From IMG/VR virus record IMGVR_UViG_3300033148_004783, positions 1-48,881 of that record: 48,881 bases of DNA. One strand, 5' to 3'. Positions 1-48,881 of this stretch are shown here, piece after piece (positions within the stretch are counted from its first letter, which is position 1; each line of letters starts with the position of its first letter). The notes below the pieces were generated by a model. It saw only the letters and a program-made list of their open reading frames with translations, made no database searches and had not been told where the DNA came from. The translations under genes were made by a program, and so were the position numbers. Source of the DNA: a virus.

Positions 1-247
1 CTGCTGCGTGGTACAAATGAGGGAGGCCGGAACCATCTTCGCCTTGGTCAATATATTCACCCATCTTGTAGGAAAGTAGGTGGCGTTGAATAGCCCCATA
101 GACTCTGCTGAAATTGATTGCCTTTTTCCAGTTGTTGTCTTCATACTTTTTCGCACCGTAAGTAAGGACTTCTCCTACCGCAAGGATTAGTTCTGGAGGA
201 ACTAAATCAACTCGGTTTTTCTGTTCATCAAATTTATCGCCCGACAT
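1..247 (-). CDS. dATP/dGTP diphosphohydrolase-like protein (DUF5664 / MazZ-like N-terminal domain), C-terminus off the edge
   Basis: Partial gene: the start codon is at 247 and the frame runs off the left edge after 82 codons. The N-terminus has the pattern known from phage DUF5664 proteins, also named dGTP_diPhyd_N: an LVPPELI segment, then LTYGAKKY, NW, a RVYGAIQRHL helix, GEYIDQ and GLPHLYHAA. Such proteins are all-alpha NTP pyrophosphatases related to MazG and are thought to hydrolyse dATP or dGTP to the monophosphate, shaping the nucleotide pool during infection. A GAGAGA sequence about 5 nt upstream serves as ribosome binding site. MazZ, a member of this group, works in phages with 2-aminoadenine DNA, but many ordinary phages also carry the family. 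Family call is from memory of the motif. Confidence 0.75.
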   Translation of the reverse strand, partial: MSGDKFDEQKNRVDLVPPELILAVGEVLTYGAKKYEDNNWKKAINFSRVYGAIQRHLLSYKMGEYIDQGEDGSGLPHLYHAA

Positions 248-277
248 TATTTATCTCTCTACAATCAAGGGGTGCTG

Positions 278-445
278 TTATTGGTCTTCTTTATCATTCT
301 GTCGCAATCGACGATTGCTTAACATTTGGCTGTAAAGCAAAGCACAAATCCCTATAAAACAGCCATTCAATACCAGAACAGGATCGTCATTTATCCAATA
401 AATAGCACAAAGACATGTTGTTCCATACACAATTCCTAGCAGCAT
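278..445 (-). CDS. Small two-helix membrane protein
   Basis: A 55-aa frame that begins immediately after the stop codon of the zinc-ribbon gene upstream. Residues 1-20 and 25-41 are hydrophobic and could each cross the membrane, separated by a short acidic turn (NDDP); the tail is basic and then acidic. No family is recognised. Its place in a tight run of same-strand genes, with the next start 31 nt downstream, supports it as a real gene. An inner-membrane role during infection is only inferred. Confidence 0.5.
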   Translation of the reverse strand: MLLGIVYGTTCLCAIYWINDDPVLVLNGCFIGICALLYSQMLSNRRLRQNDKEDQ

Positions 446-649
446 TTAGGCTTCTCCTTCTTGTTCTTTTCTAAGAATCGTTTTTCCCGGCCAACCTTTA
501 CCCTTAAAGATGATCCCACCACCTCCAGAAATTAACCTCTTAGTGGTCTTACTGCCACAGGTAGGACATAAAGTGCCAGGCGGGTCATTTATGTTTTGTC
601 TAAAATCAAACTCATTTCCACATTCACAACGGTAGACGTAGGTTGGCAT
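446..649 (-). CDS. FmdB-like zinc-ribbon protein
   Basis: A 67-aa protein starting MPTYVYRC, the hallmark of the FmdB/CxxC_CxxC_SSSS regulatory zinc-ribbon family. Two cysteine pairs (CECG and CPTCG) would bind one zinc ion, followed by a glycine-rich GGGGI stretch and a basic tail. A longer frame to 712 exists, but the start at 649 matches the family N-terminus, has an AAGAGAG site upstream and lies 1 nt beyond the stop of the preceding small gene. A second FmdB-like gene lies at 28369-28707 in the structural block. In phages the function is unknown; nucleic-acid or protein binding is a fair guess. Confidence 0.75.
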   Translation of the reverse strand: MPTYVYRCECGNEFDFRQNINDPPGTLCPTCGSKTTKRLISGGGGIIFKGKGWPGKTILRKEQEGEA

Positions 650-650
650 C

Positions 651-785
651 TCAACTCTCTTTTCCGCAAACGGTGCACCTATGGGTCTTCTCATTGTTAC
701 GTCCACGACCAATATTGTGGACCCTGTTACCTTTGCCGTACAGCTTATCCTGAGACTTATGTTGACAATTACAACGCTTAACCAT
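651..785 (-). CDS. Small zinc-finger protein (44 aa)
   Basis: A 44-aa frame with a CNCQH pair near the N-terminus and a CTVCGKE pair near the C-terminus, joined by a basic, glycine-rich stretch (YGKGNRVHN). The four cysteines form a compact zinc-binding layout seen in many tiny phage proteins with the same KYGKG.RVHN.....RCTVCG shape. Its start overlaps the end of the gene upstream by 8 nt and its stop sits 1 nt before the next start, so it fills the gap exactly. Function unknown; a small nucleic-acid-binding adaptor is possible. Confidence 0.65.
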   Translation of the reverse strand: MVKRCNCQHKSQDKLYGKGNRVHNIGRGRNNEKTHRCTVCGKES

Positions 786-1095
786 TTTCCGACACATCCC
801 CCTTACTTAATGTTTCAAGGGCATCTCTTTTGTCTATCAGAGTTTGCACTTCTTTCTTCAAAGCCCTCCGGGCTGCCTTCAAACGGTGCACGTCCCTATC
901 CAATATTTCAATAGACTTCTGATCTTCCAAAGCCCCCTCCATCCTACCAGCCAAGGTCTGTGCCTCTTCGATGAGGGGAGGGATTCGGTAAATAGCCAGC
1001 ATCTTAATCGAATTTCTCATGTCCTCTAAGACATCACACAGATATCGTTTAGGGCTAATCCACGCTAAATCAGGCATTGTAGTTTTCTTGTTCAT
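778..1095 (-). CDS. Hypothetical coiled-coil protein
   Basis: 105 aa with no recognised family. The second half (about residues 45-95) is rich in Glu, Lys, Leu and Ala in heptad-like order and should form a coiled coil. The start at 1095 has GAGGTG 5 nt upstream; an internal ATG at 1077 is an alternative that overlaps the previous stop by 8 nt. It sits between two zinc-ribbon genes in the early operon. Probably cytoplasmic; function unknown. Confidence 0.6.
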   Translation of the reverse strand: MNKKTTMPDLAWISPKRYLCDVLEDMRNSIKMLAIYRIPPLIEEAQTLAGRMEGALEDQKSIEILDRDVHRLKAARRALKKEVQTLIDKRDALETLSKGDVSENG

Positions 1096-1378
1096 TGGAC
1101 ACCTCGTTCGTCATAGGGTCTGTATCAATCTTCTCCATGGTAGGACATTCCGCAGGGATCACAAATGCCTCAAACAGACGGCCGAGACCCATCTTTGGTT
1201 GGGCATCTAATGCTCGAAGAAAATCATGGTTATCGAAACCCAAAGGTATCCCGCCAGAATAGACCGCTTGGAGATTGTCTACGTACCGGCCGCCACTTCT
1301 ACCACAACCACACATTTTCCATTTCTTGACTACGAGATTGAACACATCGTTGCAATTTGGACAATATAGTAGTTTCAT
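1070..1378 (-). CDS. Zinc-ribbon protein of a common phage/bacterial family
   Basis: The protein starts MKLLYCPNCNDVFNL and continues with a second pair (MCGCG) and GGRYVDN, then GGIPLGFDN. This arrangement, one zinc ribbon followed by a short beta-rich domain, recurs in uncharacterised phage and bacterial proteins. The frame can start at a GTG three codons earlier (1387), but the ATG at 1378 has AGGTAGG upstream and gives the conserved N-terminus. The 3' end overlaps the coiled-coil gene by 26 nt, or 8 nt if that gene uses its internal start. Function unknown. Confidence 0.65.
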   Translation of the reverse strand: MKLLYCPNCNDVFNLVVKKWKMCGCGRSGGRYVDNLQAVYSGGIPLGFDNHDFLRALDAQPKMGLGRLFEAFVIPAECPTMEKIDTDPMTNEVSNEQENYNA

Positions 1379-1394
1379 GCAATGCACCTACCTT

Positions 1395-1766
1395 TTATTC
1401 GTCCAAGACGCCAAACAATCCACCAGTATTCCGTTGCACCTGAGTACACCGATCATCATACATGTGCATCATGGCGTAATCTTTAACGTTTGTCACTTCC
1501 AACTTTGGTAGCCCGTTAGTCTCCAGCCAGTCATGCACAGTGTTCACATCAAACCCTGGACATGAGACCCTAGCGGTGAAAATCTTGACCTTTTTACCCT
1601 CGTTTAGCCAAGCCAACACCCTCCTTACCATAATAGGCACTGGTTTACCGATATGATTAACGCCCTTCCAGCCATCAAAAACTGCCAATGTCCCATCCAA
1701 ATCAACGCCAATCCAGCCTATCTTCTCATCCTCCAACTTCCGTACCATATCATCAAACTCATTCAT
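1395..1766 (-). CDS. HAD-superfamily phosphatase-like protein
   Basis: 123 aa. Motif I is the DLDGTLA sequence that carries the nucleophile and acid/base aspartates; motif II is the Thr in KIFTARV; the acidic motif III/IV is the YDDR near the C-terminus. Length and order fit the small cap-less HAD hydrolases often found in phages and annotated as phosphatase or polynucleotide 5'-phosphatase-like. It probably dephosphorylates a nucleotide or a nucleic-acid end in the cytoplasm; the substrate is not evident. The ATG at 1766 overlaps the stop of the upstream gene (ATGAATGA), which favours it over the GTG at 1778. Confidence 0.8.
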   Translation of the reverse strand: MNEFDDMVRKLEDEKIGWIGVDLDGTLAVFDGWKGVNHIGKPVPIMVRRVLAWLNEGKKVKIFTARVSCPGFDVNTVHDWLETNGLPKLEVTNVKDYAMMHMYDDRCTQVQRNTGGLFGVLDE

Positions 1767-1938
1767 CACTAGTCTCACTTACTGAGTAATAAAACGGTTC
1801 GTATTTTGCACCGGCCAATATTAACTTCCTGGCCATTTTATGATTTATTAAATATATCTCTTGGTCAGTTTTTTCATTGTCTCCCGAATCAGGTAATATT
1901 ACCATTGGGATGGATGATATTTTATATTTCTTGCCCAT
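1759..1938 (-). CDS. Hypothetical 59-aa protein
   Basis: An open frame of 59 codons filling the space between the signal-peptide protein gene and the HAD gene. It overlaps the HAD start by 8 nt and starts 9 nt after the previous stop. Composition is ordinary for a small soluble protein: basic N-terminus, an ILPDSGDNE acidic loop, then a helix containing HKMARKLILAG. No strong Shine-Dalgarno sequence is seen, so translation may depend on coupling. No family recognised. Confidence 0.45.
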   Translation of the reverse strand: MGKKYKISSIPMVILPDSGDNEKTDQEIYLINHKMARKLILAGAKYEPFYYSVSETSDE

Positions 1939-1947
1939 CGTTCGTCA

Positions 1948-2598
1948 TTACCCAATAGTAGCTTTAATCCTAGCGACCGTTTCCTTGGTATCGGGGCTCT
2001 GGTCTGACAACCAAGCCTTTAATACTGCTGCTGTAGGGTCGTCTCGACCATCAACTTTGTGTAAGTTTAGAAACTTTTGGACCCCACTAACGATCTCGAT
2101 AATCTGCCTGTCCTTGTCCGTAACCTCCTTCTTGACCGTCCCTATAGCCCTTTCATAATCATCTGGCGTGAGGTCCCCAGGCCGCTTCCTAAAGAGCCCT
2201 AACATACCAGAAAAGCCACCAACTCCTAGAAGCCCCATACCCATCGACAATAAGCCAGTCTCGGAAAATAGCATCTCTTCTCTGGCCCTGGCAACTTCTG
2301 TGTTCCGCACAACAATATCATTCAGCATTGCATAATCAAGTTGGTTCTTCTCCATCATTTGCTTGAGAGCCAGCGATTTAGACTCATAGGCATTCTTCAC
2401 GGCCAGTTTCAAACGAATAGCCTTCTCCAAATTCTGCCAGCCAGAAAAGTCATTGGGGTCAACGACTCCGGCCTCTACTGCATAGTCTATTGCCTTTACC
2501 TCAAGGTCGGCCGGAGTTATCTGTTGGCTCAGTATAGTACAGCCAACCCCTGCCAGAGTGGTTACAATGCACACAATGTAAAGAACTGTTTTAGTCAT
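1948..2598 (-). CDS. Putative exported or lipoprotein-like membrane protein
   Basis: 216 aa. Residues 1-20 form a signal-like hydrophobic segment ending in AGVGC, which could be a lipoprotein cleavage site although the -3 residue is Gly rather than Leu. A second glycine-rich hydrophobic stretch (about residues 115-137, MGMGLLGVGGFSG) suggests another membrane contact. The region between is helical and charged; the C-terminus is soluble. No family is recognised. Its location next to two 24-aa membrane peptides is suggestive of an envelope function but does not prove a lysis role. Confidence 0.6.
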   Translation of the reverse strand: MTKTVLYIVCIVTTLAGVGCTILSQQITPADLEVKAIDYAVEAGVVDPNDFSGWQNLEKAIRLKLAVKNAYESKSLALKQMMEKNQLDYAMLNDIVVRNTEVARAREEMLFSETGLLSMGMGLLGVGGFSGMLGLFRKRPGDLTPDDYERAIGTVKKEVTDKDRQIIEIVSGVQKFLNLHKVDGRDDPTAAVLKAWLSDQSPDTKETVARIKATIG

Positions 2599-2622
2599 TT
2601 CTCCAACTCCTAGTAAGTTTAA

Positions 2623-2697
2623 TCAATATCCTCGAAACAATGAGACCATTAGTATTAAAAATAGAAGAATTAGTATTACCTCAAATACTCTTTCCAT
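2623..2697 (-). CDS. 24-aa single-pass membrane micropeptide
   Basis: A minimal frame: an acidic start (MERVFEV) followed by an almost continuous run of Ile, Leu, Val and Phe and a short RGY tail. A GGAA site lies about 5 nt upstream of its ATG, and it occupies the gap between the HNH gene and the signal-peptide protein gene. A similar 24-aa hydrophobic frame lies on the other side of the HNH gene. Without homologs the call rests on hydropathy, spacing and the ribosome binding site. Confidence 0.4.
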   Translation of the reverse strand: MERVFEVILILLFLILMVSLFRGY

Positions 2698-2711
2698 TGT
2701 TTCCAAGCCTT

Positions 2712-3104
2712 TCAAGTTAAATCCTCCAGAATTTCTTTTAGTCTTGTCCTCCAATTCTTGCCATTGACTGTAGCTAGAATCAACTCATCCCTCCAATCAT
2801 TGCCACGCATTTGTACCATCTCTCGGAAGAACCACAATTGGTTCTTGTGTGCTGAGTAATCGCTATTGCAATGACAATCTCTACATAGGCAAGCTCCATT
2901 TCTGATATCCCACCTTACCCCGTGGTGTTTACATCTGTGGATATGGTGTGACTCTAATGATTGTGTTGATCCGCATATCTCACACTTGTACCCTGCCCCT
3001 TCTTTGACAGCAATGGACCATAACTTATCTAGGTTGCTATTTGAGCACCCCTTTGGCCTGTTGCCTTTAATAGGATATCTTTTTCTTCTAGCCCTACGAG
3101 CCAT
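2712..3104 (-). CDS. HNH endonuclease
   Basis: 130 aa. A zinc-binding CEIC pair is followed by the LESHHIH motif holding the catalytic His, then RNGACLCRDCH with the second zinc pair and the final His. This is the HNH beta-beta-alpha-metal fold used by phage nucleases and by homing endonucleases. The basic N-terminus (ARRARRKRYP) could contact DNA. The ATG at 3104 lies just after the stop of the upstream micropeptide; a TTG two codons earlier is the alternative. It might be a free-standing homing nuclease or a packaging helper; it lies far from the terminase genes, so the former is more likely. Confidence 0.8.
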   Translation of the reverse strand: MARRARRKRYPIKGNRPKGCSNSNLDKLWSIAVKEGAGYKCEICGSTQSLESHHIHRCKHHGVRWDIRNGACLCRDCHCNSDYSAHKNQLWFFREMVQMRGNDWRDELILATVNGKNWRTRLKEILEDLT

Positions 3105-3106
3105 TG

Positions 3107-3181
3107 TCAATCGTTCAGTTGTTCTTTTGCAATTATGATACAGATAAAGAGAGCGGCTAACAGTACAACGATATGCTCCAT
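3107..3181 (-). CDS. 24-aa single-pass membrane micropeptide
   Basis: An ATG-initiated frame of 24 codons: acidic start (MEHIVV), a central helix rich in Leu, Ala and Ile with one Cys, and a polar KEQLND tail. It ends 2 nt before the ATG of the HNH gene (TGA-CA-ATG), a junction typical of coupled phage genes. Length and layout resemble the frame at 2623-2697, although the sequences are not clearly related. Function unknown; small membrane peptides of phages can modulate host membrane proteins, but nothing here shows a target. Confidence 0.4.
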   Translation of the reverse strand: MEHIVVLLAALFICIIIAKEQLND

Positions 3182-3188
3182 TGACATA

Positions 3189-3968
3189 CTAGCTCCTTAA
3201 AAATAACCTGGTAGCCTGTTTTCCACGTTCCATGTAATAATCTCTTAAGTCATTAAAAGGCGATGGGTTTCTGAGCATTTTGTTTGTTGCTGCTGGCAAT
3301 TTACCAGCTAGTTGTTTGGCCCCACGTCTTCCTGGCTCGTCGTTATCGTTGACGATGATTATTGCCTTAAAAGGTTCACAGAATTCCACAGTCGTTTCTA
3401 CAATTACCCTACAACTGGGCCGCCCAAAGCCTTGAAACCCACACTCTAGTAGCACTGCTAGATCACTAGCACCTTCGGTTATGTACAGAGGTTCCTCTGT
3501 ATTCCAGGACCCCATAGGAATAATCAGACCTAACTGACTGCCCTCAACCATGCATTTGAAACCATTAGGGTATCTACGTTGGATGCCGACAACTTTGTCC
3601 CTTTGACACATGGGTATTGTGTAAGCCTTGCCGTCCCACCCAATACGCATTGAACGGATAACAGAATCAGCAACATCAAATGGTTTTGGAAGATTGTTAT
3701 CCCAAAAGTTCCTACAATACAAATTCGTTTGGCTTTCAAAATCCAGTGGACTAGTGTCTCTGTTGCTAGATTTCTTCCTAGACTTTAGTAGCTTATTGAG
3801 AACATTTGTTGGAAGATACCCTGATTGACCACAAGAAAAGCAATAGTATTTGCCTTGGTATTTCCCCGACAAACAAATCTCAAGGTCTGCCGTCCCTTTC
3901 CTTGATTCATGGAAGGGACAAAAACAAAACGCCCTCTTGTTATTTATGTATTGTAGTTTCAATTTCAT
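3189..3968 (-). CDS. DNA primase, zinc-finger plus TOPRIM type
   Basis: 259 aa. The N-terminus holds a CHC2-type zinc site (C17, H20 in CFCPFHE, and C43, C46 in YYCFSCGQSG) that recognises template DNA. A TOPRIM domain follows, with the catalytic Glu in ITEGASD (about residue 165) and the acidic motif VNDNDEPG (about 207-212) that binds magnesium. It lacks a helicase part, which is encoded separately two genes downstream, so together they do the work of T7 gp4. At 259 aa it is short for DnaG and fits the compact phage primases. It should make RNA primers at the replication fork. Confidence 0.85.
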   Translation of the reverse strand: MKLKLQYINNKRAFCFCPFHESRKGTADLEICLSGKYQGKYYCFSCGQSGYLPTNVLNKLLKSRKKSSNRDTSPLDFESQTNLYCRNFWDNNLPKPFDVADSVIRSMRIGWDGKAYTIPMCQRDKVVGIQRRYPNGFKCMVEGSQLGLIIPMGSWNTEEPLYITEGASDLAVLLECGFQGFGRPSCRVIVETTVEFCEPFKAIIIVNDNDEPGRRGAKQLAGKLPAATNKMLRNPSPFNDLRDYYMERGKQATRLFLRS

Positions 3969-3977
3969 TGAGGTAGC

Positions 3978-4430
3978 TTAATATCCAAATATTACCGTTA
4001 ATTTCTCCCTTGAAGTCCGTTCCCGTGTCCAGGGCTTGATTTTCCCATCCTCTTCCCGTACGCACAATGTCAAATAACCATAACCATCCCTTATCAACTC
4101 ATCCAGATAGTCTCTGGCGTCCTCAATAGTTGAGCCTGGATAATTCATGTTTTGGACTCCTTTGACTTTAAGAGGCGGCATCCCCCAAAAGGCACGATGA
4201 ACATTTTTAACTTCCAAAGGCACGTTCCGGGTCCACCGTATCTGAAAACCCTTAATAATTGTGTAATCAAAGAATGAGCCACTAACCAACCTCGCACTGA
4301 TACTGGCTTTCCTCTCTGGTCCTGTGTCCCTGTATTCAAACAATGGATACGCAATACTCCCGCACCAACTGGTTTGACTAATGTATTTATTATCACTATC
4401 AATGCCAAATCGGAGACGTTTTTGTTTCAT
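3978..4430 (-). CDS. Hypothetical protein between primase and helicase
   Basis: 150 aa when started from the ATG at 4430; a TTG two codons upstream is possible. No family is recognised. The middle contains a beta-rich segment with SGSFFDYTIIKGFQIRW, and the last third a helix (TIEDARDYLDELIRDG) followed by a polar tail. Conserved placement between the primase and helicase genes suggests a replication-linked role, which is only an inference. Confidence 0.55.
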   Translation of the reverse strand: MKQKRLRFGIDSDNKYISQTSWCGSIAYPLFEYRDTGPERKASISARLVSGSFFDYTIIKGFQIRWTRNVPLEVKNVHRAFWGMPPLKVKGVQNMNYPGSTIEDARDYLDELIRDGYGYLTLCVREEDGKIKPWTRERTSREKLTVIFGY

Positions 4431-4480
4431 GGCCAAGCCCCAACCATAAAAATAGTAGGTAGTTTACTTTCCCCTAACTC

Positions 4481-5371
4481 TTAAAATGGAACATCATCTG
4501 AATCAGACCATTCCATGCAGTAGGGCTTGAATACAACATCCATGCTACCAGTAGGACCATACCTACTTTTCGCAATAATTATCTTTGCATTTTCGCTACA
4601 ATTAGCAAGCAAATCTAATTCTTTTTGTCGATTAAATGATTCAGGACGGTGCAGCATGATAATCTCGTGCGAGTCATTGATAATGAAACCTCCGTCCCTT
4701 ATGTCGGATTTAGTAGGGGTTGGGTCTTGGTCATAGATTGCTCTATCCTCAACCCCTTTCTTGAGTTGTGACAGGATTACAATAGGGGAATTGTACCTGA
4801 TTGCCAGCCTAGCGAGTTTGCCAGTGATGCTCTTTAGCCTCAGTGTCTCTGATTCAAACTTTGCTCCCCAACCTATCAGTTGCAGGTAGTCAATAAAGAA
4901 CGTCCTTACGCCTTCATTGTACATAGTCTCCATTGACTGCTCGATAGAATTCTTCTTTGAACCTTTGGATAGAATCCAGTCAGGATACATAGTATCCGCA
5001 TTCTCATCAAAGAAGATCGGCTTCAAAAGTTTGATCTTCTTTTTTGCATCTTCCAGGTCTTGTTCTTCATCATAATCTAAATTTCCTTTCTTGTGGTAAT
5101 TCACCCGAGCCAGGGTATACAGCATGACTTCTACATTTTCCGTCCTGCCCCCCTCAATCGGAAAACAACCAACTGGCACTTCTGTGGCAGCTGCAAGAAT
5201 CATATTACGCATCATGCTGCTTTTCCCCATACTTGAGGAAGCGGCTAACGTAATCAAATGCCCAGGCTGTAGTCCTTTCATGGCAGCATCCAAACATTGC
5301 AATCCTGTGGTCACGCCTTGCTCTATAGGTGAATTTAGAATATCATCTAGATTAGTCTGGATTGAATCCAT
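4481..5371 (-). CDS. Replicative DNA helicase, DnaB-type RecA domain
   Basis: 296 aa, corresponding to the C-terminal RecA-like motor of DnaB/T7 gp4 with no N-terminal primase-binding domain. Visible motifs are Walker A (ASSSMGKSS, residues 44-52), a catalytic Glu in CFPIEGG (about 73), Walker B (FFIDYLQL, Asp 161), the sensor ILSQLKKG, and the arginine finger region KSRYGPTG near the C-terminus. It should form a hexameric ring that unwinds DNA ahead of the phage polymerase. It begins directly after the upstream stop codon with only a weak ribosome site, so translational coupling is likely. Confidence 0.9.
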   Translation of the reverse strand: MDSIQTNLDDILNSPIEQGVTTGLQCLDAAMKGLQPGHLITLAASSSMGKSSMMRNMILAAATEVPVGCFPIEGGRTENVEVMLYTLARVNYHKKGNLDYDEEQDLEDAKKKIKLLKPIFFDENADTMYPDWILSKGSKKNSIEQSMETMYNEGVRTFFIDYLQLIGWGAKFESETLRLKSITGKLARLAIRYNSPIVILSQLKKGVEDRAIYDQDPTPTKSDIRDGGFIINDSHEIIMLHRPESFNRQKELDLLANCSENAKIIIAKSRYGPTGSMDVVFKPYCMEWSDSDDVPF

Positions 5372-5689
5372 TTATTCTTGCTCAGCAAAAATATTGTATT
5401 GGAATATGCAATGATGAAAATTAGTTTCGTCAGATATTAAGTCTAGTCCTATTCCCAGATACTCCCCAGCATCATCCATAAAGACAAGTTCCTTGTGACG
5501 ATCCCTTGTAACAATTACTACTTGCCCGTCAAACAAGTATACGTCACCAATTTCGGGAATTCTCTTTCTTAAACTGGCTAGTTGGCATTCAAGTTTATAT
5601 TCTTTATTTCTCAAATCACTGAGTTCTGTTTTTATCTGTTCAATTTTCTTCTCAGAATCCTTTATGTTAATCCAATCCCCAGTATTCAT
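5372..5689 (-). CDS. Tandem paralog A: coiled coil plus small beta domain
   Basis: 105 aa. Residues 10-45 form a coiled coil (KKIEQIKTELSDLRNKEYKL), followed by a small beta domain with GDVYLFDGQVVIV, an FMDDAGEYLG turn and a FQYNIFAEQE end. It is a clear duplicate of the next gene upstream: the same architecture, a shared FQYN-FAEQ C-terminus and an identical AAAGGAGTACAACAATG leader. No function is known. It lies directly upstream of the helicase gene, which suggests expression with the replication genes. Confidence 0.65.
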   Translation of the reverse strand: MNTGDWINIKDSEKKIEQIKTELSDLRNKEYKLECQLASLRKRIPEIGDVYLFDGQVVIVTRDRHKELVFMDDAGEYLGIGLDLISDETNFHHCIFQYNIFAEQE

Positions 5690-5701
5690 TGTTGTACTCC
5701 T

Positions 5702-6025
5702 TTATCTCTTATCCTGTTCAGCAAACACATTATATTGGAATATATAATGATTAAAATCACCATCCTCCGGCAGTAAATCTAATACTTTCCCTAGTAGTTC
5801 TCCGTCATCACCCATAAAGGCAATGTCATTATGGTGGTCGTTTATAACAATTACTGTATCCCCATCAAACAAGAATACGTCACCAACTTTGGGAATTTGT
5901 TTGCTTAAGTTGGCTATTCGACATGTAAGTTGGTATTCTTCATTCCTCAAGTCGCGAAGTTTTTTCTTCATCTGTTTAATTTCAGTTATAGTAGCTCTCA
6001 TGTTAATTGCACCCTCAGTATTCAT
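5702..6025 (-). CDS. Tandem paralog B: coiled coil plus small beta domain
   Basis: 107 aa. Built like its downstream neighbour: a helical coiled-coil half (ITEIKQMKKKLRDLRNEEYQL), then a beta domain with GDVFLFDGDTVIVI, FMGDDGELLG and a FQYNVFAEQ end. The copies differ at many positions, so the duplication is not recent, although the ribosome binding leader is unchanged. The GDV-FDG pattern hints at an SH3-like or barrel fold. Function unknown. Confidence 0.65.
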   Translation of the reverse strand: MNTEGAINMRATITEIKQMKKKLRDLRNEEYQLTCRIANLSKQIPKVGDVFLFDGDTVIVINDHHNDIAFMGDDGELLGKVLDLLPEDGDFNHYIFQYNVFAEQDKR

Positions 6026-6037
6026 TGTTGTACTCCT

Positions 6038-6397
6038 TTATCTCTTCAGTGTGTTGCAAATGTTCTTGGCCTCCATAACATTATTAGGCCAACTGTTTGA
6101 GACATTAAAGATCATTTCATTGGTGAAGTCAGGGTACTTATTCTTAATTTTGTTGATTATTGCTTGTTGGTCTGCTGTAGGCATGGGAAGACTTTTCTTA
6201 AAACCCTCCCTCCACTGGACCTCCGGCTCAGCGATTACCCACTTATAGAAGATTTCCCCCATCTCCCATATTTCACTAAGTTCAATCTTGTCAGCAATGG
6301 CCAACTCAACGGCACGGTTAAGGACATTCTGCCTGATAATCTGTCGGTCTTTCTTATCCCAATCCACTTTTGAAGTGTTACCATTATTGTAAGGCAT
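6038..6397 (-). CDS. Hypothetical helical protein
   Basis: 119 aa from the ATG at 6397, which has AGGGGAATTACT before it; a longer frame to 6424 lacks this support. The sequence is mostly helical: a DKKDRQIIRQNVLNRAVELA segment with an acidic and aromatic helix (EMGEIFYKWVIAEPEVQW), a linker, and a second helical part ending in EAKNICNTLKR. Similar helical modules occur in uncharacterised phage proteins encoded near recombination or replication genes. No function is assigned. Confidence 0.6.
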   Translation of the reverse strand: MPYNNGNTSKVDWDKKDRQIIRQNVLNRAVELAIADKIELSEIWEMGEIFYKWVIAEPEVQWREGFKKSLPMPTADQQAIINKIKNKYPDFTNEMIFNVSNSWPNNVMEAKNICNTLKR

Positions 6398-6420
6398 AGT
6401 AATTCCCCTTGCATGAAGTC

Positions 6421-6768
6421 TCAACTACTAAGATAACTTACATAATCGTAGAAGAATCGTTCCCCGCAGTGGCCATCATAAGACAAATCAGTTTTTTCTT
6501 TGATGAATTCACTCAGTGAAGCCAGGTCATTAAATTTACCACAAACATCGTCCGACCAGTGTCCGGCATAGCGGCCACCAATAATCGTCAGCCCGTAAGC
6601 TCCCGGTGAAAAGGAACTGACCATGTAGTAATTATCATCCGATGATTCTAGAATGCTACCCAAAGCAAACTCACCTTCTGGTAGATTACGATTGTCTTTC
6701 GCTTCTTTGGCCTCAATGCGTTTAATCAGCTTTCGCAAATATGCGATATCTTTTTTGTATTGGTTCAT
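6421..6768 (-). CDS. Tandem paralog C: coiled coil plus beta domain
   Basis: 115 aa. The start at 6768 has AGGAGA 5 nt upstream. A coiled coil (residues 1-30) leads into NRNLPEGEFALGSIL, a beta domain, and a C-terminal helix with LSEFIKEKTDLSY. The neighbour upstream shares the coiled coil, the (R)NLP..(E/D)F..G..L motif and the LSE(F/Y)IK(E/K)(E/K)T(D/N)L(S/I)Y helix. The overall plan is like paralogs A and B, so all four may descend from one gene, but that is less certain. Function unknown. Confidence 0.6.
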   Translation of the reverse strand: MNQYKKDIAYLRKLIKRIEAKEAKDNRNLPEGEFALGSILESSDDNYYMVSSFSPGAYGLTIIGGRYAGHWSDDVCGKFNDLASLSEFIKEKTDLSYDGHCGERFFYDYVSYLSS

Positions 6769-6798
6769 CGAATCTCCTAGCACTCTCTTTGTGTGGCT

Positions 6799-7173
6799 CT
6801 ACCGTACCGTAATATAAACCTTGTTGGTTACATAGATGAGATTTGTTTCTTTTTTGATATATTCACTTAATCGGTGTAAAGAACTAAAAATTTCTCTCTT
6901 ATCATCCTCACTAAGTGAGACACTCGGATAATGACTTCCTGACCAAAACCCACTAACACAAACCAAGTCATAGCGATGTGTCTCAAATTTACATACCAAG
7001 TAATATACGCCAGTGGGTGTTTTCAGCACGTCACCCCAGGTGAAGTCACGCTTTGGCAAATTCCGCTTGTCCCGTTTTCCCTTCAACTCAAGTTCCTTAA
7101 TAACTTCCCGCAAATTTCTTATCAGATCAGCTGCTTCTTTTTTGTAGCGTTCAATTCTATCCTGGCTTTTCAT
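6799..7173 (-). CDS. Tandem paralog D: coiled coil plus beta domain
   Basis: 124 aa with AAGGGAATAAG just before the ATG. The first 40 residues are a charged coiled coil (YKKEAADLIRNLREVIKELELKG). Then comes RNLPKRDFTWGDVL, a beta domain containing GVYYLVCKFETHRYDLV, and the LSEYIKKETNLIYV helix shared with the downstream paralog. It lies behind a long perfect hairpin in its leader. Function unknown; being one of two adjacent duplicate pairs suggests selection for copy number or divergence. Confidence 0.6.
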   Translation of the reverse strand: MKSQDRIERYKKEAADLIRNLREVIKELELKGKRDKRNLPKRDFTWGDVLKTPTGVYYLVCKFETHRYDLVCVSGFWSGSHYPSVSLSEDDKREIFSSLHRLSEYIKKETNLIYVTNKVYITVR

Positions 7174-7196
7174 CTTATTCCCTTAACAATAAAGTA

Positions 7197-7254
7197 AACG
7201 ATAAAGGCAACTAGAAGAACCGATAAATAGTATGAATAAGTTGCCTTTATCGTT
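7197..7254. repeat. Perfect 16-bp inverted repeat with 26-nt loop
   Basis: The arm AACGATAAAGGCAACT (7197-7212) is matched exactly by its reverse complement at 7239-7254. It lies between the stop of the gene at 7269-7520 and the start at 7173. In minus-strand RNA this is a strong hairpin, but no U-tract follows, so it is not a classical terminator. It could be an RNA processing or stability element or an operator. The loop and arms also contain a hydrophobic frame without a usual start codon (see findings). Confidence 0.7.
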
Positions 7255-7268
7255 AGAATTACCTGATG

Positions 7269-7520
7269 TCAAAGATCAATATCATCGATCTCAGGTTTGA
7301 TGTAGTGGTCGGCAAAGACCTTATTCAAAACCAAAACAACATACGGGACATCTTCCATTGAAAGATTGTTGGTTGACTGCCACTCATCCCCTTTCTTGTA
7401 CCTCTTAGAGACTGTTACACTAAACTTTTCAAATGATTGGCCGTTCTTCTCATACGTATTGGACCATACGGCAGCAGTGATATTCTTGGCTCTGGCTCTC
7501 TTTACTGGGGTGTTCGACAT
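7269..7520 (-). CDS. Small beta-rich phage protein of unknown function
   Basis: 83 aa with AGGAGATTGTT before the ATG. The core has KNITAAVWSNTYEKNG, then FEKFSVTVSKRYKKGDEW, NLSMEDVPYVVLVLNKVF and an acidic tail. The order of a short strand, an FSVTVSRxYKDGDEW-type motif and a C-terminal helix is common in small uncharacterised phage and cyanobacterial proteins often encoded beside recombination nucleases. A single-stranded DNA binding role has been guessed for such proteins; nothing here proves it. It lies 9 nt downstream of the PD-(D/E)XK nuclease gene. Confidence 0.6.
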   Translation of the reverse strand: MSNTPVKRARAKNITAAVWSNTYEKNGQSFEKFSVTVSKRYKKGDEWQSTNNLSMEDVPYVVLVLNKVFADHYIKPEIDDIDL

Positions 7521-7529
7521 AACAATCTC

Positions 7530-8363
7530 CTAACATGACTTTGTGTAGTAGGGACAAAACTCTTTCAGTTCACAGAAATCTTCACACCGGATGTATCCCC
7601 CTTGCCTGACCTCAATATATTTTCCTCTGCCTGTTTCTTCCATCCACTGTTCAGCCTCATCCATAGAGTGTAATACCTGTAAGGCTCTTTTTCCTCCCTT
7701 CTTCTTCACAGCATAAGTGGTTTTTTGTTTCCATCGGTTTTTATCTGTACACACCAAGGGATTATTCAAATGATGACGTATTCTTTCCTCAATGAAGTTT
7801 CTCTGTTTCTCGCTATCCCATAATTCCAATTCCAACTTTTCATAAGGAATCTTGGGATAATTATGGGTGAACTTCGCTCTCTGCTTTGCCCAGTTACGAA
7901 AAGGTATATGGATTTCCAGTCTTGATACTTTAATAGAGTACGTGCTGATTAAGTACGCGTAAACATTAAGTTGCTGTGTCCACTTTTCTACATTGTCCGC
8001 AATCTTAAGATAACCCACCTTAGTAGTTTTGAAATCGCGTAAAATGCCGTCTTCCATCATATCAAAGTGGCCACGAACTACCGTTCCATCCAAAAACGTA
8101 GCTGAAACTTCCTGCTCTGAATCAATATTAACGCCAGTCACATGACGCGATAAAAAGTCATGAACAGCGTTACCGTACATTGGCTGCAAAAATTCTGATA
8201 CATCAATTGTGATATCATCCCAATGCTTGAGTCTTAGGGTCTTGATTAGCGGAGCATCAATTAGTTCCGTTACTCGCATGACATCTGGATCAGGTTGTTG
8301 AATTGAGTCAGTTAACAAGTCTACCAGCCATCGATCTAGGTGATATTTGTTCGTCAGTCTCAT
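7530..8363 (-). CDS. PD-(D/E)XK nuclease (RecB/Cas4-like)
   Basis: 277 aa from the ATG at 8363. That start has GAGGGG 5 nt upstream and gives the MRLTNKYHL N-terminus that I recall for phage nucleases of this group. Motifs in order: the helix with AVHDFL (His 68), the metal site GHFDMMEDG then DFKTTK (Asp 101, Asp 110, Lys 112), and QLNVYAYL. The C-terminus carries several cysteines (CEDFCELKEFC and a final Cys) that might hold an Fe-S cluster as in Cas4 and AddB. It probably trims DNA ends for recombination or replication. The frame is open without a stop back to about 8629, so a longer form starting at GTG 8537 or a non-ATG codon cannot be excluded. Confidence 0.8.
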   Translation of the reverse strand: MRLTNKYHLDRWLVDLLTDSIQQPDPDVMRVTELIDAPLIKTLRLKHWDDITIDVSEFLQPMYGNAVHDFLSRHVTGVNIDSEQEVSATFLDGTVVRGHFDMMEDGILRDFKTTKVGYLKIADNVEKWTQQLNVYAYLISTYSIKVSRLEIHIPFRNWAKQRAKFTHNYPKIPYEKLELELWDSEKQRNFIEERIRHHLNNPLVCTDKNRWKQKTTYAVKKKGGKRALQVLHSMDEAEQWMEETGRGKYIEVRQGGYIRCEDFCELKEFCPYYTKSC

Positions 8364-8765
8364 GTATCCCCTCTTGAATACGGTCTTCTTTAGAGTATCT
8401 AGACCGAGTTTATTAGCAGATTCATGCTCTGCACCTACATGCCCGTAGTGTTCTCTGACTCCATTGTTATACCAATCATCCCTCAAGTCTGCTTTTTCAC
8501 GCCCAGGCACGCAGATTCGTTTTCCTAGATGTGCCACCTCGGTATGGACGTTTGTGTCAGAAATGATGGTACCTAAAACCCGCTCAGTTCGCCCCGTCTT
8601 GGCAGCCGGTCGGCTCGGATTTCCCCTTCACCGTGAGAACACTAATTTGTCAAAGAATCGTGACTCTACTATCTATACGATAGTCGGAAACCTTTGTTCG
8701 CCTAAAAATGGAGAAATTTGCCACTTTTTTCAACCCTTGGCCCACTGTCTATATGGTTGTAGCGA
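8364..8765. other. 402-nt leader and promoter region
   Basis: This space separates the macro-domain gene from the nuclease gene. It holds the early promoter copy at 8665-8701 and a GC-rich leader of about 300 nt with a small AGCCG-AC-CGGCT hairpin near 8607-8618. Minus-strand codons 8364-8629 form an unbroken frame joined to the nuclease, but it has no ATG and no well-placed ribosome binding site. No other gene is visible on either strand. Confidence 0.5.
8665..8701 (-). promoter_or_regulatory. Early promoter copy A (-35 CGAACA, 17-bp spacer, -10 TATAGA)
   Basis: Read on the minus strand, GCGAACA is followed after exactly 14 nt by TCGTATAGATAGTAGA. The same two blocks with the same spacing occur once more at 21862-21898. 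Taking CGAACA as -35 and TATAGA as -10 gives the canonical 17-bp spacer of a sigma70-type promoter. It faces the nuclease, helicase and primase genes. Upstream of the -35 both copies also carry TTTTAG. Confidence 0.65.
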
Positions 8766-9227
8766 TTATAGGGGATTTAAGGGCTCAAAGATCACTACCT
8801 TCACGTCGTCCAGTGATTTCAGAGGTGCTTCGATTATCCCCTTGACCTGCCCCCAATCCAGACCGCCTAATCCACACCCTAATGGTGGGATAGCAATTGA
8901 ACGGATGTTGTATTCCCCAATCACGCCTACCAAAGACTTCATACCGGAGTCAATATCTTCTATGAGGCTTTGGCGACTCCAGTGTCGTTTGGTGGGAAAG
9001 TTGACAATATAGTATGGCCTGAGTAAGTCTCCATTTCGGTGGACAAACATCTTTCCTGGCTGCACTTCGCCTTTCTGACAGGCTTCTGCGTATGCCGTGA
9101 AATTTTGTGCGAATGCCTGTTTAAATTGTCTCGCTAGACCCCTTCCCATGACACCAACACAATTCACAGCGTTGACGAGAGCCTCAACATCTTCACACAG
9201 GATATCCCCTCGTTTGAATTCAATCAT
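8766..9227 (-). CDS. Macro-domain protein (ADP-ribose binding/hydrolase-like)
   Basis: 153 aa starting MIEFKRGDIL, with GAGG about 8 nt upstream; longer frames to 9257 or 9299 overlap the previous gene. Macro-domain signatures are clear: the Asp of RGDIL, the loop NAVNCVGVMGRGLARQF, the strand YYIVNFPTK, and the phosphate loop PPLGCGLGGLDW. The NCVGVMG(R/K)G(L/I)A form is typical of DarG-like and ALC1-like macro domains that remove or bind ADP-ribose. In a phage it may reverse ADP-ribosylation by host defences such as DarT, or process ADP-ribose derivatives. The toxin partner DarT is not seen next to it. Confidence 0.85.
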   Translation of the reverse strand: MIEFKRGDILCEDVEALVNAVNCVGVMGRGLARQFKQAFAQNFTAYAEACQKGEVQPGKMFVHRNGDLLRPYYIVNFPTKRHWSRQSLIEDIDSGMKSLVGVIGEYNIRSIAIPPLGCGLGGLDWGQVKGIIEAPLKSLDDVKVVIFEPLNPL

Positions 9228-9243
9228 GCCGGCATACCTCGAA

Positions 9244-9504
9244 TTACGGAGATTCATTTTCCCAGATTTGGTATAAAATTTCAATCCCTTCCATAGCATA
9301 CAGCTTGCGATCTATCATTTCATCAGTGCAACCTTCCATGCCCACCTCCAAGTATACCTCATAACAGACAGCGCTCGAGGAAACCGCACAATTTTTCTGT
9401 GTGCCAACTATTCTTTTGGTGAAGCGTCCCAGATACGGTTGCCACTGCCACCCCAGAAACGTCGCACGTTCCATCACCATGGTTTTCATCTCAGCTACGG
9501 TCAT
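9244..9504 (-). CDS. Hypothetical protein, 86 aa
   Basis: Starts MTVAEMKTMVMERATFLGWQWQ from the ATG at 9504, preceded by CTGGGGGCC; a TTG-initiated form to 9546 would overlap the upstream gene. Residues 1-15 form a helix, followed by a basic and aromatic segment (PYLGRFTKRIVG), a beta stretch with two Cys, and an acidic C-terminal helix. No family recognised. It lies 16 nt upstream of the macro-domain gene and is probably co-translated with it. Confidence 0.5.
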   Translation of the reverse strand: MTVAEMKTMVMERATFLGWQWQPYLGRFTKRIVGTQKNCAVSSSAVCYEVYLEVGMEGCTDEMIDRKLYAMEGIEILYQIWENESP

Positions 9505-9523
9505 TTTGGCCCCCAGGTCACTA

Positions 9524-10162
9524 TTAGCAGCACAGAACCGAGTCAATGAGCGTCTGTAAGTGGAGATAATTTACTGAGTGTGCGTAAAGAGCGGTGAATC
9601 CTGCCTCCACCTCGCTACCTTTCTTACCCAGTAGTGACGCAGCAGTGGTAGCTTGTAGGGCTGCTTTCAATCCATAATGTTCTCGGAGTATCAGTGACGA
9701 GTCCGCAAGAAGGTTATTCAAGTGCATGGATGTCTTTGCACCCCCATTGGAGGACCTGTCACTGCCCTCAAACCACCGCTCCGCCCACAGCACAAAAACA
9801 GGTTCGTCAGAGCATGTAAGCGCACAGAGTATAGCAATTTTTACTCGCTGCTCTGGGGTTATGGCTGGCAAGGGAAGTTCTCGTATGATACGTACACGTT
9901 TTGATCCACCTTTGAGTGGTCCAGAAAGTTTGATCTTTCCCGATGCTTCCACTTCCCAAAGTCTCGCTGGGACAAACCAGTTGTGGATGGGATTCAGGAA
10001 TACAGCTATTTCTGGTGAATCGTACCAGTGAATATATGAATTGGAACACAGCGAGTCCCTAGTACCACATGCCTCTCGTACCATGCCTGGAGCCCAGCGG
10101 CACTCATTGCACGACCCTGGACGGGTTTTGGCATGGCGGTCTGTCAGTTTGTACTTAATCAT
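9524..10162 (-). CDS. DUF7666-like protein, paralog 1 of 3
   Basis: 212 aa. The conserved N-terminal domain has MIKYK(L)TD, RWAPGMVREA, YIHWYDSPEIAVFLNPIH, RLWEVEASGKIK, GGSKRVRIIRELPLP and EQRVKIAILCAL. This order matches a phage family of unknown function that I recall as DUF7666, whose members usually carry alanine-rich C-terminal repeats. Here the C-terminus is an Ala-rich helix ending LQTLIDSVL. GGGAG lies before the ATG. Two further copies follow upstream with spacers of about 9 nt. No catalytic residues can be pointed out. Confidence 0.65.
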   Translation of the reverse strand: MIKYKLTDRHAKTRPGSCNECRWAPGMVREACGTRDSLCSNSYIHWYDSPEIAVFLNPIHNWFVPARLWEVEASGKIKLSGPLKGGSKRVRIIRELPLPAITPEQRVKIAILCALTCSDEPVFVLWAERWFEGSDRSSNGGAKTSMHLNNLLADSSLILREHYGLKAALQATTAASLLGKKGSEVEAGFTALYAHSVNYLHLQTLIDSVLCC

Positions 10163-10171
10163 GATAGCTCC

Positions 10172-10810
10172 CTATTTCAGAACTGAGTCAATTATCGTCT
10201 GTAATTGGAGATCAGTTACCTTGTTCGCGTAAACAGCGGCGGCGGCAGCCGTAGTCTCAGCCCACCCGCTACCGGGGAGTTCGGTTACCGCAGAAGTGGC
10301 TCGCTGTGCTGCTGACAGATTGTGGGGAATCGATAAAGGGAATTTATAGTTTGACACAAGGCTGTTCAAATAATCTAACATATACTCACCTCCGCTGATA
10401 GATTGATCTGTCCCCGAAATCCACCGCCTTGCCCACTTCACCCAGATTTCGTCATCGAAACACGTTCCTGCACAGAGTATAGCAATCTGGATTCGTTGAT
10501 ATGGGAACATGAGTGGCAAGGGAAGTTCTCTTATGATACGTACATGCTTGGACCCGCCTTTGAGTTGTCCATCATACTTGATCTTACCAAATGCCTCAAC
10601 TTCCCAAAGCCTAGCAGGGTAAAACCAACAGTGGATGGGGTTCATAAATACGGCTATTTCGGGGGAATCATACCAGTGTATGTAAGCATCAGTACACAAC
10701 ATGTCACTAGTGCCGGTTGCCTCTCTCACCATGCCTGGGGCCCAGTGGCATCCGTTGGAGCAAGTGAGGCGAGTCTTTGAATTGATATCTGTCACTTTGT
10801 ACTTAATCAC
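10172..10810 (-). CDS. DUF7666-like protein, paralog 2 of 3
   Basis: 212 aa, starting at a GTG with AGGAAG 5 nt upstream. It keeps the family blocks of its neighbours: HWAPGMVREATG, YIHWYDSPEIAVFMNPIH, RLWEVEAFGKIK, GGSKHVRIIRELPLP, an AILCAGTC helix, and an Ala-rich end (TTAAAAAVYANKV then LQTIIDSVLK). The central part after about residue 130 is the most divergent. The GTG start differs from the ATG of the other two copies and could lower its expression. Function unknown. Confidence 0.65.
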   Translation of the reverse strand: MIKYKVTDINSKTRLTCSNGCHWAPGMVREATGTSDMLCTDAYIHWYDSPEIAVFMNPIHCWFYPARLWEVEAFGKIKYDGQLKGGSKHVRIIRELPLPLMFPYQRIQIAILCAGTCFDDEIWVKWARRWISGTDQSISGGEYMLDYLNSLVSNYKFPLSIPHNLSAAQRATSAVTELPGSGWAETTAAAAAVYANKVTDLQLQTIIDSVLK

Positions 10811-10819
10811 AGTAGCTTC

Positions 10820-11515
10820 CTATTCCAATACAGAGTCAATTATCCCCTGTAAGTCTAAGGTAGGCTGATTGGCATCCCTCAATGCAATGTGAGCACCGAT
10901 AGCGGCAACAGCGGCTACGCGGGTTGTCTTCCAGCGATCCTGTAGGTCTTCTGTTGCCGCGATTGCCGCCGTTAAAGAGGAAAAAACCTCATCATGCCGA
11001 ACAAACTGATACACGTCGGATTGGAGATATACCTGAAATAACCCATTGATGGAGTCCTGGGTCCGATCTGTTCCATCCAACCAACGGGTTGCCCATGTTT
11101 TCCAAACACCTCGGAAAGATGAAGCCCGGTTTTTATTGCCGTCAAAAACCCATAGTAGATCACAGCAGGCCATGGCACATCGTATGGCAATCTCTGCACG
11201 TTGTTTGGGCTGTATGGCCGGCAGAGGCAACTCTTTTATGATACGTACACGTTTGGAGCCCCCCTTGGCTTGACCATCCATTTTGATCCGACCGGAGGCT
11301 TCGATTTCCCAAAGTCTCAGAGAATGAAACCTGACGTGGATGGGATACATGAGCACCGCTATTTCTGGTGAATCGTACCAATGGATAAACGCGTCAGTGC
11401 ACAACTCACCACCCCTGCCCGCTGCTTCTCGTACCATGCCTGGAGCCCAATGACACTCATTAGGGCAATAGGGCCGCGTTCTTGAATTGATATCTGTCAT
11501 TTTGTACTTAATCAT
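10820..11515 (-). CDS. DUF7666-like protein, paralog 3 of 3 (longest)
   Basis: 231 aa. Family blocks present: HWAPGMVREAAG, FIHWYDSPEIAVLMYPIH, RLWEIEASGRIK, GGSKRVRIIKELPLP and AIRCAMACC. It carries an insertion of about 15 residues (WVFDGNKNRASSFRG) before the WATRWLDGTDR motif and an Ala-rich C-terminus ending LQGIIDSVLE. As the first translated copy it may be the founder. Runs of Ala-Ala pairs in the last third suggest a long helix. Confidence 0.65.
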   Translation of the reverse strand: MIKYKMTDINSRTRPYCPNECHWAPGMVREAAGRGGELCTDAFIHWYDSPEIAVLMYPIHVRFHSLRLWEIEASGRIKMDGQAKGGSKRVRIIKELPLPAIQPKQRAEIAIRCAMACCDLLWVFDGNKNRASSFRGVWKTWATRWLDGTDRTQDSINGLFQVYLQSDVYQFVRHDEVFSSLTAAIAATEDLQDRWKTTRVAAVAAIGAHIALRDANQPTLDLQGIIDSVLE

Positions 11516-11543
11516 CGTACATGGTCCTCGAGATCACACCGTG

Positions 11544-11750
11544 TTAATCCGAAGGGTCGATTGTTTCCAGGATGGGGTCATAGTTGTCTGGCTCTTTCCG
11601 AGCCACGAGGTCCTTTGCCAGAGCTTCAATAGCCCTCTTGGTGTTTTTCTGCTTACGGGCAGTGCTCCTCATTTTGCCAAGCAGTGCTCTCATTTTATGA
11701 CGCAAGAGCATAATTCGCACGTCGGTTTCTGGGTGGTGGCGATCATTCAT
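11544..11750 (-). CDS. Hypothetical small basic protein
   Basis: 68 aa, with AGGAAC upstream of the ATG. The centre is strongly basic and helical (HKMRALLGKMRSTARKQKNTKRAIEALAKDLVARKE), the end acidic (DPILETIDPSD). This would suit a small nucleic-acid or RNA-polymerase-binding factor, but no family is recognised. It lies between the DUF7666-like array and a Cys-rich gene. Confidence 0.5.
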   Translation of the reverse strand: MNDRHHPETDVRIMLLRHKMRALLGKMRSTARKQKNTKRAIEALAKDLVARKEPDNYDPILETIDPSD

Positions 11751-11767
11751 GGGATGTTCCTAGTAAG

Positions 11768-12109
11768 TCAACGGCTATTCTGAAACTGTTTGTACAATAA
11801 CTGTTTGTACAATTTCTTGACATTCTCGTGGAACTCGATTGGGTGTACCCCCCAGTGGGGGTCTTGCAAACAACTAAACGTGGGATCAATCAATTTCCCA
11901 GGGCAATGTAAGCAGTTATGCGACCTCATGCTATAATTGCAAAAGAAACAAGAATTAAAAACTGAATTTGAACGAAATCCATTATCCCAGAGCCATTTAT
12001 GTTTCAACCTAGGCACAAAATAACCGTCTGGGTCTTTTTTCACTTCGCTAACGATATAATCCCACATTTCAATGTGGTATTTCCATGTTTCTTCCAGTGT
12101 TAAATTCAT
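11768..12109 (-). CDS. Cys-rich phage protein, paralog E1
   Basis: 113 aa starting MNLTLEETWKYHIEMWDYIV, with GGAGTATCAAATC before the ATG; a longer frame to 12205 is unsupported. After the helical start come a CFFCNY pair, a CLHCPG pair, then LIDPTFSC and a C-terminal helix. The four to five cysteines probably bind zinc. Related proteins with the TLEE.W..HI.MWD start and two CxxC pairs are common in phages, without known function. A paralog lies at 13691-14029. The DNA for WKYHIEMWD holds an exact palindrome CCACATT-TC-AATGTGG (12062-12077) also present in the paralog. Confidence 0.65.
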   Translation of the reverse strand: MNLTLEETWKYHIEMWDYIVSEVKKDPDGYFVPRLKHKWLWDNGFRSNSVFNSCFFCNYSMRSHNCLHCPGKLIDPTFSCLQDPHWGVHPIEFHENVKKLYKQLLYKQFQNSR

Positions 12110-12211
12110 GATTTGATACTCCAACAGCATAACAGAACATGACGTAAGGGGCTGCCAGGGAAGCAATCTCCGATTGCCTGTGTGGTGAACAGCCCCTACG
12201 GTCACACACTG

Positions 12212-12556
12212 TTAAGAGGTAGGACATACTTCTGTTGCCCTCTGGGGCCGAACGCCTGTCTCAAGAGCATGTAGTGCCATCTCGTGCATCTTGGCCGCAT
12301 GATCCAACACCCAGTCCCTTTGCGCCTCACTGACCGATATGGGGTACTTGGTGTCCTCATAGGTGATATGGCCATCTGCCAGCCGCATGATAGCCTTGTA
12401 GGTGGTGTCAAGCTGTGCACGATACTTGGTCAAGAGCATCGCTGCATTCTTGTTTCCGTCCTCTGGGTGGTAGATAACCTTTCGCCGCTCCCTGCGTACT
12501 GCGATGCCCATCTCTTTCAACTCTGCTACTGTCAGTTTTTTGATCTCGTCACCCAT
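12212..12556 (-). CDS. Hypothetical protein with possible SAP/HeH-like N-terminus
   Basis: 114 aa from the ATG at 12556; a TTG at 12571 is an alternative. Residues 5-25 (KKLTVAELKEMGIAVRRERRK) resemble the helix-extended-helix or SAP motif that binds DNA, but the match is short. The remainder is helical (KYRAQLDTTYKAIMRLADG, then SVSEAQRDWVLDHAAKMHEMALHAL). It is preceded by a plausible sigma70-type promoter at 12600-12628. Function unknown. Confidence 0.5.
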   Translation of the reverse strand: MGDEIKKLTVAELKEMGIAVRRERRKVIYHPEDGNKNAAMLLTKYRAQLDTTYKAIMRLADGHITYEDTKYPISVSEAQRDWVLDHAAKMHEMALHALETGVRPQRATEVCPTS

Positions 12557-12599
12557 GGTTAGTGCATCCAAAAAATCATATATTTACCCGTATGCCTAA

Positions 12600-12628
12600 A
12601 GTGTAGCACACACCGTCTGGGGCGTCAA
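12600..12628 (-). promoter_or_regulatory. Putative sigma70-type promoter (TTGACG-N17-TACACT)
   Basis: On the minus strand TTGACG (12628-12623) and TACACT (12605-12600) are separated by exactly 17 nt and lie about 45 nt upstream of the ATG at 12556. The position, in a gap between two genes, fits a promoter for the genes at 12556 and below. A 29-codon GTG-initiated frame (12576-12665) overlaps it and is judged less likely. Confidence 0.45.
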
Positions 12629-12684
12629 GTACAAAATCGAGACTATCCTTGATTCTTCTCGCCACTAATTCTCTCTTTTGCCCT

Positions 12685-13017
12685 TCATCGCCCGCTTTGG
12701 TAGCAGTTAAGGTCTGCCAGTTTGTACTGGCCGTCTTTGATACGTTGCCGCACTTGCTCGGAGTTGGCGTCCAGGAAGCAATTGAGATACTTCATTGTAG
12801 TGGGGTTGTAATCCCAGTATTGAGCATCGAGCACTGTTCGCTCGCCGGAGCAGAGGGAGGGTTTGAAAGCAATGGTTGATTGGCATGACTGAAAGTAGGT
12901 TCCCTCAGTTGTGTAGATAATAAACTGGTCCGGTATGGGGTTTCCGGTACTCCGTGAGCGCATGTTTTCGACTCTGGGGCTCATGGTTGGGTGTGTTGCG
13001 TTGTGCCTGGCGATCAT
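12685..13017 (-). CDS. Hypothetical small phage protein
   Basis: 110 aa from the ATG at 13017, which has AAAAGGACAAG upstream; a longer frame to 13131 has no support. The centre reads DQFIIYTTEGTYFQSCQSTIAF, then RTVLDAQYWDYNPTTMKYLNCFL. A strand ending in FQSYxSxIA followed by WDYSxTTxKYxxxFL is a recurrent pattern in small phage proteins of unknown role. The C-terminus (EQVRQRIKDGQYKLADLN) is an amphipathic helix. It lies just downstream of the first clamp-like gene. Confidence 0.55.
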   Translation of the reverse strand: MIARHNATHPTMSPRVENMRSRSTGNPIPDQFIIYTTEGTYFQSCQSTIAFKPSLCSGERTVLDAQYWDYNPTTMKYLNCFLDANSEQVRQRIKDGQYKLADLNCYQSGR

Positions 13018-13130
13018 GGTCTTGTCCTTTTCCAAAGAGTGAAAACTCGCCCGTCTTACAGTCCACATTGGATGCCGCCAAGGCTCCCCGGACACGCGGG
13101 CGAGTTGCGGAGAAACGGCGGAGCTTGGCA

Positions 13131-13670
13131 TTAGAGTGTAAAGGGCATAAGAAGCACACGGACCTGAATCTGGTCTACCTCGGCAGTAAACATGACCGGA
13201 TCGTCTTGGCGGCCGTAATGAATCGTCCAGGGAACGTCTAGTTTATCCATTGCCGCGAATGTCTTGGCGAAGCGGGTTAGGGATATCATGAGACCGTGCT
13301 GTGAGAACACCTGTTGAACGGCGTCTTGCCAGAGGTGGCAACCGTGCGGGGGGACCTCTGCTTTGTTGGGGTGTTGGGGGATACAGGGTTTCCAGTTTGG
13401 AAAACTCTGGCCATCCGCCTTGGCGGGTATAGCACGGAACTCTCGACCGATTTTGACAAGATCGTAAAGCCCCGGGGCTATGGGCAGGTCGTCTGGGGCG
13501 AGACATGTGATGAGTTGGCAGCCGTCTGTGGCCGTAATCTCACGTTGGAGTAGTTCTAGCCACTCAAGGGCGTACTGTTTGTTCCCCAAGCTAGGTGTGG
13601 TTTTGAGCAGTTGAGCGATACCTGAATGCAGTACACCGTGGTCTTCGAGTAGTGTGTGTTTTTCGTTCAT
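13131..13670 (-). CDS. Short sliding-clamp-like protein (DnaN-like), paralog 1
   Basis: 179 aa with GAGGAGAAACTACC before the ATG. Three parts line up in order with the second and third domains of bacterial DnaN: REITATDGCQLITC (residues 43-56) with the ATDGhRL motif; DGQSFPNWKPCIP (86-98) with the DGxFPDYxxxxP motif at the domain boundary; and FAAMDKLDVPW (138-148) plus PVMF and a final VRVLLMPFTL with the last helix and the MPMRL end. Bacterial DnaN is about 370 aa with three domains, so this protein could hold at most two and would need three copies to close a six-domain ring. Alternative: a clamp-derived protein with another role. Confidence 0.55.
   Translation of the reverse strand: MNEKHTLLEDHGVLHSGIAQLLKTTPSLGNKQYALEWLELLQREITATDGCQLITCLAPDDLPIAPGLYDLVKIGREFRAIPAKADGQSFPNWKPCIPQHPNKAEVPPHGCHLWQDAVQQVFSQHGLMISLTRFAKTFAAMDKLDVPWTIHYGRQDDPVMFTAEVDQIQVRVLLMPFTL
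13215..13268. repeat. 54-bp tract identical to 14208-14261
   Basis: Direct repeat lying inside the first clamp-like gene; it encodes the AKTFAAMDKLDVPWTIHY segment. It is identical over 54 bp to the second clamp-like gene, whereas flanking sequence differs clearly. This looks like recent recombination or gene conversion between the paralogs. Confidence 0.85.
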
Positions 13671-13690
13671 GGTAGTTTCTCCTCACAAAT

Positions 13691-14029
13691 TCACTTCTCC
13701 ACAAAATCTTTGTAAATAGCCATGACGCGTTTGTGGAAGCCAATGGGATCGCTTTCATAACAAGGACGGTACAGACAAAAAAAGGTGGGGTCTATGAGTC
13801 TTGGTGGACAAGCTGTACAATCCACCAACCCACGTTGCTGTACATTGTATTCACAAAAAAAACAATTCTTTCGCACCTTGATTTCATGTTGGAGACACCA
13901 TTCTTTTTTTAAATCCTCCACGCCGCGGTGGTGTCGCTTGCTGTCGCGGCGGCGAGTTCTGATCTCTGAGACAATCCAATCCCACATTTCAATGTGGTAT
14001 TTCCAAGCGTCATCCAGTGTGAGTTTCAT
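13691..14029 (-). CDS. Cys-rich phage protein, paralog E2
   Basis: 112 aa with an excellent site (TTAGGAGGAAACCGCT) before the ATG. It starts MKLTLDDAWKYHIEMWDWIV, then a basic linker, a CFFCEY pair, a CTACPP pair, LIDPTFFC and a helical C-terminus. It is the paralog of the gene at 11768-12109. A clamp-like gene lies on each side of it, so the duplication may have involved a block containing a Cys-rich gene and a clamp-like gene. Zinc binding is likely; function unknown. Confidence 0.65.
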   Translation of the reverse strand: MKLTLDDAWKYHIEMWDWIVSEIRTRRRDSKRHHRGVEDLKKEWCLQHEIKVRKNCFFCEYNVQQRGLVDCTACPPRLIDPTFFCLYRPCYESDPIGFHKRVMAIYKDFVEK

Positions 14030-14114
14030 AGCGGTTTCCTCCTAATAATGCGCCCGGCCGTATCCGATGTGGACTGAAAGCCGGTCGCATCAGGAAAAGA
14101 GACAGAATCTGGTG

Positions 14115-14636
14115 TTAGGGTGTAAGTGGCACATAGGACGGAAGAATCACGCGAACATGGATTTGGTCCACCTCGGCAATGCATACGATCGGCTCCTTTC
14201 TGCCGATGTAATGAATCGTCCAGGGAACGTCTAGTTTATCCATTGCCGCGAATGTCTTGGCATGTTGGGTCAGGGATACCAAGAGACTTCGCTGTGTGAA
14301 TATCTGTTGGACGACCTCTGACGAGACGCCGTGTGTGGATTGGGGAATACCAGCTTTCCATTCTGGAAAATTCTGGTCATCAGAGGCGGCCGATATAAGG
14401 CGGTACTCGCTGCCGATTTTGGCAAGAGTGTAGACCCCCGGAGGTTTGCAGAGATCGGCTGGGGCGAGACAGGTAACGAGGTGGCAGTCGTCTAAGGCCG
14501 TAATCTCCCGCTCTCGCAATTCCACACACCCAAGAGTGGACCGAGCGTTTTGCGGAGTAGACGCGGTCTTGAGAAGACGACCAATTCCGGGATGCAGTAC
14601 ACCGTTGTTTTCGAGCAGAGCTGGTGTTTCGTTCAT
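14115..14636 (-). CDS. Short sliding-clamp-like protein (DnaN-like), paralog 2
   Basis: 173 aa from the ATG at 14636, which has AAGGAGACACCAC upstream; the frame is open further but unsupported. It aligns end to end with the gene at 13131-13670: the MNE..LLE..GVLH.GI start, an REITALDDCHLVTC strand, DDQNFPEWKAGIP and FAAMDKLDVPWTIHY. It differs from the clamp pattern more than paralog 1: ATDG has become ALDD, and the C-terminal MP motif is replaced by ILPSYVPLTP. If both fold as clamps they might form a mixed ring. An 11-residue gap before the last third separates the copies. Confidence 0.5.
   Translation of the reverse strand: MNETPALLENNGVLHPGIGRLLKTASTPQNARSTLGCVELREREITALDDCHLVTCLAPADLCKPPGVYTLAKIGSEYRLISAASDDQNFPEWKAGIPQSTHGVSSEVVQQIFTQRSLLVSLTQHAKTFAAMDKLDVPWTIHYIGRKEPIVCIAEVDQIHVRVILPSYVPLTP
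14208..14261. repeat. 54-bp tract identical to 13215-13268
   Basis: The second copy of the identical tract, in the second clamp-like gene and in the same frame and direction. The direct-repeat distance is 993 bp, so recombination between copies could delete or duplicate the intervening Cys-rich gene. Confidence 0.85.
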
Positions 14637-14652
14637 GTGGTGTCTCCTTTGT

Positions 14653-14847
14653 TCAATGCGATTCGGATAACAATGTGTTTGCTGCTGGACCCGCCTGGGT
14701 GGCAGCCTCCATAAGATTGTTGCCTGCCACATGCGAAATCGGCTCAGCTTCAAAATTGATCTTCGCCCACTTGCCACAGCCGTGCTCACTGCCTCGGCAC
14801 TCATCACGGAAAAGATTGCAGGCCAGACACTTCTGCCAGATAGCCAT
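14653..14847 (-). CDS. Small Cys-rich protein
   Basis: 64 aa with GGAGGGTGAGTG before the ATG. Four cysteines near the N-terminus (KCLACNLFRDECRGSEHGCGKW) could bind zinc; the tail is Ala- and Ser-rich and probably flexible. It ends 16 nt before the second clamp-like gene, and its coding sequence overlaps that gene's ribosome binding region. No family recognised. Confidence 0.5.
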   Translation of the reverse strand: MAIWQKCLACNLFRDECRGSEHGCGKWAKINFEAEPISHVAGNNLMEAATQAGPAANTLLSESH

Positions 14848-14909
14848 CACTCACCCTCCACTTCGGTAATGTTGTCCAGTTAGTCCCCATTCCTGGGGGA
14901 AGATGCAAA

Positions 14910-15287
14910 TCAATTCTCCACAATCTCCAGAACAATCATCTTCTGGGCCAGGAGCCACTTACCCCCCTGGGACTCCGGCCGGACGTAGGTCTCATAATCC
15001 GCTACACAGACCTTGGCCCACACCCGGGTCTCTTTCTTCGGTTTCGTTTTCAGGTGAGGTGCCTCTGGCTTGCAGAGCACATGCCAGCCGGGCCGGTAGG
15101 CGTAGCCCGACGTCCTATGTGCCTCAGCGTGCATCCAGAGGCCAACAGGGATGCGTTGAGACCTATTGATAAATAGGGACCCCAGACTGCCGTCCTTCCG
15201 CCTACGCAGCAGCTTGTATGCGATACGCATCAACTGTCGCTCCAGTAAAGTTGTCTTCTGTTGGGTGCCATTGTCACTCCTGGACAT
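14910..15287 (-). CDS. Conserved phage protein of unknown function
   Basis: 125 aa if started at the ATG 15287. The core reads AYKLLRRRKDGSLGSLFINRSQRIPVGLWM, AEAHRTSGYAYRPGWHVL, APHL, TRVWAKVCVADYETYVRPESQGGKWLLAQKM. This order (LLR.RKDG.LG.LFIN, then RPGWH, then RPESQGG) is one I recall from many uncharacterised phage proteins. An internal ATG at 15230 has a better ribosome site (GGAG, 9 nt) and may be the real start, giving 106 aa beginning MRIAYKLL. No enzymatic motif can be named. Confidence 0.65.
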   Translation of the reverse strand: MSRSDNGTQQKTTLLERQLMRIAYKLLRRRKDGSLGSLFINRSQRIPVGLWMHAEAHRTSGYAYRPGWHVLCKPEAPHLKTKPKKETRVWAKVCVADYETYVRPESQGGKWLLAQKMIVLEIVEN

Positions 15288-15303
15288 CCTGAATCGTCTT
15301 GAT

Positions 15304-15786
15304 CTATGCGCACAAGTGCACTCCATTCAGTTGGAAGTGCCGCCACAAGGACTGGCCGTCAATCCAGCCCATGTAATGAATCACAAGGTGCAGAAAGACC
15401 GAACAAAAGATCGGTCCATGCCATTGCCCGTGGCATATAATGTGGGCCAATTCGTGTAGGGCAATGAGTCGTGTCACCCAGTCGGCACGGGCTGGGAACT
15501 TCAGCGTGAAGGTACCATCATGCTGGTTCCGACTACAGCATGCCGTCGTCATCCGGCGTCTGCTGGTTTGGATTTTAAACTGAATTTCCCCGAAACGCTC
15601 CACGAACCAGCGGTCTTTCTGCACCATCCGTAGGAAGGCACACAGCTTAGCCTCATCCAGGGGCTGTTCTGGATTCTCCCTTCGGAAAGCCCACTCGGCC
15701 CAGTAGACCTTACTCCGTTGGTAGTCACGCCTAAGTGGCTTGAACGCTTTTGCGTCCCAAATGGCTGATTTCGGGTTTGAATCCAT
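15304..15786 (-). CDS. TIGR04338-like zinc metallopeptidase
   Basis: 160 aa from the ATG at 15786, 1 nt past the upstream stop. The pattern RDYQRSKVYWAE, a long helix, DRWFVERFG and LIALHELAHIICHGQWHGPIF matches the TIGR04338 family of putative metallohydrolases as I remember it. The HELAH motif gives two His ligands and the catalytic Glu (H111, E112, H115), and the HGPIF His 123 is a likely third ligand, as in SprT-type peptidases. It may cleave a host or phage protein in the cytoplasm. There is no signal peptide. Confidence 0.7.
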   Translation of the reverse strand: MDSNPKSAIWDAKAFKPLRRDYQRSKVYWAEWAFRRENPEQPLDEAKLCAFLRMVQKDRWFVERFGEIQFKIQTSRRRMTTACCSRNQHDGTFTLKFPARADWVTRLIALHELAHIICHGQWHGPIFCSVFLHLVIHYMGWIDGQSLWRHFQLNGVHLCA

Positions 15787-15787
15787 G

Positions 15788-16159
15788 TCAGTCCCCCGTC
15801 TCGGCTTTGGCAATGGCTTCGCGACATTCCCGCACGAACGCGCAGCCGTCCCAACTGTTGCCGTCGGCCTTGCAGGCATCAGCAAATGCGATGACTTTCT
15901 CGCAGGCGGCCCGCAGGTCCGGGGCGGCGGCAATGGAGCGTGTGTCGGCTTCCTTCGGGTAGCAGCGACGGCACGGTTGTGCTTCTCCCTGCCTAAAGCC
16001 GTTTGCCCACGCGTCCGCAAGCCACATTCCTATACGCTCGACGCACGGCTCCGATAAGGATTGTAACAGATCGTAATCGGTGTCCTTCAGGTCAACACCG
16101 TGACCCACGGCGTCATCGCAGAACGCAGCGATAACTAGTTGCTTCGATGTGGTACGCAT
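15788..16159 (-). CDS. Hypothetical protein
   Basis: 123 aa with GGAGGTTAC directly before the ATG. A helical first half (DLLQSLSEPCVERIGMWLADAWANGF), a CRRCYPKE pair that may bind zinc, and an Ala-rich end (IAAAPDLRAACEKVIAFADACKADG) similar to small proteins in many phages and prophages. The leader contains the element shared with the regulator gene at 21813 (see findings). Function unknown. Confidence 0.5.
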   Translation of the reverse strand: MRTTSKQLVIAAFCDDAVGHGVDLKDTDYDLLQSLSEPCVERIGMWLADAWANGFRQGEAQPCRRCYPKEADTRSIAAAPDLRAACEKVIAFADACKADGNSWDGCAFVRECREAIAKAETGD

Positions 16160-16165
16160 GTAACC

Positions 16166-16183
16166 TCCAACTATCGGTTGTCA
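16166..16183 (-). promoter_or_regulatory. Shared leader element TGACAACCGATARTTGGA, copy 1
   Basis: The same 18-nt sequence with one change occurs at 21833-21850. Both lie directly upstream of a minus-strand gene; here it follows a terminator-like hairpin and precedes GGAGGTTACATG. It may be an operator or an mRNA 5' element. Confidence 0.4.
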
Positions 16184-16215
16184 AAAGCAGCTAGCACTCG
16201 TTGAGTGCCAGCTGC
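16183..16215 (-). terminator. Rho-independent terminator candidate
   Basis: On the minus strand GCAGCTGGCACTC pairs with GAGTGCTAGCTGC (one mismatch, loop AAC), followed by TTTT. It lies just after the stop of the gene at 16230-16433 and before the gene at 15788-16159. The U-run is short, so termination may be partial. Confidence 0.5.
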
Positions 16216-16229
16216 TGCTCTGGATTAGG

Positions 16230-16433
16230 CTAGAAGCGTTGGTGTTTGATCCGCTCGATGTACTGCGCGTCGTAGTAGCCGCCATTCGGAACACCTGCGT
16301 CGCACGGTGTGATATTCCAGTAGATTCGTTCGTTGTCGATGTGGGTGTCAAATTTCCAGAAGTTGTAGCCGTTCTCCGTCTTGACGAGCGTCGCTCCCTT
16401 AGGTTGATCTGTTGCGTTGTTCTCGGCTGTCAT
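16230..16433 (-). CDS. Hypothetical small protein
   Basis: 67 aa with a strong GGAGGTCCTCACT site before the ATG at 16433. The sequence has a polar N-terminus (MTAENNATDQPKG), then GYNFWKFDTHIDNERIYWNITP, and a PNGGYYDAQYIERIKHQRF end. It has no recognised family. The upstream leader holds one copy of the dispersed 42-bp double-hairpin repeat, and a terminator candidate follows the stop. Confidence 0.5.
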   Translation of the reverse strand: MTAENNATDQPKGATLVKTENGYNFWKFDTHIDNERIYWNITPCDAGVPNGGYYDAQYIERIKHQRF

Positions 16434-16468
16434 AGTGAGGACCTCCAAAATGGGATGGCTAAAGGCCG

Positions 16469-16510
16469 CTAAGCAGCAAGCTGCTAATATTGGCACCTGA
16501 CGGTGCCTAC
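16469..16510. repeat. 42-bp double-hairpin repeat, copy 1
   Basis: Contains AGCAGC-AA-GCTGCT and GGCACC-TGAC-GGTGCC side by side. It matches 47357-47398 at 41 of 42 positions. It lies between two minus-strand genes, downstream of one stop and upstream of the next ribosome binding site. A third hairpin GCACTC-AAC-GAGTGC follows at 16512-16526. Confidence 0.85.
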
Positions 16511-16552
16511 AGCACTCAACGAGTGCCAGCGACTCTGCCTCCTGGGCCACCC

Positions 16553-16747
16553 CTAGTTGCACTCAATCCGGGCATTGTAGGCACAGGCAGCATCGCCCAT
16601 CTTACGTAGGCACTGCTCAGCGGCCTCCTGGCTACGGTGCTGATGGCCACAATCCCAAGTAACCGCATACTCTTTCCCGGGGCCGTTGGGGCCGTCTACG
16701 ATTGACCAACTGTTGATATCACGGGCCACACAAGTGTAGGTCTTCAT
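16553..16747 (-). CDS. Hypothetical small protein
   Basis: 64 aa from the ATG at 16747, which has AGGAGATCGGATC upstream. Sequence: a beta start (KTYTCVARDINSWSIVDG), a WDCGHQHRS segment in which a Cys and two His might bind metal, then a helical SQEAAEQCLRKMG and a final ARIECN. The CGHxHxSxxxAxxC layout is frequent in small phage proteins that look like degenerate zinc ribbons. Function unknown. Confidence 0.5.
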   Translation of the reverse strand: MKTYTCVARDINSWSIVDGPNGPGKEYAVTWDCGHQHRSQEAAEQCLRKMGDAACAYNARIECN

Positions 16748-16758
16748 GATCCGATCTC

Positions 16759-16821
16759 CTAACAAAGTGCCATGTATGCGATTACTGTGAGATACCAGAT
16801 GTACCGCCAGTCAGTTGACAT
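16759..16821 (-). CDS. 20-aa hydrophobic micropeptide
   Basis: MSTDWRYIWYLTVIAYMALC: one short membrane-spanning stretch rich in Trp and Tyr. GGAGACTGACC lies just upstream of its ATG, and its TAG overlaps the AGGAGA ribosome site of the next gene. Because the gap between neighbours is otherwise empty, translation is plausible. No homolog can be judged at this size. Confidence 0.35.
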   Translation of the reverse strand: MSTDWRYIWYLTVIAYMALC

Positions 16822-16824
16822 CGG

Positions 16825-17079
16825 TCAGTCTCCGTCAATCAGGTCGAGTCTCACAGATTCGCTGTCATCCAGGTCAACGTACCAACAACCCATCTCGCCC
16901 ACAACCGTCCACTGCGATACATCGCCGGGCTCAGCCATGAGGGGCTGGATAGCGGCCACGCAGTCGTCCGGCCGGGGACATAGCGGCATGGTGAGGCAGT
17001 CTGGTGTCCCGTACGGCAAGCCGTCTACCAGCCACGTGGCGTGCCACGTGCGCATCTGTCGTCGCCAATTAGTTGCCAT
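16825..17079 (-). CDS. Hypothetical protein
   Basis: 84 aa from the ATG at 17079, with GAAGGGAACAAACT upstream. The N-terminus is basic and Trp-rich (MATNWRRQMRTWHATW), the middle holds CLTMPLCPRPDDC, and the C-terminus is acidic (CWYVDLDDSESVRLDLIDGD). It is the first gene after the promoter at 17120-17148. A longer frame (to 17253) would cross that promoter and is rejected. Function unknown. Confidence 0.5.
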   Translation of the reverse strand: MATNWRRQMRTWHATWLVDGLPYGTPDCLTMPLCPRPDDCVAAIQPLMAEPGDVSQWTVVGEMGCWYVDLDDSESVRLDLIDGD

Positions 17080-17119
17080 AGTTTGTTCCCTTCTAGGCGG
17101 CACCATTGCTGCTACTAAT

Positions 17120-17148
17120 AGTATAACACATAAGGCCAGGGATGGCAA
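17120..17148 (-). promoter_or_regulatory. Near-consensus sigma70-type promoter (TTGCCA-N17-TATACT)
   Basis: Minus-strand TTGCCA (17148-17143) and TATACT (17125-17120) are separated by 17 nt. Each hexamer matches the bacterial consensus at 5 of 6 positions or nearly so. The A/T-rich run upstream (a stretch of T on the minus strand at 17149-17165) could act as an UP element. Transcription would start near 17113 and reach the ATG at 17079. Confidence 0.6.
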
Positions 17149-17530
17149 CAAAAAAAACAAAAAATCTTTGATTGCCCACCAAGCCGAGCCCTCCTGGGCA
17201 GCCATCCTAGCAGTCATCCCGGCATCCCCACCGCCCGTGATACGGTGCCGCACCTTAACGCAGGTCTCATGTTCCCGCCATCCTACCCGGGTCTGCTCGC
17301 CCTAACCTGCTAGGGGCTCTAGACTTACCTCCCTCAAGCCCCTCCCGCGTTAAGGGCTCCGCCCAGTGACACCCCACCCCCAGGGGGGAGGTGCGACCCT
17401 TAACATTATTGAGGATAGGGGAGGTATACCCGCTTGTAGAATTTTGTATATTTTTCAGCGAAAAGCTCGCTCGAAGCATTTTATTGAAAAAGCTACGCTT
17501 GAAAATCAATGAAATTTTCGCTTAAATTTT
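17149..17530. other. Non-coding spacer, part of 650-nt gene-free region
   Basis: No convincing gene on either strand. Contains a pyrimidine-rich stretch, a run CCCCCAGGGGGGAGG near 17386-17401, and an A/T-rich part from about 17450. It lies between the terminator of the polymerase operon and the promoter of the next block. Confidence 0.5.
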
Positions 17531-17559
17531 AATTTTAAAACCCGACGGTCCGTGTCGGG
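17531..17559 (-). terminator. Rho-independent terminator of the polymerase operon
   Basis: On the minus strand CCCGAC and GTCGGG form a 6-bp stem around a 7-nt loop, followed by TTTTAAAATT. It lies about 175 nt after the last gene of the operon (stop at 17733). The position, stem and U-rich tail all fit. Confidence 0.65.
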
Positions 17560-17652
17560 AACCCTAAATTTCATTCTATTTTACCATTTCGGAGGAATTG
17601 TTGCTAAGTAATTGTGCTATAAAGAGTTAGAAAAATTTTCCATCCATGAAGT

Positions 17653-17688
17653 AAGCAAGCACCCCACATCCATGCGGGGCGATTGCTT
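17653..17688. other. Two-tier hairpin downstream of the RmlC-like gene
   Basis: AAGCAA (17653-17658) pairs with TTGCTT (17683-17688), and inside it CCCC (17662-17665) pairs with GGGG (17676-17679) across small internal loops. No U-tract follows on the minus strand. It may protect the 3' end of the operon transcript or act with the terminator that follows. Confidence 0.45.
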
Positions 17689-17732
17689 GTGCCACTGTTC
17701 TGGCTCGTTGGATTTAAAAATTCTAACAATAT

Positions 17733-18278
17733 TTAAACATTTTCCCAGAGTTGCTTACCTAGTGGAAACCAGGGGATATAAAACTTTCCATCTGACTTGT
17801 TCTTTTGGCTATCCATACGGATAACTGTAGTTTGGATGATAGGTATCCCATGTTTGTCAGTACCACCAACATTTCGTTCTCTTGTAGAGAATATCATGAC
17901 ATCTGTATTTGGCTTTAGTGTTTTGTAGCTCATACAGAAGCCTGGGGGAATCCACAAGATATTGGGGTATTTCCAATACAAAATAAATTGGTGAACTTTC
18001 TTAGAAAATTCTGGTTCTTCACCCTCTAAGTCGGTTATTCTTATCAGTTGAACAATGGCTTGGCCTTTAATGACATAAATAAATTTTCCCTTCTTTCGGT
18101 GTCCTCTCCAAGAACTGATATAACCAGTCTTTTTTCTGCGGGATATATCAAAATATTTAATACCACATCTGTATGGATTAAATTTTTCCACACGTGTAAT
18201 ATAGCCATCGCGGCCTTCAAAGTGTTTTCCTGCTATTACCATAGGGGTGTCCGGGAGTTGCTCTAGCATATCACTCAT
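17733..18278 (-). CDS. RmlC-like cupin (dTDP-4-dehydrorhamnose 3,5-epimerase family)
   Basis: 181 aa from the ATG at 18278, with GGAGAAGAA upstream. Family features: an early F.D.RG-like region (DGYITRVEKFNP), SSWRGHRKKGKFIYVIKGQAIVQLI in the cupin core, then LYWKYPNILWIPPGFCMSYKTLKPNTDVMIFST and the end WFPLGKQLW. In RmlC the His of the RG(L/M)H block is catalytic; here it is RGH. Such proteins isomerise nucleotide sugars in the cytoplasm. A phage copy could alter surface sugars or a glycosylated base, but the other enzymes of a rhamnose route are absent, so a sugar-binding cupin is equally possible. Confidence 0.65.
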   Translation of the reverse strand: MSDMLEQLPDTPMVIAGKHFEGRDGYITRVEKFNPYRCGIKYFDISRRKKTGYISSWRGHRKKGKFIYVIKGQAIVQLIRITDLEGEEPEFSKKVHQFILYWKYPNILWIPPGFCMSYKTLKPNTDVMIFSTRERNVGGTDKHGIPIIQTTVIRMDSQKNKSDGKFYIPWFPLGKQLWENV

Positions 18279-18289
18279 TTCTTCTCCTA

Positions 18290-20158
18290 TCATTTAATTT
18301 CTGAGTATGAGTGTCCTGAGTTAATCTCTACTTCGAACGGAATTGAGAGTGAGACAGCATTGACCATGCAATCTCTTAATGTACTTTTTACTTTCTCAAC
18401 ATTCCTTGAAGGTGCTTCAAGTACCAGTTCATCGTGTACAATCAGGAGTACCTTTAATCCAGCTCTATTTGCCCTACAAGCGGCGATCTTCATCTGGTCG
18501 GCACTGAACCCCTGTATCTTGAAGTTAAAGGCTTGGCGCTCCATCCTGGCCTTCTCAGCGGGACGTGAGAACCTGTTGTAACGGAGTCTACGCCTCCGTC
18601 CCATCATAGTCGTTACATAGCCTTTATTTTGCAATGTCTTAGTGGTAAGAATTATAGCCGGTTTAACGTCCTGGTAGGTATTGTGAAAAGCATCAATCCA
18701 CTCTTGTGCAAGTTGCTTTGATATATTCTGACGGTTCGATATGCCGTATGCAGAGGTTCCATAAACAATCGGAAAGTTAATGCCATTTTTGCCTTTATCC
18801 CTTTCAGAGGTAAAACGGCTTTTCGCTTCTTTATGTTCAGGAGTATCATTTTCCAGACTTTTCTCTGACAGACCAAGGTTGAAAGCAGAGTTGGCAGTCA
18901 TTAGATGCAGATCAAGGTTGCGATTAAAAGCATCAATCATCGTAGCATCTTTAGTTATCTCAGCCAGAACTCTAAGTTCCTGGCCAGAGTAGTCACCCCC
19001 AACAAGACAATGGCCCTCTTCGGCTATAAAGATGCTACGGTAATCGAGGTCTGGATATCGAGCAACAAAATCAGGGTCTTTGGCTCTATTTGGCAATTGC
19101 TGTAGATTCGGCTTTGTGCAATTAAGGCGACCCGTCTTCACAATACCGAAACTGGGACGCATCCTGCCGTCTTTATCTATCATATCCCATGCAGGTATAA
19201 CATAGCCATTCATCAACTTTGTAAGTTTTTTGTAGTCAGAAAGATAGCCTATGAAAGGGTGTTTATCCTTAAATCCGGCGAGAGTTTCTTTTCCCACTGA
19301 CTTCTTGCCTGAGGCTGTGGTTTCCTTGATGGAAAGTCCACATTTCTTTTCAATGATATTTACAAGTTGGTTATTAGAATTAAAGTTAACAGGGATAATC
19401 CGTTTTGCATCCCCAAAGATGGTATGCTGTTCTGATGCCTTCATCCCTATAGACTCTAACATTTTATCTTCTACTTCAATGATCTTTTCTTCTAGGTTTG
19501 ACTGTAACTTGAAAAGTTCACCAGTATCCACCTTGATACCATTTATCTCCATCTCAGCGTTAACTTGGACAAAAGGCATTTCTATATTGTAAAACAGGTG
19601 GTCCAAGCCCTGCTTTGTAAGCTGTGGTTTAAATAGCTTATAAAGCCTGTATGCCCAAATACTGTCATTTATGGCATATTCATAAAACTTATCCGAGTGT
19701 CTGCCACAGGAATCTGCATCTTCCCATTTACTGATATTAGATTCAGAAATGCCAAGAAGGTCTTTTGCTAAGACCTTGAGCGAATGTCTGTATCTATTCT
19801 CATCAAGTAGATAAGAAGCAATGAAAGTACAAAAATTGGTGCCATTACCCAAACTACCAGAATCTCCGGCAGATCGGTGAATGAAACGGTGCCAACATTT
19901 ATAATCAAATTTAAGATTATGAGCAATGAATTTATTACCATTGAAAATACCGCCAAGACACCTACAAATCTCTTCAACATGGGGATTCTCCCAAAGGTCT
20001 ACATAACAAGCCCTACTCCCATCCGCAAAACTCACACCCACTGGTTCCATGTCCAGATAAGATAGCCCTGTGGCTTCAAAGTCAAAGGCATATATTTCTG
20101 CCTCAACAGAAAACCATCGCTTAATTTCACTGGGCTTCTTTAGAATTGTCCTTTTCAT
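18290..20158 (-). CDS. DNA polymerase I (family A) with 3'-5' exonuclease domain
   Basis: 622 aa. Exonuclease motifs: FDFEATG (D26, E28), IAHNLKFD (D85) and YAINDS (Y161, D165). Polymerase motifs: TGRLNCTKPNLQQLP, motif A GDYSGQELRVLAE (D389), DLHLMTA, motif B RDKGKNGINFPIVYG (453-467) and motif C VHDELVL (D576). No 5'-nuclease domain is present. Motif A departs from the usual DYSQIELR, and motif B has an extra residue between its Lys and aromatic residue, with Pro in place of Gly. It overlaps both neighbouring genes by about 4 nt. It is the replicative polymerase of this phage and would work with the helicase and primase encoded at 3.2-5.4 kb. Confidence 0.95.
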   Translation of the reverse strand: MKRTILKKPSEIKRWFSVEAEIYAFDFEATGLSYLDMEPVGVSFADGSRACYVDLWENPHVEEICRCLGGIFNGNKFIAHNLKFDYKCWHRFIHRSAGDSGSLGNGTNFCTFIASYLLDENRYRHSLKVLAKDLLGISESNISKWEDADSCGRHSDKFYEYAINDSIWAYRLYKLFKPQLTKQGLDHLFYNIEMPFVQVNAEMEINGIKVDTGELFKLQSNLEEKIIEVEDKMLESIGMKASEQHTIFGDAKRIIPVNFNSNNQLVNIIEKKCGLSIKETTASGKKSVGKETLAGFKDKHPFIGYLSDYKKLTKLMNGYVIPAWDMIDKDGRMRPSFGIVKTGRLNCTKPNLQQLPNRAKDPDFVARYPDLDYRSIFIAEEGHCLVGGDYSGQELRVLAEITKDATMIDAFNRNLDLHLMTANSAFNLGLSEKSLENDTPEHKEAKSRFTSERDKGKNGINFPIVYGTSAYGISNRQNISKQLAQEWIDAFHNTYQDVKPAIILTTKTLQNKGYVTTMMGRRRRLRYNRFSRPAEKARMERQAFNFKIQGFSADQMKIAACRANRAGLKVLLIVHDELVLEAPSRNVEKVKSTLRDCMVNAVSLSIPFEVEINSGHSYSEIK

Positions 20159-20427
20159 TCATACCAACCTTTAAATTTTTCAATTTCATCTATTTCATAT
20201 TGAAGCTGGTCAATCATTGTCTTTAGAACTAATTGCACCTTTTCCAGAAAACTTTTCTCATTATTTAATTCGGAATAACCCAATTCTTTATTGGCAGTAA
20301 TACTAGATATGATATACGGAACGGTGTTTTTTTTACTTAGCAGTTCCTCCCATGTGTAGAAATATTTAACTTGAACGATATTTTCGTCAATACCTATTGT
20401 CTTAAATAACTTAGCAGGATTTATCAC
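20155..20427 (-). CDS. Hypothetical protein upstream of the polymerase
   Basis: 90 aa, overlapping the genes on both sides by 4 nt, so it is translated as part of one chain with the radical-SAM-like protein and the polymerase. Sequence: a mixed N-terminal half (VKYFYTWEELLSKKN) and a C-terminal coiled coil (FLEKVQLVLKTMIDQLQYEIDEIEKFKGW). No family recognised. An accessory role to the polymerase is possible but only from position. Confidence 0.6.
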   Translation of the reverse strand: MINPAKLFKTIGIDENIVQVKYFYTWEELLSKKNTVPYIISSITANKELGYSELNNEKSFLEKVQLVLKTMIDQLQYEIDEIEKFKGWYE

Positions 20428-21257
20428 TTGTCAATTCCTAATGATTGTTCCATAATATGCTTTTTCGTAAGCCAATAATAGCTCTCACAAGTATGGCAGT
20501 CTTTGCACCAAGGGCGATCTGGGGTTCCGCACATAGTGACCCGTCTTCCGCCTAGCTGCTTCATTTTTTCTAGGACGTAAATCATAAACTCACTTGTCGG
20601 ACACCAGTATGAGTTAATATGTCGTTTTCTCCAACGGTATATCTCAATTACTGGAGAATCGTCAGATGTAGACTCTTGTGCCACTTTTGGTGCCGGAATT
20701 TCCATAGATTTCGGGGGGTCCTGACTATAATAAGCCATAAATGTCAGTACCACTGGAATTTTGTAAGCGTTAGTCCACAGACGCACTGCCTCGCTAATGT
20801 GTCCCAAGTTAGTAGAGGAAACTCTAAGCCTCACGAACATCAAATTATGGAGTAATTTCCTTTGGTCCTCTGGCAATACTTTAACATTGGGAGTATCATA
20901 ATGAGTCCAGGGAGACCAAGGGACCCATGCTGTCTCTTCCTCTTTAGCATTAGCGGTGAAAACAACCGGGCCTGGAAAATCGAACTGGGGGATGGCTGTA
21001 TTAAAAAATACATTCTCATACTTTGACGCCGTCTCTATCACCAAATTTCTATTGATATTGGAATCATGGCCGCTATTCATCCGTACAATATCACTCCCCA
21101 CCTCTTGAGGATCAGGGATGTTAGGTTCGTTAATATCACAATAGTAAGCACCTGGACGATTGTAGAAGCACTGGTTGCACCCATTCGGGCATTTTCCAGT
21201 CTGAGGTCTACATGACCACAATCTTGTATTTTCTTGTTTTGGGTTCTTTTCAGACAT
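20424..21257 (-). CDS. Radical-SAM-like iron-sulfur protein
   Basis: 277 aa with an excellent AGGAGGAAATAAT site. C23, C27 and C30 in GKCPNGCNQCFYNRPG form the CX3CX2C motif of radical SAM enzymes; C16 lies nearby. The middle has TASKYENVFFNTAIPQFDFPGPVVFTAN, LMFVRLRVSSTNL and KIPVVLTFMAYY, resembling alternating strands and helices of a barrel. The C-terminus holds a second cysteine cluster (MCGTPDRPWCKDCHTCESYYW) that may bind another cluster or zinc. I recall similar phage proteins (SCRPQTGKCP...CDQCFYNRPGA) but no known reaction. It sits two genes upstream of the polymerase, so a role with nucleotides or DNA is an inference. Confidence 0.6.
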   Translation of the reverse strand: MSEKNPKQENTRLWSCRPQTGKCPNGCNQCFYNRPGAYYCDINEPNIPDPQEVGSDIVRMNSGHDSNINRNLVIETASKYENVFFNTAIPQFDFPGPVVFTANAKEEETAWVPWSPWTHYDTPNVKVLPEDQRKLLHNLMFVRLRVSSTNLGHISEAVRLWTNAYKIPVVLTFMAYYSQDPPKSMEIPAPKVAQESTSDDSPVIEIYRWRKRHINSYWCPTSEFMIYVLEKMKQLGGRRVTMCGTPDRPWCKDCHTCESYYWLTKKHIMEQSLGIDK

Positions 21258-21276
21258 ATTATTTCCTCCTGGAGTT

Positions 21277-21459
21277 TCACTCTAAGCCAATGTCGGTATA
21301 CAACTCACCTATAGATTTTTCAAAATCGCGGTCCACTGATCCCCATATCGGATATATCTGAACCCCATAATTTCCAGGAGCACCTACATAGTGGCCCCAT
21401 TTGCGACATAGAGCTTCATATCGTGTCACAAATTCAATTCTCTTCTCTGAGTCTTTCAT
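21277..21459 (-). CDS. Hypothetical 60-aa protein
   Basis: A helical start (MKDSEKRIEFVTRYEALCRKWG), then HYVGAPGNYGVQIYPIW and an acidic C-terminal helix (DRDFEKSIGELYTDIGLE). An AAGGGGAATACTG sequence lies before the ATG. The pattern of a helix, a glycine-rich hairpin and a helix is common in small phage proteins, but no name applies. It lies between the HTH regulator and the radical-SAM-like gene. Confidence 0.55.
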   Translation of the reverse strand: MKDSEKRIEFVTRYEALCRKWGHYVGAPGNYGVQIYPIWGSVDRDFEKSIGELYTDIGLE

Positions 21460-21480
21460 CAGTATTCCCCTTCTTAGGTA

Positions 21481-21813
21481 CTAATACTTCTCTACAATAA
21501 ACTTGTCCATGCTGGTGTTATAGCTTACTGGTCGCGTCAAAGAGCGGTTCAACCTGTTAGAGGTTGCCTTGACGGTATTTCGATGTACCCGTATAACCTC
21601 GTACGCTTCGGGGAAATGTTCTTTAAAAGTTTTCAATCGGTGATTCAAAGTTTTATTTGAAATACCCAATTTATAAGATAACTCTTTCTTTGTATAATAG
21701 CCCTCATAGCCTCCCCAATCCATCAAGGTATCCCACAGATCAATCAGCATTTGACGCTGCACCTCGTTTGTGTTCTCATCCCTCAATCTAGATTTTAGTG
21801 TGCTGTCGTTCAT
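21481..21813 (-). CDS. HTH DNA-binding protein, first gene of the early operon
   Basis: 110 aa from the ATG at 21813; a TTG at 21837 is the alternative. The middle contains a helix-turn-helix (YYTKKELSYKLGISNKTLNHRLKTFKEHFP), with helix 2 at KKELSYKLG, the turn at IS and recognition helix NKTLNHRLKTF. The N- and C-terminal parts are polar and basic (TVKATSNRLNRSLTR). As the first gene after promoter copy B and the divergent control region it could regulate the switch from early to late transcription. No ligand or enzymatic domain is seen. Confidence 0.65.
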   Translation of the reverse strand: MNDSTLKSRLRDENTNEVQRQMLIDLWDTLMDWGGYEGYYTKKELSYKLGISNKTLNHRLKTFKEHFPEAYEVIRVHRNTVKATSNRLNRSLTRPVSYNTSMDKFIVEKY

Positions 21814-21832
21814 TTTGTTACCACTTGCCCTT

Positions 21833-21850
21833 TCCAATTATCGGTTGTCA
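21833..21850 (-). promoter_or_regulatory. Shared leader element TGACAACCGATARTTGGA, copy 2
   Basis: It lies 12 nt downstream of promoter copy B and directly ahead of the HTH gene, and matches 16166-16183 at 17 of 18 positions. A repressor binding site or 5' mRNA element are both possible. Confidence 0.4.
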
Positions 21851-21861
21851 TTATTTTGCCT

Positions 21862-21898
21862 TCTACTATCTATACGAATTTGGCCCCGAAATGTTCGC
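21862..21898 (-). promoter_or_regulatory. Early promoter copy B (-35 CGAACA, 17-bp spacer, -10 TATAGA)
   Basis: GCGAACA, 14 nt of unrelated sequence, then TCGTATAGATAGTAGA on the minus strand, exactly as at 8665-8701. It lies about 50-85 nt upstream of the HTH gene and would drive the operon containing the polymerase. Conservation of the two blocks but not of the spacer is what a promoter would show. Confidence 0.7.
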
Positions 21899-22536
21899 TA
21901 AAACCTGCCCAAGCTGGTAATTTTTCTCATCGAAGGGGATATGGGTTGTAACGATCATACCGGTTATACTATCAATACCTAGCATTTCTATGGGAGAAAA
22001 GTAGTACCAAAAAATGAGAAAAAAATAAAATTTTTTATTCCTTATGTAGCAAGGGTTTAGGAAAACAGGGGTCGTGACGTACCCCCATTTAAAGCCTAAA
22101 AAAACCTGCGCATTTCCTATAAAGATAGAGTTATACTTATAACCTAAGTATTAAAGCCCAGAGAGTAACCAACAAGAAAAGAATTGAGAGCGCAGCCCTA
22201 GAAGCTATCCCCTGGGAATCCAAGGGCCAGAAACAAGCCGGGTGATGGATAGCTTCGCTCACAGTGGTGTACTCTGGCACTCAGATATAAAACAAAGATA
22301 TATAAGTGAAACTATCAAAGATAACATTACCTTCGATCAAATCCTGAGAGCCAGAAGGGATAGAAACAATAACCCAGTCTATCCTGAAATAATATAACCT
22401 ACATACACTATGCTTCTTGTAACCTCTGTAAAAAACTTAAGATCATAACTTGATCCCATAAAAAGGACAGGCGTTGTTACGTTCATAGTGTATCATGTTT
22501 CTCATTACTTACAAAGTATTAGATTGAAATTAAGTT
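21899..22536. other. Divergent control region, about 640 nt without genes
   Basis: Separates leftward early genes from rightward late genes. It holds an A/T run AAAAATAAAATTTTTTATT (22021-22039) that could melt easily, a GGGGT-8 nt-ACCCC hairpin near 22067-22084, and a structured segment at 22188-22281. Late promoters should lie here; TATAAA and TATACT hexamers at 22120-22140 have no convincing -35. No coding frame is credible. Confidence 0.55.
22188..22281. ncRNA. Candidate structured RNA or regulatory fold
   Basis: GAAGCTATCC (22201-22210) pairs exactly with GGATAGCTTC (22247-22256), extended after a bulge by GAGC (22188-22191) with GCTC (22257-22260). Inside, CTGG and CCAG can form a smaller hairpin. 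An AGTG/CACT hairpin follows at about 22264-22281. No known RNA family is recognised; the strand is not determined. Confidence 0.35.
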
Positions 22537-23160
22537 ATGCAAAAGGCTATAGTAAAGAAACCAGACAAGGCGTCAATTAGTGCTGAGTTACTTCCTATTC
22601 TCCAGAATCTATCAGCACTGGGCCTCACTCAAAAGCAGATCGGTGTTTGTCTGGGCTTCCAGGGCAAAGGTGCTAGGAAGTGGCTGGAACGGCTCATGCA
22701 CAGACACCCAGAAGCGAGGGAGGCTTGGAAGGAAGGCCAAAAGCAGGCCGACGCTGCTCTGATTTCTTCGATGTACCAGGCAGCCATTGGGTATACCACC
22801 AGACAGGTCAAGAGAAAATATAAGTTTGAGCCAAACCCAACTAATAAGAACAGGCCAAAAAAGGTTTTAGTGGAAGAGGAAGAGGTTGAGAAGACCCTTC
22901 CCCCAGTTCCTCAACTTGCCATGTTCTTGGCATTAAATCACATGCCAGAATTCTATAAGAACAAAGTGGAACTTGAAAAAAGGACCTTATCAGTTGATCT
23001 CAAGGGAACTATTACGGCCGATGAGATCAAGCAGTTTGCGGGCAAGCTGGATGAATACTCCAAGACTTTAGAGTCTAAAACTGAGAATAGTGCTAAGCCA
23101 ATACTGGATGCTGAGGTCATACAGCCTAGCACAGCGGATGTGAAGATCAAAGAGCAATAA
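22537..23160 (+). CDS. Terminase small subunit
   Basis: 207 aa. A helix-turn-helix lies near the N-terminus (LGLTQKQIGVCLGFQGKGARKWLERL), followed by a helical oligomerisation part (HPEAREAWKEGQKQADAALISSMYQAA), an acidic linker (VEEEEVEKTLPP) and PQLAMFLALNHMPEFYKNK, a motif typical of small terminases. It recognises phage DNA and loads the large subunit to start packaging. The stop codon abuts the ATG of the large subunit. Confidence 0.85.
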   Translation: MQKAIVKKPDKASISAELLPILQNLSALGLTQKQIGVCLGFQGKGARKWLERLMHRHPEAREAWKEGQKQADAALISSMYQAAIGYTTRQVKRKYKFEPNPTNKNRPKKVLVEEEEVEKTLPPVPQLAMFLALNHMPEFYKNKVELEKRTLSVDLKGTITADEIKQFAGKLDEYSKTLESKTENSAKPILDAEVIQPSTADVKIKEQ

Positions 23161-25143
23161 ATGAATTTAACGACATTCGACAGCCCAGAAGCACTTTATA
23201 CAAGTATTCCTACAAATCTGGCAGAGAACTTGGAATACCGTAAAGTGCTTCATTCCCTTCTGGATAAAGACACTGGGCTTCAAAAACTCTTCCTGAACCT
23301 ATGTTTGGCTGACCCAAAGATTTGGTTCAATGCGGTAGTTTGGACGTGTGACCCTAGGCAGCGACCAGGGCTTCGCAATTGGCCCTTCATCCTACGCAAG
23401 CCAAGACAGGAAAAAGTTGTCGATACGCTAAAGCATTGTATTGACGATGGAATAGACATGGGCATCAATAAATCTCGTGATGAAGGTGCTACGGAAATAG
23501 TGACTAAATTCCTTGCCTTGTATGCCTTAATACCGGATTCATATTTTGTAGTAGGTTCAAGAAATAAAGACCTTGTGGATTGTGGAGGGGACCCATTTAC
23601 TCTGTTCGCAAAGATCGACTATGCGTATAATCTGCCCTATAAATGGTTCAAGCCAATCCAGGATAGCGTTGACCGTAAAGATATGCAGCGAACCATTGGG
23701 TATTCTGGCTCAGTGATAAAGGGAGAAACGACTAATGAATCTTTTGCTGCTGGCCGTCGTGCTACTGCTATGTTTTTGGATGAGTTTGGCCGAGTAGAGC
23801 CAAGACCGGCACAGTCTATTGAAGGTTCTATCCACGACGTTACCGATTGCGTAATCTATGGCAGTACCCATTGGTATGGCGAACACCATGCCTTCAATGA
23901 AGCACTACAAAAGAAGTCAACAATAGTCGTCGAATTGCCCTGGTATGATAATCCAGTCAAGGCCAAAGGGCTATATACAAGTCCAGACTATAATGTAATA
24001 AAAATCCTCGACAGGGCTTATTATGAACGCGAATACCCGAATGTGGTGTTTCCTGTCGGAAAATTCATATTGTCGGAGTTTTCAAAAGAGAACGCCGTAC
24101 ATGGAAATCTGTCAAAACTGCCGGTTTTTGTTGCAGACGGATGCGAAAATCTGCCAGAGGCTTTCCGTTCCCCCTGGCATGACAGAGAAGAAGCAAAACG
24201 GAAAGGCAACAAACGAGACTTTATGAGTAACGTCTGGATGTCCCCTGTGGGTGCATCCGATGCCGTGTTTGATTCTACGGTACTCCACCATATCAAGAGT
24301 AACCACATAAGGCACTGGGACCTTGAAGGTGAAATAAAATATACCCTGGATAGTTCTAGCAGGGTGAAACGACAAAAGTTTGTAAAATCTGGGCAATGTA
24401 GATTGAAGTGGTATGCCGAGTTAAAAAACAACCGGCCCCGGCAGGACCATAACTACGTAGTTGGCTGTGATATTGCTCTTGGCACTGGCAATTCAAACTC
24501 TGTTGCTGCAATCATGGACGTTAATACAAGAGAGATCGTGGGCATCTGGGCTTGCCCGAACACATCGCCTGAGAAATTTGCTGACCAAGTAGTGGCCATT
24601 GCGAGGTGGCTGGGAGGCCATTCTGGTGAAGCCTTTATCATTTTTGAGAACAACGGTGGCCATGGAACTAACTTTGGTAGAAGGGTCTATTGGCAGGGCC
24701 ATTCTAGAATTTATATTCAGAGAAGCGAAGAGAAGAAAACAAAAAAGAAGCTAAACAAATTCGGTTGGAGTTCCAGCCCAAGTAGCAAATCGGACCTTCT
24801 AGGGGAGTTTGGCATAGCACTGTCTGAGGGATTAAAGAAACATACCTCCTATACATCGGTTAAGATATACGATGAAGACTTGCTATCTGAATTATATGAT
24901 TATGTCTTCCTTGAGGACGGTGATATAGGGTCTTCAGAGAATGCAGACCTGACATCTGGGGCCAGGAGACGCCACGGTGATAGAGTGATAGCCTCCGCCT
25001 TGTGCGTATTGGGCGCAAAGTACCAGAACAGGGCAAAGGCGGTACATCACAAAGTTGCACCGTTCGGATCATTTAAGTACCGTATGGAGCAAGAAAAACT
25101 AGAACAAGCAAAACTCAGATTAACTCAACGTAGGTTTCGGTAG
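23161..25143 (+). CDS. Terminase large subunit
   Basis: 660 aa. The ATPase part shows a Walker-A-like loop KSRDEGATE (about 104-112) and Walker B MFLDEFGR (204-211). The nuclease part has VVGCDIALGTGNSN (metal Asp about 440), an EN in IFENNGGHG (about 497-504), and HGDRVIASAL (about 605-614) with the last metal Asp. This order, an ASCE motor followed by an RNase H-like nuclease, is that of phage terminases. It pumps DNA into the prohead and cuts it. It begins directly after the small-subunit stop. Confidence 0.93.
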   Translation: MNLTTFDSPEALYTSIPTNLAENLEYRKVLHSLLDKDTGLQKLFLNLCLADPKIWFNAVVWTCDPRQRPGLRNWPFILRKPRQEKVVDTLKHCIDDGIDMGINKSRDEGATEIVTKFLALYALIPDSYFVVGSRNKDLVDCGGDPFTLFAKIDYAYNLPYKWFKPIQDSVDRKDMQRTIGYSGSVIKGETTNESFAAGRRATAMFLDEFGRVEPRPAQSIEGSIHDVTDCVIYGSTHWYGEHHAFNEALQKKSTIVVELPWYDNPVKAKGLYTSPDYNVIKILDRAYYEREYPNVVFPVGKFILSEFSKENAVHGNLSKLPVFVADGCENLPEAFRSPWHDREEAKRKGNKRDFMSNVWMSPVGASDAVFDSTVLHHIKSNHIRHWDLEGEIKYTLDSSSRVKRQKFVKSGQCRLKWYAELKNNRPRQDHNYVVGCDIALGTGNSNSVAAIMDVNTREIVGIWACPNTSPEKFADQVVAIARWLGGHSGEAFIIFENNGGHGTNFGRRVYWQGHSRIYIQRSEEKKTKKKLNKFGWSSSPSSKSDLLGEFGIALSEGLKKHTSYTSVKIYDEDLLSELYDYVFLEDGDIGSSENADLTSGARRRHGDRVIASALCVLGAKYQNRAKAVHHKVAPFGSFKYRMEQEKLEQAKLRLTQRRFR

Positions 25144-25152
25144 GACCATGTA

Positions 25153-26934
25153 ATGGCAGCTAAGGATTCATATAAAAACTACGGCCAAAGTAAATCATTT
25201 CCGGCTAGGTTACAGGATTTAGTTGTTGCTGATTTCAAGAACAAAGAAGAAATCCTAAAGAAACGGACGGCCTTACTCAAAATGTCCGCTTCTGGTTTTT
25301 ATGATAAGGGGTACGGCAGGTGGCATACCTTGAACCTAGTAGGAAGAGGGGTGGGGGCTATTGTCCCATATCTGGTAGAGGGCAATCCACGAGTCCAGGT
25401 GGAAACCCGGATTGTCAATTATCGACCGTGGGCTTTGACAACCCAGCTTTTCCTGAACCATAAGATTGAAGATATCAATCTGGCCAACAATGTTCTCATA
25501 CCAGGAGCTATAAATTCGATGTTTGGTGCGGCGATTGCTCGCACTGATTTTTACTTTGATCGTCTTATCTCTTTGGATAACGAAGTCATAAAAGTTGGCA
25601 CGCCTTATGTGGAATTGATAGACGATTCCAATTACGTTTGTGACCCTTCCGCAAAACGGCGATGTGATATTACTTTTGAAGGCGATATCTACCAATTGCC
25701 AACTGAATATGCCAAAGATTTCTTTTCTGGTAAAGATAAAGGCGGCAATGAGATCGCCGATTATATCCTACCAGATGCAACTCTCAGGGCGGAAATTGAT
25801 CCCAAAGATATTAGCAATCCCAACTTCAACAAGAATCTTTTGAACCTCAGGGAGTTTACTACCTTCATTGATATCTACCTTCGGGATGAGAATACCATAG
25901 TTACTATTATGCCGAAAGGTAAGAAGGCTAAAATCCTAAGAGAGCGGCCGTGGGATGGTCCAGATGAAGGTCCTTATGATTACCTTGGCTATCGGTATCA
26001 ACCCTTATCGCCCTATCCAATTCCCCCTGCCTGGGACTGGCATGACATAGACGAGACGGTAAATATCCTCGTGGATAAGATGCGAGAGCTTGCTGAGAAC
26101 CAGAAGGATGTGGTGGCCTACAATGGCTCTGCTGCCGAGGATGTGAAGAATGTGGTCGATGCACCCAATATTGGGACAGTGCGGGTCGAAGACGTAGACG
26201 CCATGAAGACCATATCTTTGAACGGAATCAGGGATTCTAGCAACTGGGACTGGGTTAATTTCATGCTGGGCCAGCAGACACAGCAGGGGGCCAACCCAGA
26301 CGTTCTAGCAGGGCGAGGCTCCAATGCCCCAACACTGGGCCAAGAGCAAATGATTTACAGCAATGCTACTCGCATTGTTAATAACTACTATACACGTTAT
26401 CAAGATTGGATGACCGGCATTATAAAAAAGCTGGCCTGGGGATTCTGGACAGACCCAACGGAGTATTATCCAATAGTCAAAGACGTTCCTGGCATTGGAA
26501 AACTTCCAGAGGTCTTTTCGACGGTAGACAGAGTAGGGGATTTTTATGACTTTGCTTTCAAAATTGTTAATTATAGCACTCAGAGAATGTCACCTGAGCT
26601 TCAATATAACAAAGTAATTCAGTTCATGAACCAGTGGCTACTTCCGATGCTCCCGTTGGCTACCCAGCAAGGGGCTATGCTTGATGTTCCTACGGTAACT
26701 AAAATACTTGCTGACTATGCAGGCTTAGAGAGCTTCAATCAATATTTCCGAACTGCCGTTCCTGATCCGCTGGAACAACTTAATTTCCAAATGACCCCAG
26801 TTGACAAGATGGGAGACCGTGGTGGCCAGGGCAACGATTCCGGCGGTGCAATGGACTTTTCTCGTAATGGCAATCTGAATCAGCAACAGGCACGTGAGGG
26901 CCACGGAATGGACTTGAATCAACTTAGCGAATAG
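25153..26934 (+). CDS. Portal protein
   Basis: 593 aa, immediately downstream of the terminase. A basic N-terminus leads to SASGFYDKGYGRWHTLNLVGRGVGA and a mixed alpha/beta body. The C-terminal half has DIDETVNILVDKMRELAENQKDVVAYN, LGQQTQQGANPDVLAGRGSNAPTLGQEQMIYSNATRI and QDWMTGIIKKLAWGFW, the long helices and loop expected for the wing and stem of podoviral portals. The Gln/Gly-rich tail is probably disordered. It forms the dodecameric channel for DNA. Confidence 0.85.
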   Translation: MAAKDSYKNYGQSKSFPARLQDLVVADFKNKEEILKKRTALLKMSASGFYDKGYGRWHTLNLVGRGVGAIVPYLVEGNPRVQVETRIVNYRPWALTTQLFLNHKIEDINLANNVLIPGAINSMFGAAIARTDFYFDRLISLDNEVIKVGTPYVELIDDSNYVCDPSAKRRCDITFEGDIYQLPTEYAKDFFSGKDKGGNEIADYILPDATLRAEIDPKDISNPNFNKNLLNLREFTTFIDIYLRDENTIVTIMPKGKKAKILRERPWDGPDEGPYDYLGYRYQPLSPYPIPPAWDWHDIDETVNILVDKMRELAENQKDVVAYNGSAAEDVKNVVDAPNIGTVRVEDVDAMKTISLNGIRDSSNWDWVNFMLGQQTQQGANPDVLAGRGSNAPTLGQEQMIYSNATRIVNNYYTRYQDWMTGIIKKLAWGFWTDPTEYYPIVKDVPGIGKLPEVFSTVDRVGDFYDFAFKIVNYSTQRMSPELQYNKVIQFMNQWLLPMLPLATQQGAMLDVPTVTKILADYAGLESFNQYFRTAVPDPLEQLNFQMTPVDKMGDRGGQGNDSGGAMDFSRNGNLNQQQAREGHGMDLNQLSE

Positions 26935-26943
26935 GAGTTAAAT

Positions 26944-27753
26944 ATGGAAACTAGAACCAAGAATCATATCAGTACGAGCCAAATAATTGACTTGGTATTT
27001 TATGGTGTGTTTGCGTTGTTTCTAATACTCGGGTTAGGACTGGTTTTCGCTCCACAATCTGATAATCCAGGCATTGCCAAGGAAGTAGCAAAGGTGAAAG
27101 AGACGGTAGTCCATATCAATCGAGTAGGGGAGTGGCAAGGTTCAGGTTGTATCCTTTCCCCCGACGGTATCGTAGTGACGGCCCGGCACGTCAGTGGCGG
27201 CTCATGGGGCGAGTATGAGGTTACATTGGACGATGGCCGAGTCTTTGGTGTCGAGAAGGTATTAGAGGACAGAAACAATGATATTGCCTTTTTCCAATTG
27301 GACTTGCCAGAGGGAACGTCACTTCCTTTTGCCAAGTTGGGCGATGAGAGCACATTGAGGATAGGCGATCCCCTGTTCATTCTTGGAAGTCCCCACGGTA
27401 TAAACAATTTCAATTCCGTCAGCTTGGGCATCTTGTCTGGCAAGGACAGAGAACTGTATGATCGGCCCGGCTGGAAACACAATCGGCACCTGGAATGGCA
27501 CGCTATGTTCCAATCTACGTCGCCTGCCTTCCCAGGCAACAGCGGCGGCCCGGTCTTCAACATGTCATGCGAAGTCATTGGTATTCTTGTGGCAGGCGAG
27601 GCCGAGACATTGAACTTTTCTGTTCCGGTGTCCAGGTTTGATGGCGTCATGGAGACGATTCGACTTATGTTCTTGGTTGATAGATTTGACTCCATACGGC
27701 CAGCAGAAGAGATGACAGAAGAAGAGTGGTATAAACATACGGGAAGACTGTAA
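26944..27753 (+). CDS. Membrane-anchored HtrA/DegP-like serine protease
   Basis: 269 aa with TAGGAGTTAAAT before the ATG. Residues 13-36 are a hydrophobic segment (VFYGVFALFLILGLGLVF), followed by a chymotrypsin-fold protease. QGSGCILSPDGIVVTARHV carries His 82, EDRNNDIAFFQLD carries Asp 113, and FPGNSGGPVFN carries Ser 200; GDPLFILGSPHG and VSLGILSG are also HtrA-like. No PDZ domain follows. It lies between the portal and scaffold genes, where a head maturation protease is often encoded, but those belong to other protease clans. It might process virion proteins or act in the host envelope. Confidence 0.85.
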   Translation: METRTKNHISTSQIIDLVFYGVFALFLILGLGLVFAPQSDNPGIAKEVAKVKETVVHINRVGEWQGSGCILSPDGIVVTARHVSGGSWGEYEVTLDDGRVFGVEKVLEDRNNDIAFFQLDLPEGTSLPFAKLGDESTLRIGDPLFILGSPHGINNFNSVSLGILSGKDRELYDRPGWKHNRHLEWHAMFQSTSPAFPGNSGGPVFNMSCEVIGILVAGEAETLNFSVPVSRFDGVMETIRLMFLVDRFDSIRPAEEMTEEEWYKHTGRL

Positions 27754-27999
27754 GTGAGACCTAAGAAGTTTAAGAAATTTACCCGTCTATTGGTCAGTTG
27801 GTGCGATATTGTTTCGGACTCAACTTGGCATAATAAAAAGGCTGTGGATGAGTTCAATATTGCTAAGGTGAAAACTTTGGGCTTCTTTCTCGATAATAAT
27901 AAATGTCAATTAAGAATAGCTCATTCTGTGGCCGAAGGTGGCGATTGTGACATTACTGTAATTCCATATGGCTGCATCACAAAGATAAAGGAGATATAA
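27754..27999 (+). CDS. Hypothetical protein, 81 aa, GTG start
   Basis: Begins with GTG right after the protease stop, with GGGAAGACTG upstream. The sequence is basic at first (RPKKFKKFTRLLVSWCDIVSDSTWH) and then beta-rich (FFLDNNKCQLRIAHSVAEGGDCDITVIPYGCITKIKEI), ending in a strand typical of small Sm- or SH3-like barrels. No family recognised. Its position suggests co-expression with head genes. Confidence 0.6.
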   Translation: MRPKKFKKFTRLLVSWCDIVSDSTWHNKKAVDEFNIAKVKTLGFFLDNNKCQLRIAHSVAEGGDCDITVIPYGCITKIKEI

Positions 28000-28000
28000 A

Positions 28001-28369
28001 TTGGCAGTTGAAGCAACTATAAATGGCCACTTGGAATTGACCGGCCTAGGGGAAACGTGGATGATTCCATTTACCTTTTCTCCCCCAACGGTGGCTACCA
28101 AGAACTGTGGCTATCAACAGCAAGCGACGGCAAATTCGGCGGAAGCTATCCCCTTGGGTGGAGTAACTACGGCGAGTTTGGTACTAATACACGCCAAGAC
28201 CAACAGTGTTGATATTGATACCAGTTTCGACACTTCCTTTTCGGCGGAACAAACCATCGCCGAGGGTGACTATGCTTTGATTTCTGTTCCGAGTGGTACT
28301 TTGTATTTCAAAAATACTACCACTGACGAACAGGCAACAATTGAATATTGGATTTTAGGGAGTGATTGA
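28001..28369 (+). CDS. Putative virion protein, TTG start
   Basis: 122 aa, starting TTG with AAGGAGATATAAA upstream. The sequence is beta-rich and Thr/Ser/Gly-rich (HLELTGLGETWMIPFTFSPP, GVTTASLVLIHAKTNSVDIDTSF, DYALISVPSGTLYFKNTTTDEQATIEYWILGSD), typical of small capsid or tail accessory proteins. It lies between the protease and a zinc-ribbon gene in the head cassette. Exact role not evident. Confidence 0.6.
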   Translation: MAVEATINGHLELTGLGETWMIPFTFSPPTVATKNCGYQQQATANSAEAIPLGGVTTASLVLIHAKTNSVDIDTSFDTSFSAEQTIAEGDYALISVPSGTLYFKNTTTDEQATIEYWILGSD

Positions 28370-28707
28370 TGCCTACCTATACCTTTAGATGTAGCAAGTG
28401 TAATCATGTATTCGATGAAGTTTCCACCATCTCTGGACGTAATGACCCACAAGAATGTCCGCAGTGCCAGGAAAAAGCACCAAGAGATGTTGAGTCGGAG
28501 TTGGCGAACATGGGTGACTTCGATGAAACGACAAAAGACCACGAGCGGTGGTCTTGGAGTATGGGAGTCAACGTGCATGAAATCCCCGAAATCCTGCGAA
28601 GATACCCTGATAGAGAGTACCATCCAAAAACCGGACAGTTGAAGGTCCGCAATCGACAGCATAAATTGAAGTTGATGAAAGAACACTCGATGGAAGAGTG
28701 GGCCTAG
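28369..28707 (+). CDS. FmdB-like zinc-ribbon protein in the head cassette
   Basis: 112 aa from the ATG at 28369, overlapping the previous stop by 1 nt. MPTYTFRCSKCNHVFDE and ECPQCQEKAPRDVES provide two CxxC pairs of an FmdB-type zinc ribbon. The rest (HERWSWSMGVNVHEIPEILRRYPDREYHPKTGQLKVRNRQHKLKLMKEHSMEEW) is a basic helical tail seen in phage proteins encoded near head genes. It shares the N-terminal domain with the gene at 446-649. Function unknown. Confidence 0.7.
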   Translation: MPTYTFRCSKCNHVFDEVSTISGRNDPQECPQCQEKAPRDVESELANMGDFDETTKDHERWSWSMGVNVHEIPEILRRYPDREYHPKTGQLKVRNRQHKLKLMKEHSMEEWA

Positions 28708-28749
28708 TGGCAGTTAATTTGATATTTGTTCATTTAGGAGACAGTTGTT

Positions 28750-29085
28750 ATGAGAATTAATAACAGGGACGAGGCCATCTGTTCAGTATGTGACGCTAAC
28801 TTTTTCACGGAAGACTTGGATGAGCATAGCCGTTGCAAACTTTGTGCTTCACAGGACCTCATGCCAGGAGGTGAGCACGTGCAGGAAGCTATCAAATCTG
28901 AGAAACAGAGACGTGAAGAGTCGAAAGCCTTGCTGAGAGAGCTATTGGCTGAGATTAAGGAAGAGGACAGACAAGCTAAAATTCTGAAATCCTTGCAACC
29001 AAAGGCTTGTAAGAAGTGTGGCAATGAATTTCAGCCTACTTCAGCGGCCCATGCTATCTGTTCCCGCTGCAAGGCATCGAATTAA
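28750..29085 (+). CDS. Double zinc-ribbon coiled-coil protein
   Basis: 111 aa with TTTAGGAGACAGTTGTT before the ATG. The first zinc site is CSVCDANF...CKLC, the second KACKKCGNEF...CSRCKASN; between them lies a charged coiled coil (EAIKSEKQRREESKALLRELLAEIKEEDRQAKILK). Two terminal zinc modules on a helical rod suggest an adaptor or scaffold-binding protein. It lies directly before the scaffold gene. No family name can be given. Confidence 0.65.
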   Translation: MRINNRDEAICSVCDANFFTEDLDEHSRCKLCASQDLMPGGEHVQEAIKSEKQRREESKALLRELLAEIKEEDRQAKILKSLQPKACKKCGNEFQPTSAAHAICSRCKASN

Positions 29086-29115
29086 CAGCCAAATAGTATC
29101 AATAAGGAAAATGCC

Positions 29116-30087
29116 ATGAGCGAAGAGATTACTAATGAGGCCGTGGAGAATACAGAAGATCAAACCCCGGAAGTTGTCGAGGACAAAGTAGACGGGTCTA
29201 TTGATAATACGATATCTGAGGCTTCTGGGGCAGAAGACAAACAGTCTATTATTGGTAAGTTGTGGGATAAGGTTTCAGGCGTTGCGTCCGAACCCGGGAC
29301 GGCGAAGGAAGACAGTAATGAGCTTTCTGCTATCCCTGACACCTTTACCGATGCTGCGTTAAGTAGCGGCTGGACTGAGGAACAGATTATCAAGTTGGCG
29401 GAAGGGCATACTAATGAGGAACTTGAGAAGCTGATTCCTTTTATTCTGGAAGAGGGCGAGGAAAAAGCCGAGCAAAGCGATCTGCCAGATGACACTAAAG
29501 AAGAGGAAGCATCTGCTGCGGTTGATCTTCCGGGAGACGTAGATGAGAAGCTAAAGCCACATCTTGAGGAAATTAGAAAATTCTATGAGACCAAAAACCA
29601 GGAACAGGCCACGAGACTAGAGGCTTTAGAGGCTGCTCTAGCTCTACGTGACCAGGAGAGGGCTGACAAAGAAGTTTTGAATCGGGCTCAGACAGCCGAT
29701 GCGTTCTTTGACAGGGTTTCAAAGGATTTCCCAGTTTTTGGAAAGACCAAAGAATTGGTACGTTTCCCAGATGGAACCCCAAAGGCTGGCCAAGTTATGC
29801 CCACCGGGGCTGCGTTCAAAGCCCGCGATGCGGTATGGCAGATGGCCAATAAGTTTACAGAACTGGGTTCTGACTGGAATTCTGCTCTTGATGAAGCTAT
29901 GGCTTGGTATAAAGGCAAATACGGCGAAAAGGAGATTGCCGGGAGGTTGGTAAGGAAGCTGAAACAAAACGAAACCCGCTTATCTGCTAAACGAACTTCC
30001 AAGCATACTACGAAAACATTTGCCAATCCACATGAAGAGAAGCAAAGGTTAATTGAAGAGATTGCACGGAAGGCCGGGATAAGCTAA
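29116..30087 (+). CDS. Capsid scaffolding protein
   Basis: 323 aa, highly acidic. The first 150 residues are Glu/Asp-rich and low in aromatics, a predicted disordered region. The middle is a long helix (LKPHLEEIRKFYETKNQEQATRLEALEAALALRDQERADK), and the end is basic (GRLVRKLKQNETRLSAKRTSKHTTKTFANPHEEKQRLIEEIARKAG). This acidic, helical, basic-tailed layout directly upstream of the major capsid gene is that of podoviral scaffolding proteins. It guides prohead assembly and leaves before packaging. Confidence 0.8.
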   Translation: MSEEITNEAVENTEDQTPEVVEDKVDGSIDNTISEASGAEDKQSIIGKLWDKVSGVASEPGTAKEDSNELSAIPDTFTDAALSSGWTEEQIIKLAEGHTNEELEKLIPFILEEGEEKAEQSDLPDDTKEEEASAAVDLPGDVDEKLKPHLEEIRKFYETKNQEQATRLEALEAALALRDQERADKEVLNRAQTADAFFDRVSKDFPVFGKTKELVRFPDGTPKAGQVMPTGAAFKARDAVWQMANKFTELGSDWNSALDEAMAWYKGKYGEKEIAGRLVRKLKQNETRLSAKRTSKHTTKTFANPHEEKQRLIEEIARKAGIS

Positions 30088-30104
30088 TTAAAGGACTTTG
30101 AGTA

Positions 30105-31196
30105 ATGTCTAATGCAATTTCGCTTGAACAGATGGTAGACTTTCACAATGGCACTTACTATGCTATTCGTGCACGCAAGCCTGCCATGACGTATGTCAAA
30201 GACAACTATGACTTCCATAATGAGTTCTGGCGTGCCGCTGAAAAGCAGCAGGGTGGGACCCGGCTTGAGGGCCGCGTGAGTTTGGGCGATGAGGGCAATG
30301 CCCAGCATACCGGTATTTGGGAAGACGATACCCTTAATATCAAGAATATCACTAAGCGATATGAGGTTCCCTGGGTCTACTCTCGAACCAACATGAGTTG
30401 GAATATTATCGAGCAGGACTTGAATAGTGGTAAAGAGCAAATCTTTGACACTATTGAAAACAAGTATGATAATATGTGTCGTGAGTGGGTTGATGATGTG
30501 CTAGACAAAATTTGGCTGACCCCTGCCAATGCGGACGATGAAAACTCGCCACATGGTATCAGTGCTTGGCTCTGCCTTGGTACCGACGACAGTCTTGGTG
30601 GCTGGACTGGCTATCGCCCTAAATACGGTGACGGCACTAGCTACAACGTTGGAAACTTGACATCTTCGGCTTCTGTTAATCCCCGATGGGCTGGCTACTA
30701 TGCTGACCACAACGGCAACCTTGACGATAGTTTCCTGGATATTCTGAACCGGGCATTCCGTAAACTTGATTTCCGTGGCCCTTCGATTCCAAAGCCTTTG
30801 GATTTCAATACTGACGGGTATACTCCCAAATTTGCTTTATATACCAATGACAATGTTCTTGGTACGATAAGCCAGTTTTATGCCAAGTCGGATGACCAGA
30901 TGGGCCACCGTATCAATGACCATTACGGGGTCCCCCACTTCAAGAATATTCCGTTCTTGTATGTGCCGAACCTGAATAATGCCGACACGAATCGTTATGG
31001 AACCGATCCGGTCTTTGGTATCAACCACCAGTGGATTTACCCTGTGGTTCAGACCAACAACAACTGGAAGCTCAGCAAGCCTGTTAGTCGTGCTGCTGCG
31101 AACCAGCATAACATCTATACCGTTTATGGTGATTTGCTCTATGCTGTGTTTTGCAAGAACAGACGGTATGCTGGATTCCTAATCAGCCAACAGTAA
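30105..31196 (+). CDS. Major capsid protein
   Basis: 363 aa, immediately after the scaffold gene. It shows the mixed alpha/beta composition of an HK97-fold capsid protein: an N-terminal helix (EQMVDFHNGTYYAIR), a beta-rich part (RLEGRVSLGDEGNAQHTGIWEDDTLNIKNITKRYEVPW), a spine-like helix (FDTIENKYDNMCREWVDDVLDKIWL) and a C-terminal domain with VPHFKNIPFLYVPNL. There is no Ig-like insertion. About 20 bp upstream there is a spaced AAAGGACTTTGAG. Followed by a weak hairpin before the decoration gene. Confidence 0.85.
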   Translation: MSNAISLEQMVDFHNGTYYAIRARKPAMTYVKDNYDFHNEFWRAAEKQQGGTRLEGRVSLGDEGNAQHTGIWEDDTLNIKNITKRYEVPWVYSRTNMSWNIIEQDLNSGKEQIFDTIENKYDNMCREWVDDVLDKIWLTPANADDENSPHGISAWLCLGTDDSLGGWTGYRPKYGDGTSYNVGNLTSSASVNPRWAGYYADHNGNLDDSFLDILNRAFRKLDFRGPSIPKPLDFNTDGYTPKFALYTNDNVLGTISQFYAKSDDQMGHRINDHYGVPHFKNIPFLYVPNLNNADTNRYGTDPVFGINHQWIYPVVQTNNNWKLSKPVSRAAANQHNIYTVYGDLLYAVFCKNRRYAGFLISQQ

Positions 31197-31268
31197 GATA
31201 AGTTAGCAATATCTAGCTTATTCCTTGACGAACAAATAACACACTAATTTTGATTGTGAGGTACTATT

Positions 31269-32174
31269 ATGGGTAACGGCACGGCACCTTATGGAAGCGA
31301 AATTGTCGCTTTTAAGAAACGTGTATTGTATGAGGGGACCGATACGATCTATGAGGGTATGGCCCTATGTTACAATCAGGACACCACAGATAATATCCTT
31401 GGCTACGATAAGGGTGCAGGTGGTCACCCGGAGGCACAGACTACGCCGACTACCACGGCTGAGGGCTACCAGAATGAAGGTAAGTTTCTGCGAGTGGAGA
31501 AACCTGCTGCTGCTAACATCCCCTTCTTTGCTGGCGTCGTAGCCCCTGGTAGCTGGTGTGGCACGACCGGCGACGGTGCTACGGATTTGGATATCTTTAT
31601 TCCCAATGGTGCTATTGTTCCTGTACGTGGGACAGATAGTTTCACTATTGGCGATCCGATCTATCTGGCTGCTGCTGACTATGAGTTTACTAATGTCCCA
31701 CAAGTTGGTGGCTATTGCGGTGTGGCGATGGAAACGGTGGACCGCTCTTCTACTGAGGGTCTTCTGCTGGCTGTCCTTCGCCAGACCAGGCTCACTGAGA
31801 ACCTCGTTACTTCTTCGACGCAGACTCAGGCGGCAACCCCCATTGCGGTTACTGCTGCAATGAATGGCTATCTGTTCGACAATGATGGTGCTACCGGGGC
31901 AATTGAGTTTGATTTGCCCGCTGCTGCTGACGCTACTGGTTGCCAGTATACCTTCACCGTCAAGGCGGCTCAGAATATCGCCATTGACCCGGACGGTACG
32001 GAGGTCATTGTCTTTGGCAATGATGAAGATGTACTGGGTGCTGGTGAGGCATTGACGCTAACCCCGGCCGATACCAACGATGCTGGGATGTCGATTACTC
32101 TGGTTAGCGATGGAACTCAATGGCTGACAAAGGCGGCCTGGGCTCCGGCGGCGGCTAAGTTTGTTATTCCGTAA
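31269..32174 (+). CDS. Head decoration or fiber-like protein
   Basis: 301 aa with TGAGGTACTATT before the ATG. The first 160 residues are beta-rich and resemble small capsid decoration proteins: VLYEGTDTIYEGMALCYN, FFAGVVAPGSW, IFIPNGAIVPVRGTDSFTIGDPIYLAAADYEFTN, GVAMETVDRSST. The rest is a second beta domain (ATPIAVTAAMNGYLFDNDGATGAIEFDLPAAADATGCQYTFTVKAAQ) like those of phage surface proteins. It probably binds the outside of the capsid. Ala and Thr contents are high. Confidence 0.65.
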   Translation: MGNGTAPYGSEIVAFKKRVLYEGTDTIYEGMALCYNQDTTDNILGYDKGAGGHPEAQTTPTTTAEGYQNEGKFLRVEKPAAANIPFFAGVVAPGSWCGTTGDGATDLDIFIPNGAIVPVRGTDSFTIGDPIYLAAADYEFTNVPQVGGYCGVAMETVDRSSTEGLLLAVLRQTRLTENLVTSSTQTQAATPIAVTAAMNGYLFDNDGATGAIEFDLPAAADATGCQYTFTVKAAQNIAIDPDGTEVIVFGNDEDVLGAGEALTLTPADTNDAGMSITLVSDGTQWLTKAAWAPAAAKFVIP

Positions 32175-32225
32175 CATCATCAATAACCCCTTGGCGTCTT
32201 CGCTGTCTCTTTCTAATAGGGCTTT

Positions 32226-32247
32226 GGGGCTTAGATTCAACAGCCCC
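32226..32247 (+). other. Hairpin between decoration gene and small ORF
   Basis: GGGGCT (32226-32231) pairs with AGCCCC (32242-32247) across a 10-nt loop. No U-tract follows, so it may tune transcript levels or stability rather than terminate. Confidence 0.4.
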
Positions 32248-32286
32248 ATTGCCTTATTAGGAACAACCTAATTTGGAGATTGAGTA

Positions 32287-32427
32287 ATGAATGTGAATGA
32301 AGCCTGGAATTTGATTGACAAACTGCTTAGTGAGATAAAGGGAACTCGCAACGATCATGCGGTCATCACTGAGGCATTGCGTGCGATCCAGGAGCAGATC
32401 AATAAGCCGGGCAATAATGAAGAGTAA
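32287..32427 (+). CDS. 46-aa helical protein
   Basis: An ATG with GGAGATTGAGTA before it opens 46 codons. The product is a single acidic amphipathic helix (EAWNLIDKLLSEIKGT) and a second helix (HAVITEALRAIQEQINK). It fits neatly between the decoration and adaptor genes. Function unknown; a small virion or assembly factor is possible. Confidence 0.55.
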   Translation: MNVNEAWNLIDKLLSEIKGTRNDHAVITEALRAIQEQINKPGNNEE

Positions 32428-32473
32428 TCTGTTTTCCATAGCGTAGCTTTATCTTTCATGGTCAGGAAAAAGC

Positions 32474-33232
32474 ATGAGTGGCATGGACCTACAATTCAGT
32501 GATATCTATGGCAAGGTGGGTGATTTCCTGGGCGTAGGGTCTTCGCCAACCGGGTCTGATCTCACGAAAGTCAAAGACATTGTTTACAGGGCCTATAGGC
32601 AATTTCTGTATCCAACCGATTTGCGTGGAAACAAGCGGCACCTGTGGGATTTTATGAAGAAGAGGTATGTAATCAATATCTCTTCTAGCACCTACAAGTA
32701 TACCTTACCCAGTGACTTTGACCGCATGGTGGAGGAACCCACCTTTGGTACTAATTCCAGTTACCCACCTCTTGTGAAACGGAGTTGTTTTGATATTGAC
32801 CGCCAGAGGTCAATATCAGAGGTTTCCAGTTATCCCTACTGGTATGCCCTCAATCCTATCCGAGTTGGGGTCGATCAAACACCTATGTGGGAACTATGGA
32901 TATGGCCCAAGCCCAACGGAAACTATGAGATAAAGTTTGTCTATCAGATCAAGGCCACCAAACCTACAGCCGATACAGATTACTTTCTTGGCGGCCCGGA
33001 GGGCAATGAGGTGCTGTTACAAATGGCCCTTGCGGTAGCTGAACAGCAGGAGGATGCGATGGCTACATCCCATCATACCCAGTTAGCCAGAGAGATGCTA
33101 CAGGGTATGATTGTTGGAGATACCGTCGGTGTTCCTGACACTCTGGGTCGGACGCTAAGTGGGCCCAAGTTCAACAGGGTACGTGGATTTACATCCATTC
33201 AGGAAGGACGTATTTATGCGGACGACGCATAA
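32474..33232 (+). CDS. Head-tail adaptor (tail tubular protein A-like)
   Basis: 252 aa. Features of T7 gp11 / P22 gp4-type adaptors: a short helical start with VKDIVYRAYRQFLYPTDLRG, then beta segments YVINISSSTYKYTLPSDFDRM and MWELWIWPKPNGNYEIKFVYQIKATKP, and a C-terminal helical bundle (NEVLLQMALAVAEQQEDAMATSHHTQLAREMLQG). The helices bind the portal and the rest joins the nozzle. Position between capsid and nozzle genes fits. Confidence 0.75.
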   Translation: MSGMDLQFSDIYGKVGDFLGVGSSPTGSDLTKVKDIVYRAYRQFLYPTDLRGNKRHLWDFMKKRYVINISSSTYKYTLPSDFDRMVEEPTFGTNSSYPPLVKRSCFDIDRQRSISEVSSYPYWYALNPIRVGVDQTPMWELWIWPKPNGNYEIKFVYQIKATKPTADTDYFLGGPEGNEVLLQMALAVAEQQEDAMATSHHTQLAREMLQGMIVGDTVGVPDTLGRTLSGPKFNRVRGFTSIQEGRIYADDA

Positions 33233-33283
33233 CACTTAGTATGTGATTTTTCAATTAACACTACTTTGACAAGGATAAATAAA

Positions 33284-33640
33284 ATGAGCAATCCTACTAA
33301 TTTCCAATTTACTCATAACCGCAGTAGGGCTTCTCAGGAGAAGCTAATCACCGCTTCCGCTACTATTCGTACCGGAAGAGTAACTGACAGCTTTGCTTTT
33401 GACAATCCCGTGGTTGTTACTGACCCTGAGGACGACGTAACGATTACCGTCCCGGACGGCCAGGAGATCGGCCAGCGGTTGAATATTCTGTTTACCTCAG
33501 ACGACAATTCCAAGACTGTCACAGTTACGACTACTACGGGCGACGACGGCAGTTTGACAGCGGCCGGAGACTTTGTAGCACTGGAATGGTTTGGGGCTAC
33601 TTCTGGCTGGCAGAAGCTCTCGCACAGCACCGAAACCTAA
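33284..33640 (+). CDS. Small beta-rich virion protein
   Basis: 118 aa from the ATG at 33284, with CAAGGATAAATAAA upstream; a TTG frame at 33266 is an alternative. The sequence alternates Thr/Val strands (EKLITASATIRTGRVTDSFAFDN, DDVTITVPDGQEIGQRLNILFTSDDNSKTVTVTTTTGDDGSLTAAGDFVALEW), typical of repeat domains of phage surface proteins. It resembles the C-terminal domain of the decoration protein in style (VTITVPDGQ, SGWQKLS). Role: accessory structural protein. Confidence 0.55.
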   Translation: MSNPTNFQFTHNRSRASQEKLITASATIRTGRVTDSFAFDNPVVVTDPEDDVTITVPDGQEIGQRLNILFTSDDNSKTVTVTTTTGDDGSLTAAGDFVALEWFGATSGWQKLSHSTET

Positions 33641-33661
33641 AATTGAGATAGAGGGGAACTA

Positions 33662-34006
33662 ATGGCTAAAACAAAATTTGCCAACACAAGGCTGGATGTC
33701 GTTCCTTCTGAGGGTGGTGCTGTTAGGGTGACTATCGCTTCTAATGTAGGCCAGGGCAATGACGGCACTTCACTGCCCTGCAAGAAGGCGTGGCTGATAT
33801 CTAATGGCACCGACGTAAGAGTCAATATAGGATCAGCAGCAAGTGCTACAGTAGGTATTCCCGTAGCCTGGGCATTGCATGATACTACAACGGATGAAAC
33901 GTTCTCTAACTATTCGGTCCTGGAACTGGACATTGATGATGTCTCCAAACTATACTTCTATGGAGGCACCAACGGTAAGGTGATTGATATTCTTTATCGA
34001 TTGTAA
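33662..34006 (+). CDS. Small beta-rich virion protein
   Basis: 114 aa with GAGGGGAACTA before the ATG. Sequence: FANTRLDVVPSEGGAVRVTIAS, GTSLPCKKAWLISNGTDVRVNIGSAAS, then a strand-rich end (LELDIDDVSKLYFYGGTNGKVIDILYRL). This is the pattern of a small beta-sandwich found in many phage accessory structural proteins. It is encoded 21 nt after the previous one. Exact location in the virion cannot be told. Confidence 0.55.
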   Translation: MAKTKFANTRLDVVPSEGGAVRVTIASNVGQGNDGTSLPCKKAWLISNGTDVRVNIGSAASATVGIPVAWALHDTTTDETFSNYSVLELDIDDVSKLYFYGGTNGKVIDILYRL

Positions 34007-34016
34007 GGAGTTTATT

Positions 34017-34196
34017 ATGCCTAAAGGTATAGTTTCTAAGAAAAAACAAAAGAAACGTCAAATGTATCAGGATTATCTTACACTGATGAAACGAGGTGGA
34101 AAGTCAGTCCATAAGCGGGCCAAGACGTTGTATGAATGGGAGAAAATGTCTCCCAGAACCAGATCAATTCACATGAAAACCGCTGCAAGCAACTAA
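34017..34196 (+). CDS. Small, very basic protein
   Basis: 59 aa, with AAGGAGTTTATT before the ATG. It is rich in Lys and Arg (VSKKKQKKRQMYQDYLTLMKRGGKSVHKRAKTLYEWEK) and should bind nucleic acid or an acidic partner. It lies between structural genes and might be a DNA-bound virion component. No family recognised. Confidence 0.55.
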   Translation: MPKGIVSKKKQKKRQMYQDYLTLMKRGGKSVHKRAKTLYEWEKMSPRTRSIHMKTAASN

Positions 34197-34210
34197 TCTG
34201 GAAGTAACCT

Positions 34211-34438
34211 ATGAACAAGCTACCCCTTCCAATACGAGGGATCAATAAGGGTCTGACAGTTGCTGTGACTACCTCTGAGTATACCACCAACATGAATAAT
34301 GTCCGCCCCCGGTCGGTACAAGAGAATCGTATCAGATTAGGACAAAGACCGGGGTTGGAGAAGTGGGGAGTGGGCGAGCAGATCGGCGGGATAGAACAGC
34401 CCGTTGTGTATATAACTTCTGTGAGTAGTATTATATAG
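34211..34438 (+). CDS. Nozzle protein N-terminal segment (split tail tubular protein B-like)
   Basis: 75 aa. It starts MNKLPLPIRGINKGL, continues to NNVRPRSVQENRIRLGQRPGLEKW and stops after VVYITSVSSII. This NNVRP...R.R.GQRPGL block is how I know the first part of nozzle proteins of about 600 aa in many podoviruses. Here it ends at a TAG, and the rest of such a protein seems to be the 501-aa product at 36786-38291. A simple explanation is insertion of three appendage genes into one nozzle gene. Alternatively it is a separate small protein. Confidence 0.6.
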   Translation: MNKLPLPIRGINKGLTVAVTTSEYTTNMNNVRPRSVQENRIRLGQRPGLEKWGVGEQIGGIEQPVVYITSVSSII

Positions 34439-34439
34439 T

Positions 34440-35513
34440 ATGGCTACAGTGACGTTCTATCCTAATGGTTTCACTTCCGGGCCACCACCAACTCCGGTCG
34501 CCCCTGTAGCTGTAGTTCAAGGCGAAAGTGCCTATTTCTTTCTACAGTTTCGGGAACAACCAGCACCAACCAAGACCCATTTTTGTTATTTGTATGTTGA
34601 TGGTGATTTTTGGCAGTCAGGTTATTTTGGTGTCCAATACTTAGGATATGACGGCACTTACTATAGTATATATAAGGCAATTTCTGATGTCCAGACGGCG
34701 GCTTGGTCGACAGGGCTTCATACATGGTCAATATCGGTTGTTGATAGCGACAATCACTTAAATTCTAGTGACTCTTTCACATTTGAAGTCCTTGGGGGCT
34801 CTTCTGCTCCATCTAAAGCCTCTAACCCTTCCCCAGCGGATACAGCAACAGAAGTAGATTTTAGCACCCCGACCCTTAGTTGGGATGGTGATGGAGACAC
34901 CTATGATGTATGGGGAGGTGCGGCAGGAAACTGGGTCAAACTGGCTGAGGGCATTTCTAACACGTACTATACTCTATCGGAGTCAGAGAAGACCTTATTT
35001 AAGAACGGGGTGGTGACTTGGCGTGTTGACTCTACGAATGAGTATGGAACTACAACTGGTGATGATTGGACCTTTGATCCGAGACCTGGGAAGCCTACTA
35101 ATCCAACTCCCTCAGATACAGACGTGGACATCTCCCTAAGTCAGGTGTTCTCGTGGGATGTGGCCACTAATGCCGATACCTACAATGTCATCATTGCCGG
35201 CTCAACAGTATCTACAGGACAAGCTGATCCAAGCTACACAATGGATACTGATCTTCTGAGCTACGATGAAGAATACACATGGCGGGTCGATGCTGTTAAT
35301 TTCTATGGCACAACGACTGGCACATCATGGACATTTCAGGCCATGAACATTGATCCTATTATTTCAACATGGGAGTCAATAGATGGAGGGCCGGGTCCCC
35401 TTGACGGGGGAGAAGCAGGAGTAGACTTTAGATGGACCGGGCTCAATAACATTATTACCGTCAAAAGAGTAGTGGCGGCAGCCAAAGATTCCTTTTATTT
35501 TGAGACATCTTAA
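34440..35513 (+). CDS. Virion appendage protein with tandem Ig/FN3-like repeats
   Basis: 357 aa. Two similar units are visible: SPADTATEVDFSTPTLSWDG...TWRVDSTNEYGTTTGDDWTF and TPSDTDVDISLSQVFSWDV...TWRVDAVNFYGTTTGTSWTF, each about 90 aa and like fibronectin type III domains. The N-terminal 120 residues form another beta domain. The C-terminus NNIITVKRVVAAAKDSFYFETS resembles the end of the protein at 35944-36786. Ribosome binding is weak (GTGAG), so coupling to the preceding gene is likely. FN3-like domains on phage surfaces often bind carbohydrates. Confidence 0.65.
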   Translation: MATVTFYPNGFTSGPPPTPVAPVAVVQGESAYFFLQFREQPAPTKTHFCYLYVDGDFWQSGYFGVQYLGYDGTYYSIYKAISDVQTAAWSTGLHTWSISVVDSDNHLNSSDSFTFEVLGGSSAPSKASNPSPADTATEVDFSTPTLSWDGDGDTYDVWGGAAGNWVKLAEGISNTYYTLSESEKTLFKNGVVTWRVDSTNEYGTTTGDDWTFDPRPGKPTNPTPSDTDVDISLSQVFSWDVATNADTYNVIIAGSTVSTGQADPSYTMDTDLLSYDEEYTWRVDAVNFYGTTTGTSWTFQAMNIDPIISTWESIDGGPGPLDGGEAGVDFRWTGLNNIITVKRVVAAAKDSFYFETS

Positions 35514-35525
35514 TGGAGTATAACC

Positions 35526-35933
35526 ATGAGTCTGAGTGACTACGTTGGACTAGAACTACTAGACCACCTACTGGGAGTTGGTGCCTATCCTATGCCTACG
35601 GTTTATCTGGCACTGTGTACTGCCAATCCAACGGATGCCGGTACCGGAGCGTCCATGAATGAACATCCAGACAGCGACGGCTATGCCAGGGTGGCCCTAG
35701 CGGCTGCCTTTGGCACTCCCGCCGCATCTGGGGCCATCTCCAATGATGATACTATTTCATTTCCTGAGGCAACAGGTACTTGGACTACCGTAACCCACTT
35801 TGCCATACTGGACTCTGGAACGCACGGGGAAGGCAACATGCTCTTCTATGGCGAATTGACAGTCAGTAAGACCTTCGAGAGCGGCCAGATTCCCACCTTC
35901 TCAGTCGGTCAACTTGAACTCAGGGCATCCTAG
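35526..35933 (+). CDS. Tail-fiber-associated structural protein
   Basis: 135 aa with TGGAGTATAACC before the ATG. The sequence MSLSDYVGLELLDHLLG...YPMPTVYLALCTANPTDAGTGASMNE..GYARVAL...ISNDDTISFPEATGTWTTVTHFAI...NMLFYGELTVSKT is a widespread phage pattern often annotated as tail fiber or minor structural protein. The YLALCTANPTD, GYARV and FPEATG(S/T)WGTVTHFAI blocks are the hallmarks as I remember them. It makes a compact beta structure and probably sits on the virion surface. Confidence 0.75.
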   Translation: MSLSDYVGLELLDHLLGVGAYPMPTVYLALCTANPTDAGTGASMNEHPDSDGYARVALAAAFGTPAASGAISNDDTISFPEATGTWTTVTHFAILDSGTHGEGNMLFYGELTVSKTFESGQIPTFSVGQLELRAS

Positions 35934-35943
35934 AAAAACCTTA

Positions 35944-36786
35944 ATGTCGATTGAAGATTTTACAACTTGGACTGAAACTGACACCAATAACCGGTTGGTT
36001 GTTGATGCCACATCTGTCACAATAGATGACTTAAATAGAAGTGAGAATTCTGGCTGGGTATCTAAGGACTATGGTTCTGGTTATTGGTCCGAGGATTATA
36101 CTTACAAATTTGAGTGGACAACCCCAGCATCGGGTGATAGTACGACAGGAGTGTGGATTTATCCCCTGGCCTTAACTAATTCTCTTCAAACCCAGAACGC
36201 CATTGAAACACTCTCTGAGGACTCGCAGGGTATTCTATTTATAAATTCTAGTGGGAACCCCCAGTTTGGTTTATTTGTCGTAGAAGGTGGAAATAGGACA
36301 TCAGCGTCAAGAGCTAATTTAAACTGGTCTACAAAGTATTATTTTACCTTTGCTAGAGATGATGACGGCGGTGCCAATAATACCGGGCAATTAACACTTG
36401 ACATCTCCACGGGAGACTACGTAGGCGGCGGTAGTTGGATTGCTACTGTCGATTCCCAGTCTTTAGATTGTGCGGTTGGGGAACAAAATGACTTTCAATA
36501 TATCATGTGTTGTTCTCCGCGTGGCTCAGGCGATGCGGCCACAGATGGGCTCTTAGAAAACTTTGATTCGGGAATTTCGTCAGACAACCTTGCCGGTACT
36601 GCTACCATGTCTTTTACGGCAACTGGGACTCTTCAAGACACAGTTAACATTGCAGGCACCGCCTCTATGACCTTCTCGGGCTCGGCCTTTTTGACTACTG
36701 GAATGCTATCGGCAGCCAGGGCGGAACTATCTATCAGAAGGGTAGTGGCAATCGGTAACGATCAATTTTGGTATGAGGACATATAA
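35944..36786 (+). CDS. Lectin-like (LamG/ConA-type) appendage protein
   Basis: 280 aa from the ATG at 35944; a frame from 35914 overlaps the previous gene. FTTWTETDTNNRLVVDATSVTIDDLNRSENSGWVSKDYGSG and YKFEWTTPASGD...GVWIYPLAL begin a jelly-roll domain similar to LamG or concanavalin-like domains of phage surface proteins. The tail has two short repeats (AGTATMSFTATGTLQ and AGTASMTFSGSAFL) and ends ELSIRRVVAIGNDQFWYEDI. That end is like the 3' end of the gene at 34440 and may belong to the nozzle reading frame that follows. Confidence 0.6.
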   Translation: MSIEDFTTWTETDTNNRLVVDATSVTIDDLNRSENSGWVSKDYGSGYWSEDYTYKFEWTTPASGDSTTGVWIYPLALTNSLQTQNAIETLSEDSQGILFINSSGNPQFGLFVVEGGNRTSASRANLNWSTKYYFTFARDDDGGANNTGQLTLDISTGDYVGGGSWIATVDSQSLDCAVGEQNDFQYIMCCSPRGSGDAATDGLLENFDSGISSDNLAGTATMSFTATGTLQDTVNIAGTASMTFSGSAFLTTGMLSAARAELSIRRVVAIGNDQFWYEDI

Positions 36787-38291
36787 TGGCAGCCGGAACT
36801 ATGGTAGTCTTAGCTGACTCAGTTGGTGACTTGGATACGTCAGACAATGTGATGATCTTTGAGGGATTCCAAAAAGCCTTTGTGGTTAACGGAGCCAACC
36901 TCAAAGTCGCTGACTTCAAGAATACCAAACTTACTCACTCGGCCTTAGCGACGCCACACGCCTTTGGCGATACCTTGACGCAGGCTACCTCTAATGCGGT
37001 AATGGTGGTAGACTATACGAATGCCGATAAGACAGCAACCTATGGCTATGTTACGTCCGAAACCTTTGACACTACCAATGAAGTAACAGGTTCCGGCAGC
37101 GGCTCGGCTTTTACTCCTAGTGCGGTTTCTGACAACCCCCACTGGTATGACTGGACTCCCTATCAGAATGACACGGCTACATATGGAGAAATGCCAGAGA
37201 AGGCGTATTTGGGATGTCTCTACCGTGGCCGCTGTGTTCTATCGGGTAATCCGAATTATCCTTACCAGTGGTACATGAGCAGAGTGGCAAACCCTTGGGA
37301 TTGGGCATACGCAGCTAATGATGCGTTGTCTCCTATTGCTGGCGGCAATGCCAGAGTTGGTAAATTAGGCGATGTAATCAGAGCACTTATTCCCTATCAG
37401 GACGAGTATCTCCTATTTGGCTGTGCTACCAGCATCTGGGCCTTGAGGGGCGATGCAGCCGATGGTGGGTCCCTTACGCCGCTGAATGACACTATAGGGA
37501 TGTTTGGTGCCTCCTCGTGGACGTTTGATGCTGGAATGAATCTGTACTTTTGTTCCAAGAGCGGAATACATAAGATACCCTATGGCTTTGGCCCAGTACA
37601 GAATATATCTCAGTTTGTATTGCCTGACCTGATTACTGATTCTCAGCTTGATCCCGGTGTTCATAGGGTAACGATGGGATATGACCGGGAACGGGAAGGT
37701 ATCCTTATTGCGATTACTACTATCGCCACAGGCGATAATATAGCATACTGGTATGACCTGAGAACAGAAGGCTTTTATCCAGAATCATACAATTCTACTT
37801 GTGGTATCTACGCGATGCATTTTAATTCATCCAACGATGATTCCACTCGTAAATTATTGTTGGGTTCAACTGATGGATATATCAGGAACTTCTCTGATAC
37901 TGCTAAGGATGATGTTACTACTAACTCTACCTCCACCATTAACTCTTATCTGACACTTCCAATTCAAGTGGTGGAAGATGACCGCCAGGAGTTAAAGCTA
38001 ACTGATATGTCAGTTACCGTAGCGGGTGGTTCAAGCGGCGGATCGGCAGAAGATTCTGATAGTGTAAATGTAGAAGTCTATACCGGGACCGATGCTGAGA
38101 GCGTTATGGAAGCTATTGAAGATGGCGATACTCCGCTTCACGACATAACTATTTCTGGCCCCGGAAAAGGAAACCGATTACGAAATAGAGCGAGGGGGTC
38201 AGCTATTGCTATTCGCCTCGCAAATGATACAGCAGGTGAATCATGGGCCGTGGAAAGAGTATCGGCCACATTTAGGGGAGTCGGCAACTAG
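36786..38291 (+). CDS. Nozzle protein main body (tail tubular protein B-like)
   Basis: 501 aa. Typical segments: VMIFEGFQKAFVVNGANLKVADF, YLGCLYRGRCVLSGNPNYPYQWYMSRVANPWDWAY, GKLGDVIRALIPYQDEYLLFGCATSIWALRGD, GASSWTFDAGMNLYFCSKSGIHKIP and VTMGYDREREGILIAIT, followed by a beta-sandwich end (TLPIQVVEDDRQELKLTDMSVTVAGG). These are the propeller and C-terminal features of podoviral nozzle proteins. The usual N-terminal part is missing here and found 2.3 kb upstream. The ATG overlaps the end of the previous gene (TAATGG), with GAGGACATATA upstream. Confidence 0.75.
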   Translation: MAAGTMVVLADSVGDLDTSDNVMIFEGFQKAFVVNGANLKVADFKNTKLTHSALATPHAFGDTLTQATSNAVMVVDYTNADKTATYGYVTSETFDTTNEVTGSGSGSAFTPSAVSDNPHWYDWTPYQNDTATYGEMPEKAYLGCLYRGRCVLSGNPNYPYQWYMSRVANPWDWAYAANDALSPIAGGNARVGKLGDVIRALIPYQDEYLLFGCATSIWALRGDAADGGSLTPLNDTIGMFGASSWTFDAGMNLYFCSKSGIHKIPYGFGPVQNISQFVLPDLITDSQLDPGVHRVTMGYDREREGILIAITTIATGDNIAYWYDLRTEGFYPESYNSTCGIYAMHFNSSNDDSTRKLLLGSTDGYIRNFSDTAKDDVTTNSTSTINSYLTLPIQVVEDDRQELKLTDMSVTVAGGSSGGSAEDSDSVNVEVYTGTDAESVMEAIEDGDTPLHDITISGPGKGNRLRNRARGSAIAIRLANDTAGESWAVERVSATFRGVGN

Positions 38292-38326
38292 ATTACTATT
38301 GCCTTGGGTTACAAGGAGATTGAATT

Positions 38327-39034
38327 ATGGCTAATCGTTATGGAACGGTCTCTGCTACTGAACAAGCAAGACAGGCGAATTTAAAACGCGAACAAGAGAT
38401 ACGTGGGCTTTTGGATAAAGTGATAGATGTCTATTCACCTGGAGGTGAATTTGGCAAAGCCACAGAAGCTATGCTTGCCAGACAAAAGCAGCAGTACCTT
38501 GGACGGGCGACTCAGGGGCTCATCAGTTCCGGCTTGTATGGCTCAACGTTGACTGCCGGGATGCCTAAAAGGTTTGAGGAAGAAATTGGAATGCCAACGA
38601 GAGCCAAGCTGGAAGATATCCGACTGGGGCAATATACATCTGCCCTGGGCCAGAAAGCTGGCTTTGTGGAGCGTATCGAAGATGTTGGTCCTGATTTGGG
38701 ATTGTTGGCACAACTTCAAGCTCAGGCATCGGCAAAGCCGGAACCTTCTTTGGGAGAATGGTTGTCAAGTAATTTTGGCTCGGTCCCTTCTGCTGCAACT
38801 CCCAAAGCTGATTTGTACGCTTCACAACAGAGAACAGCAGCGGCAGCCGATGCCCAACGCAGAGCACAAGCTCTAGCTGATCTTCGGAAACAGTATTCCA
38901 CCGCGACAGCACGCACCACCCCTCCGGGGAGCACCACCTCAGCGGCCAAGAAACAGGCTGAAAAGGTCAAAAAGAGTATGACACAATCTATGTATACCTC
39001 CTTTGTTCCCCAACTCAGCGACTTTGGTGTTTAA
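38327..39034 (+). CDS. Virion-associated helical protein
   Basis: 235 aa with CAAGGAGATTGAATT before the ATG. Helical and Ala/Gln-rich: EQARQANLKREQEIRGLLDKVIDVY, MLARQKQQYLGRATQGLISSGLYGSTL, then an Ala-rich stretch (RTAAAADAQRRAQALADLRKQY) and a Ser/Thr linker. Similar proteins are found beside tail genes in podoviruses. It may be an internal or minor tail protein. No family name is certain. Confidence 0.55.
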   Translation: MANRYGTVSATEQARQANLKREQEIRGLLDKVIDVYSPGGEFGKATEAMLARQKQQYLGRATQGLISSGLYGSTLTAGMPKRFEEEIGMPTRAKLEDIRLGQYTSALGQKAGFVERIEDVGPDLGLLAQLQAQASAKPEPSLGEWLSSNFGSVPSAATPKADLYASQQRTAAAADAQRRAQALADLRKQYSTATARTTPPGSTTSAAKKQAEKVKKSMTQSMYTSFVPQLSDFGV

Positions 39035-39036
39035 TT

Positions 39037-41715
39037 ATGGCTTTAGATTCGCTAATACCAACGATCCCTACGGTAGTTCCTAACGACTGGAATTCCCTAA
39101 TGAGATTCTCTAGGGACGTGCAGAAGGCACTTGGCTCTCTTGGCACTCAAATGGGCTCTGGTGGTTCCGTTACGCTATATGATCTGACTATAAATAGCCT
39201 TACAGGTTCCAGGCTAGTTGCTACGGATGCCAGTAAGACGCTCATTAGTTCTGACCTGACAAACTGGGTTGCTGGAACATCAAATGAAATATCTGTATCC
39301 GATGATGGAAATGGCGGGATCACTATTGGTATTGTTGATCCATTGATTGTAGCTAAAGGGGGTACCGGTGTTGCCTCCCTAACCGAGGGTGGTATTGTAC
39401 TTGGTTCCGGCACCAATCCGGTAACGGTGCTAGATCAGGCCACCAATGGGCAATTACCGATAGGAAGTACCGGCAATGATCCTTCCTTAGCCACTATTAC
39501 TGGCACTGCAAATGAAATTATCGTCACTAATGGGCCTGGGAGCATTACGCTTTCTGTGGGTGACGGTCTATCGGATATAGGGGGGCTCACACCCAGTGAT
39601 AGCAACTTCATAGTTGGTGATGGTGCTTCATGGATAACTGAAAGTGGAAATACTGCCCGGACTTCTCTTGGCCTAGGGACTGGGGATAGTCCAACTTTTG
39701 CCGGAACGGTCCTCAGTAACTTAACAGCAAATCGGCTGGTTGCCAGTGACGGCAGCAAAGCGTTGGTTTCCTCTAATCTTTCTTCCTGGGTAGATGGCAC
39801 GACGAATCAGATTACAGTCACAGATGATGGGGACGGCAGCGTTACCATTGGGATGCCAGACGATGTGGCCATTTCTACATCATTGACGGTTCCTTCTGTG
39901 TTTGGTAGTTCGGCGTCTGCCGGGGGTTTGATACTAGAAAGCACAAGCCACGCTACCAATGGTCGCATATTCGTTCAACCAAACGGAGGAACAGTGGTTG
40001 TTGGCTCCAATAACGGCTCATTGCGGGGCAGCCACACCATAGGTCTCGTTGGCCCCGATAGCGATGTGGATAATTATCCTGGTATGAATTTGTATACTGA
40101 CACGGATAATTATCCGTTGTTTGGATTTTTACCCTTTTCCCACGGCAATGTGCAACTACGGTTTAATTGTTATTATGATGGTTCTCTTCTCAAGGAAATA
40201 GCATGTGCCGACGGCCCATCGTATAGGGTTTTAAGTTTTGACAACGGTGCCGATGACAAATACTTCTCCATCGAAGGATACGCTACTACGACACAAGGCG
40301 AGCAGTTTGAGTTTGATAGCAATCGTTATGGCATATTAAGGCTGGATATGGGCCTTTCTCCTACTGTGAACATAAATTACTATGGAGTAGACCTCGATTT
40401 TCAAGTTTTCGGTCTTAATGACGATGATCTAATTCATACCGATGCTGCCAATGATAGAGTAGGTTTTGGTGTAGCCTCCCCTGCCGAAAAAGTAGATATT
40501 GGGGGCAATTTGAAATTGTCTGGCAATCTTACTGATGGTGCAGCCAGTCTCACCGTGGCCAATGCAAAAGCCGCGTATGACCACATATCCTCTAACGGGT
40601 CCGACCATACTTTCATTGACCAGGATGTAAGGACTTCAGCAGGGCCGTCATTTTCCGGTTTGACAGTATCAAAGACAGCATCGGCCGCGAACTCAAAAGC
40701 TATCCAGTCCGAATTGATTTTTGATACTTCGGGCGGCAATGTATCGTATGCATTTGGACTACGATCTACCATCTCTGTTAGCGGGCCAAATGATGTAACT
40801 AATAACGTAAGTGGGTTGGCCGCAGTAAGTAGGCACGAAGGAACTGGTAATATTAACCAAGCACGTGGGGCGTATTCTCAAATACAGGTATTGGCTTCTG
40901 GTACTATAACTACCGGTCGAACGTATCATGTATCATCTCCCTATATACCCGATGGGACGATTTCTACGTTATACGGTCTTTATCTTGAAACACAGAAAAT
41001 TACTGGCGTTACGGATGCTTATGGTCTCTACCAGACAGGGACAAATGATAAAAATTATTTTGCTGGAAATGTAGGTCTAGGTATCACTTCTCCAAGTTCT
41101 AGCTTGGCAGTGAATGGGGCGTCTGCTTTTGGCGATGGCGGTACTACTGACTATATGGAAATCAAAGATACAGGAGAAATCAATCTTCACGGTGATGCAA
41201 GAATAACCAAAGCTATATGGATTGACGCTGCTGGGATGAAAGCCCCAGGGGCAAACCCAGCTACTCTAATTGCCCACGGCCCCTTGGAGATCGCTACCTG
41301 GGAATTTAGTGATACCGCCCTGGAAGCTAATCAGGAATCGGTAAGTTGGTCAAGCCGTATCCCAACAAATATGGACCGTACTGTAGAGCCAACCTTGGCA
41401 TTAGCTTGGTCAGCTAATGGAGTCAGTCCCGGTAACTGCGAGTGGCAGCTTGAATACTTCTGGTCTGGCCCTGATGACTCTACTACCCAGAGTGCAGAAG
41501 AAACATTGACTCAAACAGACGCAGCTTCATCAACATCGGATGGCATGGTAATTACTATAGTCACTGGGGTAAATGTTCCCGATAGTGCGGATGTTCGTCT
41601 CCATTGCCGAGTAACTCGACTATCGGCCGGAGCCAATGATACAATTTCCGATACAGTAGAACTGCACGGAGTGTATTTACAATTTACCAGTGATAGACTG
41701 GGCGAAATGCTATAA
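39037..41715 (+). CDS. Tail fiber protein
   Basis: 892 aa, starting 2 nt after the previous stop. The N-terminal 60 residues (TIPTVVPNDWNSLMRFSRDVQKAL) may attach to the tail. Then come repeats with LTINSLTGSRLVATDASKTLISSDLTNWV and LSNLTANRLVASDGSKALVSSNLSSWV, each followed by a DDG.G..TIG strand, as in phage fibers. VAKGGTGVASLTEGGIVLGSG is another fiber motif. The last third has AEKVDIGGNLKLSGNL and a C-terminal domain of about 150 residues for receptor contact. No intramolecular chaperone is obvious. Confidence 0.8.
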   Translation: MALDSLIPTIPTVVPNDWNSLMRFSRDVQKALGSLGTQMGSGGSVTLYDLTINSLTGSRLVATDASKTLISSDLTNWVAGTSNEISVSDDGNGGITIGIVDPLIVAKGGTGVASLTEGGIVLGSGTNPVTVLDQATNGQLPIGSTGNDPSLATITGTANEIIVTNGPGSITLSVGDGLSDIGGLTPSDSNFIVGDGASWITESGNTARTSLGLGTGDSPTFAGTVLSNLTANRLVASDGSKALVSSNLSSWVDGTTNQITVTDDGDGSVTIGMPDDVAISTSLTVPSVFGSSASAGGLILESTSHATNGRIFVQPNGGTVVVGSNNGSLRGSHTIGLVGPDSDVDNYPGMNLYTDTDNYPLFGFLPFSHGNVQLRFNCYYDGSLLKEIACADGPSYRVLSFDNGADDKYFSIEGYATTTQGEQFEFDSNRYGILRLDMGLSPTVNINYYGVDLDFQVFGLNDDDLIHTDAANDRVGFGVASPAEKVDIGGNLKLSGNLTDGAASLTVANAKAAYDHISSNGSDHTFIDQDVRTSAGPSFSGLTVSKTASAANSKAIQSELIFDTSGGNVSYAFGLRSTISVSGPNDVTNNVSGLAAVSRHEGTGNINQARGAYSQIQVLASGTITTGRTYHVSSPYIPDGTISTLYGLYLETQKITGVTDAYGLYQTGTNDKNYFAGNVGLGITSPSSSLAVNGASAFGDGGTTDYMEIKDTGEINLHGDARITKAIWIDAAGMKAPGANPATLIAHGPLEIATWEFSDTALEANQESVSWSSRIPTNMDRTVEPTLALAWSANGVSPGNCEWQLEYFWSGPDDSTTQSAEETLTQTDAASSTSDGMVITIVTGVNVPDSADVRLHCRVTRLSAGANDTISDTVELHGVYLQFTSDRLGEML

Positions 41716-41739
41716 CTTGTGATTACTTAGGAGACTAAA

Positions 41740-42066
41740 ATGCCAGATGTAACTTTAACAGTAACGGTTCCCGAGTCTCAGGCAACTAGGGTAGTAGATT
41801 CCTTCACTAAATTGGCTGGGGCCCGTTTGATGTTAGAGGTTGGTAAGATTCTTCCTCACGAGGAGTTTAGTGGTAATTGGAGTTTTAGAATAGCCCAACA
41901 AGTTGATGGAGAAACTACCAAGCAGTTTTGTGAGCGGTTCCTTCGAGAACTAGGCAAGGCCGTTATAAATTTGGTAGACTATGTAGAAGATGAGAACAGA
42001 TATCGAGAAGCAATAAGGGCCGTTCCTGTCCCTAAATCTGGTGTAGATGATGATGTACTAATATAA
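41740..42066 (+). CDS. Hypothetical protein downstream of tail fiber
   Basis: 108 aa with TAGGAGACTAAA before the ATG. A beta start (DVTLTVTVPESQATRVVDSFTKL) is followed by a helical middle with KQFCERFLRELGKAVINLVDYVEDENRYREAIRA. The LTVTVPESQATRVVDAFA-type opening is common to phage proteins encoded after tail genes. Whether it is in the virion is unknown. Confidence 0.6.
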   Translation: MPDVTLTVTVPESQATRVVDSFTKLAGARLMLEVGKILPHEEFSGNWSFRIAQQVDGETTKQFCERFLRELGKAVINLVDYVEDENRYREAIRAVPVPKSGVDDDVLI

Positions 42067-42163
42067 GGGGGAAGGGTAGAATGTGGTTACCCGTTATCAA
42101 TACGAGACACGCGAAGAAAGACACAAATAGTTACTAAGTAACAGGTTTCCAGGAGACCGGCTC

Positions 42164-42973
42164 ATGCCAATTAAATACCAATATGGGGAAGGCGAAGTAA
42201 GGGCTTTGGCCACTGCTGCTGGGAAAGCTCAAGCAGCACAACAGGCCGTCCAGAATAGACTCCAAAAAGACATGGCTCTTATGGACTATCAGTTCAGGTT
42301 GGAGGCCGCAAAGCGGTCACGTCTCTGGGAGTTAGAGAAGATGGAGATCGCTTCCCGGATGGACTTCCAGAGATCAGAGCAAATGAGACAGTCTCAGCTT
42401 CAAGAGCGGGAGTTGCGATTGAAGAAGATCAATGAAGCTGTTGAGTCTGGAATCATTACCCCTGAAACTGGGGCCGAACTATCTTTGGCCGCCAATTTAG
42501 AAATAGCCGGGGCTGGAAGAACGGCTGCTACGGTAACCCAGGAAGATAGTAGTGGATTCGCACAATACCTCCAAGGTGTCGGACTAGGAGGCGAGACGGT
42601 AGAAGAGCAGGTGCCGGGCCAAAGGCCAGCAACAGAGGGGCTTGGCGTTGGCCCCCAGCCCACAACTACTGTTGGTAAGATTATTGGTAAGAGTTACGAT
42701 CCCCAAACAGGCGGGACATATTATGTGGAAGATCAAGACGGCCGCATAGAAGATGTTGCACCCACCAGCCAAGTCAAAGCCATAAATAGTCGTGGTGAGT
42801 TAGTCATAGTCCCTATGTACGAGGCTGCTGGGAACCCCAAAGAATATACCATTGTCTCAGTTGATCCTTCTATAGTAGCTCAAGATTTGGCACAACTAGA
42901 GAAGCAAATGAAGCGTAAAGGTCCTCAAAAGACTACTGCACAGAGCCTCATTTTCAGAAGATACGGACATTAA
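42164..42973 (+). CDS. Internal virion protein, coiled-coil type
   Basis: 269 aa with CCAGGAGACCGGCTC before the ATG. Residues 10-95 form a long charged and Gln-rich helix (KAQAAQQAVQNRLQKDMALMDYQFRLEAAKRSRLWELEKMEIASRMDFQRSEQ). A flexible Thr/Gln-rich part follows, then a beta domain (KIIGKSYDPQTGGTYYVEDQDGRIEDV). Its place between the fiber and the 1042-aa protein fits internal or ejection proteins of podoviruses. Name is by position and structure only. Confidence 0.6.
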   Translation: MPIKYQYGEGEVRALATAAGKAQAAQQAVQNRLQKDMALMDYQFRLEAAKRSRLWELEKMEIASRMDFQRSEQMRQSQLQERELRLKKINEAVESGIITPETGAELSLAANLEIAGAGRTAATVTQEDSSGFAQYLQGVGLGGETVEEQVPGQRPATEGLGVGPQPTTTVGKIIGKSYDPQTGGTYYVEDQDGRIEDVAPTSQVKAINSRGELVIVPMYEAAGNPKEYTIVSVDPSIVAQDLAQLEKQMKRKGPQKTTAQSLIFRRYGH

Positions 42974-42994
42974 TTATTTGAGTGGAGGCCATTA

Positions 42995-45900
42995 ATGGCT
43001 GCTATAGTAATCGGTAAAGCACCTATACCCCCGACAATTGAAATACAAAAACCTAGGTGGAGTCCAGAAGAAGAGGACGATGGTGTTATAGACCATTTTT
43101 ATAAAGGACTTATGGGTGGTTTCCTTTCCCTTGCCAAAGGTGTTACCGGTACAGTAGAATCTGGCGTTGAACTTATAGCAGGTGAGAATGAATTTCTCTC
43201 TAAAGTCACTCAAAATATAAGGAACTCAAAACAGCAATATGATACTACCCCGGAAAATGCTATAGAGTTTGTCGCTAATGTTGTTGGCCAAGCATTGCCG
43301 TATATGGGCGCAGCTATGGCTGGTGGTGCTGGTGGTGGGGCGATAGCAGGCCGCTTGGGGCAATATATCGGGGGCGCAGCAATTGGCTTTTCCGTCGAGG
43401 GTCAGAACGCATACGACGCCGCCAAGGCACGTGGTGCTAGTGAAACTGTAGCAGAATCGGAGCGGCTATTGGTGGGCTCTATTAACGCCTTCATTGAGGC
43501 TTCACAAGTTACTAAGCTGCTGAAATTAAAGAATGTTGGCAAACAAAGTTTGAAGTCTTTTGTCAATAATGCCAAGAACAGAGCCTACCAAAAGATGGGA
43601 GGGGATATTGCACAATTCTCCGCTCAGGCTTTAAGAACTTCCGTCAATGAAGCGTTTGAAGAGTTCCTCCAAGAGGGCGTTTCGTTGGTGTCGCCAGCCC
43701 TGTTCGAGGGCAAGAAAGCATTGCCTTTGGACGCAGAAGGTAACTTGGACTGGTCTTCGATTGGAATACAACTAGGAACAGCAGCCCTGGCAGGTGGATT
43801 AGCGTCGCCGGTTCTTGGGGCAGCAGGAGTTGTCTTGCCCGGTAAAGGATATGACGGCTTGCAAACCCCGAAGGTTGGTCTTCCTTCTGTCCAAGAGCTT
43901 GATTTGGAAATCCAAAAAGTCACCAAAAGTAAACTGCCGTACGGCCAAAAAAAGAGTGAACTGGCTGAACTAAATGGGATCAGAGAACTCGTAACAGGCG
44001 AAGTCACTAAGATAAAAGGTGAGATTCCAAGAACTTCTTTGCATGACAGGCTGGCTGAAAAGACCAAAGAACTTGACGAGAATATCAGACCGGTACAGAA
44101 AAAAGAGATTGCAAAAGAGAGAGGTATACGGTCTGCTGCTTACATGGAACTTGTTAATGAATACAAAAAAGCAGGTTCTTCCGAAACGTTGGCTCATATC
44201 AGAGCTATGGGCGCGTTGAAAGGCGAATTGGTCAGTAGATTCCCATCCCTGCTACAAGAAGGATTCACAGAGCAGGATATGGATTTCCTCCGTGGGGAAG
44301 CAAGAATTTCAGGGCTCTACAAACCCTTTCAACTGGCTAGAGTCAATGAAGCTCTGTCCGATTTGTTCATCGGCGAAACCAATAAGAAATCCCCGGCCTT
44401 TGGCAAAGCGAAGCTACCCGGCGAGGCCGAACTTAAACTATTGGAGCCCCTACTTGGAACTAAAGCCACTAATTCCCTGAGAAATGCAAAGAAGAAATCT
44501 CAAAGTTTGGGACAAAAGATTGTTGCCGAAGCCATAGATGCAGCTAATCTGCCTAGAGCCCTGCTTGCATCCTGGGACTTCTCCGCCCCTGGGCGGCAGG
44601 GAATTCTCATACTCTTTACTGATCCAAAGGCTTTTGGAAAGGGAGTCTGGGCTGGGTATCGAGCCTTTGTCAATAAAGAATATGCCAACTTCAAAGAAAT
44701 CCAGGTCAAAACTCATGATATGTACAACCTCGCAAAGAAGTCTGGCCTAGAGGAAACTGAAATAGGAGGTGGTATTAAAAGTGAAGAACCCTTTACTTCC
44801 ACTTTAGCAGAAGAAGTGCCAATGGTTCTAAGGTCTGAAAGAGCTTATGTTGTTGCACTTAATACAATGAGATTTGAAGCCTTCTACAGCATAGCAGAGG
44901 ATTGGGCTGGTACCAATAAGCGGACAAAAGACTATGAGCAACTGGCTCAGGTACTAAACCACCTTACCGGTCGCGGTGACTTGAAGGCATTAGAAAAACT
45001 GACCCCAATTTTGAACATGTTTTTCTTTTCTCCTAAACTTCAAATGGCCAGAATACAGACCTTTACCGATCTTACCAAAGTTGACTCACCTGCAAGAAAG
45101 GTACTGGCTGGAACCCTCCTTAGGGCTTTTAGTACCGGCAGCTTACTTTTGATGCTCATAAAACTGCTGTCAATGAGGAATAAGAAGGTATCGGTTGAAC
45201 TCAATCCTCTTTCCTCCGACTTTGCGAAGATAAAGATCGGCAATACAAGAATAGATTACTGGGGCGGATACTCTCAGATAATGAGGGCTGTAGTACAAAC
45301 TGCATCTGGCTATATAAAGTCTACACAAACAGGGGAATTCTTTTCAGACGAGCGACTTGACATATTTTCCAGGTTTCTGCAAACGAAACTATCCCCTGCC
45401 GCTGGTCTGGCTCTGGATGTATACCGGGGCGAAGATTTCAAAGGAGATATTGTTAGCCGAGAAAATATGGGAGAACAATTCTACTCAAGGTTCACTCCGC
45501 TGTTTATCCAGGACGTTATAGATGCAGCAAGATACCAAGGAATGGATGGATTGGTTTCGACTTCTTTGCTGGCATTGCACGGTGTAGGTGCCATGACGTA
45601 CCCACAATCCGAGTCAGCCAAAGCAGTCAATATGAAAAATCACTACGCCTTGCAGTATGCTGGCGTCAAATGGAACGAACTGGGTCCTGACTTCCAGAAC
45701 GCCATAAGAGAACAGGAACCTCTAATTGGATACCAGGAAAATAAGGCCAGGACTTCTAAACTGGGCAAAAGGGCGGATGCCAAATTTATCAATGAAGCAA
45801 GAAAATCCGAACGGACTTTGAGAAGGGGACTCGGTAAAGAAATAGTTAATCAACTGGATAGACTGTTCATAAATCTAGGTGGAATATCCAGAAAAATAGG

Positions 45901-46123
45901 AACAAATTGGTACCTGACTGACAAGAGATATTCCCAATACCGTCTTATGGTCTTACTAAATCTTAAGAAATTACTTCCAAGTATTCTCGATTCATCCGCC
46001 CCCAACCCAATTAAACGCCTTATGGCTGAGGACATAATAGACAAGATCAAGAAACAAACCCGTCTACAGTTAATGAGAGAGGCTACTATTGCTGACATCA
46101 AGCGGGCAAAAGGAATTCAATAA
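42995..46123 (+). CDS. Large internal virion (ejection) protein with LPD38-like region
   Basis: 1042 aa, the largest gene here. Two glycine/alanine-rich hydrophobic regions (about 100-135, with MGAAMAGGAGGGAIAGRLG, and about 250-275, with ALAGGLASPVLGAAG) could enter membranes. The second half, with ANLPRALLASWDFSAPGRQGILIL, resembles what I remember of the LPD38 domain of large polyvalent phage proteins. Later helices include LGTLLRAFSTG-like and LLLMLIKLL segments, and the end is basic. Such proteins are packed in the head and ejected to help DNA cross the envelope. No lytic transglycosylase motif is seen. Confidence 0.7.
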   Translation: MAAIVIGKAPIPPTIEIQKPRWSPEEEDDGVIDHFYKGLMGGFLSLAKGVTGTVESGVELIAGENEFLSKVTQNIRNSKQQYDTTPENAIEFVANVVGQALPYMGAAMAGGAGGGAIAGRLGQYIGGAAIGFSVEGQNAYDAAKARGASETVAESERLLVGSINAFIEASQVTKLLKLKNVGKQSLKSFVNNAKNRAYQKMGGDIAQFSAQALRTSVNEAFEEFLQEGVSLVSPALFEGKKALPLDAEGNLDWSSIGIQLGTAALAGGLASPVLGAAGVVLPGKGYDGLQTPKVGLPSVQELDLEIQKVTKSKLPYGQKKSELAELNGIRELVTGEVTKIKGEIPRTSLHDRLAEKTKELDENIRPVQKKEIAKERGIRSAAYMELVNEYKKAGSSETLAHIRAMGALKGELVSRFPSLLQEGFTEQDMDFLRGEARISGLYKPFQLARVNEALSDLFIGETNKKSPAFGKAKLPGEAELKLLEPLLGTKATNSLRNAKKKSQSLGQKIVAEAIDAANLPRALLASWDFSAPGRQGILILFTDPKAFGKGVWAGYRAFVNKEYANFKEIQVKTHDMYNLAKKSGLEETEIGGGIKSEEPFTSTLAEEVPMVLRSERAYVVALNTMRFEAFYSIAEDWAGTNKRTKDYEQLAQVLNHLTGRGDLKALEKLTPILNMFFFSPKLQMARIQTFTDLTKVDSPARKVLAGTLLRAFSTGSLLLMLIKLLSMRNKKVSVELNPLSSDFAKIKIGNTRIDYWGGYSQIMRAVVQTASGYIKSTQTGEFFSDERLDIFSRFLQTKLSPAAGLALDVYRGEDFKGDIVSRENMGEQFYSRFTPLFIQDVIDAARYQGMDGLVSTSLLALHGVGAMTYPQSESAKAVNMKNHYALQYAGVKWNELGPDFQNAIREQEPLIGYQENKARTSKLGKRADAKFINEARKSERTLRRGLGKEIVNQLDRLFINLGGISRKIGTNWYLTDKRYSQYRLMVLLNLKKLLPSILDSSAPNPIKRLMAEDIIDKIKKQTRLQLMREATIADIKRAKGIQ

Positions 46124-46305
46124 TGGAACGCGAACAACGAGACGAACTTTTAATCAGACTTGACGAACGCACACACGCTATCCAACAATGGACTATACGC
46201 CACGAGGGAAAGCATCACGAGGAAAAGGCCGCTAAGCTCAGATGGAACCTAGCGACCTTATCCTTTATTGGTGGTATTCTGACTAAGATGATATTCTGGA
46301 AGTAA
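46123..46305 (+). CDS. Small membrane protein, possible holin
   Basis: 60 aa, its ATG overlapping the previous stop (TAATGG). A charged N-terminal helix (MEREQRDELLIRLDERTHAIQQWTIRHEGKHHEEKAAKLRW) precedes one membrane segment (NLATLSFIGGILTKMIFW) and a Lys end. This is like XhlA-type hemolysin/holin partners, with a soluble N-terminal helix and one C-terminal membrane helix. It is the last late gene, a common place for lysis genes. No endolysin gene lies in the window. Confidence 0.5.
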   Translation: MEREQRDELLIRLDERTHAIQQWTIRHEGKHHEEKAAKLRWNLATLSFIGGILTKMIFWK

Positions 46306-46380
46306 GAACCCGTTAAGCGGGAAATGACCGTTAAACCTTGGACCCGACCTTATGGTGCCTCGCTTGGAGATCGCCCGAGT

Positions 46381-46404
46381 TTGGGCTATTAACGCCCCAA
46401 TTTT
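46381..46404 (+). terminator. Rho-independent terminator of the late operon
   Basis: TTGGGC and GCCCCAA form a stem (one bulged C) around TATTAAC, followed by TTTT. It lies 75 nt past the last plus-strand stop and just before the end of the convergent minus-strand genes. A competing GCCC-GAGTTT-GGGC hairpin overlaps it at 46373-46386. Confidence 0.6.
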
Positions 46405-46414
46405 CCATACTTCA

Positions 46415-46591
46415 TTAGCCACTTCGCCCACGCTTAAATAGTGGGCATCCAAAATTGGTACATTTGTTTACTTCCTCTTCAAGGTAGGCACAGCAGTCCA
46501 GGCAGAAGACACGGGCAGCGGCCTTACGGCTGGCATGTCTTTTGGTATATAAAGTTCTATACTTCTTTAGCACTTTGCTACTATCCATCAT
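46415..46591 (-). CDS. Small zinc-binding protein (58 aa)
   Basis: A 58-codon frame starting at an ATG that overlaps the previous stop as ATGA. After a basic helix (YRTLYTKRHASRKAAARVFCLDCC) come LEEEVNKCTNFGCPLFKRGR. The layout KAxRxxCLxCCxYxxxEVxxCxxxxCPLxxxR is a known small zinc-binding motif of phage and bacterial proteins, with four cysteines as ligands. Function unknown; it was probably transcribed with the two zinc-ribbon genes upstream. Confidence 0.6.
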   Translation of the reverse strand: MMDSSKVLKKYRTLYTKRHASRKAAARVFCLDCCAYLEEEVNKCTNFGCPLFKRGRSG

Positions 46592-46809
46592 ACCTGAGAT
46601 TCCTTTTTCAGTTGGTTAAGGATTATATGCATCTCATCTATTTGTGTTTGTAATGAGATATCATGGTAGATAAAGATACTTGGAGACTCGCACAAAGGAC
46701 ATAATACTGTATCTTCACTACCATTAGTTTCCTCTATCAGAACAATAGGTTCCCAGAATACAGCCTTACAATCCTTACAAATCCATAGGTCATTCATAAT
46801 ATTACTCAT
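46588..46809 (-). CDS. Zinc-ribbon protein, paralog F1
   Basis: 73 aa with AAAGGGCAGTGGT before the ATG. WICKDCKAVFWEPIVL and TVLCPLCESPSIF give one zinc ribbon; a helix (LQTQIDEMHIILNQLKK) follows. It is the paralog of the N-terminal half of the next gene upstream. It may have lost the second zinc domain, or the neighbour gained it. Function unknown. Confidence 0.6.
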   Translation of the reverse strand: MSNIMNDLWICKDCKAVFWEPIVLIEETNGSEDTVLCPLCESPSIFIYHDISLQTQIDEMHIILNQLKKESQV

Positions 46810-46826
46810 ACCACTGCCCTTTCATT

Positions 46827-47186
46827 TTATGACAGTCGCTCTTTTATTACATCTTCCAATCCACATTTGGAACAACGGAACGTTACGGACCTTGGATGGC
46901 CCGGCCGTATGCGGTCATTTATCTCAACCAACTTAAAATCATGCTTTTCGCACATCAATTTATTCTCAAGGTTTCCAACCTTTTGTTTTGTTAACGCCAA
47001 TGAATCTCTCACTTTGTTTAAGATAATACGTAGCTCTTCCATTTTATCCTGTAATGAAGGATCGTGGTGGGTAAAGATATCTGTTGAAGTACACTTAGGG
47101 CATACCTCAGTTTTATCCATTGGGCTCAGAAAGGCCGGTTCGTAAAATACCGCTTGGCATTTGTTACAGATGTGTAGAGAATTCAT
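46827..47186 (-). CDS. Double zinc-ribbon protein, paralog F2
   Basis: 119 aa with GAAAGGGCAAAAGT before the ATG. The first domain HICNKCQAVFYEPAFL...EVCPKCTSTDIF and the LQDKMEELRIILNKV helix match the downstream paralog. A second part adds a coiled coil (ALTKQKVGNLENKLMCEKHDFKLVEI) and another zinc site (CEKH and CSKCGLED). Two zinc modules on a rod would suit a protein or nucleic-acid adaptor. Function unknown. Confidence 0.6.
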   Translation of the reverse strand: MNSLHICNKCQAVFYEPAFLSPMDKTEVCPKCTSTDIFTHHDPSLQDKMEELRIILNKVRDSLALTKQKVGNLENKLMCEKHDFKLVEINDRIRPGHPRSVTFRCSKCGLEDVIKERLS

Positions 47187-47201
47187 ACTTTTGCCCTTTC
47201 A

Positions 47202-47345
47202 TTATTCCCAAATAAAACAAAGTTCCCAATTTATGAGTAATAGATGAATCGAACGGTGATAGGGGGATATCTCAACACCTAGTGATATGCACTGCCATCC
47301 AGAGCCGAATCGTTCAAAACTGATTTTCAAGCGTCCAATTCTCAT
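47202..47345 (-). CDS. Small amphipathic phage protein (47 aa)
   Basis: Starts MRIGRLKISFERF at an ATG with GGTGTTAGGT upstream; the longer frame to 47423 crosses the 42-bp repeat and overlaps the exonuclease gene and is rejected. The sequence continues GSGWQCISLGVEISPYHRSIHLLLINWELCFIW. Short proteins with an MRIGRL start and aromatic strands of this kind recur in phages. It might be membrane associated. Function unknown. Confidence 0.5.
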   Translation of the reverse strand: MRIGRLKISFERFGSGWQCISLGVEISPYHRSIHLLLINWELCFIWE

Positions 47346-47356
47346 ACCTAACACCC

Positions 47357-47398
47357 CTAAGCAGCAAGCTGCTAATATTGGCACCTGGCGGTGCCTAC
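47357..47398. repeat. 42-bp double-hairpin repeat, copy 2
   Basis: Matches 16469-16510 at 41 of 42 positions; the one change lies in the loop of the GGCACC/GGTGCC hairpin. It overlaps the last codon of the exonuclease gene and precedes a small minus-strand gene, the same setting as copy 1. Confidence 0.85.
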
Positions 47399-48177
47399 GA
47401 ATCAATTGTTTCCAGTCTTTCATTATTTACGGTACTGGAAATTCTGTAGTAACCTCCACATGATTGACAGTGCATCTTGTATTTAATAGTACCGCTGGCC
47501 AGGACGATGGGACCATTGCTGTGTATCGTTTCTGAGCCACAGCGAGGACACGTCCATCGTGGTTTGCCATTTGACACCCCAACGTGAGTCTTGTGCGGGA
47601 CATATGATTCTATACTATTGTACACTTCCTCCAATCTAAGGACATCATCTCGACAGTAATTCTTCATTTTCTTCAGGGCGGTAACTTTGCCGTCCATAAC
47701 AGCGTGCCACAACTGCAAGCCCCCTGTCTCAGTCTTGCCCTGGAATCCGAGTAGTTTGGAAGCATAATCCAGTCTATTGGAATTCAATTTGAGTTTGCTC
47801 CGCATCCCCTTTAGTGTATCTAAAGTATCCATAACGTGCGGGCAGGGGATTCGGTGAATCAAACATCTTCCTCTAATCCACGGTATATCAAATCTCTCGC
47901 CATTATGAGCTATGGTCTGATCTGCCTCCAACATAATTGGTATAAACTGTTTCAGCATGTACTTATCTGTTGGGAATTCTGCATCTTCTCCCTCCTTCCC
48001 CCGACCATAATACCAATCAATGCAGTGTACCTTTTTCTTATGCGACCACTTCCAGGCAATGCAGATAATCTGCCTTTCTTTGGTAATGTTTTCTGGGGTC
48101 AAAGTAATATTTCTACCTGTTCGCCAGAATCGTCCGTCGTTCATTGACGTTTCTATGTCTATGAAAAGTCTATTCAC
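47395..48177 (-). CDS. DEDD-type 3'-5' exonuclease with C-terminal zinc ribbon
   Basis: 260 aa. RNase-H-fold exonuclease motifs: LFIDIET (D7, E9), IAHNGERFDIPW (D97) and MKNYCRDDVLRLEEVY (D177/D178 with a nearby Tyr 174). A zinc ribbon follows (WTCPRCGSETIH and MHCQSCGGYY). This is the pattern of the RNase_H_2/DnaQ-like exonucleases of phages. It probably degrades or proofreads nucleic acids and adds to the exonuclease inside the polymerase. The end of the gene overlaps the 42-bp repeat by 4 nt. Confidence 0.8.
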   Translation of the reverse strand: MNRLFIDIETSMNDGRFWRTGRNITLTPENITKERQIICIAWKWSHKKKVHCIDWYYGRGKEGEDAEFPTDKYMLKQFIPIMLEADQTIAHNGERFDIPWIRGRCLIHRIPCPHVMDTLDTLKGMRSKLKLNSNRLDYASKLLGFQGKTETGGLQLWHAVMDGKVTALKKMKNYCRDDVLRLEEVYNSIESYVPHKTHVGVSNGKPRWTCPRCGSETIHSNGPIVLASGTIKYKMHCQSCGGYYRISSTVNNERLETIDS

Positions 48178-48197
48178 AATGTCACCTTTCAGACGCT

Positions 48198-48524
48198 CTA
48201 CTTATCTTCCGGGGTATGCTTGGATTCGTCGTAGTGTCCTAGTAATTGAAAGAACTCGTTGGCATCATATACCCTGTCGTAGCCGTCATTGATCCAGTCC
48301 TCTGTTTCCTTGAAATACTTGTCTAGTTCCTCCTTATAAATCCTACAATCCATGGTGAATAATGTGTCCCCCGGATCAAAGCTATAGCCTAGAACTTTTA
48401 CTTCTGGCTCAATCTTTCGCAGGTGGTTTTCAAATACTAAATATTCCTCGTAATGGTCCATATTTTCAGTGACATAGTCCAAAGCATCGTCATCAATATC
48501 GAGATTCAAGTCTTTGAGGTACAT
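48198..48524 (-). CDS. Hypothetical acidic protein
   Basis: 108 aa with AGGAGAAACAA-type sequence before the ATG. Rich in Asp, Glu and Tyr (DLNLDIDDDALDYVTENMDHYEEYLVF, then TEDWINDGYDRVYDANEF), with some helical character. The acidic charge would suit a DNA mimic, but no family is recognised and such a claim needs structure. It overlaps the gene upstream by 19 nt. Confidence 0.55.
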   Translation of the reverse strand: MYLKDLNLDIDDDALDYVTENMDHYEEYLVFENHLRKIEPEVKVLGYSFDPGDTLFTMDCRIYKEELDKYFKETEDWINDGYDRVYDANEFFQLLGHYDESKHTPEDK

Positions 48525-48881
48525 TTGTTTCTCCTAAATCTTTCGGTCGCGGCTTCTACTACAGACGAAAGGGACCTTCTTAAATATCCATAAGAAGCCT
48601 TTTCAATATCAAACTCAATCCAATCATCATAAGATTCAGAAGTGAATCCTAGTTTCTTTGCCTCCAGGAATTCTTCATCACAGCCGCTAGACGGTTCAAA
48701 ATGATAGTAAATCCAGCCATGACAATTCTTTAGAACCTCAATATCGGCATACATAATCTGGTCAATATCGACCATCTTGGCAGCCCACAAAATCTGCAAG
48801 GCCAGATCATGCTCTGCTGGGATGTAAAAATCTACCTCCGGGAACACCCGGCGTAACTTCTTTGCAGCGTCAGACGCCTTC
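48506..48881 (-). CDS. Nucleoside 2-deoxyribosyltransferase-like protein (DUF4406-like), N-terminus off the edge
   Basis: The frame is open to the right edge, so the start lies outside; 124 codons are present. FPEVDFYIPAEHDLAL is like the (V)FNPAEHD segment, QIMYADIEVLKNCHGWIYYHFEPSSGCDEEFLEAKKLG is like the D...aDxVxxLPGW..SxGAxxEhxxAxxLG core of DUF4406, with the probable catalytic Glu in GCDEE. Deoxyribosyltransferases move deoxyribose between bases and salvage or alter nucleotides. A GTG at 48847 could be an internal start. Together with the gene at the left edge it points to nucleotide-pool control. Confidence 0.6.
   Translation of the reverse strand, partial: KASDAAKKLRRVFPEVDFYIPAEHDLALQILWAAKMVDIDQIMYADIEVLKNCHGWIYYHFEPSSGCDEEFLEAKKLGFTSESYDDWIEFDIEKASYGYLRRSLSSVVEAATERFRRNKCTSKT

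Follow-up and report, generated by a model that had tools for sequence, protein, structure and literature searches.

Two paralogous genes and their setting

The genome studied here is that of an uncultivated phage, a virus record of 48,881 bases, and "the window" denotes this whole stretch. Its minus strand carries the two paralogous half-size genes reported in the initial annotation, which encode a divergent half-clamp-like protein of 179 aa (P1, positions 13131..13670) and its paralogue of 173 aa (P2, 14115..14636), identical to each other at 95/174 residues (~55%, E 2e-64 in a single comparison). Purine-rich ribosome-binding sites, GTGAGGAGAAAC and CAAAGGAGACACC, are located directly upstream of both genes, and the stop of P1 overlaps the start of the next ORF (12685-13131). 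The dN/dS between P1 and P2 was estimated at 0.29/0.55 (NG86) to 0.30/0.48 (YN00), that is, ~0.5-0.6, and thus both look like constrained coding genes. Within surroundings of ~70% identity, a 54-bp tract of P1 (AKTFAAMDKLDVPWTIHY, 13215-13268, minus strand) is identical to positions 14208-14261 in P2. A reading of this tract as a conserved functional core was dropped, because identity of DNA over 54 bp with 0 synonymous changes is likely to reflect local gene conversion between the two genes.

The genes had been described as a tandem, which is valid in that two paralogues are present; they are, however, not immediately adjacent, but separated by an unrelated gene for a 112-aa Cys-containing protein (13691..14029, minus strand) to which no family was assigned. 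A paralogue of this intervening gene is found at 11768-12106 (46% identity), and the duplication of P1/P2 is therefore probably that of a two-gene module. An alignment of the intervening gene identified no relatives in viral and genome contigs. This phage is rich in tandem duplications, including DNA-level repeats at 5376-6046 and 9533-11515. Three paralogous genes in tandem at 9524-11515 weakly resemble DUF7666, at a level below the cutoff, and a phage-encoded macro-domain protein (PF01661, E 8e-25) is found at 8766-9299.

The GC content is 0.48-0.56 across positions 9000-18000 and mostly 0.39-0.44 in the flanking regions that contain the core replication genes. This GC-rich stretch, possibly an acquired accessory island, includes P1 and P2 and differs in composition from the core replication genes. 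A 45-bp dispersed repeat (16466-16510 and 47354-47398, 95.6% identical) comprises the palindrome AGCAGCAAGCTGCT, TAATATT and a stem-loop GGCACC..GGTGCC; no other copy of its hairpin was detected in the window, and no exact match to its 5' part was found in viral contigs. The family A DNA polymerase previously noted in this phage is confirmed (18290..20158, minus strand; PF00476, E 2.6e-79), contains a 3'-5' exonuclease domain (PF01612, E 1e-11) and is a candidate partner of P1 and P2. Other genes in the window encode a DnaB-type helicase, a zinc-ribbon/toprim primase-like protein, an exonuclease and a small terminase.

Clamp-like regions and the half-clamps of phages

Residues 12-98 of P1 (13377..13637, minus strand) resemble domain 2 of DnaN according to hhalign comparison of P1/P2 with six full-length DnaN sequences. 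The ATDG motif (13521..13532, minus strand), initially ascribed to both products, is present in P1 (ATDGCQL), but the corresponding letters of P2 are ALDDCHL. In contrast, the claimed linker, FP(N/E)WxxxIP, is common to both proteins: FPNWKPCIP of P1 (13377..13403, minus strand) aligns at the position of DnaN FPDYRRVLP (241-249), and FPEWKAGIP of P2 (14343..14369, minus strand) is supported by both sequence and alignments. Residues 113-179 of P1 (13134..13334, minus strand), which end in LLMPFTL, resemble the C-terminal half of DnaN domain 3 in alignment and in the strand-helix-strand order predicted by AF2. The P-V element proposed for both proteins reads DPVMF in P1 and EPIVC in P2, and the MP end is, as had been stated, confined to P1, with P2 terminating in ILPSYVPLTP. 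The combination of an FP[DNE] linker and a hydrophobic-x-P C-terminal strand that characterizes half-clamps is thus present (FPNW/FPEW; LLMPFTL in P1), the latter element being weaker in P2.

A tblastn search with E. coli DnaN retrieved many phage proteins that match just the middle and the end of the clamp, hereafter half-clamps. Annotated phage examples are mostly 171-206 aa long, with a typical length class of 170-195 aa, and carry the labels "RusA-like Holliday junction resolvase," "DNA polymerase III beta clamp subunit" or "hypothetical." In these proteins, DnaN domain 2 runs straight into the C-terminal half of domain 3, and the sequence ends in MPMRL. All six half-clamps that we scanned are members of phrog_3007, with further similarity to phrog_947, a phage clamp family, and to the Pfam DnaN central domain; named members include Sodalis phage SO-1 gp7, Serratia phage Eta_0010 and Burkholderia phage BcepC6B gp31. 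A single query had relatives in 284 phage records, a few of which were full-length clamps. Half-size clamp-like proteins are, accordingly, already known and widespread in phages, and the novelty initially attached to half-size clamps does not hold, given that the same length and domain content recur in hundreds of phage records. Likewise, the proposed upper limit of two domains is better stated as 1.5 domains, namely, domain 2 and the C-terminal half of domain 3. The label "RusA-like Holliday junction resolvase" of phrog_3007, carried by the protein at L014:5079-5594 and by other members, looks wrong: these proteins are DnaN-like half-clamps with a largely intact peptide pocket. A literature search by title and abstract start returned no paper devoted to phage half-clamps, which by itself does not establish their absence from the literature.

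Searches for direct relatives of P1 and P2 were negative. Neither protein matched Pfam, PHROGs or NCBIfam up to E 10, and the phrog_3007 and PF02768 models matched nothing anywhere in the window. A PDB sequence search with P1 gave chance matches only. No relative was identified in the phage collection for either protein or in the plasmid collection for P1, and neither P1, P2 nor their alignment recovered relatives or an intermediate homologue in viral and genome contigs. Loci from phages whose polymerase or terminase is related contained no relative either.

For profile comparison, the half-clamp set was collected using E. coli DnaN and half-clamps, but not P1 and P2, as queries. Using hhalign, the P1+P2 alignment scored 23.8 over 133 columns against 15 half-clamps (200 column shuffles: mean 13.0, maximum 20.9) and 22.6 against 33 half-clamps, where 1/600 shuffles equaled the score and 0/600 the number of aligned columns; other paralogue pairs from the window scored at most 15.4 against the same 33 sequences. 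Against half-clamps merged with trimmed DnaN, the score was 23.3 over 132 columns (0/300 shuffles as high). Against six full-length DnaN sequences, it was 24.5 (0/300 column shuffles as high); the 94 aligned columns span domain 2, with P1 residues 12-107 aligned to residues ~133-259 of E. coli DnaN at 21% identity. The match to the C-terminal half of domain 3 comes from the half-clamp profiles. Reversed clamp profiles scored 9.5-12.6. Among 69 profiles built from fetched loci, 68 of them unrelated, the clamp profile ranked first, and the runner-up reached 21.4 across only 19 columns. With a home-made half-clamp HMM (HMMER), P1 scored 3.5 bits (23/20000 shuffles as high) and P2 5.7 bits (8/20000); across the ~71 ORFs of the window, P2 was the best match and P1 the second, and the best of 344 distinct unrelated ORFs from the loci scored 5.4. 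One MAFFT alignment shifted the C-terminal helix, and three other modes and the chosen subset alignment agree on the version used.

The comparison with DnaN profiles that had been suggested as a check scored above nearly all shuffles, but the hhalign probabilities were only 4-7% for the P1+P2 alignment and at most 12% for P2 alone. Given these probabilities and the absence of a match to any standard HMM, we regard the evidence of clamp relatedness as moderate and not as proof: it is borne out by the profiles, with first rank among 69 and co-linearity over ~130 columns, but not at the level of database significance. Because the clamp idea was chosen by a motif scan of the whole window, the chance estimates are somewhat weakened.

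Peptide pocket and predicted fold

In the beta-clamp, the dimer interface that joins two subunits into a ring is located in domain 1 and the first half of domain 3. The peptide pocket, as listed in one study, involves R152, L155, T172, G174, H175, R176, L177, P242, R246, V247, V360 and M362, together with N320, Y323, V344, P363, M364 and R365 (PMC11139829). All the residues in this list fall in domain 2 or in the C-terminal half of domain 3, the parts retained by half-clamps. Among 33 half-clamps, the listed positions R152 (33/33), L155 (31/33), H175 (30/33), P242 (33/33), Y323 (30/33), P363 (32/33) and R365 (30/33) are conserved, and R176, L177, V344 and M364 are variable; Y154 is also present in 33/33. 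Since the pocket is retained and the ring-joining parts are missing, a half-clamp would most simply be a free-standing peptide-docking module.

P1 and P2 retain the hydrophobic frame of the pocket, that is, L155, L177, P242, I at 248, P249, a hydrophobic residue at 360/361 and P363. At positions 152, 154, 175, 246, 323 and 365, they contain Q/R, A/T, C/C, P/A, L/L and T/T, respectively, so that of the signature R152, Y154, H175, R246, Y323 and R365 only R152 survives, and only in P2. Judging by these substitutions, P1 and P2 probably bind a different peptide or have drifted from peptide binding. A strict QLxLF-type clamp-binding motif is present neither in the family A polymerase nor in any other listed protein of the window, and the phage partner of P1 and P2, if any, would thus use another motif.

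Structure prediction, also suggested initially as a check, gave a clamp-like order of elements but no significant fold match. The AF2 model from P1 and P2 alone was uninformative (pLDDT 38, pTM 0.33); with 14 half-clamps added, pLDDT rose to 60.3 and pTM to 0.54, values of medium confidence. The predicted elements of the latter model are E6-8, H16-23, E37-41, E44-48, E52-57, E71-74, E77-80, E118-122, H124-142, E160-165 and E168-174. This order, b-a-b-b-b-b-b followed by b-a-b-b, is suggestive of that expected for clamp domain 2 minus its second helix plus half of domain 3. The added sequences bring the hypothesis along, and the model therefore indicates compatibility, not independent support; the input also leans toward the clamp hypothesis because the subset was chosen from trial alignments for lining up the AK-x-F helix motif. 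Foldseek searches with the better model against the PDB and a viral library gave nothing below E 0.001; DnaN structures matched only weakly (6ap4, E 0.68, TM 0.22), as did phage clamps, and TM was ~0.2 for the clamp matches.

The lack of a curated family match or a significant fold match, along with the absence of ATDG from P2, would be expected if P1 and P2 were unrelated to clamps and represented an undescribed phage accessory family, with convergent or chance motifs. The non-clamp profile that reached 21.4 points in the same direction, although its narrow match spanned 19 columns. We consider this possibility doubtful, albeit the most credible of the alternatives, in view of the shuffle, reversed-profile, cross-profile and within-window controls and the co-linearity over ~130 columns.

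Possible roles and comparison with known clamps

The reading that we prefer, with a probability of roughly 0.55, is that P1 and P2 are a duplicated pair of strongly diverged half-clamp relatives, probably a non-ring pocket module with shifted specificity. The analysis establishes the genes, their paralogy, the statistical resemblance and the residue changes; the fold, the lack of a ring, the binding of peptides and the identity of the partner are inferred. The fold would present the surface at which the beta-clamp holds the short peptides of its partners, and this surface would serve to bind the phage polymerase, some other partner in phage replication, or a protein of host replication or repair. 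With the pocket frame kept and the signature side chains changed, partner specificity has probably shifted, and the lack of a strict clamp-binding motif in the window was counted as fitting such a change. The duplication may have yielded two specificities or a heteromer.

Alternatively, P1 and P2 could mimic the clamp pocket and titrate host clamp-binding proteins, such as polymerases and repair or defense factors, without aiding phage replication. Half-clamps with a nearly complete pocket are common in phages that lack a family A polymerase, the Sodalis phage SO-1 record terms its copy a "possible moron," and P1 and P2 themselves lie in the GC-rich stretch unlike the core replication genes. 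However, the two proteins have lost most of the pocket signature residues, which makes binding of the canonical host motif unlikely unless the specificity has changed, and we consider this role improbable.

We do not favor a PCNA-like trimer or a mixed ring. P1 and P2 would in that case be ring subunits, assembled as a homotrimer, as a mixture of P1 and P2 or as four 1.5-domain subunits contributing six domains through pairing of their half-domains, and would serve as the processivity factor of the family A polymerase. The clamp-like sequence, the two paralogues and the polymerase gene ~4 kb away are compatible with this possibility, as is the co-occurrence of a half-clamp with a match to the family A polymerase model in 7/33 half-clamp phage records (6 above the cut-off), some of which may be fragments. 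Nevertheless, P1 and P2 lack the DnaN stretches that would be expected at the ring interface (domain 1 and the first half of domain 3), the polymerase lacks a clamp-binding motif, 26/33 half-clamp records do not match the family A polymerase model, and no clamp-loader gene was noted in an unsystematic look at the gene products examined. Taken together, a ring appears even less probable than host mimicry. Least likely of all is a six-domain heteromeric clamp for the family A polymerase made of two P1-P2 dimers, in which the half-domains would pair into a third domain.

If the preferred reading, that is, divergent half-clamp relatives outside a ring, is correct, P1 and P2 extend an apparently uncharacterized, mislabeled and widespread family to members too diverged for standard profiles and indicate that duplication and a remodeled peptide pocket are possible within it. 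The partner-binding pocket of the beta-clamp persists in half-clamps in the absence of the parts that would be expected to build its ring, and the question of what a clamp without a ring is for thus becomes directly testable.

Compared with the two-domain trimeric clamps PCNA and T4 gp45, P1 and P2 are similar in size class only; there is no sequence match, and their resemblance is to DnaN-type domains, of which they have 1.5. With DnaN (PF00712/PF02767/PF02768), the resemblance covers residues ~133-259 and 313-366 of the E. coli protein, but at 179 and 173 aa, P1 and P2 fall short of the three clamp domains and ~366 aa of DnaN, and without domain 1 and the first half of domain 3, a canonical ring is improbable. 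The phrog_3007 half-clamps are only ~10-21% identical to P1 and P2, which a normal scan with the family HMM does not recover. P1 and P2 also lack equivalents of RYYLNG, H175, R246, Y323 and R365, are shorter in the middle of domain 2 and occur as a duplicate pair. Because the family HMM and the pocket signature both fail to include them, we place P1 and P2 as a divergent variant resembling half-clamps and not as members of phrog_3007. Nevertheless, P1 and P2 share with this family the length class of ~170-195 aa, domain 2 and the C-terminal half of domain 3 in this order, the ATDG and FPxW..IP regions, the predicted strand-helix-strand C-terminus, the MP end (P1) and the occasional presence in phages with family A polymerases. 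Thus, P1 and P2 are probably a noteworthy variant and not a clamp of a new kind.
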